Assembly (NCBI GenBank): GCA_030065315.1
Contig: JASJDB010000004.1
Location: forward strand, 1 to 43,182
Source: Xenococcaceae cyanobacterium MO_167.B52
Lineage (GTDB): Bacteria > Cyanobacteriota > Cyanobacteriia > Cyanobacteriales > Xenococcaceae
Reading direction: 5' to 3'
Length of the DNA stretch: 43,182 bases
The notes under the pieces are model-generated. The model made no database searches and was not told the origin of the DNA. It saw nothing but the letters and a program-made list of their open reading frames with translations. Below, in pieces: positions 1 through 43,182 of this stretch. The stretch's first letter is position 1; each line of letters starts with the position of its first letter. The position numbers and the translations under genes were made by a program.

Positions 1-89
1 GATATTCATTTTCATTATTACTTGGCGATCTAAATGAAGGTTGTTCGCTCATAAAAATTGTTCCTCGACAATTAATTAATCTCAAATCG

Positions 90-145
90 AAAAAGCCCAG
101 GAAGCTCAACACTTTCCTTGAAGTATCGAATCCTCCCGGGCTTTT
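90..145 (-). terminator. Rho-independent-like terminator downstream of the ABC permease gene
   Basis: Read on the minus strand, AAAAGCCCGGGAGG pairs with CTTCCTGGGCTTTT in a 14-bp stem that needs only two G-U wobbles, and a run of five T follows. The wobbles are favourable only on the minus strand, which fits termination of the minus-strand permease transcript. A second hairpin (GCTATCT/AGATAGC arms, 159-193) lies just before it, so 90-333 could be a structured 3' UTR or a small RNA. No known RNA family was recognised. Confidence 0.65.
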
Positions 146-333
146 GTCCCGCCGTGGGGCTATCTAGAAACCATTAATAGTCTTGCAGATAGCTTGCTTC
201 TCTTGGACCAGTCACTTATCAAATATTGCTATAAGTCGGAACCCTAGAAGCCTTCTTAAATTTTTTATAGCTGATACTATATCTGCTTTTTGCTAGAAAA
301 AATGTATAGTTTGTTACTTAGATCAAACCTCTC

Positions 334-1371
334 TTATTTCAAGTCTTCCAATTTAATTCGAGGATCTGCTACTTTTAGTAATAAATCAGCTAAGAGATTG
401 CCAATAATTAACATGGTTGCTCCCATCATCAAGCTTCCCATCACAACATACCAATCTTGGGCTTGTACAGCTTGGAGAGTTAGTTTTCCTAGACCAGGCC
501 AGTTAAAGAAGAATTCTGCAATAAAAGAACCACTCAACAGACTAGCAAATTCAAATCCAATTAGGGTAATTAAAGGATTAATAGCATTGCGTAAAGCATG
601 AACATATAAGACTTTATTTTCTGGTAAGCCTTTAGCACGGGCGGTTTGAATATATTCTTGGCGCAACACATCCAGTAATTGTCCTCTAGTAAGTCTTTGT
701 AATCCAGCAAAGCTAGTAATACTTAGAGCAAGGGTAGGTAAGATCATATGCCAACCAATATCTAAAATTTTCCCTAAAGGAGACAATTGGGAATGATTAA
801 TACTGGTCATTCCCCCTACAGGAAAGAGAGGTGATGTGTATTGAGCAAAGATGAGTAAAATTAGAGCAGTAATGAAACTAGGAAACCCCTGTCCAATATA
901 GCTAATAACTCTTAAAACTCGATCTATCAAAGTATTTTGCTTAACTGCGCTAATAATTCCCAAAGGAAGCGCGATCGCCCATGTTACAATAATTGAAGCA
1001 ATAGCTAAGAGTAAAGTTGCGGGAATTCTCTCTAGCAGCAGACTATTAACAGAGCGAAAATAAATAAAACTTTCACCAAAATCAAACCGAGTAACTACTC
1101 TCCACAACCAACGTCCATACTGTAATATTGGTGGACGATCTAGCCATAATCTTTGTTCTAAATCTGCGATATATTCAGGAGAAATTTGGGGCGTATTACG
1201 AAAAGTATCCAGATAGTTTCCTGGTGCTAGTTGAATGATGAAAAAACTTAGAGCAGAAGCGATCAATAAGGTTACTATGGCTTGTAGTAGCCTTTTAATA
1301 ATGTATAGAGTAGTTTCGCTTTTGAGAATACTAACAACAATATTTTCCGAATAATTTTTACTAGCAACCAT
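334..1371 (-). CDS. ABC transporter permease, DppB/OppB type
   Basis: Inner-membrane permease subunit of a peptide/nickel-type ABC importer. The N-terminal helix (IIKRLLQAIVTLLIASALSFF) followed by QLAPGN is typical of DppB/OppB proteins. About six membrane segments are visible, and the cytoplasmic EAA-like loop reads QEYIQTARAKGLPENKVLYVHALRNA. The 345-aa length is normal for the family. The start is an ATG. No partner permease, ATPase or binding protein lies within the window; the gene is followed only by the S4 gene upstream, so partners must be elsewhere, as is common for scattered cyanobacterial transporters. Substrate cannot be told from sequence. Confidence 0.9.
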   Translation of the reverse strand: MVASKNYSENIVVSILKSETTLYIIKRLLQAIVTLLIASALSFFIIQLAPGNYLDTFRNTPQISPEYIADLEQRLWLDRPPILQYGRWLWRVVTRFDFGESFIYFRSVNSLLLERIPATLLLAIASIIVTWAIALPLGIISAVKQNTLIDRVLRVISYIGQGFPSFITALILLIFAQYTSPLFPVGGMTSINHSQLSPLGKILDIGWHMILPTLALSITSFAGLQRLTRGQLLDVLRQEYIQTARAKGLPENKVLYVHALRNAINPLITLIGFEFASLLSGSFIAEFFFNWPGLGKLTLQAVQAQDWYVVMGSLMMGATMLIIGNLLADLLLKVADPRIKLEDLK

Positions 1372-1381
1372 TATTATTTAA

Positions 1382-1579
1382 CTAATCCAATTGAACATCA
1401 TAACTATTTCCGCCAATCGAAACGCGATCGCCAGTTCTTAATTTTTTTCCCCGACGGGTTTCAATTTCTCCATTAACAATTACTTCTCCTTCTTTAATCC
1501 TGATCTTAGCTTCTCCTCCAGTTTGGACAATTCCTTGCCATTTGAGAAATTGATCTAATTTAATAAAGTCTTTATTCAT
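1382..1579 (-). CDS. Small S4-domain RNA-binding protein (YbcJ-like)
   Basis: A 65-aa protein made almost entirely of one S4 RNA-binding fold: FIKLDQFLKWQGIVQTGGEAK, then IRIKEGEVIVNGEIETRRGKKLRTGD. This is the YbcJ/YaaA-like stand-alone S4 family, presumed to bind structured RNA such as rRNA; its exact target is not known. The gene ends 10 bp before the permease start, so the two are probably cotranscribed. Its start codon sits at the edge of a heptamer repeat array (TTTATCATT units), so the repeats form its 5' leader. Confidence 0.85.
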   Translation of the reverse strand: MNKDFIKLDQFLKWQGIVQTGGEAKIRIKEGEVIVNGEIETRRGKKLRTGDRVSIGGNSYDVQLD

Positions 1580-1610
1580 TTATCATTTATCATTGAGCAT
1601 TTATCATTTG
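1577..1610. repeat. Short heptamer repeat array, left side of the four-helix gene
   Basis: Units of the type TTATCAT(T) are repeated with a variant TGAGCAT unit. The array is the inverse orientation of the TAAATGA array at 1967-2015 on the other side of the four-helix-bundle gene. It covers the S4 start codon and the 3' end of the four-helix gene. Confidence 0.7.
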
Positions 1611-1963
1611 CGATTAATTCTTGTACTTTTCAAAATTGAGAAAAGTATTTTTGCGATTTCATCTGCATCTTGATGAATACTATCAAAAGATTTTAAATCT
1701 ATGTATCCAGTATTTTTTAGTAAAGACAGCCAATATTTTGTTTCTAAACACTCTTTGTAAGCTATAGAAATTTTAGCTGAAAAATCAGACTGAGAAATTG
1801 CTCCATTAGCCTCTGCAATATTCGCTCCAATACTTGTACCACTTCGTAACAATTGTTTCGATAAAATAAACTCTTTTTTTTCTTGACTCAGATACTTATA
1901 AGCATTAACAATTCTGATAGCAAATTGATAGGCTTTAGCATAAGTAACATTATCTTTATTCAT
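1604..1963 (-). CDS. Four-helix bundle protein (23S rRNA intervening-sequence protein family)
   Basis: A 119-aa all-helical protein with the hallmarks of the four-helix bundle family first seen in 23S rRNA intervening sequences: KAYQFAIRIVNAYKYL near the N-terminus, LLRSGTSIGANIAEANGA in the middle and KECLETKYWLSLL later. The biochemical role is unknown; homologues are widespread as accessory genes near repeats. Here the gene sits between heptamer arrays in opposite orientation, which suggests it entered as a cassette between the S4 gene and rnhA. Start is an ATG next to the right array. Confidence 0.85.
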   Translation of the reverse strand: MNKDNVTYAKAYQFAIRIVNAYKYLSQEKKEFILSKQLLRSGTSIGANIAEANGAISQSDFSAKISIAYKECLETKYWLSLLKNTGYIDLKSFDSIHQDADEIAKILFSILKSTRINRK

Positions 1964-1966
1964 TGT

Positions 1967-2015
1967 TAAATGATAAATGATAAATGATAAATGTTAAATG
2001 TTCAATGTTCAATGT
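1967..2015. repeat. Seven tandem heptamers (TAAATGA x3, TAAATGT x2, TCAATGT x2)
   Basis: Seven contiguous 7-bp units can be counted, grading from TAAATGA to TCAATGT. This is a short tandemly repeated repetitive sequence of the kind known in cyanobacteria. The stop codon of rnhA (2009-2011) falls inside the array, so the last codons of rnhA are built from repeat DNA. Related units recur near 12541, 13020, 24184 and 37173. Confidence 0.9.
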
Positions 2016-2473
2016 TCATATCCTTCATCTACTAATAAGCTATCACCACGGGCTGCTTGTACGGCGAGGGTATCACATCTTTCATTTTCGGGGATTCCTG
2101 CATGACCTTTGACCCAAACAAAGTCAATTTGGTGTTTTTGACATAAATCAAGCATTCTTTGCCACAGATCGGGGTTTTTCGCTTTTTCTTTTTTATTGCG
2201 CTTCCAGCCGTTAGCTTGCCACTTTTTAGCCCAACCTTTGGTTACAGCATCCACCATATATTTAGAATCACTATGAAGAGTAACAGTACATTCTTGTTTT
2301 AAAGCTTCTAAAGCTGCGATCGCAGCCATCATTTCCATGCGGTTATTAGTGGTTAATTTATAACCTCCAGAAATCTCTCTACGATTTTCTCCACAGATCA
2401 AGACTGCGCCATAACCTCCAGCACCAGGATTACCAGTACAAGCTCCATCAGTGTAAATTATTACTTTTTTCAT
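2009..2473 (-). CDS. rnhA: Ribonuclease HI
   Basis: Cuts the RNA strand of RNA-DNA hybrids (primer and R-loop removal). The 154-aa protein is full length. It opens with [20 protein letters not shown], carrying the first catalytic Asp; [13 protein letters not shown] supplies the Glu, [10 protein letters not shown] the second Asp, and [17 protein letters not shown] the His and last Asp region. Start is an ATG. The C-terminal residues (GYEH) run into the heptamer array, so the natural end may have been remodelled by repeat expansion. A small dispersed repeat lies in its upstream region. Confidence 0.97.
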
Positions 2474-2486
2474 GGTTTTTAGTTAG

Positions 2487-2511
2487 TCCTAAAGGATACC
2501 GCTTCGCATAT
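2487..2511. repeat. Small dispersed repeat copy (CCTAAAGGATACCGCTTCGCATA)
   Basis: A 25-bp block with the palindrome TCCTAAAGGA followed by TACCGCTTCGCATAT. The same sequence parts recur at 17970-18150, 23241-23337 and 24466-24540 in the window. It lies directly upstream of rnhA. Confidence 0.8.
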
Positions 2512-2543
2512 GGTTAGTGGTTAGTGGTTGATTTACTGATTAC

Positions 2544-4289
2544 TCAACTCAAAATCTCTTGAATTTGATGTTGTTCCCACAAAGATTTATAAACGCCAGG
2601 ATATTGTAGTAGTTCTTCGTGAGTACCTGTTTGAACAATTTTGCCCTGATCCATCACTAAGATACGATCAGCCGTAGCAGTGGCAGATAGTTGATGGGAG
2701 ATGAAAATTATAGTCCTTTTATCTCTTTCTGGAGAGAGGTTATTCAAAATTTCTGTAGCTGTTTTATTATCCACACTAGATAGGGCATCATCTAAAATTA
2801 GAATTGGGGCATCAATTAATAAAGCTCTAGCCAAAGATGTACGCTGTCTTTGTCCACCAGAAAGGGTAATACCCCTTTCACCTACTACAGTTTCATATTT
2901 TTGGGGAAAATTGAGAATTTCGGGATGAATTTGGGCTTGTTTGGCTGCATACTCAATTTCTGGGGTTTCAATTAGAGGCTCGCCATAGCGGATGTTATTT
3001 TTGATCGTGGTACTGAAAAGAAAGCTATCTTGGGGGACATAAGCGATCGCTTTTCTTAAGTCAGATAAATTGATTTGAGTGATGTCGCACCCATCTAGAT
3101 ACAATTGCCCTGGTGTAACATCTAGTAAACGAGGAATAATGTTTGCTAGGGTAGATTTTCCTGCACCAATTGAGCCGACTATAGCAATGGTTTCTCCTGG
3201 TTTAATGGTAAAGTTAAGACCATCTAATGCTGGAGTCTCACTACCAGGATAAGCATAACTTAAGTTTCGTGCTGCGATTTCTCCTTTTACTTTGGGTAAA
3301 GGGAGCGGTTGAGGAGAATTTTCAATTTTGGGCTTGACATAAAGTATGGACTCGACCCGATCAATGCTGACTTCTCCTCTTTGGTAAGCAGTAATAGTAA
3401 ACCCTAAGAGTGCTGTAGGAAATACTAAACGCTCTACATACAAAATTAAAGCAATAAAGTTACCGACCGTAATTTCTCCATTTGCGATCGCAGCACTACC
3501 CAGCCACAATAACAGTAATAAACTAATATAAGAAATTCCCTCTACGATCGGAAAAAGTAAATTTCTAATGCGAGCTAATTTTAAATTAGATTTGAGCAAT
3601 TGCCGATTTCTACGGCGAAATGCTGCTCTTTCCTGCGCCTCTTGAGCATAGATCTTAATTAAAGAAATACCACTCATATCCTCTTGAATCAACTCACTCA
3701 AGTCGGAGAGATTTTCTTGCACATCTTTCTGGCGATCGCGCAGTTGACCACTAAACAACTGTACTGTAATGATCATCATCGGATAGATGACAATTGCCAT
3801 TAGAGTTAGGCGCACATTTATTGCCAACATAAAAGGTAGAGTTAACCCATAGGCAAAAATAATATTGACCAAACTCAAAACCGAAAATCCCACTAAACGA
3901 CGTACATTATCTACATCACTAGTAGCGCGGTTAATTAAATCTCCAGAAGTATTACTCGCAAAATAACTAGGCTCAAGAATCAAGAGATGTTGAAATATTC
4001 TCTGTTTGAGATCGAATTCTACCTGTCTTCCCGCTCCAAAAATTAGGAGCCGAGATGCCATTCTAATTAGCCACATCACCGAAGCCATAACTAATAAAAT
4101 CAAGCCGTAGCGAGATAAATCAGCAAAACTAAACTCTTCATTTAGCTGGTCGATACTATTACTAATTATTCGCGGAATATAAGCACTGAGAATATTAACA
4201 ATTAATAGAGAAACTCCCCCCAAAGAAACCATACGCCAATGAGGACGCAAATAGGAGGCGAGTTTTTTAAGTCGAGAGTTATTCTTCAT
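2544..4289 (-). CDS. ABC exporter, fused membrane and ATPase domains
   Basis: Half-transporter of the MsbA/multidrug exporter class, expected to work as a homodimer in the membrane. The N-terminal half has about six membrane segments. The ATPase half shows Walker A GSIGAGKST near residue 385 (track numbering), signature LSGGQRQR, Walker B ILILDD, D-loop SSVD and the switch His in IFISHQL. The track start is a TTG; the ATG eight codons in (MKNNSRLKKLASYLRPHW) matches usual N-termini and is chosen here, giving 581 aa. Substrate is unknown (lipid, peptide or drug). It is 58 bp downstream of the DUF3386-like gene. Confidence 0.93.
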   Translation of the reverse strand: MKNNSRLKKLASYLRPHWRMVSLGGVSLLIVNILSAYIPRIISNSIDQLNEEFSFADLSRYGLILLVMASVMWLIRMASRLLIFGAGRQVEFDLKQRIFQHLLILEPSYFASNTSGDLINRATSDVDNVRRLVGFSVLSLVNIIFAYGLTLPFMLAINVRLTLMAIVIYPMMIITVQLFSGQLRDRQKDVQENLSDLSELIQEDMSGISLIKIYAQEAQERAAFRRRNRQLLKSNLKLARIRNLLFPIVEGISYISLLLLLWLGSAAIANGEITVGNFIALILYVERLVFPTALLGFTITAYQRGEVSIDRVESILYVKPKIENSPQPLPLPKVKGEIAARNLSYAYPGSETPALDGLNFTIKPGETIAIVGSIGAGKSTLANIIPRLLDVTPGQLYLDGCDITQINLSDLRKAIAYVPQDSFLFSTTIKNNIRYGEPLIETPEIEYAAKQAQIHPEILNFPQKYETVVGERGITLSGGQRQRTSLARALLIDAPILILDDALSSVDNKTATEILNNLSPERDKRTIIFISHQLSATATADRILVMDQGKIVQTGTHEELLQYPGVYKSLWEQHQIQEILS

Positions 4290-4347
4290 GGAAGATAATT
4301 TGACAATAGCCAATCCTTGAGATGGCTATCCTAAAAAAGAATCCATA

Positions 4348-5004
4348 TCAAACAGCAATGGCTGATTCTAGAAGCCTGGTTTGAGAAAAAGTAAATTGAG
4401 TAATTGTTTTTTTGCCTTCTTTGTCGAGAGATTCAATTACTTGATGAGTGGGAAGATAGTAATTACCAAACTTTTCATAGGTTTCTTTAAATTCCCGTTT
4501 ACCCTTAAGGTCGTTAGTTTTAGAGTCGCGGAAAATTGCATTATAGCCAGTAGAAATATAACCTTCTCCTGTATCTAGACTATCACTAGTATTGATTACA
4601 AAAGCGATGGGTCCCATGACTCGACTAACCTGACAAATTTCTGTTCCCCGTATCTTATAGTTTGACCCCATAGAGTCCCCTTTTACCAGAATTTCCACTG
4701 CTCCTGTAGCATCTTCTTCTCCTAGAGAAAAAGAACTTTTTCCGTGAGCTTTTTCAAAAGAAGAGCGTTTGCGGTGAGTAATCACATCTCGTAGATGATT
4801 ATAGACACTTTCTTGAACTTTTTCGTCCTCAATACCCGTAACTTCTACGGATAAATCTTGATCTACTTTAATTGTTCCTGTATATACTTCGTCTCCCTGT
4901 TTTAGTTCTACTTGTGTGGTGTAACCAGGAAAATTTTCGTCCCAAGTATAACGGTTTTCATAGGCGGAACGAAAGCGATCGCGTGCGATGTTATTATCGG
5001 TCAT
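4348..5004 (-). CDS. DUF3386-like protein
   Basis: A 218-aa soluble protein without membrane segments or signal peptide. The opening (ARDRFRSAYENRYTWDENFPGY) and the later GSNYKIRGTEICQVSRVMGP look like the DUF3386 family found in cyanobacteria and plastid-bearing eukaryotes; function is not known. The track start at 5025 is a TTG, while the internal ATG (MTDNNIARDRF) fits the family better and is used. It lies 58 bp before the ABC exporter on the same strand and follows the infB terminator, so it begins a new transcription unit. Confidence 0.75.
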   Translation of the reverse strand: MTDNNIARDRFRSAYENRYTWDENFPGYTTQVELKQGDEVYTGTIKVDQDLSVEVTGIEDEKVQESVYNHLRDVITHRKRSSFEKAHGKSSFSLGEEDATGAVEILVKGDSMGSNYKIRGTEICQVSRVMGPIAFVINTSDSLDTGEGYISTGYNAIFRDSKTNDLKGKREFKETYEKFGNYYLPTHQVIESLDKEGKKTITQFTFSQTRLLESAIAV

Positions 5005-5096
5005 AATCAATAAAATTTCACTCAATACTCTATCAATATAAAGATTTTGTCTTGAAGTTGTCTAGTTCGAGTGGTTGATTGCTCGTAGTCTATATT

Positions 5097-5130
5097 AAAA
5101 AAAACAATTGGCTGAAGCTTCAGCCAATTG
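5097..5130 (-). terminator. Strong intrinsic terminator after infB
   Basis: A perfect 26-bp inverted repeat (half-site CAATTGGCTGAAG) is followed on the minus strand by eight T residues. It begins 45 bp after the infB stop codon and closes the rimP-nusA-ylxR-infB operon. Confidence 0.93.
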
Positions 5131-5174
5131 GTCAGTAGATCTAGATGACAACTGTCCTTGATCTAGGTCATAGA

Positions 5175-8171
5175 TTAATTAGTTGACAAAGTACGACGCT
5201 TGAAGACCATTTCATAGGATTCGATGATATCTCCTTCTTTCCAGTCTTGGAATTTAGCAGTACCAATACCGCACTCATAACCAGCATTGACTTCTTTAGC
5301 GTCTTCTTTCATCCGTTTGAGAGAATCAAGATTGCCTTCGTAAACAATTTGTTGACCACGACGTACCCTAATTTGACAGTTACGAACAACTTTTCCAGAA
5401 AGTACGTAGCAACCAGCTACAGCACCGCGACCTACAGGGAATACGGCTCTTACTTCTACCTGACCTAAAGCTTCTTCAACTTCTTCAGGATCCAGCAGAC
5501 CTTCCATCGCACCTTGGATATCATCTAGTAGTTTGTAGATGATATTGTATTGACGAATATCTACACCCTCATTTTCCGCTGCCTGTCTTGAGCCACTAGC
5601 TAAGCTAGTATTGAACCCAATAATTACCGCTCCACTAGCAGCAGCTAAGTCAACATCAGTTTCTGTAACTTCTCCTGGTGCAGCTAATAAGACTCGAATT
5701 TGAACTTCATTTTGCGGTAGTTGTTTCAAGGAACCTAAAATAGCCTCTACTGATCCTTGAACATCCGCTTTGAGAATTAGATTTAGTTCTTTGAGTTCTC
5801 CTTCTTGAGCTTGGGCAGAAAGAGTACTTAAACTGATCCGGCGAGAAGACATTGCTTGTTGCAAACGATTGTCTCTTTGTGCCTCGGCTCTGGTATCTGC
5901 GATCGCACGAGCTTCTTTTTCTGATGGATAGACATCAAACTCGTCTCCTGCTTCAGGAACGTCGTTTAACCCTAATACCTCTACAGCAAAGGATGGGGTC
6001 GCATCTTCAACTTTATCACCGCGATCGTCAATCATAGCGCGGATTTTACCCAATACTGAGCCAGCAACAATACTATCTCCTACCCGTAAAGTTCCATTTT
6101 GAACCAACAGAGTTGCAACAGGACCCCTAGCACGGTCTAGGTGAGCTTCAATTACTGTTCCTTTGGCATAACGGTCAGGATTAGCCGATAACTCTTCAAT
6201 TTCTGCTACTAGCAAGATCATTTCTAGGAGTGTATCTAAATTATCTCCTTTTAAGGCACTGACAGGAACCATAATGGTGTCACCCCCCCAATCTTCGGGA
6301 ACTAGACCATGTTCGGTAAGTTCTTGTTTAATGCGATCAGGATTAGATTCAGGCTTATCAACTTTATTAATTGCTACTACTAGGGGGACTTCCGCAGCTT
6401 TAGCATGGCTAATGGCTTCTTTGGTTTGAGGTTGCACTCCATCATCGGCTGCTACAACTAACACGGCAATATCTGTAACTCTGGTACCTCTAGCACGCAT
6501 CGCGGTAAATGCTTCGTGACCAGGAGTATCCAGAAAGACAATCTGTTCTTCCTTGTCGTTGTGTTCTACATCAACATGATAAGCTCCGATATGTTGGGTA
6601 ATTCCTCCTGCTTCTCCTTGGGCGACTTTACTCTTTCTAATTGAATCAAGCAGAGTAGTTTTACCATGATCCACATGACCCATAATAGTTACCACAGGCG
6701 GACGATGCTGAAGATTCTCTAAATCTGCTTCATCCAGCATTTCTGTTTCTTTAACCGCTGCGGATTTAGTTTCAGGAGTTTCTACTTTCACTCCCAATTC
6801 TTCTGCCACAGTACGAGCAATGTCTAATTCCAAACTTTGAGTAATATTAACTGCAATACCTTTAAAGAAAAGACTCTTAATAATATCTGTTTCTGGAGTA
6901 TTGAGTAATTCTGACAATTCCCTAACTGTTAAATTACTGGTTAAAGTAATTTGTTCAGGAGGACCAGTTACTACCTTACGAGTATTACGTTTTTCAGCTT
7001 TACTAGCTTTGTCAGCTTTTTGGGTGGGAGATTTACGAGGTTTCTTAGTTGCTGCGGGAGGAGACTGTTTTTGTAGCTCTTTGGGTTTGGGTGGACGAGC
7101 AATGGAAATGCTTATAGCAGTATCCGCTTGATTACTGTTTTGCTCGGTGAAGAAGTCCTCATCATCGTCCTCAATTAAAGGTTTAGGACGACGCTTGGCT
7201 TTATTTCCAGCCTTGGCTTTGCCAGATTTACTTTGTGGATCTTCTTCTTCTTCGTCTTCCCATATCTTAGCTTTGAGTTTGTGGGGTGGGGTAGGTCGTT
7301 TGAGCTTATCTTTCTTGGTTTTTTTGCCACCTTTTTCGATGTCTAGCTCAGTATCATCTATTGGTTCGACATCTGCTTCTAACTCAGGTTCGTCGGTAGG
7401 AACGATATCTTGGGGACGAATTTCTTCTTTGGCTTTGATTCTTTGGGGTCTTTGTAACTTGGGTAGAGGGGCAATTTTTTTGGTTTTCTCAGTTTTTTTA
7501 ACTGATGGAGTCTCGATTTTGGCAACTTTCTGTTCCGAATCAACCGAGGGCTTGGGTGCTATGGATCGGGGCTGTTCTCTTACAGGAGCAGATTTGATAG
7601 CAGGTTTGGGAGATTCTGGTCGAGATGGAGGGGAAATTAACTGAGACTTTGATTTGGTGGGTCGCTCTACTGGTAAAGATTCAGTAGATTGAGCTTGATT
7701 TGTCTCTTTCTTGGTTGTTACTCGATTGGGTTGGGGCGGTGCTTGAAGTTTAACTGTTGGTGGCACAGGCGATTGAATTGAAGGGGTAGATGAAGTATTA
7801 GATTGGGGTCTGGTGGGTCTTTGGGGGGGGGCTGTAAGGGTTGAAGTTGAAGTAGATGATACCTTTTGTGGAACTGGAGAAGCAGGTTCAGAATTATCAG
7901 TTTTGTGATGAATTGCTAATATTTGCTGCTTACGTTTAGCTTTGTCTTTACTATTGTTTTTTTTGTTTTTATTGGTGATTGGACGTTTTATGGTTTTTTC
8001 TGGAGTGTATTTTGCTGCTGCACCTCGGACTCTTTCTGCTTGAGAGTCGGTGATAGTGCTGCTATGACTTTTCACTGCGATATTGAGTTGTTCGCAAATG
8101 TCTTTAATGTCTTTATTTTCCAAATTTAGCTCTTTTGATAGTTCGTAAATTCTCACTTTTCCGTTGTTCAT
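5175..8171 (-). CDS. infB: Translation initiation factor IF-2
   Basis: GTPase that brings initiator tRNA to the 30S subunit and promotes subunit joining. The 998-aa length is usual for cyanobacteria, which have a long linker. An IF2_N module lies at residues 1-50 ([17 protein letters not shown]) and a second one near 410-460. Between them is a Lys/Pro/Ser/Glu-rich disordered stretch. The G domain shows [17 protein letters not shown] and NKVDKP, followed by domains II-IV with the [18 protein letters not shown] region. ATG start. Last gene of the nusA operon and followed by a strong terminator. Confidence 0.98.
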
Positions 8172-8442
8172 CCACTATGCCCCCTAATGCTGATTATAGT
8201 GCTATATTTTTGGTTATTTTTGGGTTTATGTTGTCCTTCATCATGATTCTTGTTACTGATAAAGTTTGATAGGTATTAATTGAGTTGGGAATTTTTTGTT
8301 CTTGTAAAATTACCTCCTAAGTTTAGATAATTTATGAGCCTTCTGTTTATATTTTAGGGAAAAATACAGAACTGTTATACTTTATTTTGATTTTTATTGC
8401 GTCAAATCCTGCTTAAGTTCGACTGCGAGACAAAAAACATCT

Positions 8443-8721
8443 CTAATTGCGCTGTTGACTTGCTATTAGGTTTTGTGATTCTAATCTTGCTTCAAGACGT
8501 TGGTATATTTGTTGAGGAACTTTCGCTTTTAGCGATCGCTCTAAGCGTCTTTTTTGACTTGCTTTTTGCAGACAATCTCTGGTGGGACAGAGATAAGCGG
8601 AACGACCCATACCAGAATCTAAAACAATTTTTTGGTCAGGATGAACCTTTACGATTCTCCATAACTTTTCTTTGGGCAAGATTTGGCGACAACTAATACA
8701 ACGTCGATAATTGGGCTTCAT
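8443..8721 (-). CDS. ylxR: YlxR-family RNA-binding/regulatory protein
   Basis: A 92-aa member of the YlxR (DUF448) family, always found between nusA and infB. It begins MKPNYRRCISCRQILPKEKLWR and has the GRSAYLCPTRDCLQKA signature. Members bind RNA or the nucleoid and have been reported to affect expression and RNase P activity in some bacteria. The track start is a TTG four codons earlier; the ATG at MKPNYRRC is the family start. It lies 77 bp after nusA and about 270 bp before infB; that gap holds only AT-rich leader sequence. Confidence 0.92.
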   Translation of the reverse strand: MKPNYRRCISCRQILPKEKLWRIVKVHPDQKIVLDSGMGRSAYLCPTRDCLQKASQKRRLERSLKAKVPQQIYQRLEARLESQNLIASQQRN

Positions 8722-8798
8722 AGATTGCAAGATGATGCTTTCACAGAGAAAATATCGGCAATCAGTAGCTAATGCTAATTGCTGATTCAGAAAAAATC

Positions 8799-10106
8799 CT
8801 AGGTATGGGTTTCTTCTGTACTGTCTGGAACTGACTCAGATTCTTGAGGTGCTTCTAAAGCAGAATCTTTTGCGGTTACTTCTTCCTCCTCTGGCAATTC
8901 CACTGCTGCTTCCTGTTCCTCTTCCTCAACAGGAGCTTGCTGGGATAATAAATCCTCTTCCGTATATAAAGCAGCATCTTTAATATCGATTTTCCACCCT
9001 GTTAAGCGTGCTGCTAAACGGACATTTTGTCCTTCTTTCCCAATTGCTAAACTTAATTGATCTTCGGCTACTAAAACTATGGATTGTTTTTCCTCCGTAT
9101 CTGCTAGCAAAACCTGATCTACCCTAGCAGGACTGAGAGAATTGGCAATATAAGTAGCTGGATCAGGAGACCAGCGAATTACATCAATTTTTTCTCCTCT
9201 GAGTTCGTTAACTACTGCTTGAATTCGAGAGCCTCTAGCTCCGATACAAGCTCCTACGGGATCAACGTCTCGCTCTAAAGTATCTACAGCTATTTTAGTT
9301 CTAACTCCTACATAACGGGAAGGGGGATTGGCTTCCCTTGCCACGGCAACAATCCGCACAATTTCTTCTTCAATTTCTGGAACTTCGTTACTAAAAAGTT
9401 CTACTACTAACCCAGCAGCAGCACGAGAAACGATTAATTGAGGACCTCTATGGGGAGTTTCACGAACTTTTTTCAAATAGACTTTAAAAGTAGTGTTGGA
9501 GCGATAGGTATCATTGGGCAATTGCTCCCGCTTGGGCAATTCTGCCTCTACTTCTGGTTGTCCTACTCCACTACTAACAGCGACTATGGCAGATTGTCTT
9601 TCAAAGCGCAGCACTCTGGCTTGAAGTACTGTGTCTTCCAAATCTTTAAATTCTTCTTGAATTAGTTTGCGCTGCTGATCTCTTAATTTTTGGAGCAAGA
9701 CTTGTTTAGTTTGAATTGCAGCCATGCGACCAAAATCACTTTGTTCTGGGGTAACATCTACCAATACGGAATCTCCTATATTGACATCATCTCCCAGTTG
9801 TTCTTGAACTTCTTGGAGTGCGATTTCTCGGTCATTATCAACAATATCCTGTTTTTCTTTATCAACTACTGTTTTGGTCGTGAGAATTAAAAACCCTTCC
9901 GCATTAGTATCAAGTTGAACTTTAAAATTTTCAAAATGTTCTTCTGTAAACTGACGAGTACCACTTTCTTTGGTACGGCGAAACCGCTCATACCCTTTAA
10001 CTAAAGCTTCTTTTAAAGCTTCTTGCACCGAACTAGAAGGCAAATTATATTGCTGACTAATCTGTTCGATCATATCCCCAAGACCAGGCAAACTGACTAG
10101 GGTCAT
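8799..10106 (-). CDS. nusA: Transcription termination/antitermination factor NusA
   Basis: Binds RNA polymerase and nascent RNA and controls pausing, termination and antitermination. Domains in order: N-terminal polymerase-binding domain (to about residue 130), S1 domain, then two KH domains with IGARGSRIQAVVNELRGEKID and IGKEGQNVRLAARLTGWKID. The C-terminus is an acidic Glu-rich tail, without the acidic repeats of E. coli NusA. The track start is a GTG directly abutting the AGGAG; the ATG three codons later (MTLVSLPGLGDM) has AGGAG at 8-nt spacing and is chosen, giving 435 aa. Confidence 0.97.
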   Translation of the reverse strand: MTLVSLPGLGDMIEQISQQYNLPSSSVQEALKEALVKGYERFRRTKESGTRQFTEEHFENFKVQLDTNAEGFLILTTKTVVDKEKQDIVDNDREIALQEVQEQLGDDVNIGDSVLVDVTPEQSDFGRMAAIQTKQVLLQKLRDQQRKLIQEEFKDLEDTVLQARVLRFERQSAIVAVSSGVGQPEVEAELPKREQLPNDTYRSNTTFKVYLKKVRETPHRGPQLIVSRAAAGLVVELFSNEVPEIEEEIVRIVAVAREANPPSRYVGVRTKIAVDTLERDVDPVGACIGARGSRIQAVVNELRGEKIDVIRWSPDPATYIANSLSPARVDQVLLADTEEKQSIVLVAEDQLSLAIGKEGQNVRLAARLTGWKIDIKDAALYTEEDLLSQQAPVEEEEQEAAVELPEEEEVTAKDSALEAPQESESVPDSTEETHT

Positions 10107-10187
10107 AAATTTCACTCCTAATTGAATAATGGACTAATTACTAATTTCATTTGAGAGTCTCTCAATGATGATTACCAAAGAACTTCA

Positions 10188-10649
10188 CTAAATTACATCA
10201 TCTATTTGGACTTTAGCTACCAAATCTTGGGGAATCGTAATTATTTTTCCTTTTTGATTTAGATAGACGTTGTTTTCGTCCCTACCTTGAAGTTTTCCTT
10301 TCCAGAGTTTTTGGTTTTTGTAGGGAGCAAAGGTTTTTACAATAACCGAAAATCCTTTGAAAGTAATAAATTCTCGGTCTGTTGTTAAGTTACGAGTAAT
10401 ACCAGGGCTAGAAACCTCTAAGATATAGCTACCAGGAATTAAATCCATAGTTTCTAGTTGTGCGTCTAAAGCTTTACTCATCTGCTCACAGTCCTCAAGA
10501 CCTGTATCTTGGATTGTATTACGCACATCTATTCTCAATACGGTTGGGTTTTTATTAGTTTGAAACACTACATCTACCACTTCCAAGTTGAGCTTTTCAG
10601 CAAGAGGTGTTGCCAAGTCAATAATTTGAGGAACCAAAGGATGAGTCAT
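10188..10649 (-). CDS. rimP: Ribosome maturation factor RimP
   Basis: Assists 30S subunit maturation. The protein shows LRIDVRN, GLEDCEQMSKALDAQLE and YILEVSSPGITRNLTTDREF, all typical of RimP. The track start is a TTG; the ATG at MTHPLVPQIIDLA is the usual cyanobacterial start and gives 153 aa. It is the first gene of the operon with nusA, ylxR and infB; nusA begins 81 bp after its stop. Its promoter must lie in the divergent region shared with cpcB. Confidence 0.95.
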   Translation of the reverse strand: MTHPLVPQIIDLATPLAEKLNLEVVDVVFQTNKNPTVLRIDVRNTIQDTGLEDCEQMSKALDAQLETMDLIPGSYILEVSSPGITRNLTTDREFITFKGFSVIVKTFAPYKNQKLWKGKLQGRDENNVYLNQKGKIITIPQDLVAKVQIDDVI

Positions 10650-11275
10650 TGAGAAACAAGCAAACAATAAAAAAAGCGGGCTAAACCCACTGTGATCTGT
10701 ACTTTAGATTTTTTGTAGGTCGAAAAAGCTATTATTAGCCTTCTTCCTTAGTCCCAATTCTAGCAGTAAAGGATGAGGTTTGACTAAAAATTAGACCTAA
10801 TCAAGCAATCACACTACAAAATATTAATAAATGTTAAGAGTGATCAAAGTTGCTGTGGCTGATCTGAGGGGGGTAAAGTTTTTAGTTTAGGGTCTTAAAC
10901 CTACTGGGGTTTAACTACTCTGAATTTTTAGTATTTATCCCAAGCAAGTACTCAAAAATTAACAAGATGTAACAAATAATAGCTCAACGTCATTGTATAA
11001 AAGTTATCTGAGGGGTAAATGCTGGCAGGCAAACCCAAAAACGATCTCTAAATTTAGAGCGTTTTCCTAGGTTTCCCACCGAAGTGTAAAGTTTTCTAAT
11101 GCAGCTTAAAAAATGTTATCTTAAGCATCGAAAATTAAGAAAGCTCTGACAAATTCATAAAGGTTGGAAGTCTGCTTCAAAAACTGGATTTAGCCCATGG
11201 TTTAATCTAGTCAAGTTAAAATTATTTTTTGAAGTTCAACTAAACTCATTTACATAGAGTAGGAGATTAAATTAG
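10650..11275. promoter_or_regulatory. Divergent rimP / cpcB regulatory region with long cpcB leader
   Basis: About 625 bp without a gene between divergent rimP and cpcB. It must hold the strong light-regulated phycocyanin promoter and the rimP promoter. TATAAA at 10996-11001 is a candidate -10 box for cpcB. A 7-bp hairpin (TTAAACC/GGTTTAA) lies at 10895-10914 and a stronger one at 11038-11065. AGGAG about 10 nt before the cpcB ATG serves as ribosome binding site. Promoter positions are inferred; long leaders are usual for cpc operons. Confidence 0.6.
11038..11065 (+). promoter_or_regulatory. Hairpin in the cpcB leader
   Basis: Arms AAAACG-(AT)-CTCTAAA and TTTAGAG-CGTTTT pair over 13 bp with one two-base bulge and end in a T run. 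It resembles an attenuator or an mRNA-stabilising 5' structure, about 210 bp upstream of the cpcB start. Confidence 0.55.
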
Positions 11276-11794
11276 ATGTTCGACGCATTTACTAGAGTAG
11301 TGTCTCAAGCCGACGCTCGTGGTGAGTTCCTCTCCACTGCTCAATTAGACGCTCTGGGCGCAATGGTTGCAGAAAGCAACAAACGCATGGACGCTGTAAA
11401 CCGTATTACTAGCAATTCTTCCGCAATCGTAACTAATGCTGCTCGTGCTTTATTCGCAGAGCAACCCCAATTAATTGCTCCTGGTGGAAATGCTTACACT
11501 AGCCGTCGTAATGCAGCTTGCTTGCGTGACATGGAAATTATTTTACGTTACATCACTTATTCTGTTTTCACAGGTGATGCTAGTGTACTAGAGGATCGTT
11601 GCCTTAATGGTCTTCGTGAAACTTATCTAGCTTTGGGAACTCCTGGTTCTTCCGTAGCTGTTGGTGTTCAAAAAATGAAAGCTGCTGCTTTGGCTATCGT
11701 CAATGATACTAACGGAATCACTCTTGGTGATTGCGCTGCTTTAGCTTCTGAAATCTCTGGCTACTTTGATCGCGCTGCTGCTGCGGTTGCATAA
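11276..11794 (+). CDS. cpcB: C-phycocyanin beta subunit
   Basis: Light-harvesting phycobiliprotein of phycobilisome rods. The 172-aa protein is standard length. Cys82 in [10 protein letters not shown] and Cys153 in [11 protein letters not shown] are the two phycocyanobilin attachment sites, and Asn72 in GGNAYTSRR is the site normally N-methylated by CpcM. ATG start with AGGAG upstream. The codon use looks like that of a highly expressed gene. It is followed after 88 bp by cpcA. Confidence 0.98.
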
Positions 11795-11882
11795 TTTAAA
11801 CCAGCATTTATGGTGTTGATGCCTCAATCAACCCAACTACATTTTTTAGGAAAAATTAGAAAAACAGGGAGATACCCGAATC

Positions 11883-12371
11883 ATGAAAACCCCTCTAACT
11901 GAGGCTGTATCCGCAGCAGATTCTCAAGGACGTTTCTTAAGTAGTACTGAAATTCAAACTGCTTTTGGTCGCTTTCGTCAAGCTAATGCTAGTTTAACTG
12001 CTGCTAAAGCTTTGACTACTAACGCTCAAAGCTTAATCAATGGTGCTGCTAACGCTGTGTATAGTAAATATCCTTACACTACTACCACTCCTGGTTCTAA
12101 CTTTGCTTCTACTCCAGAAGGTAAAGCTAAGTGCGCTCGTGATATCGGTTACTATGTTCGCATGGTAACTTACTGTCTAGTAGCTGGTGGTACTGGTCCT
12201 ATGGATGAGTACTTAGTAGCTGGATTAGACGAAATCAACCGTGCTTACGAATTATCTCCTAGCTGGTATATCGAAGCTCTCAAATATATCAAATCGAATC
12301 ATGGTTTGTCAGGAGATCCTGCTGTTGAAGCTAATTCCTACTTGGATTATGCCATTAACGCTCTTAGCTAA
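11883..12371 (+). CDS. cpcA: C-phycocyanin alpha subunit
   Basis: Partner of CpcB in phycobilisome rods; 162 aa, standard length. Cys84 in [12 protein letters not shown] is the bilin attachment site served by the CpcE/CpcF lyase. The start is ATG with GGGAG upstream. The rod-linker genes cpcC and cpcD, which commonly follow cpcA, are missing here; instead a terminator-like hairpin and an insertion-sequence relic follow. The linkers must be encoded elsewhere or be absent. Confidence 0.98.
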
Positions 12372-12459
12372 TAGCTAAATTGCAATTTGTCTCCGAAATC
12401 TGGTTAATCTTTGCTTGATTAATCTAGATTAAGAACAAAAAAGTAACATTAAAAAGCAT

Positions 12460-12518
12460 TACCCAGAAAGGTATGCGGATGCCGGCAATAGGCTTGTATT
12501 TGTTTACTTTTCTGGGTA
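12460..12518 (+). terminator. Hairpin downstream of cpcA
   Basis: TACCCAGAAA and TTTCTGGGTA form a perfect 10-bp stem around a 39-nt loop that itself contains GCCGGC. It begins 89 bp after cpcA and is followed by a T-rich but interrupted stretch. It may end the cpcBA mRNA or protect its 3' end. Confidence 0.6.
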
Positions 12519-12642
12519 TTGTTGCGTTTAAAACATTGATCATTTGTCATTGATCATTGAGCATTTAACTTTCTGCCAAAATTTATCGGTCATAGATTTA
12601 CCCAGAACACGAAGCTGGTTCAGCAATTTTGACACAGAATCT

Positions 12643-12673
12643 TTATATAGCAATGGTTTCAAGTGCTATATAA
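12643..12673. repeat. Perfect 10-bp inverted repeat upstream of the IS605-like relic
   Basis: TTATATAGCA and TGCTATATAA are separated by 11 nt. It could be the left-end hairpin of a small IS200/IS605-derived element whose right end is at about 13005, or an unrelated intergenic repeat. Confidence 0.5.
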
Positions 12674-12840
12674 TATCGATAAGAAAAAACGGGGACGATT
12701 AGATGTAGGTGCTGCTTCCGAACTATCCGTTGTACAAATGTCTAAGTAGCCTGTCAGTCTAGCCTTTTCGGAAATACTGGTAGCCTCGATAAGTACCGCT
12801 AGTTCTAGAAACTATGTACGAGAGTGAACAAAACAAAACA

Positions 12841-13005
12841 ATTACGGGCGCACGGTGCTGGCGTTCTTGCCGTCGCTACTACTTCGGTAGTAGATAAGGT
12901 AGCTATTGCTACTGAGGAGGCTGAGTAAGACCAAAGACAAGCTTGCTTGTTGGAGGCATCGGTCAATGAAGGCGGAAACTCGCGATAAATCGCGGGGAGT
13001 TCATG
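12841..13005 (+). mobile_element. Relic of an IS200/IS605 right end (tnpB 3' end / omega-RNA-like)
   Basis: No open tnpB frame remains, but the segment resembles the conserved 3' end of cyanobacterial tnpB elements: a GGTCAATGAAG...GGAA block, then a terminal hairpin (CGCGA TAAA TCGCG, flanked by ACT/AGT) and GGGGAGTTCATG. Two further hairpins precede it: CTACTAC-TTCG-GTAGTAG with a UUCG tetraloop (12876-12893) and ACAAG-CTTG-CTTGT (12937-12950). In complete elements this region is both the end of tnpB and the omega-RNA scaffold. The minus ORF at 12805-13008 is a shadow of this structure. The family call rests on remembered consensus, not a search. Confidence 0.6.
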
Positions 13006-13070
13006 CATTTACTATTGGTCAATGTCTAATGTTCAATGTAAAGAGGAATATGAAGGATGAAGAATGAAGA

Positions 13071-13898
13071 ATGAAGGATGAAGAAACAAGTTTAGATTCT
13101 AATAGTGCTGAACAATTAACGGTAGAAACTGCGATCGCAAATCTGAATCAAAAAGAAGATTTGGGTTCAAGATACTATGCTGCCTGGTGGTTGGGAAAGT
13201 TTAGAGTTAGAGAAGAACAAGCCATTGAAGCTTTACTGTTAGCTTTAGAAGATGAATCGGATCGCGCTCCTGATGGAGGTTATCCTTTGCGTCGTAACTC
13301 TGCTAGAGCCTTAGGTAAATTAGGAGACAAAAGAGCTGTTCTCCCTTTGATTTGCTGCTTAGAATTTCCCGACTTTTATGTGCGAGAAGCAGCAGCCCAA
13401 GCTTTAGAAAATTTAGCTGATGAGCGTTGTGTAGCTCACCTAATGAAATTATTGGAAGGAGGGTTAGAAAAAGCGCAATTCGTCCCAGGAAAGCCCCATT
13501 TAGTCGAGCCTTATGAAGCGGTGATCGAAGCTTTGGGAACTTTGGGAGCAACAGAAGCCATCGATTTAATTAAGCCTTTTATTGATCATTCAGTAGAAAA
13601 GGTAAGATATGCTGCTGCTAGAGCTATGTATCAGTTGACTCAAGAGTCACAATATGGAGAACTGCTGATTCAAGCTTTGTCTGGCGATGATTTACAATTG
13701 CGTCGTTCTGCCTTGATGGATTTAGCGGTAGTCGGTTATTTTCCCGCGGGAGATGCGATCGCAGAAACTTTAGCAGAAAACAGCATGAAGTTGATCGCCT
13801 TGAAGGGTTTGCTCGAAAAAAACTTAACCCTAAATTCTACAGAAGACTTGTCAGAAGAGAGTATCAAGCTAATGAAATTGATGGATTCATTACTGTAA
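13071..13898 (+). CDS. cpcE: Phycocyanobilin:CpcA lyase, CpcE subunit
   Basis: One half of the heterodimeric CpcE/CpcF lyase that attaches phycocyanobilin to Cys84 of CpcA. The 275-aa length is normal. It consists of HEAT-like helical repeats, with YYAAWWLGKFRV near the N-terminus and LRRNSARALGKLGDKRAV, VREAAAQALENLAD and VRYAAARAMYQLTQ as repeat units. The start lies inside GAATGAA/GGATGAA repeats that supply several ATG codons; upstream ones run into stops, so 13071 is the usable start. No cpcF follows; the next gene is an antiporter, so CpcF must be encoded elsewhere. Confidence 0.93.
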   Translation: MKDEETSLDSNSAEQLTVETAIANLNQKEDLGSRYYAAWWLGKFRVREEQAIEALLLALEDESDRAPDGGYPLRRNSARALGKLGDKRAVLPLICCLEFPDFYVREAAAQALENLADERCVAHLMKLLEGGLEKAQFVPGKPHLVEPYEAVIEALGTLGATEAIDLIKPFIDHSVEKVRYAAARAMYQLTQESQYGELLIQALSGDDLQLRRSALMDLAVVGYFPAGDAIAETLAENSMKLIALKGLLEKNLTLNSTEDLSEESIKLMKLMDSLL

Positions 13899-14355
13899 CA
13901 AATCCAAGTCTCGACTAGGAAATTAATTTTGTCCAACTGGTTACAGTTGCAATTACTGTTTTAATGGTCATTTTTGTAAATTTTCTAAATTTCATTATTG
14001 TTATTCCTTCAAATCAAAAAAAAAGCAAAGTTGCTGCTTTAATTAAACTTATTGCCAGAAAAATCAAAGATAATTTGTTTAGGAGTTTATACATTAAATT
14101 TGCCAAGTACTAGACATACGACAAGCTACACTAACATATTTATTGGGTAACGTCAGATTTGCCTTGTCAGAAGATTTGACAAATTAATAGTTAATTTAGA
14201 TTTATATTCCAATTATAAAAATAATGGATTTAGATATTATTTATTGGGGATTAATCTTTAAATTTTAATTCTAAGGCTGAAAATTAATGATTAATTCAAA
14301 ATTGATTTCTCAATCATTTAGTATCTTTAAACAAGAGCTTTCTAAGTACTAGCTA
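13899..14355. other. Gene-free AT-rich spacer before the antiporter gene
   Basis: About 450 bp, very AT-rich, with stops in all frames. No clear repeat, hairpin or RNA gene was seen. It presumably holds the antiporter promoter, but no convincing -10/-35 pair can be picked. Confidence 0.5.
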
Positions 14356-16380
14356 ATGTCTCATAATTTACTTCTGAACACTGAGATAGATATCTTAGTT
14401 TTACTTCTGGTCGCTTGTTTAGCAGCGATCGCATTTAAAAGAATTAACTTTCCTTATACTGTAGGATTAGTTATTGTCGGTTTAATTTTGAGCTTTTTAG
14501 GTCAAAATATTCCAGCCTTGGAGGTAGTCAATAGTTTTAGGCTGTCAGAAGAACTGATTTTATTTATTTTTGTTCCGCCCCTAATTTTTGAATCAGCCTT
14601 GAATATGGACAGTAGGCTGCTGTTGCGGAATCTTGCTCCTGTTTTAGTTCTGGCTGCTCCTGGCTTGTTGATCTCCACCGCTATTGTGGGTACAGTTTTG
14701 GCTTGGCTTACCCCTCTATCTCTAGGGCAGGCTTTACTGTTTGGCAGTCTGATCTCTGCTACTGATCCCGTAGCTGTTATTGCTCTATTTAAAGAATTAG
14801 GTGCGCCAAAACAGCTGGCTATTCTGGTAGAAGGGGAAAGTTTATTTAACGATGCCACAGCGATTGTAACTTTCAATATTATCTTTGGGGTTATTGCAGC
14901 AGGAGCAGTAGGAGCAGATGCTATTCAACAAGGAGTAATCAGCTTCTTGGTTGGTTTTTTTGGGGGGATTGTAGTAGGAGCAGCCTTTGGCTATTTAATG
15001 CGCCTAATTATGGATTTGGCTAAAGACAATTCCTTGCTTTTATCCACTATTAGTACTATTACTGCCTATGGTGCTTTTTTAATAGCCGAAGAAGTATTTC
15101 ATGTTTCCGCCGTGATGGCAGTAGTTAGCACGGGTTTAGTGATAGGTTGGTACAAATCAAACCGTTTAGAAGCAGAAACTAGAGAATATGTCTCTGAATT
15201 CTGGGAATATGCTGCATTCTTAGCTAATAGTTTGATTTTCTTGCTAGTGGGTATTACCGCCTCTAGTTTCAGATTTTTTGAGCAAATTAGCCAAACTGAA
15301 TCTCTGTTAACTGCGTTGGGTATTACTATTGCTACTGTTCTAGTAACTCGCGCTATTGTAGTTTTTACCTTAATTCCCCTAGTAAATCTGTTTCGTGAGT
15401 CGAAAATTCCTTTGAGTTATCAACTGGTTAGTTATTGGGGAGGATTACGGGGAGCAGTATGTCTGGCATTAGCACTGAGTATTGCTCCAGATTTTCCCAA
15501 TCGGGACTTGATTGTGATTTTAACTTTAGGAATCGCTCTGTTTACCCTCCTAATTCCTGGTACTACCGTAGGCAAATTGATCCAAAGCCTCAAACTCAAT
15601 CGTCCGTCAATTTTAGATCAGGTAGGACAAGCTTTAGCTGTTCTGATTGCCAAGCGAGAAGCTCTCAAGGAATCTAGTATTCTGGAGAATCTGGATTACT
15701 TTTCTCCTGCTGTGGTAGCAAATTTTACCCAAAAATACCAGCAGCAAGTTAGTCAAGCTGAGGCATCTTTAACTAACCTACAAACCGAACTTAACTTAAG
15801 TGAAGCTCAAGCTCAACAAGTAGTTTGGTCAGAAGCTTTAGCTATTGAGCAACAAATCTATCGGGAATTAAAGGATCAAGGTTTTATATCTAAGGTAGTT
15901 TTGGCGCAGTTAACCTTGATGATGAATTTAAAAGGAGATCGGGTACAAATAGGTAACATTCCCCCAGGATTACCAAAGGTTGAACCCTTAGAAGTTCGTT
16001 TAGGAAATTTATTGGTTAAGTTGTTTGATGGTAGCTCTTGGGTCAAACAGATTCAAGCTGATTTAATTGCCACAAACTATGAGTATCTGACCTTTATTGC
16101 CTATGCTTGCGAACAAGTTCCCCTTCGTCTCAGAAGTCTAGTAAGAGATAGTGGTGTTCCAGGAAAAACTCTGGAAAAATGTGCTTCCTACTATGAAGAA
16201 ATTCGTCAAGACATCATTAAACAAGCTCAAACTACTATAGAACAATATCCAGATTTGGCGATCGCATTTCAGACGAAAATTTCCGACAGGGTGGCTTTAG
16301 TTGTGCAAAACGAAACCGTGGAAAGGCTGGCTTCGGAAGGACTAATTAGTGAAGCTGTAGCAGGCGAAATTAGCTTTTAA
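14356..16380 (+). CDS. Na+/H+ antiporter, CPA1 (NhaP-like) family
   Basis: Exchanges cytoplasmic Na+ (or K+) for protons across the membrane. Residues 1 to about 410 form 11-13 membrane segments with the CPA1 signatures FVPPLIFESALNMD, SLISATDPVAVIALFKELG, LVEGESLFNDATAIV and SYWGGLRGAVCLALAL. The carboxylates in ATDP and FND are the ion-binding residues of the family. A cytoplasmic helical tail of about 250 residues follows, as in other NhaP/SOD2-like proteins, and may sense pH. The 674-aa length is on the long side for CPA1. ATG start; the gene appears to be transcribed alone. Confidence 0.93.
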   Translation: MSHNLLLNTEIDILVLLLVACLAAIAFKRINFPYTVGLVIVGLILSFLGQNIPALEVVNSFRLSEELILFIFVPPLIFESALNMDSRLLLRNLAPVLVLAAPGLLISTAIVGTVLAWLTPLSLGQALLFGSLISATDPVAVIALFKELGAPKQLAILVEGESLFNDATAIVTFNIIFGVIAAGAVGADAIQQGVISFLVGFFGGIVVGAAFGYLMRLIMDLAKDNSLLLSTISTITAYGAFLIAEEVFHVSAVMAVVSTGLVIGWYKSNRLEAETREYVSEFWEYAAFLANSLIFLLVGITASSFRFFEQISQTESLLTALGITIATVLVTRAIVVFTLIPLVNLFRESKIPLSYQLVSYWGGLRGAVCLALALSIAPDFPNRDLIVILTLGIALFTLLIPGTTVGKLIQSLKLNRPSILDQVGQALAVLIAKREALKESSILENLDYFSPAVVANFTQKYQQQVSQAEASLTNLQTELNLSEAQAQQVVWSEALAIEQQIYRELKDQGFISKVVLAQLTLMMNLKGDRVQIGNIPPGLPKVEPLEVRLGNLLVKLFDGSSWVKQIQADLIATNYEYLTFIAYACEQVPLRLRSLVRDSGVPGKTLEKCASYYEEIRQDIIKQAQTTIEQYPDLAIAFQTKISDRVALVVQNETVERLASEGLISEAVAGEISF

Positions 16381-16522
16381 GAGCCAAGCTCCTAGCCATT
16401 TTTGCCCGAGGAATAAATTCGTAATCGTTTTTTTCCATAAGATTTTTCTCATTGAAGTTTCATACAGGCTTAATTGGGGACTGCCAAACTTAGATTAAGT
16501 TAATCAAAGCAGTAAAAAAAAA

Positions 16523-16660
16523 ATGATTTGTTCAGAAAAACGATTTACTCAACCCTCATCTATTGGTAATAACAAATTGGTTTTGAAGCAAAAACCAGAA
16601 TTAGTAGCTCATTGGATAAAAGTAAATGGTCAATTAATTTGTCAATGGGTTACTGTCTAA
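16523..16660 (+). CDS. 45-aa small protein, WxxVxGxLICQW motif
   Basis: Too short for the ORF track. ATG to TAA gives a 45-aa product ending ELVAHWIKVNGQLICQWVTV. The pattern of two Trp around (V)xGxLxCxW resembles short conserved cyanobacterial proteins of unknown function that I recall only loosely. It stands alone between the antiporter and the hydrolase, after a poly-A tract that offers a weak ribosome binding site. The longer frame at 16612-16833 overlaps it in another frame and has no recognisable features. Confidence 0.5.
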   Translation: MICSEKRFTQPSSIGNNKLVLKQKPELVAHWIKVNGQLICQWVTV

Positions 16661-16882
16661 ATCAACCAAAATCCTACTTGAAGAACATCAAACTTTTCTT
16701 GGCACTGCTTGAGGCACTTAGCCAAGATCTGTTCTTTTTCCTATTACAGATTCTCAAATGTCGATTTTGTGAGAAAATTCAACAGGTTAAGGTTAAGTCT
16801 CATGATGATAGTAATCAGTTAAATTCAGTATGAACTAGGCTTAAGATTATAGGATCTCTCTAAGGTTACTCTGGAGGCTATC

Positions 16883-17872
16883 ATGAGCATTATTTATTTC
16901 GCTACTAATAGAAATCCCTTAAATGGAGGAGCAAACCCTACTGGTTTTGGGAGTAGTTTTGCCACAGCAAATTTGGGAGATTTGCGTTTCGGTAGAGCAG
17001 AAGTAATTAAGGGCAAACTTGAACCAAGCTCGATAGAAACCTTACCCGATAACCCCGATCAAGGCTCTAAAGTTTTGCTTAAAGAATTACGTAAAAAAAT
17101 GAGAAAAAAGTCTCTAGATTCTTTGATATTTATACATGGCTTTAATGTCAGCTTTAAAGGAGCAATTGAATCAGCAGCTAAACTCAGCGACCGCTTTTCC
17201 CAACTTTCTGGAAATACATATCAACCTAATATGTTTGTGTTTTCTTGGCCCTCCAATGGAAAACTGCTTGACTATGGAGATGATCGCTATGATGCCAAGG
17301 CTTCTGGATATGCATTTGCTAGAGGTTTAGCAAAGCTATCTGAGTTTTTAAAGGAATCTGCTGGGAAAAAAAATTGTCACCAGAAAATTAATCTTATTGC
17401 ACATAGCATGGGTAGTTATGTTTTGAGGCATACATTACAAGCAGCCCAAGCGATACATGGAGATTCCTTGCTACAACGCCTGTTCGACAATATTGTATTA
17501 ACTGCTGCTGACGAAGACGACGATGCATTTGAAGAGACTCATAAGTTAGCGAGATTGCCAGAACTCAGTAAAAGTATAACCATCTACTACAACACTGAAG
17601 ATAGAGCACTTGATATCAGTGATATTACAAAAGGTAATCCAGAACGGCTTGGAAGTTCAGGTCCTCGTAAACCTCATCAAATATCTGGAAAAGTTATTAT
17701 TGTTGATGTCAGTGAAGTTGTTAATGGTGTTGCTGAACATTCCTATCACGTCGAAAGCGATCCCGTGGGAATGGATTTGATTGCTGTTCTACAAGGAAAA
17801 AAACCCGACTCAATTCCTTCAAGAATTTATGTTCCCCATGCGAACAAATTCAGACTTGTCAAGTCTAACTAG
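16883..17872 (+). CDS. Alpha/beta hydrolase, DUF900-type
   Basis: A 329-aa predicted serine hydrolase. It opens with IIYFATNRNP, typical of DUF900 esterase-like proteins. The oxyanion region is LIFIHGFNVSF, the nucleophile elbow is LIAHSMGSYVLRH, the Asp lies in LTAADEDDDAF and the likely His in VAEHSYHVES. No signal peptide is seen, so it is probably cytosolic; substrate unknown. The start ATG has GGAGG nearby. It stands alone, with a repeat cluster downstream. Confidence 0.88.
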   Translation: MSIIYFATNRNPLNGGANPTGFGSSFATANLGDLRFGRAEVIKGKLEPSSIETLPDNPDQGSKVLLKELRKKMRKKSLDSLIFIHGFNVSFKGAIESAAKLSDRFSQLSGNTYQPNMFVFSWPSNGKLLDYGDDRYDAKASGYAFARGLAKLSEFLKESAGKKNCHQKINLIAHSMGSYVLRHTLQAAQAIHGDSLLQRLFDNIVLTAADEDDDAFEETHKLARLPELSKSITIYYNTEDRALDISDITKGNPERLGSSGPRKPHQISGKVIIVDVSEVVNGVAEHSYHVESDPVGMDLIAVLQGKKPDSIPSRIYVPHANKFRLVKSN

Positions 17873-17969
17873 GATCTAATTAATTTTGCACAACTAGTTA
17901 TACGAAATCCGATTCTCAAAACCCACTTTTAATCAAGATGATTAAAGAAACTCAATTCCTCCTGCCGTG

Positions 17970-18150
17970 ACCGAAGGTAATCCTTATGCGCTTGCGCTTG
18001 CAAAGCTCTACCCGCAGGGGCAGCTCTACCCGCAGGGGCAGCGGTTATCCGAAGGTGTACCCTTTAGGGATCCTTTAGGATTAGGGCTGCCTCGACCGAA
18101 GGGAATGCTAAAGCATACCGCTTCGCATATCCTTTAGGGCTGCCTCATGA
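17970..18150. repeat. Dense cluster of small dispersed repeats with an 18-bp tandem duplication
   Basis: The stretch has several CCTTTAGGG/CCGAAGG-type palindromic pieces, the block TACCGCTTCGCATAT, and a perfect tandem copy of GCTCTACCCGCAGGGGCA (18005-18022 and 18023-18040). It is more GC-rich than its surroundings. The same pieces occur at 2487, 23241 and 24466. It fills most of the gene-free gap between the hydrolase and the next gene. Confidence 0.85.
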
Positions 18151-18165
18151 CAACTTTTAAGTAGT

Positions 18166-18187
18166 GTATCTAAACAGGATTTAGTAT
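18166..18187. repeat. Copy 1 of a 22-bp repeat (core CTAAACAGGATTTAG)
   Basis: Identical over 22 bp to 31067-31088. The core has 5-bp inverted arms (CTAAA/TTTAG). It looks like the end of a mobile element or another small dispersed repeat. Confidence 0.75.
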
Positions 18188-18269
18188 TACTTGTTACTAC
18201 AGACTTCATTGTTTTACCGTGAAGTAACGGTGACCAGTTTTCAAAATTAAAAATGCATGATTAAACGAG

Positions 18270-19355
18270 ATGAGTCAGAAAAAAGTTTTAGTTATTGGTG
18301 GTTGTGGCAGAATTGGGTCTAGTGTAGCCCAAGATATTGCTACCCATACGGATGCAGAAGTAATTGTTACTAGTAGAAATCCTAATACAGTAGTTAAATC
18401 TCCTCTCAATTTTCTCTGTTTAGATTTAGCAGATAAATCAGGTTTAGCAGCAGCAATTAATAATGTTGATTTGGTAGTACATTGTGCTGGTGCTTTTCAT
18501 TATCGTGATGGTCGAGTTTTAGAAGCTTGTATTGATTTAGGTGTTAATTATCTTGATGTGAGTGATCACCGTTCTTTCTATGAAAAAGTAATTAAATATC
18601 AAGATAAAGCTAAAGTTGCAGGAATTACAGCAATTCTAAATACAGGTATTTTTCCTGGTATTTCTAATAGCATGGTTAAGCAGGGAGTAGAATATTTTGA
18701 TCAGCCTCAAAAGATTCATTTAAGTTATGTAGTAGCTGGTTCTGGAGGGGCAGGAGTTACAGTGATGCGAACTACCTTTTTGGGTTTAAGAAATCAGTTT
18801 GATGCTTGGATTGATGGAAAATGGCAAAAAGTTTTACCCTACACAGAAAGAGAAGTCATAGAGTTTCCCAAACCCTATGGTAAGACTGGGGTGTATTGGT
18901 TTGATGTTCCAGAAACTTACACTTTTGCTGACTCTTTTAATGCAGATACAGTGATCACTAAATTTGGCTCTGTTCCCGACTTTTATAATCATCTTACTTG
19001 GATTACTGCTCATATTTTCCCTGAGTCTTGGGTGACAACTCCTAAAGGAATTGAGTTCTTTTCTAAAGTCAGTTATTTTATGACTTCTGTGACAGATAAG
19101 TTTAGTGGTATCGGTGTGGCAATGCGAGCCGAGATTACAGGAATTAAAAATGGCAAAGAATCTCGCTATTGTTCTACTATGGTACATCAAAATACTGCGA
19201 TCGCTGCTGGTGCTGGCACGGGAAGTATTGCTCAATTACTATTAACTGAAAAGTTACATCAGCCTGGAATCTATCCTGTAGAACAAGCTTTACCTACAGA
19301 TTTATTTGTACAAGCAATGGATAGTAGAAATATTGAGATAATTGAGCAGAAATAA
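18270..19355 (+). CDS. Saccharopine dehydrogenase-like NAD(P)-binding protein
   Basis: A 361-aa oxidoreductase-like protein with an N-terminal Rossmann fold (VLVIGGCGRIGSSVAQDIA; Asp/Arg-type second strand VIVTSRN) and the ADLVVHCAGAF-like segment (NNVDLVVHCAGAFHY). The middle part (GVNYLDVSDHRSFYEKV, then TGIFPGISN) matches the saccharopine dehydrogenase NADP-binding family. The true reaction is unknown; such proteins in cyanobacteria are not lysine-pathway enzymes as far as sequence shows. ATG start after AAACGAG. A small inverted pair (ACCGT/ACGGT) sits about 50 bp upstream and could be an operator. Confidence 0.82.
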   Translation: MSQKKVLVIGGCGRIGSSVAQDIATHTDAEVIVTSRNPNTVVKSPLNFLCLDLADKSGLAAAINNVDLVVHCAGAFHYRDGRVLEACIDLGVNYLDVSDHRSFYEKVIKYQDKAKVAGITAILNTGIFPGISNSMVKQGVEYFDQPQKIHLSYVVAGSGGAGVTVMRTTFLGLRNQFDAWIDGKWQKVLPYTEREVIEFPKPYGKTGVYWFDVPETYTFADSFNADTVITKFGSVPDFYNHLTWITAHIFPESWVTTPKGIEFFSKVSYFMTSVTDKFSGIGVAMRAEITGIKNGKESRYCSTMVHQNTAIAAGAGTGSIAQLLLTEKLHQPGIYPVEQALPTDLFVQAMDSRNIEIIEQK

Positions 19356-19449
19356 ATCTAATGCCTAAATTGTTATCTAATCACGTATTAAAAATAACTA
19401 CAATTGATCCTAAGAGATCCAAAGTATCAGGAAATTTTTGGATAATTTA

Positions 19450-20217
19450 TTAGCTATATCTTAAAACTCTAATTAAAGTCCCCTCAGCAGGTAAATCCGA
19501 AGGTCTTATGGAAATTTTATTAGTATTTAGTCTCTTAATGCCCATTCCTGATGCTAATTTCAAGAACTCATCTACCCCTACTAGGTCACAAGCATTTTCA
19601 TCCGCTGCACTGGTACGATATTGAGTGGGAATTACAACGCGAGGGTTTAGCACATCGATCGCCTGTTTTGCTTCTTGAGGATTATAGGATTTCGCCCCTC
19701 CGCCTACAGGAATTAATAAAACATCTGGGCGACCCATTAAGATTTTTTCCTCAACACCAATGGGAGCTGCTGCACCTCCTAAATGGAGAATTCTCACTCC
19801 TCCTTGATTCCAACCCCAAACTATATTGTTGCCAAAGCGTCTTCCTCCTTCTTTATCGTGGGGAGTAGTAATACCCTGGAATCTGATGTTTTTAATTTTA
19901 TAGTCGCCAGATTTAGTAATAATTCTGGGATTTCCTGCCACTTCTTCTACTGCGCCTTCATCCAGTAGGAAGCTACTAATTAAAACTAAATCTGCTGGTA
20001 CTTTAGGAGAGGGATATTTTGCTGTACAACCAATGGGGCGAAAAGGATTAACCAGGACTCTTAAACCGTTACCCGCAAATAAAAAGCAAGTATGTCCCAG
20101 ATAGGTTATGGTAACTGATGTTCTGGAACTCTGTGCCAGGGTAGTTTTTGCCCCCGTCAAGCCAAGAGCAGTTAAGATACTGATTCCACCGTAATGTATT
20201 AATTGTCGCCGTTTCAT
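19450..20217 (-). CDS. Tat-exported MBL-fold metal-dependent hydrolase
   Basis: A 255-aa protein with an N-terminal twin-arginine signal (MKRRQLIHYGGISILTALGL, cleavage near TLAQS). The mature part starts VTITYLGHTCFLF and has TTPHDKEGGRRFGNN, RILHLGGAAAP and VVIPTQYRT, as in the metallo-beta-lactamase-fold group related to UPF0173. It lacks a canonical HxHxDH, as do several of these proteins. Expected location is the periplasm or thylakoid lumen; substrate unknown. Its ATG overlaps the trpG stop by 4 bp, so the two are translationally coupled. Confidence 0.82.
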   Translation of the reverse strand: MKRRQLIHYGGISILTALGLTGAKTTLAQSSRTSVTITYLGHTCFLFAGNGLRVLVNPFRPIGCTAKYPSPKVPADLVLISSFLLDEGAVEEVAGNPRIITKSGDYKIKNIRFQGITTPHDKEGGRRFGNNIVWGWNQGGVRILHLGGAAAPIGVEEKILMGRPDVLLIPVGGGAKSYNPQEAKQAIDVLNPRVVIPTQYRTSAADENACDLVGVDEFLKLASGMGIKRLNTNKISIRPSDLPAEGTLIRVLRYS

Positions 20218-20825
20218 ACTTTGCTTGTTTGCTTTACTACCAAAGATTCTAAGAAATTACGCAGTAGTTGTTTACCCGAATTGGTTAAGATACTCTCTGG
20301 ATGAAATTGGACTCCTTGAATGTGGGGATAGTTCCGATGACGTACGCCCATAATCGTACCATCCTCTGTCCAAGCTGTGACTTCTAATGTGTCGGGAATT
20401 GTAGAACGGTCGATTACTAAACTGTGATAACGAGTGGCAGTAAAGGGAGATTCAATGTTTTTAAATACTCCTATGTTTGAATGATGTACTGGAGAAGTTT
20501 TGCCGTGCATTAACACTGGTGCAGAGACAACCTGACCACCGAAGACTTGTCCAATACTTTGATGACCCAGACATACTCCTAAGATGGAAATGCGATCGCC
20601 TAATTGTTTAATTAATTGTAAAGAGATTCCTGCATCTTCGGGACGACCAGGACCAGGGGAAATTACAATTCCATCTGGCTGAAGTTTTTTAATCGTTTCT
20701 AAATCGATTTTGTCGTTGCGATAAACTTGTATTTCTTTAGCTACAGGTAACTCCTGCCCTAATTCACCTAAATATTGGACTAAATTATAGGTAAAACTGT
20801 CGTAGTTATCAATAACGATAATCAA
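20214..20825 (-). CDS. trpG: Glutamine amidotransferase of anthranilate/aminodeoxychorismate synthase
   Basis: Supplies ammonia from glutamine for tryptophan or folate synthesis (TrpG/PabA). The 203-aa protein is full length with the class I triad: Cys in GVCLGHQSIGQ, His and Glu in QGVQFHPESIL; it opens IVIDNYDSFTYNLVQYLGEL. The start codon is TTG, supported by AGGAG seven bases upstream and by the fixed family N-terminus. It lies 12 bp after dgkA and overlaps the MBL gene. Sequence alone does not separate TrpG from PabA. Confidence 0.95.
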   Translation of the reverse strand: MIIVIDNYDSFTYNLVQYLGELGQELPVAKEIQVYRNDKIDLETIKKLQPDGIVISPGPGRPEDAGISLQLIKQLGDRISILGVCLGHQSIGQVFGGQVVSAPVLMHGKTSPVHHSNIGVFKNIESPFTATRYHSLVIDRSTIPDTLEVTAWTEDGTIMGVRHRNYPHIQGVQFHPESILTNSGKQLLRNFLESLVVKQTSKV

Positions 20826-20837
20826 ATTGGCACTCCT

Positions 20838-21341
20838 TTATCCTAGGGAAAAGATGAGTTGGAATAATGGTGGTAATAAAATCCAGATTGCTACAAAAAC
20901 TGCTGCGATCGCAGATATTAGAACAGCCCCAGCAGCGCAGTCTTTGGCAATTTTCGCCAGATCATGATAAGTCTGTTTAACAGTTAGATCAACTACTGAC
21001 TCGATTGCTGTATTGAGTAATTCTAAGACCATTACCATAGCGCAGGTGAGGGTAACTAGAGCCATTTCTACCGCACTAACCCTTAAAAAAAGACCCAAGC
21101 TTACTGCCAGAGTCCCGATTACTGTATGGATACGGAAGTTTCTTTGAGTAAGAAAAGCATATCGCACTCCCGCCCAAGCATATTTAAAACTTAAAAATAA
21201 GTTAGGTGCAACTTGCCAAGCTAAATTCCTCAAAATGTGCTTTTTAGAACCCGAACCAGATACAAAATCTTGAGCTATTACTGAAGGATCAGTATCAAAC
21301 CAAGATATACTCCTCACTTTCCCATTTGTAGATTCAGTCAT
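20838..21341 (-). CDS. dgkA: Diacylglycerol/undecaprenol kinase
   Basis: Small integral-membrane lipid kinase (DgkA/UndPK family). The core, residues 45-167, has three membrane helices and the signature ELLNTAIESVVDL with the catalytic Glu residues. Residues 1-40 are a hydrophilic extension that carries no motif I recognise. In Gram-positive relatives the substrate is undecaprenol; in cyanobacteria it is not settled. ATG start. It is placed between ybeY and trpG, an arrangement also seen in other bacteria where dgkA follows ybeY. Confidence 0.92.
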   Translation of the reverse strand: MTESTNGKVRSISWFDTDPSVIAQDFVSGSGSKKHILRNLAWQVAPNLFLSFKYAWAGVRYAFLTQRNFRIHTVIGTLAVSLGLFLRVSAVEMALVTLTCAMVMVLELLNTAIESVVDLTVKQTYHDLAKIAKDCAAGAVLISAIAAVFVAIWILLPPLFQLIFSLG

Positions 21342-21456
21342 AGTAGTCTTAAAAAAGTTTTGTTAAAATTTACTACAGCTACCTTTATACTTCGCCATAT
21401 ATTAGCTTACGTCCATTAAATCATTATGTTCATGGAAAACAGCATTAGAGTCAATG

Positions 21457-21960
21457 CTAATTAGGAATTAAGATCATTTTCATTAATTCTGCTTGCTTTG
21501 CCAACATTTTTTCCAAACTAAATTCATCTGGATGATCCCATCCCAAAAGATGAAGTAACCCGTGAGTAGCTAACCATCCAATTTCCTCTATTAAAGAATG
21601 TTGACGTTCCTGAGCTTGTTGATTTGCCGTATCTAAAGAGATAATAATATCTCCTAAATATAAAGGTTCGTTTAAGTCTTCTGGTTGAAATACTTCCGAT
21701 TCTAAAGCAGCAAAAGCTAGAACATCAGTTGGTTGGTCTTTATGACGATATTGAGCGTTGAAAGTTTGAATTTCGCGATCGCCAGTAAGACGCAAACTCA
21801 ACTCATAATTGTTGCCAGGTGGCACATCAGGATGTAGTGCTTCTAGCCAAGATTGAAACCAATCAGACCAAGGAATCAGACTTAAACAGGTTTCTGTAAT
21901 GCTCAAATCATCTTCAAAGAATTGATAACTATTCTCTATATAAGCTGTTATGTTAATCAC
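21457..21960 (-). CDS. ybeY: Endoribonuclease YbeY (rRNA maturation factor)
   Basis: Metal-dependent RNase in 16S rRNA 3' maturation and ribosome quality control. The 167-aa protein has the diagnostic HGLLHLLGWDHPDE (H-x3-H-x5-H) zinc site near the C-terminus and FNAQYRHKDQPTDVLAF in the middle. The start is GTG, overlapping the stop of the upstream DUF3285-like gene in GTGA, which points to coupled translation. dgkA follows after 115 bp. Confidence 0.96.
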   Translation of the reverse strand: MINITAYIENSYQFFEDDLSITETCLSLIPWSDWFQSWLEALHPDVPPGNNYELSLRLTGDREIQTFNAQYRHKDQPTDVLAFAALESEVFQPEDLNEPLYLGDIIISLDTANQQAQERQHSLIEEIGWLATHGLLHLLGWDHPDEFSLEKMLAKQAELMKMILIPN

Positions 21961-22151
21961 GGCTTAGTTAGATAAGATAAACCAATTAATACCGTAAACA
22001 AGCCTAACATCGTTAAAAAGAAATGTTTTAAAGATTTACCTCCTTTCCGCACCATATTACGCATTGCTAGTTTCACATAGCTATCTGTAGGCTTGGGTTC
22101 TTTTTGTGACGTAACTTCGACTTCTTTTGTTTCAGGAGAAATATCACTCAT
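21957..22151 (-). CDS. DUF3285-like small membrane protein
   Basis: A 64-aa protein with a polar N-terminal half and one C-terminal membrane helix (FFLTMLGLFTVLIGLSYL). The segment SYVKLAMRNMVRKGGKSLKHF matches the cyanobacterial DUF3285 family, which characteristically precedes ybeY. Function unknown. ATG start, 4-bp overlap with ybeY. Confidence 0.82.
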   Translation of the reverse strand: MSDISPETKEVEVTSQKEPKPTDSYVKLAMRNMVRKGGKSLKHFFLTMLGLFTVLIGLSYLTKP

Positions 22152-22201
22152 TATCTTTACAAATCGTAATAATTATTTAGATATCTATTATACTTCAGAG
22201 T

Positions 22202-23026
22202 TCACTTCAATTTCTTGAAAGTCATATACAATTCAGCACTCTTTTGGAATGGAATTATTGAAGTAGTTGATGATAAATGTTTTAATAATTTCCATATAAA
22301 CAAGGCAACAAAGGCAGGATTATTAATTAAATATCTTTGCCAAAGTCTTTTAGGCTCTTGACTAAAACGATATAACCACTCGAAACCTATTTTCATCATC
22401 CAACGCGGTGCTTGGTCAACTTCTCCACTGTGAAAACTAAAAGCAGCACCCACACCTATCATCACTGTTTGTAGTTTATTTTTTTGTCTTGCCATCCACT
22501 GTTCTTGTTTGGGACATCCCAAACCGACAAAGACTACTTTGGCACCTGAATGATGTATTCTCTCTCTATCTTCTGTTTCTTCTTGTTCCGTTAGGGGACG
22601 AAACGGCGGAGCATGAGTACCAGCAATAATTAGATTAGGAAACTTTTGTTTAAGATTATTTTGCAGTTTTTCTAAAGTACTAGTTTTTCCACCATAAAGA
22701 TAGATTGGTATCCCCATTTTAGCAGCGTGATCGCACCACTCCATCATTAAATCGGGTCCATATACCCTAGTTTGATTTTTTATTCCCAGTAGCCTCATTC
22801 CCCATACTAAAGGCATCCCATCAGGAGTTACTAATTCCGCATTGTTTAATATCTCCCGATACTTACGATCCCAATAACCCATCATCACCACATGAACATT
22901 GGCAGCCACAATGTAACAAGAAGTATGATTTTTTACCCAATGAGTAATGCGATTACAAGCATCCTGATAACTAGTATTATGAATAAAGGTAGATATGATG
23001 CGGACTTTCTTAACTAATTGCTTCAC
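22202..23026 (-). CDS. WecB/TagA/CpsF family glycosyltransferase
   Basis: Probable N-acetylmannosamine- or related-sugar transferase (GT26) for surface polysaccharide or lipid-linked glycan synthesis. Family motifs are AANVHVVMMG, LVTPDGMPLVWG, YLYGGKTSTLEKL, VFVGLGCPKQEQWM and GVGAAFSFHSGEVDQAPRW, ending in EWLYRFSQEPKRLWQRY. The 274-aa length is normal. The start is GTG without a clear ribosome binding site. The first 30 codons and upstream DNA are duplicated at 24015-24155. It begins the sugar-transferase region that continues to 29 kb. Confidence 0.92.
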   Translation of the reverse strand: MKQLVKKVRIISTFIHNTSYQDACNRITHWVKNHTSCYIVAANVHVVMMGYWDRKYREILNNAELVTPDGMPLVWGMRLLGIKNQTRVYGPDLMMEWCDHAAKMGIPIYLYGGKTSTLEKLQNNLKQKFPNLIIAGTHAPPFRPLTEQEETEDRERIHHSGAKVVFVGLGCPKQEQWMARQKNKLQTVMIGVGAAFSFHSGEVDQAPRWMMKIGFEWLYRFSQEPKRLWQRYLINNPAFVALFIWKLLKHLSSTTSIIPFQKSAELYMTFKKLK

Positions 23027-23240
23027 TGCTAAACTATCTCAATACTTTTGAAGGCTACAGTCACAGAATGCCCAAAAAAGATCGCAATTCTATCTTTTAA
23101 AAATAATTGAAATTGTTGTATCGTAAGAATCTTTAATCAATGCACGTAAACAAGTACTCAAGCAAAATTATTTACACATTTTGATATTAATTAGAAGTAG
23201 CTGTATCTTTTTTCTGTTCCTTGTTCCCTATTTCCTCTCT

Positions 23241-23337
23241 GACGCGAAGCCCTAAAGGACTAACTTTATGCCCTAAAGGATTCCCTAACGGTCTCGGAGC
23301 GATATCCTTTAGGACGTGTCGCGAATCCTTTAGGGCA
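23241..23337. repeat. Small dispersed repeat cluster between tagA and the RelE module
   Basis: Four copies of CCTAAAGGA or its complement TCCTTTAGG(A/G) occur within 97 bp, mixed with GCGAAGC and GGAGCGATATC pieces. Same family as 2487, 17970 and 24466. The rest of the 23027-23377 gap is the leader of tagA (homologous to 24099-24155) plus AT-rich DNA. Confidence 0.8.
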
Positions 23338-23377
23338 ACTGTGTAATTTATTGTGTGCAAGTACTTAACTTAATTCA

Positions 23378-23683
23378 TTAATCAGATAATAGTTTATTTA
23401 GGGTTTCGTATATATCTTTTTTCTCGCCTTGTTTTCTAATTCCCGCACCAATAATAATAACTACAATTTCTTCTCTATCGACGCGATAAACTATACGATA
23501 ACGTTGTCCCAAAACCCTGATGCTACGATATCCCTTTAATTTGCCAGATAAAGCTTTTCCTTGCTTATCTGGCTCATGTTTAAGTTTTTCTATACGGTTA
23601 CTTAATCCTTTTTGTTGCCTTTTATCTTTGATTTTACTTAGCATTTCTATCGCTAAAGGGGTAATTTTTATCTTATATTCCAT
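23378..23683 (-). CDS. RelE/ParE-superfamily toxin
   Basis: Toxin of a type II toxin-antitoxin pair; RelE-like members cleave mRNA at the ribosome. The 101-aa protein has the small RelE fold signature YKIKITPLAIEMLSKI, then LSGKLKGYRSIRVLGQRYRIVYRVD and an EEIVVIIIGAGIRK strand. The track start is a TTG; the ATG (MEYKIKIT) overlaps the antitoxin stop in TAATG and is chosen. Located in a stretch bounded by a tagA duplication, which suggests acquisition. Confidence 0.9.
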   Translation of the reverse strand: MEYKIKITPLAIEMLSKIKDKRQQKGLSNRIEKLKHEPDKQGKALSGKLKGYRSIRVLGQRYRIVYRVDREEIVVIIIGAGIRKQGEKKDIYETLNKLLSD

Positions 23684-23946
23684 TACCAACCTAATTGCGG
23701 TTTAGCTTCTGCCCAGCTTACGGTTTCTCCTTCTATATCTTGTTTGATTCCTTCCTTTAGCTGAGTAGTGAATTCTTTATCTTCTAATATTTCCAAGGTT
23801 TCTAGTAAAGACTCCATTTGCTCATAGCTAATAGTTACCATTACTGGCTTACCATGTTTAGTGATAATAATTGGCTCATCCGCCAGCTTTTCAGGTAAAG
23901 CTAATAATTGTTTTCTGGCTTCAGTGATAGTTAAATATTTGGACAT
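23683..23946 (-). CDS. Phd/YefM-family antitoxin
   Basis: Antitoxin for the downstream RelE-like toxin; it binds DNA with its N-terminus and the toxin with its C-terminus. It reads MSKYLTITEARKQLLALPEKL, then IIITKHGKPVMVTISYEQMESLLETLEIL. The track begins 12 codons earlier, but the M in MSKYLTIT is the usual start and lies right behind a pair of operator-like repeats. Length from here is 87 aa. Confidence 0.9.
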   Translation of the reverse strand: MSKYLTITEARKQLLALPEKLADEPIIITKHGKPVMVTISYEQMESLLETLEILEDKEFTTQLKEGIKQDIEGETVSWAEAKPQLGW

Positions 23947-23970
23947 AAAATATACATTAAAGTGTACATT
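23947..23970 (-). promoter_or_regulatory. Candidate autoregulatory operator of the RelE module
   Basis: Two adjoining 12-bp direct repeats, AATGTACACTTT and AATGTATATTTT (9 of 12 identical), end exactly at the antitoxin ATG. Type II antitoxins normally repress their own operon from such sites. Confidence 0.55.
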
Positions 23971-24014
23971 TAAGTCTATCATAATTTTGTTTATTTATTG
24001 CTTCTTGCACAGTA

Positions 24015-24155
24015 ATTAATGCGATCGCAAGCATCCTGATAATTGGTATTATGAAGAAAGGTAGATACGATGGGGACTTTCTTAACTAATTGCTTCACTT
24101 CATAAACTATCTCAATACTTCTGAAGGCTACAGTTACAGAATGCCCAAAAAAGAA
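24015..24155 (-). pseudogene. Truncated second copy of the tagA 5' end and leader
   Basis: From the GTG at 24098 downward the sequence codes VKQLVKKVPIVSTFLHNTNY..., closely matching the intact gene's first 28 residues, then loses similarity. The leader (24099-24155) also matches that of the intact gene (GAAGGCTACAG, AGAATGCCCAAAAAAG). The track ORF 23991-24185 is built around this copy. The two copies are direct repeats about 1.06 kb apart that bracket the RelE module and the repeat cluster. Confidence 0.85.
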
Positions 24156-24210
24156 AGCTAGAATTGCGATCATTTTTTTTAGCATTGTTCAATGTCAAAG
24201 GGATAAAACT

Positions 24211-24795
24211 ATGACTCAGGAATTAATAGAACTAAGAGCCAGTATTCTGGAAGGAAGATATGAAGACGCACTAGATATTGTTGATGAGCTAGAGGAAATG
24301 AGCAAAAAATCAATTCTACGAAATATTGTGTCTTTCTTAATTAGGTTAATGGTTCATTTAATTAAAAATCAATTAGAACAGCGTCTAACTAATTCGTGGA
24401 TTGCATCTATCTCTAACTCTGTGATTGAAATACAAAGTCTGAATCTTAAAGATAATGGGAAATCCTGTCTTGGTGCGCGTTCCCTTGCGTCTTACGCCGC
24501 CCTAAAGGATACCGCTCCGCATAACGCGGGGTCGCACCGCTACTATATCAAACAAGATGAATGGCAATCTTATTTGGAAGAAGCGATCGAAAGAGCTATT
24601 CGTCCTGCCAGTGTAGAAGTCATGGAAGGAAAGTTAAAAGCCTCTGTAATTTCTGCTCAATGCGATCGTGAAAATCTTATTGAAATTAGCAATAAGCTAT
24701 TAGAATTGACTTATCAATATCCTGTCAAAAATTTACCTCAGCAAATAGATAGAGTTTTGGCTGATTTACCTGGTGGAAAAGAATGGTTTGATTAG
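24211..24795 (+). CDS. DUF29-family protein with an in-frame repeat insertion
   Basis: A 194-aa member of the DUF29 family of cyanobacteria: MTQELIELRASILEGRYEDA, SILRNIVSFLIRLMVHLIKN, LEQRLTNSWIASI and LPGGKEWF at the end. Function unknown. Residues 86-110 (CLGARSLASYAALKDTAPHN...) do not belong to the family; they are encoded by a 75-bp small dispersed repeat inserted between GKS and YYIKQDEW, keeping the frame. Without it the protein would be 169 aa. ATG start with AAAGGGA upstream. Confidence 0.85.
   Translation: MTQELIELRASILEGRYEDALDIVDELEEMSKKSILRNIVSFLIRLMVHLIKNQLEQRLTNSWIASISNSVIEIQSLNLKDNGKSCLGARSLASYAALKDTAPHNAGSHRYYIKQDEWQSYLEEAIERAIRPASVEVMEGKLKASVISAQCDRENLIEISNKLLELTYQYPVKNLPQQIDRVLADLPGGKEWFD
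24466..24540. repeat. 75-bp small dispersed repeat inside a DUF29 gene
   Basis: GC-rich block with TCTTACGCCGCCCTAAAGGA and CCGCTCCGCATAACGCGG, same family as the intergenic repeats at 2487, 17970 and 23241. Length is divisible by three and no stop is introduced. Confidence 0.85.
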
Positions 24796-24830
24796 TGTTA
24801 CTTAGATTTATTGAAAAATATAAAAAATAA

Positions 24831-26012
24831 CTAACTTATTATACTCTTGTAAACTTGCTCTGTTTGATTTGCCAATATTTTCCAACTAAATTTAGATTCT
24901 ACTTTTTTTTGCCCCTCCAATCCCATCTGCTTGGCTTTATATGGGTTCAGTAATAGTTCACAAATTGCATTAGCAATTGCTTCTGGTTTTTGTTCAACTA
25001 AATAACCATCTTGATCATGAGTAACCACTTCAGCAACAGCAGGTATATTGCACCCAATAACTGGTTTAGCAAAACTCCAAGCTTCTGTATATACACCACC
25101 GAAACTTTCTTGAGTTGAAGGAACACAAAGTAAGTTACAAGCAGCTAAGGCATTAGTTTTTTCTTGTAAATCAACTTTGCCTAAACGATGAATACGTCTA
25201 TCTTGAAATGCCTTAAAATAAGTTTCTGAGTTACCTACTTGTGGTCCTATAAAAACAAAATTAGTTTCGGGAATTTTTTCCCAAACTAAAGAGGTTGCTT
25301 GTAGTAATTGTTGATATCCCTTGTAGAGGTAGTGTTGTCCTAGAAAAAGGACAATGGGTTTTTCAATATTATGTTTTTTCTTAAAAGCTTTAACATCGAC
25401 TTCTTTTGCTAAAATTGCACCATGTCCCGTAACATGAATTTTTTCTGCTTCTACTCCTAATTTTATTAATATTTTCTTTTCTGCCTGAGTAAGAGCAATA
25501 ACAGCATCAGCTAATTTATATAATTTGAGATAGGCACGATAACGCCAACCAGTCCAACGAGGATGATGTACAGGAGTTAAAATAAAGGGAATATTTTGTT
25601 TTTTAGCAGCATAATAGGAAGCATAACTTAATCCTTCTCTACCAATCCTTACATTATGAATTAAATCTGCATTACTAGCATAAGAGGATAAATGTTTTTC
25701 TAGACAAGAAGCAATTTTAGGTAAAGCAATATCCATTAAAGGATAATAAATGGGAATGAAAGGAAGCAAACTTAGCTTTTCTTTTGCAGATAATCCCAAC
25801 TGATGTACTTGAATACCATCAATATCATATTTATTATCGATTGTTGGCGCATTAATAGTTGTTCCTAATAACCAATCTGTACGATTTTGTTTCCAATGAC
25901 TTACTACTTGAATTTGATGTTTTTTATTTAATTGTTGTGCTAATAAATGTTGATGGAGTTGTGCGCCACCAATATAGGGAGGATAAGCTGTTAAGGTATA
26001 AAGTAATTGCAT
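24831..26012 (-). CDS. Glycosyltransferase family 4 (GT-B fold)
   Basis: A 393-aa retaining sugar-nucleotide-dependent transferase. It opens YTLTAYPPYIGGAQLHQHLL (acceptor domain) and has VLFLGQHYLYKGYQQLL at the start of the donor domain, FIGPQ, and the EX7E region ESFGGVYTEAWSFAKPVIGC. Probably cytoplasmic or membrane-associated and part of exopolysaccharide or lipopolysaccharide assembly together with the neighbouring transferases. ATG start. Acceptor and donor are unknown. Confidence 0.93.
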   Translation of the reverse strand: MQLLYTLTAYPPYIGGAQLHQHLLAQQLNKKHQIQVVSHWKQNRTDWLLGTTINAPTIDNKYDIDGIQVHQLGLSAKEKLSLLPFIPIYYPLMDIALPKIASCLEKHLSSYASNADLIHNVRIGREGLSYASYYAAKKQNIPFILTPVHHPRWTGWRYRAYLKLYKLADAVIALTQAEKKILIKLGVEAEKIHVTGHGAILAKEVDVKAFKKKHNIEKPIVLFLGQHYLYKGYQQLLQATSLVWEKIPETNFVFIGPQVGNSETYFKAFQDRRIHRLGKVDLQEKTNALAACNLLCVPSTQESFGGVYTEAWSFAKPVIGCNIPAVAEVVTHDQDGYLVEQKPEAIANAICELLLNPYKAKQMGLEGQKKVESKFSWKILANQTEQVYKSIIS

Positions 26013-26115
26013 CTGGGATAAATCTAATCATAAACTCCTTTGCACAATTAGTTTTCCCAATTTGCTAATTATTTTTGCGGTTGTTTCTAGTTTGTATTCA
26101 CAAATTAGTCATTAT

Positions 26116-26502
26116 TTATTTTTTAACAGAAACTGGATAAGGAACAAATTTTTTATCGCGAGTAATAATTGTCAGATTTTCACAAATTGCTTGTGCTATT
26201 AAAATACGATCAAATGGATCTTGATGATGAAGTGGTAACTCTTCAATCTTCAAAACGTGAATCATTCGGATATCGAGAGTGTTAATACCGTCTAGGGATA
26301 ATTGTTCGGCAACTAATTGAGGAAGGGGTTGAGGAATTGTAAGTTTGTCGATAGCGACCTTAATGGCAATTTCCCAAATACTGGCTACCGAAAGAAATAA
26401 CTCGTTGTTAGGATCTGCAATGGCTTGTTGCATCGAAGAGGTTAATTTTTGTGGTTCACTCAACCACCATAACCAGCAATGAGTATCCAAAAGTAGTTTC
26501 AA
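26116..26502 (-). CDS. PIN-domain toxin (VapC-like)
   Basis: A 128-aa PIN-domain ribonuclease, toxin of a type II pair. It begins LLLDTHCWLWWLSEP (first catalytic Asp) and has SVASIWEIAIKVA (Glu), HHQDPFDRILIAQA (Asp) and ITRDKKF (last Asp). The start is TTG, overlapping the antitoxin stop in TTGA, with GAAGGAG eight bases upstream. It lies inside the glycosyltransferase cluster, unrelated in function to its neighbours. Confidence 0.9.
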   Translation of the reverse strand: MKLLLDTHCWLWWLSEPQKLTSSMQQAIADPNNELFLSVASIWEIAIKVAIDKLTIPQPLPQLVAEQLSLDGINTLDIRMIHVLKIEELPLHHQDPFDRILIAQAICENLTIITRDKKFVPYPVSVKK

Positions 26503-26741
26503 GCTTCTTCTCCTTCAAATAAACGAAGGATTTGTTCGTCTACCTCGTCAAAATTTTCGGCAATTTTAATTTGACCCGCTAGTCTTCCTGGAGTGCGAGG
26601 ATTAGTAGTAGATTTTTGATAAGGGGAAAGTTTCGCTACAGGTACTCCTCGATTAGCAATAATAAATTCTTCCCCCAACGCTACCCGTGTCAGTAGTTTG
26701 GACAACTGAGTTTTGGCTTGGTGAATATTGATGATTTCCAT
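26499..26741 (-). CDS. Phd-like antitoxin of the PIN module
   Basis: An 80-aa prevent-host-death family protein: MEIINIHQAKTQLSKLLTRVALGEEFIIANRGVPVAKLSP, followed by an acidic C-terminal toxin-binding tail (FDEVDEQILRLFEGEEA). ATG start two bases from a 26-bp palindrome that is the likely operator. Overlaps the toxin gene by 4 bp. Confidence 0.92.
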   Translation of the reverse strand: MEIINIHQAKTQLSKLLTRVALGEEFIIANRGVPVAKLSPYQKSTTNPRTPGRLAGQIKIAENFDEVDEQILRLFEGEEA

Positions 26742-26742
26742 A

Positions 26743-26768
26743 TAGACTTAGTTTATAAACTAAGTCTA
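26743..26768. promoter_or_regulatory. 26-bp perfect palindrome, likely operator of the PIN module
   Basis: Half-site TAGACTTAGTTTA is followed by its exact complement. It starts two bases from the antitoxin ATG and ends on the stop codon of the upstream glycosyltransferase gene, so it can serve as operator and as a hairpin at the mRNA end. No separate ribosome binding site fits between it and the ATG. Confidence 0.75.
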
Positions 26769-28070
26769 GTATAGCAGTTGTTTGTTGGCAGCAATCTGGT
26801 AAACTTTTACTGTTTGTTCTGCACACTTTGACCAACTAAATTGTTTTGCTCTTTCAATTCCTTTTTGGGATAAAGTAGTTCTTAATTGAGAATCATTTAT
26901 TACTTTTAACAAGGCATGACATAATTCATCTTCTTGCTTTGGATCGATCATAATTCCTGCATCTCCAACTACTTCAGGTAAGGAGCTAGTATTAGAAGTA
27001 ATAACAGGAGTGCCACATTGCATCGCTTCTAAAGGAGGTAACCCAAACCCTTCATAAAGTGAAGGATAAACAAAGGCTGTAGCACCACTATATATTGCAC
27101 TTAAATCTTCATCAGGTACATACCCAGTAAAAATAATTCTTTTGTTTAAATCTGGATTTTGTTTTGCTGCTTTAAAAATGTTGTTATTTTTCCAACCGTT
27201 AACTCCGACTAAAACTAAATTAAGTTCTAAACTTGGATTATCTGCAACAATTTCTGAAAAACACTTAATTAGAAAACTTAAATTTTTTCTTGGTTCTAGA
27301 GTACAAAGACTAAGTATATAAGGCACATCAGGAATATTGTATTTGTTAATAGTAGAATTGATTAATTGTCTTTCTTTAACAGGATAAAAATAATTTGAAG
27401 CAGCCAAAGGAGTCACAAATACTCGTTCTGGATTCATTCCTGTATATTCACAAAAGTCATTTTTACTATGCTGAGATATACAAGTAATCCAATCTCGATT
27501 TTGCTCGATACTATTTAAAGTATTAATATATCTATCATGATCTTTTTGAGTAAAAAATCGAGGAAATAATATAGGAATAATATCATGAATTGTCAGAACT
27601 CTAGAAGTTTTATCTAGAATTTCTGAAGATGGTAAAGCATAATAGCAAGAATGATAAATATCATATTTTTCTTGCTTTAACAATAGGCGAATATCCCATT
27701 GAGAAATTTTAGGAATAATGATCTGTAAAGCACGAGCAAATTTATAAACCGAAATCTGACGATCTACATATTTATGAATTAAATATCTCTGAAGCTTAAT
27801 GATAGTTTCATAAAAATCATATAAATTGAGTTTACTTTGATAATAGGATCGAAAATATTTTTCTAAGTAATTAGAAGATTGAAAATAAATATTTGCGCTA
27901 ATATCATCCCAAATACTACTATATTTGTTTAAAGAGATTGCATCAAGACTAATGTTCGGGTTTTTAATTAATTCTAAAAGCAAAGATTCTACAACGCGAA
28001 AAATACCAGTTTTAGCTTTTGGATTTATATATCCTTGCCCTAAGATTGAAACATCATAAGCTATTTTCAT
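26766..28070 (-). CDS. Glycosyltransferase family 4
   Basis: A GT-B transferase of 434 aa. The N-terminus ([14 protein letters not shown]) is like that of mannosyl-/rhamnosyl-type GT4 enzymes. The donor domain has [40 protein letters not shown] and [20 protein letters not shown] with the EX7E pair. The track start is a TTG two codons earlier; the ATG is chosen. The next gene downstream is the PIN module, and a GT2 gene lies 38 bp upstream on the same strand, so the transferases form one transcription direction. Confidence 0.93.
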
Positions 28071-28107
28071 AGTCAACTATATTATCTATTGTGTTTATAT
28101 TTCTAAA

Positions 28108-28995
28108 TTACAACAACTCTCTTAAATGAAGACGAATTATATTTGGTAAAGGATTAATCAATAACATAATTAACCACAACTTTATTATCCGCTGATAAAT
28201 GTATGTAAAAATCCCAACAAAACCTAATAATTGATAATAATAAGCTAATTCAGCTTTCCAGTAAAAAGAAGATTTAATTTTAAAATAACCATAGCAACAC
28301 TCTAACAGAGATTTTGTAGCAAATAACCAAGATACAGAAGGATGATCGTTAAGACAAAAAGCTAAAGCTTGAGAATTAATTAGTAGTCTGTATCCATTTT
28401 TTTTTGCTAAATTAGTGTAAGTTGTATCTCCATGATAGTGAGGAAATAATATTGCGTTAGGATAACCTATTGTTTTTATTACTTGTAATGGAAAACAGAC
28501 GAAATTTCCATTTAAACCATCACACTCCAAATTCAATTCATTTAAGTTATGAATTGGCAAGATTTTGATATGTCGGCAAACAATACCACCATAGCTAGGC
28601 TTTCTTGTATCTGGATCCAAGGATTGACCACCCACAATTGTATTAGTATTAGATTTGCATAATTCTAGTAACCTCGCGATCGCGCCTGGTAAAGGATAGC
28701 AATCATCATTTAACCAAATAAAATACTCTGCACCTTGCTTGTAAGCGTATTTCATTCCCTTTTTAATTGCACCTGTCCACCATAAATTACCATCACCAAC
28801 AAGGACGGTTACATCAGGGTATGAAGAATTTATTGCTTCTGTTGTACCATCAAAAGAGCCATCATCAACTACTACAACATGATAGCGTTGTAAATCTCCA
28901 CTTTTATCTAGATGTTCTAAACACTTGAGAGTAATATTTTTGCGGTTATGGACTGGAATGATGATATAAACTGCTTCTTTAACAGCTACATTCAT
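28108..28995 (-). CDS. Glycosyltransferase family 2
   Basis: A 295-aa GT-A transferase: IIPVHNRKNITLKCLEHL at the N-terminus, VVVVDDGSFDGTTEAI (nucleotide binding) and FIWLNDDCYPLPGA (DXD-like metal site). The C-terminal half has hydrophobic stretches (YYYQLLGFVGIFTYIY, LIMLLINPLPNII) that suggest membrane association. The NLWWTGAIKKGMKYAYKQGA segment is common in rhamnosyltransferase-like members. Likely adds a sugar to the same surface glycan as its neighbours. ATG start. Confidence 0.92.
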   Translation of the reverse strand: MNVAVKEAVYIIIPVHNRKNITLKCLEHLDKSGDLQRYHVVVVDDGSFDGTTEAINSSYPDVTVLVGDGNLWWTGAIKKGMKYAYKQGAEYFIWLNDDCYPLPGAIARLLELCKSNTNTIVGGQSLDPDTRKPSYGGIVCRHIKILPIHNLNELNLECDGLNGNFVCFPLQVIKTIGYPNAILFPHYHGDTTYTNLAKKNGYRLLINSQALAFCLNDHPSVSWLFATKSLLECCYGYFKIKSSFYWKAELAYYYQLLGFVGIFTYIYQRIIKLWLIMLLINPLPNIIRLHLRELL

Positions 28996-29151
28996 ATAGT
29001 TAGATGTGTATTAATTCATTTGATACTTCTTTAGTACCCAGATCCTCAAGTAAATTGATCGCAAGTAGAAAAATTTTTACACAATTACCTAAGAAGCGAT
29101 GATTTTACCAATTCTCAATTAGTCTGCCAAGAAATATTAAGGGGAAAAAAG

Positions 29152-29619
29152 CTAGAGTCCAAAAAAGTCTTCATCTAATATTTGTTCAAGGGAAAAAGGA
29201 CAAGATTTGGGATACTCTTTGTCTTCTGGGATACGGACTCCAAACTTAGCAAGTTGAGCCTCTTTAATAGCTATTTTTCGAGCATCAGGATAGGCTTTTT
29301 TAAAAGCTTCTGGAAAAAAACTTTTTAGAGAAGGGGTATCCACCAAATTATTCAAAATTCTTTGACGATGTTCAACAACAGAATCATACCAACTTCCTTT
29401 CATCATATCGGGTACATCATGCTGAACAGTCAACTTGAGCAAATGGGCTAATAAAATAGTAAGATTACTTTTGAAAGCATTTTTTTCTGATTTGCCCAAA
29501 TCCATTAGCTCCTCAATCAGATGTTCGACATCAAGGGATTCAAATTCGCGATTTTTTAATTTTTGAATTGTTTCCTCAATCCATAGATTAAAATCCTGCT
29601 CGTATAAAATATTGGACAT
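29152..29619 (-). CDS. DUF29-family protein
   Basis: A 155-aa DUF29 member of the common type: LYEQDFNLWIEETIQKLKNREFESLDVEHLIEEL and KSNLTILLAHLLKL, then SWYDSVVEHRQRILNNL. Function unknown. The track starts 16 codons earlier; the ATG of MSNILYEQDF is the family start. It is a second DUF29 gene, distinct in subfamily from the one at 24211. Downstream of it the accessory glycosyltransferases begin. Confidence 0.88.
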   Translation of the reverse strand: MSNILYEQDFNLWIEETIQKLKNREFESLDVEHLIEELMDLGKSEKNAFKSNLTILLAHLLKLTVQHDVPDMMKGSWYDSVVEHRQRILNNLVDTPSLKSFFPEAFKKAYPDARKIAIKEAQLAKFGVRIPEDKEYPKSCPFSLEQILDEDFFGL

Positions 29620-29750
29620 GGAATTTAGTTCAACTTTAAGTACATAAGTATTGATCAACGCGATCATGCTTATTGTTCACTACAGGGGAATCATTACCGT
29701 AATGAGTAATAAGTAATATCTTAGTTTTACCTTCTACTTGTTATACAATA

Positions 29751-29880
29751 CTAGGGTTTTGAGAGATAAATCCCCTTGAGCCGTTGCATTTTTTCCAGCT
29801 CAAAATCCTCACAATCTTCAATACCTTCGCCAAAAAAAGACCAGAGAAAGTACCTCCTGTCAAGAGGTTTTGAGCAGGAG
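29751..29880 (-). pseudogene. Possible C-terminal gene remnant
   Basis: A short open stretch on the minus strand reads ...LDRRYFLWSFFGEGIEDCED... and ends in KGIYLSKP and a stop at 29751-29753. It has a protein-like composition but no start, and lies between a DUF29 gene and the transposase remnant. I do not recognise the family; it could be chance. Confidence 0.25.
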
Positions 29881-29907
29881 AAAGTAATTTTTGCCCTATT
29901 TGGGAGT

Positions 29908-30535
29908 TTATTCAGGTGAAATATCTGTAACAGGAACCGAGTGAATCGCTCCGAGGTTGGTCACCTGATTCTTGATGCGCGAGATTAAAATCCGCTCTGG
30001 TTTTTGGGGAAGTAATTTAAGGATCTCGTCATTTTGATTTTAGATTTTAGATTTGGGATTTGGGATTTTCCCCTGCTTGAAAGACAGGGGCTTGCAGATT
30101 TTAGATTTGGGATTTTAGATTAATGATTTTACGATTTTTCAATTTGGGATTTTCCCCTGCTTGAAAGTCAGCGGCTTGTTTTTAATCCAAAATCGGCAAT
30201 CCAAAATCCCAAATGGTTTTGTCAACATATTTGACAGCTCGATAGCAAGCCTTTAAGTCCAGGATACTAAACTCTGAGTGGTGGTTTCGTCGAAAGTCCC
30301 GTAAGAGCCGACGAGAGAGATTGACCATAAAGGAAGCTAGATTTACAGCGTTGGTAACAGCCGTTTGAGAGATATTCATAAAATCCTCCAAGCCCCAGAA
30401 TTGTTTAGCATCACGGAAATCAAATTCAATTTGAAACCTGAAGGAGTAGAGGTCGATGAGCTTATTGTAAGTAACGCCAATCCTTTCACGGGGCGACTCG
30501 CCAAACTGGAAAAGAACCAATCCACCCCATAGGTC
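29908..30535 (-). pseudogene. IS4-type transposase, C-terminal part, broken
   Basis: Two minus-strand pieces belong to one transposase. Piece one (about 30221-30535) has YNKLIDLYSFRFQIEFDFRDAKQFWGLEDFMNISQTAVTNAVNLASFMVNLSRRLL, the Glu-containing C-terminal catalytic region of cyanobacterial IS4-family enzymes. Piece two (29908-30027) is its tail, EILKLLPQKPERILISRIKNQ...DISPE and stop. A 189-bp insert (30032-30220) separates them and breaks the frame. The N-terminal two thirds, with the DDE Asp residues, is missing, cut off at about 30535 next to the O-methyltransferase fragment. The element cannot move itself. Confidence 0.85.
30032..30220. mobile_element. 189-bp repeat insert nested in the transposase remnant, flanked by GTCA
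   Basis: Both sides carry GTCA (30028-30031 and 30221-30224), consistent with a 4-bp target duplication. The ends carry ATTTGGGATTT-type sequence in opposite orientation. Inside are two direct copies of TTTGGGATTTTCCCCTGCTTG... (from about 30055 and 30146), each with a CCCCTG/CAGGGG hairpin, the second weakened by one change. Removing it restores the transposase reading KYVDEILKLLPQKPE. It codes for nothing visible. Confidence 0.75.
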
Positions 30536-30537
30536 TT

Positions 30538-30960
30538 GTGACCTGCCGAAGGTATGTTATTGCTTGTGAAGTTGATGATTATGTAGCCAAGTTTGCCCAA
30601 AATTGTTTTGCTATTTCTCCTCATGGTCAAAAAATTACTGTAGAAGTTGCTCCTGCTTTGGAAACGATGAAAAAGTTAGCAGATACAGGAATTTCTTTTG
30701 ATTTAGTTTTTATTGATGCAGACAAAAAAGAGTACATAGAATACTTCAAGCTACTACTTGACAGTAGCTTATTAGCACCAAAGGGATTCATTTGTGTTGA
30801 TAATACCCTATTACAAGGAGAGCCTTACTTACCAGAAAATCAACGTTCTGCTAACGGAGAAGCAATCAATCAGTTCAACCGTTTTGTGGCTGAAGATGAC
30901 CGTGTCGAACAAGTCTTAATCCCGATGCGAGATGGAGTAACTATCATCAAGCGTAAATAA
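30538..30960 (+). pseudogene. O-methyltransferase, C-terminal fragment
   Basis: About 135 residues of a class I SAM-dependent O-methyltransferase of the caffeoyl-CoA type: VIACEVDDYVAKFAQ, FDLVFIDADKKEYIEYF, GFICVDNTLLQGE and the terminal VLIPMRDGVTIIKRK. Intact relatives have about 220 residues; the first 80 or so, with the glycine-rich SAM motif I, are missing and replaced by transposase sequence. The ORF's first few codons come from the junction. Not expected to be active. Confidence 0.85.
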
Positions 30961-31066
30961 TTCTGTGGGGACATTGGTCAGTACCCCTCTTTCACCAGTC
31001 TGAGAAAACTCTTGCGATTTTAAAATTGTGAAACTCTTGTCTAAATTCCCACAAATTTAAAGTGTT

Positions 31067-31088
31067 GTATCTAAACAGGATTTAGTAT
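31067..31088. repeat. Copy 2 of the 22-bp repeat
   Basis: Identical over 22 bp to 18166-18187 (core CTAAACAGGATTTAG). It lies in the 268-bp gene-free gap between the O-methyltransferase fragment and acsF; nothing else was recognised in that gap. Confidence 0.75.
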
Positions 31089-31228
31089 GACTGGTGTACT
31101 TATGGTCAACTTGAGCAAAATACTTGCTTCGTTTCCAACATAACCAAGATAATAAATCTCGAAATTGTCCAAAACCACCGTCAAGCATCTGTTTAACCAA
31201 AAATCCTCATACTTTTAGCTTTTAGGTC

Positions 31229-32284
31229 TTAACGTACAGCACCCCTTAAAGATTCGGCATCAATAGGCTTAATTAAATATAAAACTAACAAATCCCACAA
31301 AATTCCAGTAATTAAAGGTAATTTACGCAAAAACTTAACTAACTTAGATACATTACTCAATTCGATCGCTTTTAACTTTTCATTACGATCTGCACAATTT
31401 TCTAAGCGTGAGAAAAATTGAGGATGTTCTACATTAAGAGTTACAGGAAAAGCTCTAGCTGAAGTTTCGTTAGTCTTGCGAATGACTTCTCGGTCATATT
31501 CTTGAGCATCTAAGCCTACAGCTTCATAAAAGTCAGCCCGTTCATGGACGGTTAAGGTATGGGTAGCAAAGACAGATAACAAGAAGAACCGAGCCCACAA
31601 TCTTGCTTTCCAGCCTTGCCACATCTTAGGTTGCGATCGCAGTAAAGCTTTAAAGATATCTCCGTGACGGTTTTCATCCTGGCACCAGCTCTCAAACATC
31701 CTAAACAGAGGATAAAACTGATATTCAGGATGTTTTTCTAGGTGACGATACATCAGGATATAACGCCAATAACCGATTTTTTCGGAAAGATAGACGGCAT
31801 AAATCACCCACTCTGGTTTAAAGAAAGTATAGTTGCGATGTTTGGTTAGATATCCTAGGTCAAGAGATATATTAAAATCACTCATCGCTTTGTTGAGAAA
31901 ACCCGCATGACGCGCTTCATCTCGCGCCATCAAATGAAAAACCTCTGCCAAAATTGGGTTGCGTCCTTTGAGTTTACGGGATAATTCTTTAAACAGGAGA
32001 AACCCCGAAAATTCTGAAGTACAAGAGCGTTCCAGAAAATCAATAAAAACTCGGCGAGTTTTTTCATCAATATGTTCCCAAGATTGTTTAAACTCTTCAT
32101 CTCGGACAAAATGATAGCGATTATAGTCGGTCTGCATTTCAGCAATCATTGCTTTAAGTTCTTCTTCCTGAGAAGAAATATCCATATTGGCTACAGCGTC
32201 AAAGTCTGTAGTGTAGAAACGAGGTGATAACAGAGTTTCTTCAGTAGAGGTCTTGACAGTGGGTTGAGGCGTAGTAGCAACCAT
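31229..32284 (-). CDS. acsF: Mg-protoporphyrin IX monomethyl ester oxidative cyclase
   Basis: Aerobic cyclase that forms the fifth ring of chlorophyll, a di-iron membrane-associated enzyme (AcsF/ChlE/ChlA). The 351-aa length is standard. Iron ligands lie in ERSCTSEFSGF, ARDEARHAGF and CQDENRHGD; the N-terminus SPRFYTTDFD is typical. Cyanobacteria often have two copies, one used at low oxygen; which one this is cannot be told from sequence. ATG start. Two palindromes lie 24-67 bp upstream. The gene faces away from hemF with a defence gene between them. Confidence 0.97.
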   Translation of the reverse strand: MVATTPQPTVKTSTEETLLSPRFYTTDFDAVANMDISSQEEELKAMIAEMQTDYNRYHFVRDEEFKQSWEHIDEKTRRVFIDFLERSCTSEFSGFLLFKELSRKLKGRNPILAEVFHLMARDEARHAGFLNKAMSDFNISLDLGYLTKHRNYTFFKPEWVIYAVYLSEKIGYWRYILMYRHLEKHPEYQFYPLFRMFESWCQDENRHGDIFKALLRSQPKMWQGWKARLWARFFLLSVFATHTLTVHERADFYEAVGLDAQEYDREVIRKTNETSARAFPVTLNVEHPQFFSRLENCADRNEKLKAIELSNVSKLVKFLRKLPLITGILWDLLVLYLIKPIDAESLRGAVR

Positions 32285-32307
32285 ACTTAATATTTATATA
32301 ACTAATT

Positions 32308-32351
32308 GGCTATATAAAATATATAGCCACAATAGACTAACTATAGTTAGT
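32308..32351 (-). promoter_or_regulatory. Two palindromes in the acsF promoter
   Basis: GGCTATAT and ATATAGCC are separated by 5 nt (32308-32328), and a perfect 16-bp palindrome ACTAACTATAGTTAGT follows at 32336-32351. The first is 24 bp from the acsF ATG, where an operator would act. The CTATATA core recurs before hemF and petC. Confidence 0.6.
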
Positions 32352-32380
32352 AGTTATCAATTCGTAATATGACATTGCTT

Positions 32381-34438
32381 TTATTGAGCATATTTAATTG
32401 TTAACTCATCTTCAAACTGAAAAATCGTTAATGCTTGCTTTATCCTGTCAAACTTCCCATTACTGTCAATATTTGATTCAATAAAATAGGTATCATTAAT
32501 TGGTACAGGTTGCCTTAAACCAGTTTCACATGGATTTTTTGTAATTCCAATTCTTGTCCCCAAGTCTGTTGTAAAAAATGTTTCAGGTTGAATTTCAAAA
32601 AACTTTTTAAATACTTCTACATAGAGTTTAGTAACTTGGGTGACTTCAATTTTTTGGTCGAAAAAGATAGCATATTCTAATTTCTTATATTTAGGATCTT
32701 CTGCTTCAAAAATATTTACTTCACCATTATCTGTCTCATCAAGTAATTCAATATTCGGATATTCCCATATTTTAAAAAATCTTTCAGCGATTTGAATGGT
32801 ACGTTTTTCAATCTCAACTTTGTTCCATATATCTAATTTTGATAAATATTTATTTAGCCATAACCTACTATCTTTATACCCTACACCTTCTAAATCTCTT
32901 TTTTCTAAGAAGGTTTTGTTTCCAAGCTTTCCATTGTTACCTGATAAGGTCAAATTGCCAATTGTGTTTAGATAGTTTTCTTTAATAAAGACATATTGCT
33001 CGTTTCCCAAGCCTATTTTCCATTTTGGATCGGGGTTTTGTGGGAATATATGTTCAATAGTTATATCAGAATTTCCATCAACTTCAACCCTCTCTTTATT
33101 TTCAAAGTTCTCCAATCTTTCTAGTAGATAGATTCTGTTCTTAGGCTTGATGTTATAAAGATCTTTTACTTTTAGTGCATCTAATACTTCACTATTTTTA
33201 GGAAATTTTTGAGATCCTGACTTGTTCATCAGGAATTTTTGAATTGAGTAAAGATAGTTTGAGCTGTCAACTTTATCATAAAGACTCATGAATATTTTGT
33301 TTAAAGATTTTGTATCCAACCCAACAATAAATCTGCGCCAAACGAATGACTGAATTAAATATAGTATTTTAATAAAATCTTCTTTGTTAATAATTTTTTG
33401 AGCGTAGTCATCATAAACTTTCATTAGAAATGGAAAAGCAACATTTTTTTCAAGACGACTGATATATTCCAATTGCAATCTAATGTCTTTGTCTTTTTCA
33501 TTTTTGGGATTTATTAGTTTATTGTAGTGATATACTAAAGTCTTTATTTTAGATAAAATATTTTCAAGGTCATCGAGTGCCATAGTTGAGTATTTTTCTT
33601 TAAATTCGATATAAACTTTACCTTTATTTGGAATCTTTTTATTTTCTAAAGTTAAATAATCTCTTATAAAATCTGACACTCTGCTAATATTAGAGGTTTC
33701 ATCTTTAGCAAATTGTTCAATAATTTTCCAGTAATTTTGATATATTTTATTTTGCTCACTGCGGTTTAAGTCCATTAAAATATAGTTACGGATTAAGTCA
33801 GCTTGCGACAAATCTAAACCTGTTGAGTTAAGGCTTTCAAAAATTCTTTGTGGGTCGTCTTTCTTGCGGTCTAATGAAATTTCAACAAACATCAGTTTTG
33901 AAAGACCTTCTAAAACAAACTGATAATTTTCTTCCGTTATTCTTCCTTTAAAGTAATTAAAGTTGTCAATTACTTTTGAAAAATCTTGAAAATCTTCATT
34001 ATCATCACTTCTTAAAAGATAATTTAAAGCCTTATCATTATTTTCTGTGGGTCTTAGCTTTAATTTTTGCTCTTCACGGGCAAATTTATTAATTAGGTAC
34101 GTCTCGCTGATTTCGTCTATAAGTTCTTCATCTTTTAATTCTTTTGCAAGTCTGTAAATAACCAAGTAAATAAGTGTTAATGTTGTTAAGCGTTGCTGTC
34201 CATCAATGATTGTTAATTCCTTTATTCTTGAAGCTGTGTAAACGTCATCGTGAACATAAACAATGCTAACAATAAAGTGAGCATTCATTTTTTTTGTTTT
34301 CCCGACATCAAGAATGTCGTCTAAAAGTTGTTTGCACTGACTTGTAGACCAATCATAATTTCGCTGATAAACAGGAATTATAAACTGAGTTTTATTTGAT
34401 GATAAAAAGTCTTCTACTTTTGTTTCGTTTGCTTTCAT
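32381..34438 (-). CDS. GmrSD-type DUF262/DUF1524 protein (putative type IV restriction/defence)
   Basis: Single-chain relative of GmrS-GmrD, which cut modified (glucosylated hydroxymethylcytosine) phage DNA. The DUF262 half shows FIIPVYQRNYDWS, TIIDGQQRLTTLTL (the DGQQR nucleotide-binding motif) and FESLNSTGLDLSQADLIRNY. The DUF1524 half has ITIEHIFPQNP (HNH-like nuclease) and LGNLTLSGNNGKLGN-like NTIGNLTLSGNNGKLGNKTF. About 110 extra C-terminal residues look like a separate small domain. The track begins at a GTG; MKANETKVEDFL is the usual family start and is chosen, though ATGs at 34468 and 34462 are possible. It sits alone inside a tetrapyrrole gene block and is AT-richer than its neighbours. 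Confidence 0.88.
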   Translation of the reverse strand: MKANETKVEDFLSSNKTQFIIPVYQRNYDWSTSQCKQLLDDILDVGKTKKMNAHFIVSIVYVHDDVYTASRIKELTIIDGQQRLTTLTLIYLVIYRLAKELKDEELIDEISETYLINKFAREEQKLKLRPTENNDKALNYLLRSDDNEDFQDFSKVIDNFNYFKGRITEENYQFVLEGLSKLMFVEISLDRKKDDPQRIFESLNSTGLDLSQADLIRNYILMDLNRSEQNKIYQNYWKIIEQFAKDETSNISRVSDFIRDYLTLENKKIPNKGKVYIEFKEKYSTMALDDLENILSKIKTLVYHYNKLINPKNEKDKDIRLQLEYISRLEKNVAFPFLMKVYDDYAQKIINKEDFIKILYLIQSFVWRRFIVGLDTKSLNKIFMSLYDKVDSSNYLYSIQKFLMNKSGSQKFPKNSEVLDALKVKDLYNIKPKNRIYLLERLENFENKERVEVDGNSDITIEHIFPQNPDPKWKIGLGNEQYVFIKENYLNTIGNLTLSGNNGKLGNKTFLEKRDLEGVGYKDSRLWLNKYLSKLDIWNKVEIEKRTIQIAERFFKIWEYPNIELLDETDNGEVNIFEAEDPKYKKLEYAIFFDQKIEVTQVTKLYVEVFKKFFEIQPETFFTTDLGTRIGITKNPCETGLRQPVPINDTYFIESNIDSNGKFDRIKQALTIFQFEDELTIKYAQ

Positions 34439-34471
34439 TGATCGAGTTAACTTAGTTTTCATACACATCAC

Positions 34472-34683
34472 TATTTATCTAGTTTTCCCTAAGTTACTAA
34501 AATTGAATCATCAACCAATTCATAACAACAACTTAAAGGTTCCCTAATTACAAATAATTCTTTAAGAATCCTCATTGATAATTGCAAATAGAAAAGTATA
34601 AAGTTTTGCAAAGCTGACTCAAAGACTAATTATATTGCTATATAGTTATATTTTAGAAAAGTAAGAAGGAACAAAAACATCCA
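34472..34683. promoter_or_regulatory. Divergent defence gene / hemF promoter region with CTATATAGTTATA element
   Basis: TTGCTATATAGTTATATTTT at 34635-34654 matches 14 of 15 positions of TTACTATATAGTTAT upstream of petC (37281-37295). It lies about 35 bp before the hemF ATG. The rest of the region is AT-rich with no other feature. Confidence 0.55.
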
Positions 34684-35721
34684 ATGAGCAGTCAAACCGT
34701 AACCAATCCTGAAACTAAAAATAAATCTATTCTTCCTCCCACAGATTCCAGAGACAGAGCCAAACAATTGGTACAGGAGCTACAAGATAATATTTGTCAG
34801 GGTTTAGAGCGACTTGACGGTGAAGCTAAGTTCCAAGAAGACAATTGGCAAAGAGCCGAAGGTGGTGGAGGACGTACTCGTGTAATTCGAGATGGGAGAG
34901 TGTTTGAGCAAGGAGGAGTTAACTTTTCGGAGGTTTGGGGTGATAGCCTTCCCCCTTCGATTCTAGTAAAGCATCCTGAAGCAGCAGGTCGAGGATTTTA
35001 TGCTACAGGAACATCAATGGTACTGCATCCCCGTAATCCCTATGTTCCAACCGTACATCTCAACTATCGGTACTTTGAAGCGGGTTCTGTCTGGTGGTTT
35101 GGCGGAGGAGTTGATCTAACTCCTTACTATCCTTTTGCTGAAGATGCGATTCATTTCCATCAAACTATCAAACAAGCTTGTGATAAACATCATCCTGAAT
35201 ATTATTCTGCTTTTAAACGCTGGTGTGATGAATATTTTTACTTAAAACACCGCAAAGAAGCGCGGGGAATTGGCGGGATCTTTTTTGATTATCAGGATGG
35301 TAATAGCAAGCTCTATTGTGGCTCCGCAACTAACAGCCCTGCTGCAATTTATAGCGATCGCGTTGGTCAGGTAAATCGGAGTTGGGAAGAATTATTTGCC
35401 TTTGTGCAAAGTTGTGGCAATTCTTTTCTACCAGCTTATGTGCCGATTGTAGAACAGAGACAAAACCTCCAATATAGCGATCGCGAAAGAAACTTCCAGC
35501 TATACCGTCGAGGACGGTATGTAGAGTTCAATCTAGTCTATGATCGGGGGACTATTTTTGGTTTACAAACTAATGGACGTACAGAATCGATCCTAATGTC
35601 TTTACCTCCTTTAGTACGTTGGGAATATGGTTATCAACCCCAACCAGGAACACCAGAAGCAGAATTATACGAAGTATTTCTCAAGCCCCAAGATTGGGTT
35701 AACTTCAATAGTGAGGGGTAA
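34684..35721 (+). CDS. hemF: Oxygen-dependent coproporphyrinogen III oxidase
   Basis: Converts coproporphyrinogen III to protoporphyrinogen IX with O2, for heme and chlorophyll. The 345-aa protein has [61 protein letters not shown] and YVPIVEQR, all family signatures. ATG start. It is followed after 72 bp by heme oxygenase on the same strand, an order I recall as sll1185-sll1184 in Synechocystis 6803. A palindromic element upstream suggests shared control with acsF and petC. Confidence 0.98.
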
Positions 35722-35793
35722 ACAGCAATCAATTGCTAGTAGCTGTGTTAACAAATAATTAACCAACTCAATTTTTAGGAGTAATTATTGATT

Positions 35794-36546
35794 ATGAATC
35801 ATGATTTGGCTATTCGACTTAGGGAAGGAACCAAACATTCTCATACAATGGCAGAAAATACCGCGTATATGAAGTGTTTTCTCAAAGGGGTTGTAAAAAC
35901 CCAACCGTTTCGTAAACTTTTAAGTAACTTGTATTTTGTTTACAGTGCTTTGGAAGCAGAACTATCAATTCATTGTCACCATGCAGTTGTAAGTAAAATC
36001 TATTTTCCCCAACTCAATCGCAAAGCCCATCTAGAAGAAGACTTAGCCTATTATTACGGCAATAACTGGCGGGAACTAATAGCTCCATCAGAAGCAGGTA
36101 GAAATTATGTCGCTCATATTCATGAGATAGCCAATACCGAACCCGCTTTGTTAGTTGCCCATGCCTATGTGCGTTATCTGGGGGATCTTTCTGGAGGTCA
36201 AGGGTTAAAAAGTATCGTTTGCTCTGCGTTGGAATTACCAGCACATTCGGGGACTCGGTTCTATGAATTTGACGCTTTTCCCTCTATTGCTGCAATAAGA
36301 GAATTTAAAGGTCAATATCGCGATGCTCTAAATTCTCTCCCTGTAGATGAGGAATTAGCTACCAAAATTATTGCTGAAGCCAATTATGCCTTTAGTCTTA
36401 ACCGTGACGTACTTCACTCCTTAGAACCAGAAGTTAAAGCAGCTATTGGCGAAAATTTGTTTGCCGAAATTACTAGTGAATCAAAACCAGGGAGTACCGA
36501 AAACTCCTCAGGTGATAGTTCTGAGAATTTAGCTACGGTTGATTGA
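35794..36546 (+). CDS. ho1: Heme oxygenase (biliverdin-forming)
   Basis: Ferredoxin-dependent heme oxygenase; opens heme to biliverdin, the precursor of phycocyanobilin, and releases iron. The N-terminus LAIRLREGTKHSHTMAEN carries the proximal His; the distal helix is YLGDLSGGQGLKS. The 250-aa length includes a Ser/Glu-rich tail of about 25 residues. The track start (35788) is a TTG; the ATG two codons later gives MNHDLAIRLRE, the usual N-terminus, with AGGAG 12 bp upstream. Pairs with cpcBA function by supplying chromophore. Confidence 0.96.
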   Translation: MNHDLAIRLREGTKHSHTMAENTAYMKCFLKGVVKTQPFRKLLSNLYFVYSALEAELSIHCHHAVVSKIYFPQLNRKAHLEEDLAYYYGNNWRELIAPSEAGRNYVAHIHEIANTEPALLVAHAYVRYLGDLSGGQGLKSIVCSALELPAHSGTRFYEFDAFPSIAAIREFKGQYRDALNSLPVDEELATKIIAEANYAFSLNRDVLHSLEPEVKAAIGENLFAEITSESKPGSTENSSGDSSENLATVD

Positions 36547-36874
36547 AAAATATGAATTAACAGGGCGATCTCTTATTGATTCTTATTGATATGGAGTATT
36601 AGCAGATTAGACAATGTATAGTACGGAATCGCTCTTTTTTGCTTCTCGATTGAACTCTCGACATCACAACTTATTGCAATTTCTATCATATTTATCAAGA
36701 AATAACTCGCAATATCAACAGATGAATAAATTAGACTTGAAGCAGTCATAAAAAATCTAAAATAATGTTGGTTGGTAGGGGAAATTTTCAGTTTGGCTCG
36801 AATTTAGACAAATTATCTTAATCTTTTATCTCTTTCCCCTAATCAATTGACAATTTTAGTAGGAGATTTTAATT
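36547..36874. other. Spacer between heme oxygenase and the FeoC-like gene
   Basis: A perfect 10-bp tandem repeat, TCTTATTGAT twice, lies at 36571-36590. GGGCGAT (36563) can pair with ATCGCTC followed by six T (about 36628-36640), a possible but long-looped terminator of the hemF-ho unit. Nothing else was recognised. Confidence 0.45.
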
Positions 36875-37090
36875 ATGAATTTGCAAGAACTAAAAGAATT
36901 TGTCTCTAATTTTGGTCGTGTCTCCGTAGCAGAGATGAAACTATATCTGCAAATTGAGGGCGATACTTTAAGACCAATACTTGATGGGTTAATTCAACAA
37001 GGTATGGTTCAAAAGTCTCCAACTGCCGAAGAGTGCCACACTTGTCAAAAATGCGAGTCTGAGGAAATTGAGTTTTATGAATGGGTTTAA
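36875..37090 (+). CDS. FeoC-like small winged-helix protein
   Basis: A 71-aa protein. Residues 1-45 look like a winged helix (LQELKEFVSNFGRVSVAEMKLYLQIEGDTLRPILDGLIQQGMV) and the tail has CHTCQKC, a Cys cluster that could bind an Fe-S centre, as in FeoC. FeoC controls or stabilises the FeoB ferrous iron transporter. No feoA/feoB is nearby; placement after heme oxygenase hints at linking iron release from heme to iron status. ATG start with AGGAG upstream. Confidence 0.78.
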   Translation: MNLQELKEFVSNFGRVSVAEMKLYLQIEGDTLRPILDGLIQQGMVQKSPTAEECHTCQKCESEEIEFYEWV

Positions 37091-37172
37091 TACTGTTAGG
37101 GGTTAAATTAATTTGATACAGCGATCGCTATAAAGTTAATCTGATTCCACTTCATTTATGAGTGGGATTTCT

Positions 37173-37209
37173 TGTTTATTGTTCATTGTTCATTGTTCAT
37201 TGTTCATTG
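37173..37209. repeat. Tandem heptamers (GTTCATT, about five units)
   Basis: TGTTTATT followed by four GTTCATT units, the reverse-complement type of the AATGAAC/TCAATGT arrays near rnhA. It lies in the leader region between the FeoC-like gene and petC. Confidence 0.88.
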
Positions 37210-37277
37210 CAAGCAATTATTAACAAAGCGATGGGCGATGATTAATCCTTGGGTTAAAAAAATCTTAAGTTGTGTTC

Positions 37278-37302
37278 ATATTACTATATAGTTATGTAAT
37301 AT
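37278..37302 (+). promoter_or_regulatory. Palindrome upstream of petC with CTATATAGTTAT core
   Basis: Perfect arms ATATTAC and GTAATAT enclose TATATAGTTAT. The core matches the element before hemF. It ends 78 bp before the petC ATG. Confidence 0.55.
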
Positions 37303-37380
37303 CAACACAAGATTGCTAAGAAATGTAAATAAGAATTTCTTTTTAGCAAGGCAATTATCAATTTAAGAAGGTATTCAACA

Positions 37381-37914
37381 ATGGAAGAAAATTTCCCTCT
37401 AGAAAGTCCTTCGATGTCACGAAGGCAATTACTTAATTTTCTCACTGGTGCAGTTGTTGCTGCTACGGCTAGTGCTGCCATATATCCTGCTGCTAAATTT
37501 TTTGTTCCGCCTCAAGAAACTGGTGAAGATGGTTCGATAATGGCAAAAGATATTAACGGTAATCTAATTCCTGCCAGTCAGATTTTAGATTCACCACCAG
37601 GAACTCGCGCCTTGATTGCTGGATTAGCAGGAGAACCTACTTATCTCACCATTAGAGAAGATGGTAAGCTACATCCTTGGGGAATCGTCGATAACTGCAC
37701 CCATTTAGGCTGTACTTTTCCTTGGAATCCCAATGACAACCAATTTCAATGTCCCTGTCATGGTTCGCGCTATGATCATGAGGGCAGAGTAGTGCGGGGA
37801 CCAGCACCACTTCCTTTAAGACTGGCTAATGTTAGCGTTGTGGGGGACTATATTCGGATTTCTCCCTGGACAGAAACCGACCCCCGTACAGGACAAAAAC
37901 CCTGGTGGGTTTAG
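37381..37914 (+). CDS. petC2: Alternative Rieske iron-sulfur protein of cytochrome b6f (PetC2-like)
   Basis: Carries electrons from plastoquinol to cytochrome f or a related acceptor. The 177-aa protein has a Tat-type N-terminus (SRRQLLNFLTGAVVAATASA) serving as membrane anchor, and the Rieske cluster motifs CTHLGCTFPW and CPCHGSRYD, ending in TGQKPWWV. petA does not follow, unlike the main petC-petA operon. Its sequence and its position beside hemF-ho agree with my memory of Synechocystis slr1185 (PetC2). ATG start. Such copies are linked to stress or low oxygen. Confidence 0.93.
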   Translation: MEENFPLESPSMSRRQLLNFLTGAVVAATASAAIYPAAKFFVPPQETGEDGSIMAKDINGNLIPASQILDSPPGTRALIAGLAGEPTYLTIREDGKLHPWGIVDNCTHLGCTFPWNPNDNQFQCPCHGSRYDHEGRVVRGPAPLPLRLANVSVVGDYIRISPWTETDPRTGQKPWWV

Positions 37915-38021
37915 TTGCTTCTTGAAAGTCTTGAGCATATCTATGAAGCAAGCCCAGACATAAGCTTCGAGAATATCACAAGTTTCTCAATTTGTTTTTC
38001 TAATCTTTAAGTTGAAAGCTC

Positions 38022-38384
38022 ATGTTTGATATAGGAACTAAGATTATGACTGGTCAATATTTAACTCGTAATCTCGCAACTGATGATATAACTGTTTCAA
38101 GTCATCTATCTTCTCTCACCATAGTCGGTAATAAAATATCTCAAATACTAGGAGATAAAAAAGATTCAACATCGATACATCTGAATTTCGCAGTCAAAGA
38201 ACGGCAGGATGAACCCTGTATTTTAGCTGGAGCAGAAGAATTAGAATTGATTCTCGACTCAAAAGATGCTTTTGAATTGGGTTTAGTTTTAACTGTTATG
38301 GGTATGAAAAATCACAAATCATCAGAATTATCCGCAGTTGAAATGAAGCTCTACAATTTAATTGCTGAGTTAAATCAGATGTAA
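38022..38384 (+). CDS. Hypothetical protein, 120 aa
   Basis: I do not recognise this protein. It is soluble, without signal peptide or membrane segment, with an alternating beta-rich first half (MTGQYLTRNLATDDITVSSH) and an acidic helical second half (AVEMKLYNLIAELNQM). The in-frame ATG at 38046 (MTGQYL) could be the true start. It lies 107 bp after petC on the same strand, so cotranscription is possible. Coding is supported by length and composition only. Confidence 0.65.
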   Translation: MFDIGTKIMTGQYLTRNLATDDITVSSHLSSLTIVGNKISQILGDKKDSTSIHLNFAVKERQDEPCILAGAEELELILDSKDAFELGLVLTVMGMKNHKSSELSAVEMKLYNLIAELNQM

Positions 38385-38434
38385 CTGATCTTCAGCTTGT
38401 TGAGCTTTTTCTATAGAACGAGCGGTCACCGTTG

Positions 38435-39004
38435 CTAATTTTTAAAAATTTCTGCTGCTATTAAACTTAATTCTGAAAACTGTGGGGAAACTAACTTGGC
38501 TTCCCCAGAAAAACTACCGACTTCCTGATAAATACCATCTGATAATTCTAAAATTAATACTGTTTGGGCTTCAGGGTCGATAATCCAGTATTCGGGTATT
38601 CTACACTCTTGATATTGAGTTCGTTTGGCAATATAGTCCCTGTTACGTTGTAATTCCCCTGGGCTAACCACTTCCACAACTAATAAAGGAGGAGACATAC
38701 TCAAACGAACCGTATTACGCTGTAACAACTGCTCGATATGTTCTTCCCGTAAGATTGTTAAATCGGGATAGCGGTTTCTCGGTTCCCCATTGACTTCTAG
38801 TTCTAAGCCCTGTCCTCTGACTCGTCGATGACCAACCAGTGCAGCAAATTGAATTAGCAAAAAAGTAGCAATTTGTACGTTTCTTCCCGACTCTGGAGGC
38901 ACTTCAATTAATTCTCCATTAAACAGTTCGTATAGCTTTTCTGTGCCATCATCATAGACTAGATATTCTTCAAAGCTTTGAAACCGAGGCTTAACTTGAA
39001 TCAT
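38435..39004 (-). CDS. Uma2-family protein (DUF820)
   Basis: A 189-aa member of the very abundant cyanobacterial Uma2 group, predicted PD-(D/E)XK nuclease fold. Visible parts: YELFNGELIEVPPES, RNRYPDLTILREEH (Asp), PPLLVVEVVSPGE (E-x-V type) and RDYIAKRTQYQECRIPEYWIIDPEA (catalytic Lys region). Biological role unknown; often linked to mobile DNA. ATG start. It ends the unit with the YwiC-like gene 6 bp upstream. Confidence 0.92.
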   Translation of the reverse strand: MIQVKPRFQSFEEYLVYDDGTEKLYELFNGELIEVPPESGRNVQIATFLLIQFAALVGHRRVRGQGLELEVNGEPRNRYPDLTILREEHIEQLLQRNTVRLSMSPPLLVVEVVSPGELQRNRDYIAKRTQYQECRIPEYWIIDPEAQTVLILELSDGIYQEVGSFSGEAKLVSPQFSELSLIAAEIFKN

Positions 39005-39010
39005 GGTTCT

Positions 39011-39850
39011 TTATCCAGGAGGTAAATGGGCAGGAAGAACGCTAATAGAAGCGATTGCAATATAAACTAGAGCAAATCGCGTTTCAAAAATGGCAATAAA
39101 CTGAAATCTGGCTTGACGATACCAGTCTAGTACCAAATTGACTGTGCCAAATTTAATGATAGCTACAGCAAAGGATAAAGCTGTAATAAACGATAAATAA
39201 TTTATACTGTACAATCCAAGCACGATCAGAACTGATAAGCCATGATAAATTATTCCTGGTTTCAGTGACTGAGTTTTTTTCCTCCGTAGCTTGATTGTGT
39301 AAATAGCACTACTAAAAAATAAAGTGTTCAAAATCCAGATTGCGATTGCTTCAGCAGAAAGATTTCCCGTGGTTGCACCATAAGCTAGGGGTGCAGCTAA
39401 ACAAATAGTCGCAAAGCTAATAATTTCGTTAGCAATGGACTTATGCTTTTGGTAAAGTACAGCAATCCCATCAGCAATAAAGCCTACTATTGCTAAAGCA
39501 TAAATTAATATTAATACTGGGGACTGAAACCCAAGAACAGTAGCTAAACTTAAAGCAGTTGTGCCATAGATTCCCCCCCAAAGTAAATAACGTGGCTTCC
39601 AGCTCTTTCTTTGCTTAAGTTGGACTACATAGGGATGTTCTACTAATAAAGTCGAGAAGGCACAGACTAAAGCCAAATTGGTTGATTGATTCCATTGCTG
39701 TGCCAATGCTGCACCTGTCAAAAAAGAGCCAAACAATACCAAAAAGACCCCCTGTTCGGGAACAAATGTTGGGCGACACCAAATAGGTAATTTACGGCAT
39801 TGTTTTATGCCATTGGTGTTGGTGGGGAAAAGGAAAAAAGCGATCGCCAT
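39011..39850 (-). CDS. YwiC-like integral membrane protein
   Basis: A 279-aa protein with about eight to ten membrane segments. The beginning RPTFVPEQGVFLVLFGSFLTGAA resembles YwiC-like proteins, whose N-terminus carries a P-x-QHG-type motif, here PEQG. Function unknown. The first 25 residues are polar and variable, so a later start is possible. It directly precedes the Uma2 gene. A GCGATCGC site overlaps its start codon. Confidence 0.75.
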   Translation of the reverse strand: MAIAFFLFPTNTNGIKQCRKLPIWCRPTFVPEQGVFLVLFGSFLTGAALAQQWNQSTNLALVCAFSTLLVEHPYVVQLKQRKSWKPRYLLWGGIYGTTALSLATVLGFQSPVLILIYALAIVGFIADGIAVLYQKHKSIANEIISFATICLAAPLAYGATTGNLSAEAIAIWILNTLFFSSAIYTIKLRRKKTQSLKPGIIYHGLSVLIVLGLYSINYLSFITALSFAVAIIKFGTVNLVLDWYRQARFQFIAIFETRFALVYIAIASISVLPAHLPPG

Positions 39851-40054
39851 AGGATTCTTGATTTAGATTTTAATAAAAATAATTATCAATAATAATGAAG
39901 CATCAATTGCTAGATTAACCAAAAATTTAAGGTTTTATTAGTTCTAGCGATCGCTGTTCTTTATTAACACAATTCTTTATTAAGAAATAATTGCAATAAA
40001 CTTTAGATAACGGTATATTGAATTTGTAGATAAAAACATACAGACATAATCATA

Positions 40055-40219
40055 ATGAGTCAATCGAAAAATCAGCTAACAACAGATATACCCGAGTGGC
40101 AATCAAAAAAAATGAGAATGATTATTGCACAGCGTTGGTTAGAGACTTGGGAAGTTGTAGAAACCCGAGATATAGAGAAAAGAAATTTGATGTTACAAAC
40201 AATGATCTCAAAGGGTTAG
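40055..40219 (+). CDS. 54-aa small hypothetical protein
   Basis: Below the track's size limit. ATG to TAG gives a basic, helical 54-aa product: MSQSKNQLTTDIPEW, then MRMIIAQRWLETWEVVETRDIEKRN. No family is recognised. It stands alone in the gap between the YwiC-like gene and the ferredoxin gene. No strong ribosome binding site is visible, so coding is only likely. Confidence 0.4.
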   Translation: MSQSKNQLTTDIPEWQSKKMRMIIAQRWLETWEVVETRDIEKRNLMLQTMISKG

Positions 40220-40258
40220 TTTTTAGTGATATTAACTTTCATTCCTGAAAAAATGCTA

Positions 40259-40333
40259 TCACCAGTTGTCAACCACTACTCGATAGGTCGCACGGACTTT
40301 ATATTCATCTTCAAGGGCTTCAGCTAGGGCTGA
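40259..40333 (-). pseudogene. Possible relic of a ferritin-like (DUF2202-type) gene
   Basis: A 24-codon open stretch bounded by stops reads ALAEALEDEYKVRATYRVVV, which looks like the helical EALxDEYxARATY segment of DUF2202 ferritin-like proteins. No start, no flanking homology seen. Chance resemblance is possible. Confidence 0.3.
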
Positions 40334-40402
40334 TTATAGATTTTCTAGCTTAGGTAGATATCTAGTTAGCTAATTTTTGATTATCTATGGTTTTACTCAG
40401 TT

Positions 40403-41053
40403 TTAGCCATTGGCATTCAAAGCACTTTCTTTGGTGAGAAAATGATTGTCAATTAAATTATTTACTTGCTCTTTATCAAAACATTTATAACGAGCCTTAT
40501 CTGGTAAAACAACTAAATTTGGTGCAGATTTACAATGTCCCATACATCCAGTTTTTTTAATAGTTACACTATCTTCTAAACCTTGTTCTTGTAATTCCTC
40601 TGTTATTTTTTCATAAATTGCTTTTCCGCCTCGCTTCCAACAAGAAGATTTTTTACAGAGTAAGATTTTGCCTTTTCGCTCTGAAGTCTGACTGTTTTCT
40701 ACAGTTGCATTATTTTCTAAAATTACACTGTTTTCTGAAGCCGTACTATTGAAAGATTCTAAGTTAAAAGGTGGCGGAGTGGGAGATGGAGAAATCAGTC
40801 TTATTTTCTCTAACTTCAGCTTTATTTTGGCTTTTTTTGGGCAAATATTTACTTTTCCTTGGACTTCCAAAGTTGCATTGGGATAAAGCTGGCAATTTAA
40901 TCTTTTATGCAATTTGTGAGGAATCTTGAAGCAAAAATTGCCTTTTGGGGTTTCTAACTCAAAGCTTTTAACTTTCCCCCCTTTTTTTACGGAAAATTTA
41001 CTAGCTGTGCCAACTAAGTGAAATTCTGGAGCAGGAACCGAACATTTAATCAT
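40403..41053 (-). CDS. Thioredoxin-like [2Fe-2S] ferredoxin domain protein
   Basis: A 216-aa two-part protein. Residues 1-90 form a beta-rich basic domain (EFHLVGTASKFSVKKGGKVKSFELETPKGNFCFKIP), then a Ser/Asn-rich linker, then a thioredoxin-like ferredoxin domain with ILLCKKSSCWKRGG and TIKKTGCMGHCKSAPN supplying four cluster Cys residues. Probable electron carrier or regulator; partner unknown. The track start is a TTG; the ATG four codons later (MIKCSVPAPEFHL) is chosen. Confidence 0.85.
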   Translation of the reverse strand: MIKCSVPAPEFHLVGTASKFSVKKGGKVKSFELETPKGNFCFKIPHKLHKRLNCQLYPNATLEVQGKVNICPKKAKIKLKLEKIRLISPSPTPPPFNLESFNSTASENSVILENNATVENSQTSERKGKILLCKKSSCWKRGGKAIYEKITEELQEQGLEDSVTIKKTGCMGHCKSAPNLVVLPDKARYKCFDKEQVNNLIDNHFLTKESALNANG

Positions 41054-41367
41054 AATTTTTAGCAATTAGTAAACAACTATTCATAATTATTCCTAATTAA
41101 ATTGAGGGTAAATTGAGATCCAGCTTACTTTCTCTAGGGCTTGTTAGTTTCTCTTGTTGAAATGCCAATCCAGAGCTATAAATGTGATTGTTTATAGAAT
41201 AGAGTGTGGAATCCACTTGCAATAGCGTCTTGGAGAATTGGTTTCTTTAACTTAACCATCGCCAGAAAAACATCTGTTACCACCAAAAATTATCTGTGAA
41301 TAATTCATCTCTTACTATTGCATATTATAGGCAATAATCTCAAAACACTATCAGAGGAAGAGATGTT

Positions 41368-41462
41368 TTAATTCGATGGAATGTTTTTGTGGGAATGGCA
41401 AGCTTTGAGATCAGAGGTCGATAACAAAGTAAAAAAAACACCTAAATTAGAATTACTGCCTA
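41368..41462 (-). pseudogene. Severed 3' end of the methyltransferase-like gene
   Basis: If the IS630 element and one TA are removed, the frame of the gene at 42536-43060 continues from ...KQLTKL into GSNSNLGVFFTLLSTSDLKA and stops at 41368-41370, about 30 more codons. This open continuation suggests that the element cut one gene. The remaining gap 41066-41367 shows nothing recognisable. Confidence 0.55.
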
Positions 41463-42466
41463 AGTAAGTAGACAAAATTAATTACATATTTACTTCCTAA
41501 TTCATCGAGGACTTTTGTAAGATATTTTTTTAAAGATTTCAAGCTATTATACGCATCAATTTCAATCCATTCATATTTAATAAATTTCCAAAGGATTTCA
41601 ATTAAATTTAGCTTGGGAGAGTAAGTTGGCAACCAAAATATTTCTAAGTTGTTTTGTTTCCATTGTGGTAATTTATCGATGACAGCATCACTTGTATGAA
41701 TTGAAGCTTGATCCATTATTACTACTGTCGGTTTCTTTAAATTATTACTAAATTTATCAAAAAAATTAATTATAATTTTACTATCAACGTTTCCCGAAAT
41801 TATCTCATAATATAATTCGAGATTAATATTCATCAATCCCAAGACATTTATTCTTTTACTTTTAGAGCTTTTTATGATTATTTGTTGATTTTTTTCTTGC
41901 CAACCATAAGGAACATATGGCATTAAGGAAAACCCAGATTCATCAAAATATCTTAAATCAATTTCACCCTTTTTATATCTATTTTTTAATTCTATTAACT
42001 CTGGTAATTTTATCGATACTTCCCATTCATCAGGACTTTTACTCAATCCTCTCTTCATTCTTTTCCAGAGCATACTCAACTTTTTTATAATTCTTTTTAT
42101 TGTTTTTTTACTGGCTTTAATATTCCATTTTTGTTCAATTTTCTGTAAGACTTTATTTAAAGCTTTTGGTTCTTCTTTAACCCATTGTTTGATTTTTTCT
42201 TTTTGTGAAGCAGTAAATTTTGATTTCCTTCCTCTTCCCTTATTATTATATAATCCTAATAAGCCTTCATTTTCCCATCTTGTAAACCAATTATATATTG
42301 TCTTTCTACTAACTCCAAATATACATATTAATTGGTTAATTGAGAATTTCTTATAACTTAAAATTAAACATTCTGCTCTTTGTCTAGTTTGATGGTATTT
42401 ACTATATCTAGCTATTCTTTCTAAAAGTTTTCTAGTTTCTGGATTTAAATCTCTAATAAATCTCAT
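41453..42466 (-). CDS. IS630-family transposase
   Basis: A 337-aa one-frame transposase with DDE catalysis. The N-terminal helix-turn-helix part reads INQLICIFGVSRKTIYNWFTRWENEG; the catalytic residues lie in LRYFDESGFSLMP (Asp), VVIMDQASIHTS (Asp) and LPTYSPKLNLIEILWKFIK (Glu). The frame is intact, so it may be active. Oddly, the stop codon lies outside the element: the last two residues (RQ) and the TAA come from flanking DNA. ATG start. Confidence 0.95.
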   Translation of the reverse strand: MRFIRDLNPETRKLLERIARYSKYHQTRQRAECLILSYKKFSINQLICIFGVSRKTIYNWFTRWENEGLLGLYNNKGRGRKSKFTASQKEKIKQWVKEEPKALNKVLQKIEQKWNIKASKKTIKRIIKKLSMLWKRMKRGLSKSPDEWEVSIKLPELIELKNRYKKGEIDLRYFDESGFSLMPYVPYGWQEKNQQIIIKSSKSKRINVLGLMNINLELYYEIISGNVDSKIIINFFDKFSNNLKKPTVVIMDQASIHTSDAVIDKLPQWKQNNLEIFWLPTYSPKLNLIEILWKFIKYEWIEIDAYNSLKSLKKYLTKVLDELGSKYVINFVYLLRQ

Positions 42467-42544
42467 ATTAACTACATTTTAAAAGCATCTTCTGTAGCTT
42501 ATCTTATGTTAGTTAATATGTGTAAATAATTTTGTCTAGCTACT
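41463..42544 (-). mobile_element. Complete IS630-family insertion sequence, 1082 bp
   Basis: Imperfect terminal inverted repeats, AGTAAGTAGACAAAATTAAT on the left and AGTAGCTAGACAAAATTATT (complement of the right end), bracket one transposase gene. TA dinucleotides flank both ends (41461-41462 and 42545-42546), the target duplication of the IS630/Tc1/mariner group. The ends are well preserved, so the insertion looks recent. Confidence 0.9.
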
Positions 42545-43060
42545 TAGCTTAGTTAGTTGTTTAGATAAAGCTTCTTTTTTGGTTTGAGATAAGGCTTGAG
42601 ACATCTCGACTTTTAAATTGGCGATCTGAATTTCGTAATCTTTTAAAGTCAACATTTTATTTTCTTCCTGTAATATCTGGATCAATATTTCAAAAGCTAT
42701 AGCTCCTACTTGAGGTACAATCCCATTCCCTAATTGACCTAAACGAGTTCTAAGGTTGGGCTTATCTTCTGTCAATCCTTGGTCAATATAGTTTGAGAGC
42801 TTATTTAAAGTCATTAGTGATGGTGGTGGTAAATCAATATTTTCGATTTCTGTATCCGTCCATCCCAAGGGAAAGCCCATAATCGCCTCTACAAATTCAG
42901 GATTAAGAAGGCGATTATCGTTTTTATCTATAGTTAAAACTTTTCTAATACTGGCTGACAAATGTTGCTGTTGTCGAGCCTTACATTTTTTAACTCCAGC
43001 CGTAATGCGATCGCTGTGTTTAGGAGTAGGCAACATAAAGTCAAAAGAGGAGCGACCCAA
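42536..43060 (-). pseudogene. DNA-methyltransferase-like gene fragment interrupted by IS630
   Basis: About 170 residues resembling the C-terminal part of phage-type DNA cytosine methyltransferases: FDFMLPTPKHSD, LLNPEFVEAIMGFPLGWTD and RTRLGQLGNGIVPQVGAIAFEIL. The catalytic PCQ and ENV motifs are absent. The frame is open to 43138, beyond the TTG chosen by the track, but a stop at 43139-43141 precedes it, so the N-terminal half is missing or frameshifted. The last codons (SS, stop) belong to the IS630 end. Family call is moderate. Confidence 0.65.
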
Positions 43061-43182
43061 AACAGTGAGATCGACCGTTTGTTGCTGAAAACAAGGGGTG
43101 ATGGGGAATAGAGCAATTGCAGTAGATAGGGGCTTTATTTAAGCATCGCCAAGAGAGAAATTTCGGTAGCAGCAGCAGGGGG

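Follow-up and report, generated by a model that had tools for sequence, protein, structure and literature searches.

The window analysed here is a stretch of 43,182 nt corresponding to contig C364 of the genome of Xenococcaceae cyanobacterium MO_167.B52 (hereafter G000; 5.25 Mb, 449 contigs, 79% complete), which, like its closest relatives, is represented by a fragmented assembly. It contains a gene of the DUF29 family whose reading frame is interrupted, without being broken, by a short composite insert (Table 1). The encoded protein matched the Pfam family DUF29 (PF01724) with an E value of 1.5e-5 and a score of 25.7 bits against a gathering cut-off of 22.5, and a PDB fold search with the model of this protein retrieved no match at E 0.001.

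Structure of the DUF29 locus and its insert

An earlier note on this DNA had placed a 75-bp insert of 25 codons between GKS and YYIKQDEW of the DUF29 protein, and its coordinates turned out to be exact. The alignment with homologues demonstrated that the insert adds 25 residues, without a stop codon, between ...LKDNGKS and YYIKQDEW.... When homologues lacking these residues were aligned, as the note had proposed, KS was found joined directly to YYIK in G001, in the paralogues C196 and C216 of the same genome, and in G004, G011, G012, G016, and G035; named cyanobacterial homologues without the repeat were also uninterrupted at this point. In G001, which, like G002 and G003, belongs to the same genus, the empty DUF29 gene lies in a syntenic setting. 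Besides this gene and the two paralogues, the insert was absent from about 20 further DUF29 homologues, and none of the homologues free of the repeat contained the 25 residues. An identical 75-bp insert was present in the sister genome G002. The direct repeat ACCGCT, found at 24511 and 24536, was rejected as a target duplication because it is located within the insert or at its end.

The same KKSYY linker is broken in a DUF29 homologue of another genome (L080, G005:C39) by an IS630-like insertion of about 1.1 kb; therefore, the linker appears to be an insertion-prone spot for unrelated elements as well.

The insert had been regarded as a single 75-bp repeat unit known from intergenic spots of the window. 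Our analysis revealed instead that it is composed of two nested elements, namely a 51-bp hairpin element, designated E51, and a 24-bp repeat situated in its loop. With the nested repeat removed, the insert reads TGTCTTGGTGCGCGTTCCCTTGCGTCTTACGCCGACGCGGGGTCGCACCGC (51 bp), and its last 50 bases match, without a difference, an uninterrupted copy at an unlinked locus of G000. Elsewhere in the window, only the piece of ~22–24 bp corresponding to CCCTAAAGGATACCGCTCCGCATA recurs, at the three positions listed last in Table 1, and not the rest of the insert. This 24-mer is an independent dispersed repeat, with 21 matches in a 325-kb genome sample, mostly outside E51, and E51 without the 24-mer is also present, with an identical 50-bp core, at other loci. 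Given the identical insert in G002, this 50-bp identity, and dozens of related copies, the insert is not a product of chance. Thus, the earlier note located the insertion and described its effect correctly but misidentified the repeat unit. In the DUF29 genes of G000 and G002, E51 contributes 17 codons and the 24-mer 8 codons, both lengths being multiples of three. A 96-bp version of the element, likewise a multiple of three, carries a nested repeat of ~45 bp and was observed at L375, L376, and L384 (G003), L362 (G001), and L397 (G004).

Table 1. Features of the window related to the DUF29 gene and its insert.
Feature	Position	Strand	Remarks
DUF29-family ORF, 194 aa	24211–24795	+	In-frame interruption after residue 85
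75-bp in-frame insert, 25 codons, CLGARSLASYAALKDTAPHNAGSHR	24466–24540	-	The minus strand is the canonical one, GCGGTGCGACC...CCAAGACA
E51, one half	24466–24499	-	Match to uninterrupted 50-bp copy G000:C22:1842-1891
Nested 24-bp dispersed repeat CCCTAAAGGATACCGCTCCGCATA, apical loop of E51	24500–24523	unassigned (.)	
E51, other half (ACGCGGGGTCGCACCGC)	24524–24540	-	
24-bp repeat only, other copy	2488–2510	+	95.7% over 23 bp
24-bp repeat only, partial copy	18108–18129	+	90.9% over 22 bp
24-bp repeat only, partial copy	23295–23316	-	90.9% over 22 bp

Folding, distribution, and mobility of E51

On its canonical strand, E51 consists of GCGGTGCGACCCCGC, a variable hairpin, and AAGGGAACGCGCACCAAGACA. 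With a covariance model based on five copies, 24 matches were obtained in G000, and copies were detected in 34 of the 61 genomes searched, all of them from the order to which the window belongs; the copy counts derive from searches and from samples of ~0.3 Mb. The sequence of the apical hairpin is highly variable, and its pairing is kept. Across 27 distinct copies, pairing was kept in 99.0% of the 405 cells, and double-sided changes were recorded in 69 cells, distributed over 11 pairs. This level of pairing was reached in none of 500 shuffles, and slid controls gave 24–46%. The covariation indicates that the family maintains a folded single strand, either DNA or RNA. An Rfam search yielded nothing overlapping the insert even at E 10, and no E51 match was obtained in phage records.

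The sampled E51 copies of G008 (L230–L249) showed a distinct arrangement. Nearly all of these 20 copies are identical, they lie within GGCAGAG-type heptamer tandem repeats in the same phase, and several are located close to contig ends. This suggests a recent co-amplification of E51 and the heptamer tandem repeat in that genome.

For 11 E51 copies of G000, including the copy in the window, sequenced empty sites were found in sister genomes or paralogues. The net insert was mostly 51 bp; it measured 50 bp in two cases, and the window copy had 75 bp. A check for target duplication had also been proposed in the earlier note; at these 11 copies, no target-site duplication of at least 2 bp was detected. 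The additional terminal A observed at L160 and L168 is not target-derived, the left base being G in the former and T in the latter; therefore, it does not represent a real target duplication. The targets approximate AARWA / RGG, with an A-rich left flank and a G-rich right flank. Judging from these empty sites, the mobility that had been ascribed to the repeats is well supported for E51, and the close relatives of G000 provide clean pairs of states before and after insertion.

E51 within genes

We analysed 85 core E51 copies from seven genomes, 35 of which lay in ORFs of 100 aa or more, the other 50 being non-genic. Among the genic copies, the net length was a multiple of three in 30, and the frame stayed open in 27, the latter value being somewhat above a rough expectation without constraint (binomial p ~0.04). 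The non-genic copies showed the same length distribution (multiples of three in 41 of 50); thus, the fit to reading frames is inherent in the element and does not prove its adaptation to genes, and the frame bias was rejected as a sign of selection within genes. In addition, 25 of sixty 51-bp copies were open in all six frames, compared with ~15% of their shuffled versions.

The host genes encoded many TnpB proteins, ISL3 and IS4/5 transposases, a Zip transporter, Uma2, adenine methylase (Dam), and DUF29 (two sites). E51 was read in at least four frames and on both strands, giving AVRPR..KGTRTKT, KRCDPA..ERAPRQ, SGATP..GNAHQD, and CLGARS..GSHR. Public annotated proteins with an in-frame E51 include WP_015195660.1, a DNA adenine methylase of Stanieria cyanosphaera PCC 7437, and BAZ47342.1. 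Where AVRPR..GTRTKT, KRCDPA..ERAPR, or CLGARS..GSHR are encountered in cyanobacterial proteins, they represent an inserted repeat and not conserved domains.

Several individual hosts were also recorded. A second DUF29 gene (L390, G011) carries an in-frame E51 at a different position (WNRN/QRCDPSEVSSDWERAPRD). In the TnpB genes L346 and L359 (G001) and L157 (G000), in-frame copies lie within or close to one and the same loop after the OrfB_IS605 domain, LN(I/L)K.M.(R)K. The read-through translation of L127 produced no Pfam hit; the reverse-strand ORF call at this locus is doubtful, and the forward frame reads as TnpB. In G040, twelve copies (L250–L260) are situated at one position (DETGDRK/K) of a transposase that we take, from its sequence motif, to be IS701-like, and they are distributed over two diverged IS lineages. 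The element brings a stop codon to these transposases (...ERAPR*), and many of the copies have internal deletions; because of these two features, the insertion sequences of G040 look trans-mobilised.

At the DUF29 site itself, the same base pair is occupied in G003 by a 144-bp in-frame insert (48 codons). It shares its outer ends and the GCGTCTTACGCCG core with the insert of G000 but differs in the nested pieces, and the additions nested in it amount to 93 bp, a multiple of three. In G001, the closest relative of G003 at this gene, the site is empty. A 97-bp frame-breaking version was found at the same site in G013, a member of another genus, and no N-terminal part of the gene was recognised there. 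One TnpB site and one further site also combined an identical place with a different interior. To account for a filled site in G003 and an empty one in G001, the element must either have entered at this base pair twice or have entered once and been lost precisely. Under one reading of these patterns, the insertion is ancestral, G001 has lost it precisely, and the interior has turned over rapidly; under the other, the element returns to preferred sites. Chance re-hits of the same site, given the short target motif, are unlikely. A bolder proposal, which we put forward tentatively and regard as rather doubtful, is that E51 is a gene-compatible mobile codon cassette that, by an undescribed, site-preferring mechanism acting on a folded single strand, returns to an identical base pair of homologous genes (those for DUF29 in three lineages, for TnpB, and for IS701-like transposases). 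If so, its fixed length of 17 codons and its mostly open frames on both strands would permit it to spread inside genes.

Outside the insert, the DUF29 genes of G000 and G002 differ at 27 of 510 sites, 18 of which are third codon positions. The dN and dS values were 0.020 and 0.195, respectively (dN/dS ~0.1), with the insert present in both genomes; the low ratio and the dominance of third-position changes indicate purifying selection on the gene since the insert has been shared. The conserved DUF29 core was intact in the alignment with homologues. AlphaFold predicted a confident helical core for the protein (mean pLDDT 85.5), and residues 83–107, located between helices 61–78 and 115–140, had pLDDT values below 50. 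Thus, AlphaFold puts the insert into a disordered inter-helix loop, and its place in this flexible loop between two helices explains why it is tolerated. The earlier claim that such repeats can donate protein sequence holds at the gene level, where the putative donation is supported by the intact ORF, by the excess of dS over dN, by the 48-codon relative in G003, and by the 27 open frames among the 35 genic copies. We infer that the 25 residues would be translated; purifying selection on the gene would also be compatible with an insert that is bypassed, and does not prove its translation.

Origin of the insert and relation to known repeats

The history that we consider highly probable comprises the insertion of E51, the subsequent nesting of the 24-bp repeat, the survival of the ORF in frame, and the tolerance of the resulting loop in a gene under purifying selection. 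The 51-bp non-autonomous element would have entered the DUF29 gene of the ancestor of G000 and G002 cleanly, in minus orientation and without target duplication. The 24-bp dispersed repeat would then have entered the apical loop of E51, an order of the two insertions that we infer. The ORF would have survived since each element adds whole codons (17 + 8) and is open in the frame used, and, with the 25 residues in a flexible loop between two helices, the gene would have been kept under purifying selection. As for the route, E51 has a hairpin, inserts cleanly, and has no coding capacity; therefore, it most likely transposes as a folded single strand, ssDNA or RNA, by means of a trans-acting enzyme.

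It is improbable, in our opinion, that E51 belongs to the palindromes of the REP/REPIN type and owes its movement to a linked RAYT (Y1 transposase), even though it is a small hairpin with many copies and no target duplication, as in single-strand transposition, and Y1 transposase genes are present in the genome. None of the three Y1 genes of G011 was located near any of its 15 E51 copies, and the coincidences noted in G000 were copies within IS200/IS605 genes (L171, C83, C417) or TnpB beside TnpA (C156). Thus, no flanking association of E51 with a Y1/RAYT partner was detected in G011 or, by these positions, in G000. No pairs of E51 copies were found flanking a RAYT gene, and intragenic insertion is common, unlike in typical extragenic REPs.

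Another explanation is splicing of the hairpin out of the transcript or translational bypassing by the ribosome; the protein would then lack the 25 residues, and the repeat would donate nothing. Segments involved in translational hops occur in T4 gene 60 and in yeast mitochondria, and the length of ~50 nt and the strong hairpin of E51 resemble them; moreover, some copies in multicopy insertion sequences break the frame (50 bp) or bear a stop (G040). However, the share of open frames among the genic copies exceeds the rough expectation (27/35, binomial p ~0.04), the additions nested in the DUF29 inserts are all multiples of three (24 bp in G000 and G002, 93 bp in G003), and no repeated take-off/landing triplet lies beside the insert. 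The frame-broken or stop-bearing cases that were closely examined are visibly decayed, as illustrated by the deletions in G040 and the frame-shift in DUF29 of G013. We therefore assign a very low probability to bypassing or splicing. The possibility that the DUF29 gene is a dying pseudogene with a frame open by luck is just as remote: although DUF29 is a multicopy family, so that its loss would be tolerable, and the G013 copy with the same kind of insert is frame-shifted, the dN/dS of ~0.1 between two insert-bearing genes, the prevalence of third-position changes, and the intact core are at odds with decay. Expansion of the linker by slippage or recombination, without a mobile element, could be imagined for a variable loop but is refuted by the identity of the 50-bp core with an unlinked copy of G000 and by the clean empty sites of other copies in unrelated genes.

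The proposed insertion history leaves the placement of E51 among known repeats to be considered. Small dispersed repeats (SDRs) of 21–27 nt were reportedly described in Nostoc and its relatives by Elhai et al. in 2008, and, to our knowledge, SDRs have not been reported to insert systematically in frame into proteins. Compared by description, E51 is similarly very small, cyanobacterial, and devoid of an encoded protein. It is also dispersed (empty sites for 11 copies, matches in 34/61 genomes), has a hairpin backed by compensatory changes (pairing in 99.0% of cells, changes on both sides in 69 of them, 0/500 shuffles), and accepts nested insertion (the 24-mer), and its sampled G008 copies lie in GGCAGAG-type heptamer tandem repeats. 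However, with 50–51 nt it falls outside the range of 21–27 nt, whereas the nested 24-mer falls within it.

The Rickettsia palindromic elements (RPEs) are palindromic, non-autonomous elements of ~150 bp; by in-frame insertion, they lengthen the products of unrelated genes (Ogata et al., 2000, 2002, as reviewed in PMC10969869). E51 resembles them, by description, in its in-frame occurrence in unrelated protein genes (TnpB, ISL3, IS4/5, Zip, Uma2, Dam, and DUF29), but it is a third of their size (51 bp, or 75–144 bp with nested repeats) and resides in cyanobacteria. SDRs have been mentioned among the repeats whose origin the REP/RAYT approach might clarify (PMC3116915). With REPs and REPINs, E51 shares short palindromes in many dispersed copies; it differs in the lack of transposase association in the tested genomes and in the frequency of intragenic copies. 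Like MITEs, it is non-autonomous and dispersed and has terminal inverted repeats, but it is far shorter and generates no target-site duplication of at least 2 bp, and our analysis found no parent IS for it.

By analogy, E51 seems to act like an SDR crossed with an RPE, and, because its size differs from that of both, it is assigned to neither. It may be viewed as a cyanobacterial counterpart of the RPEs, a small, regular mobile DNA that enters genes without breaking them. Two questions become testable with it, namely how enzyme-less elements of less than 100 bp move and how often new protein loops arise from mobile DNA. Related hairpins were also noticed at L170, L176, L177, L178, and L179, in which the GCGACCC...GGGAACGCGC core is kept and the outer stems are different; this suggests a larger superfamily of hairpin repeats.
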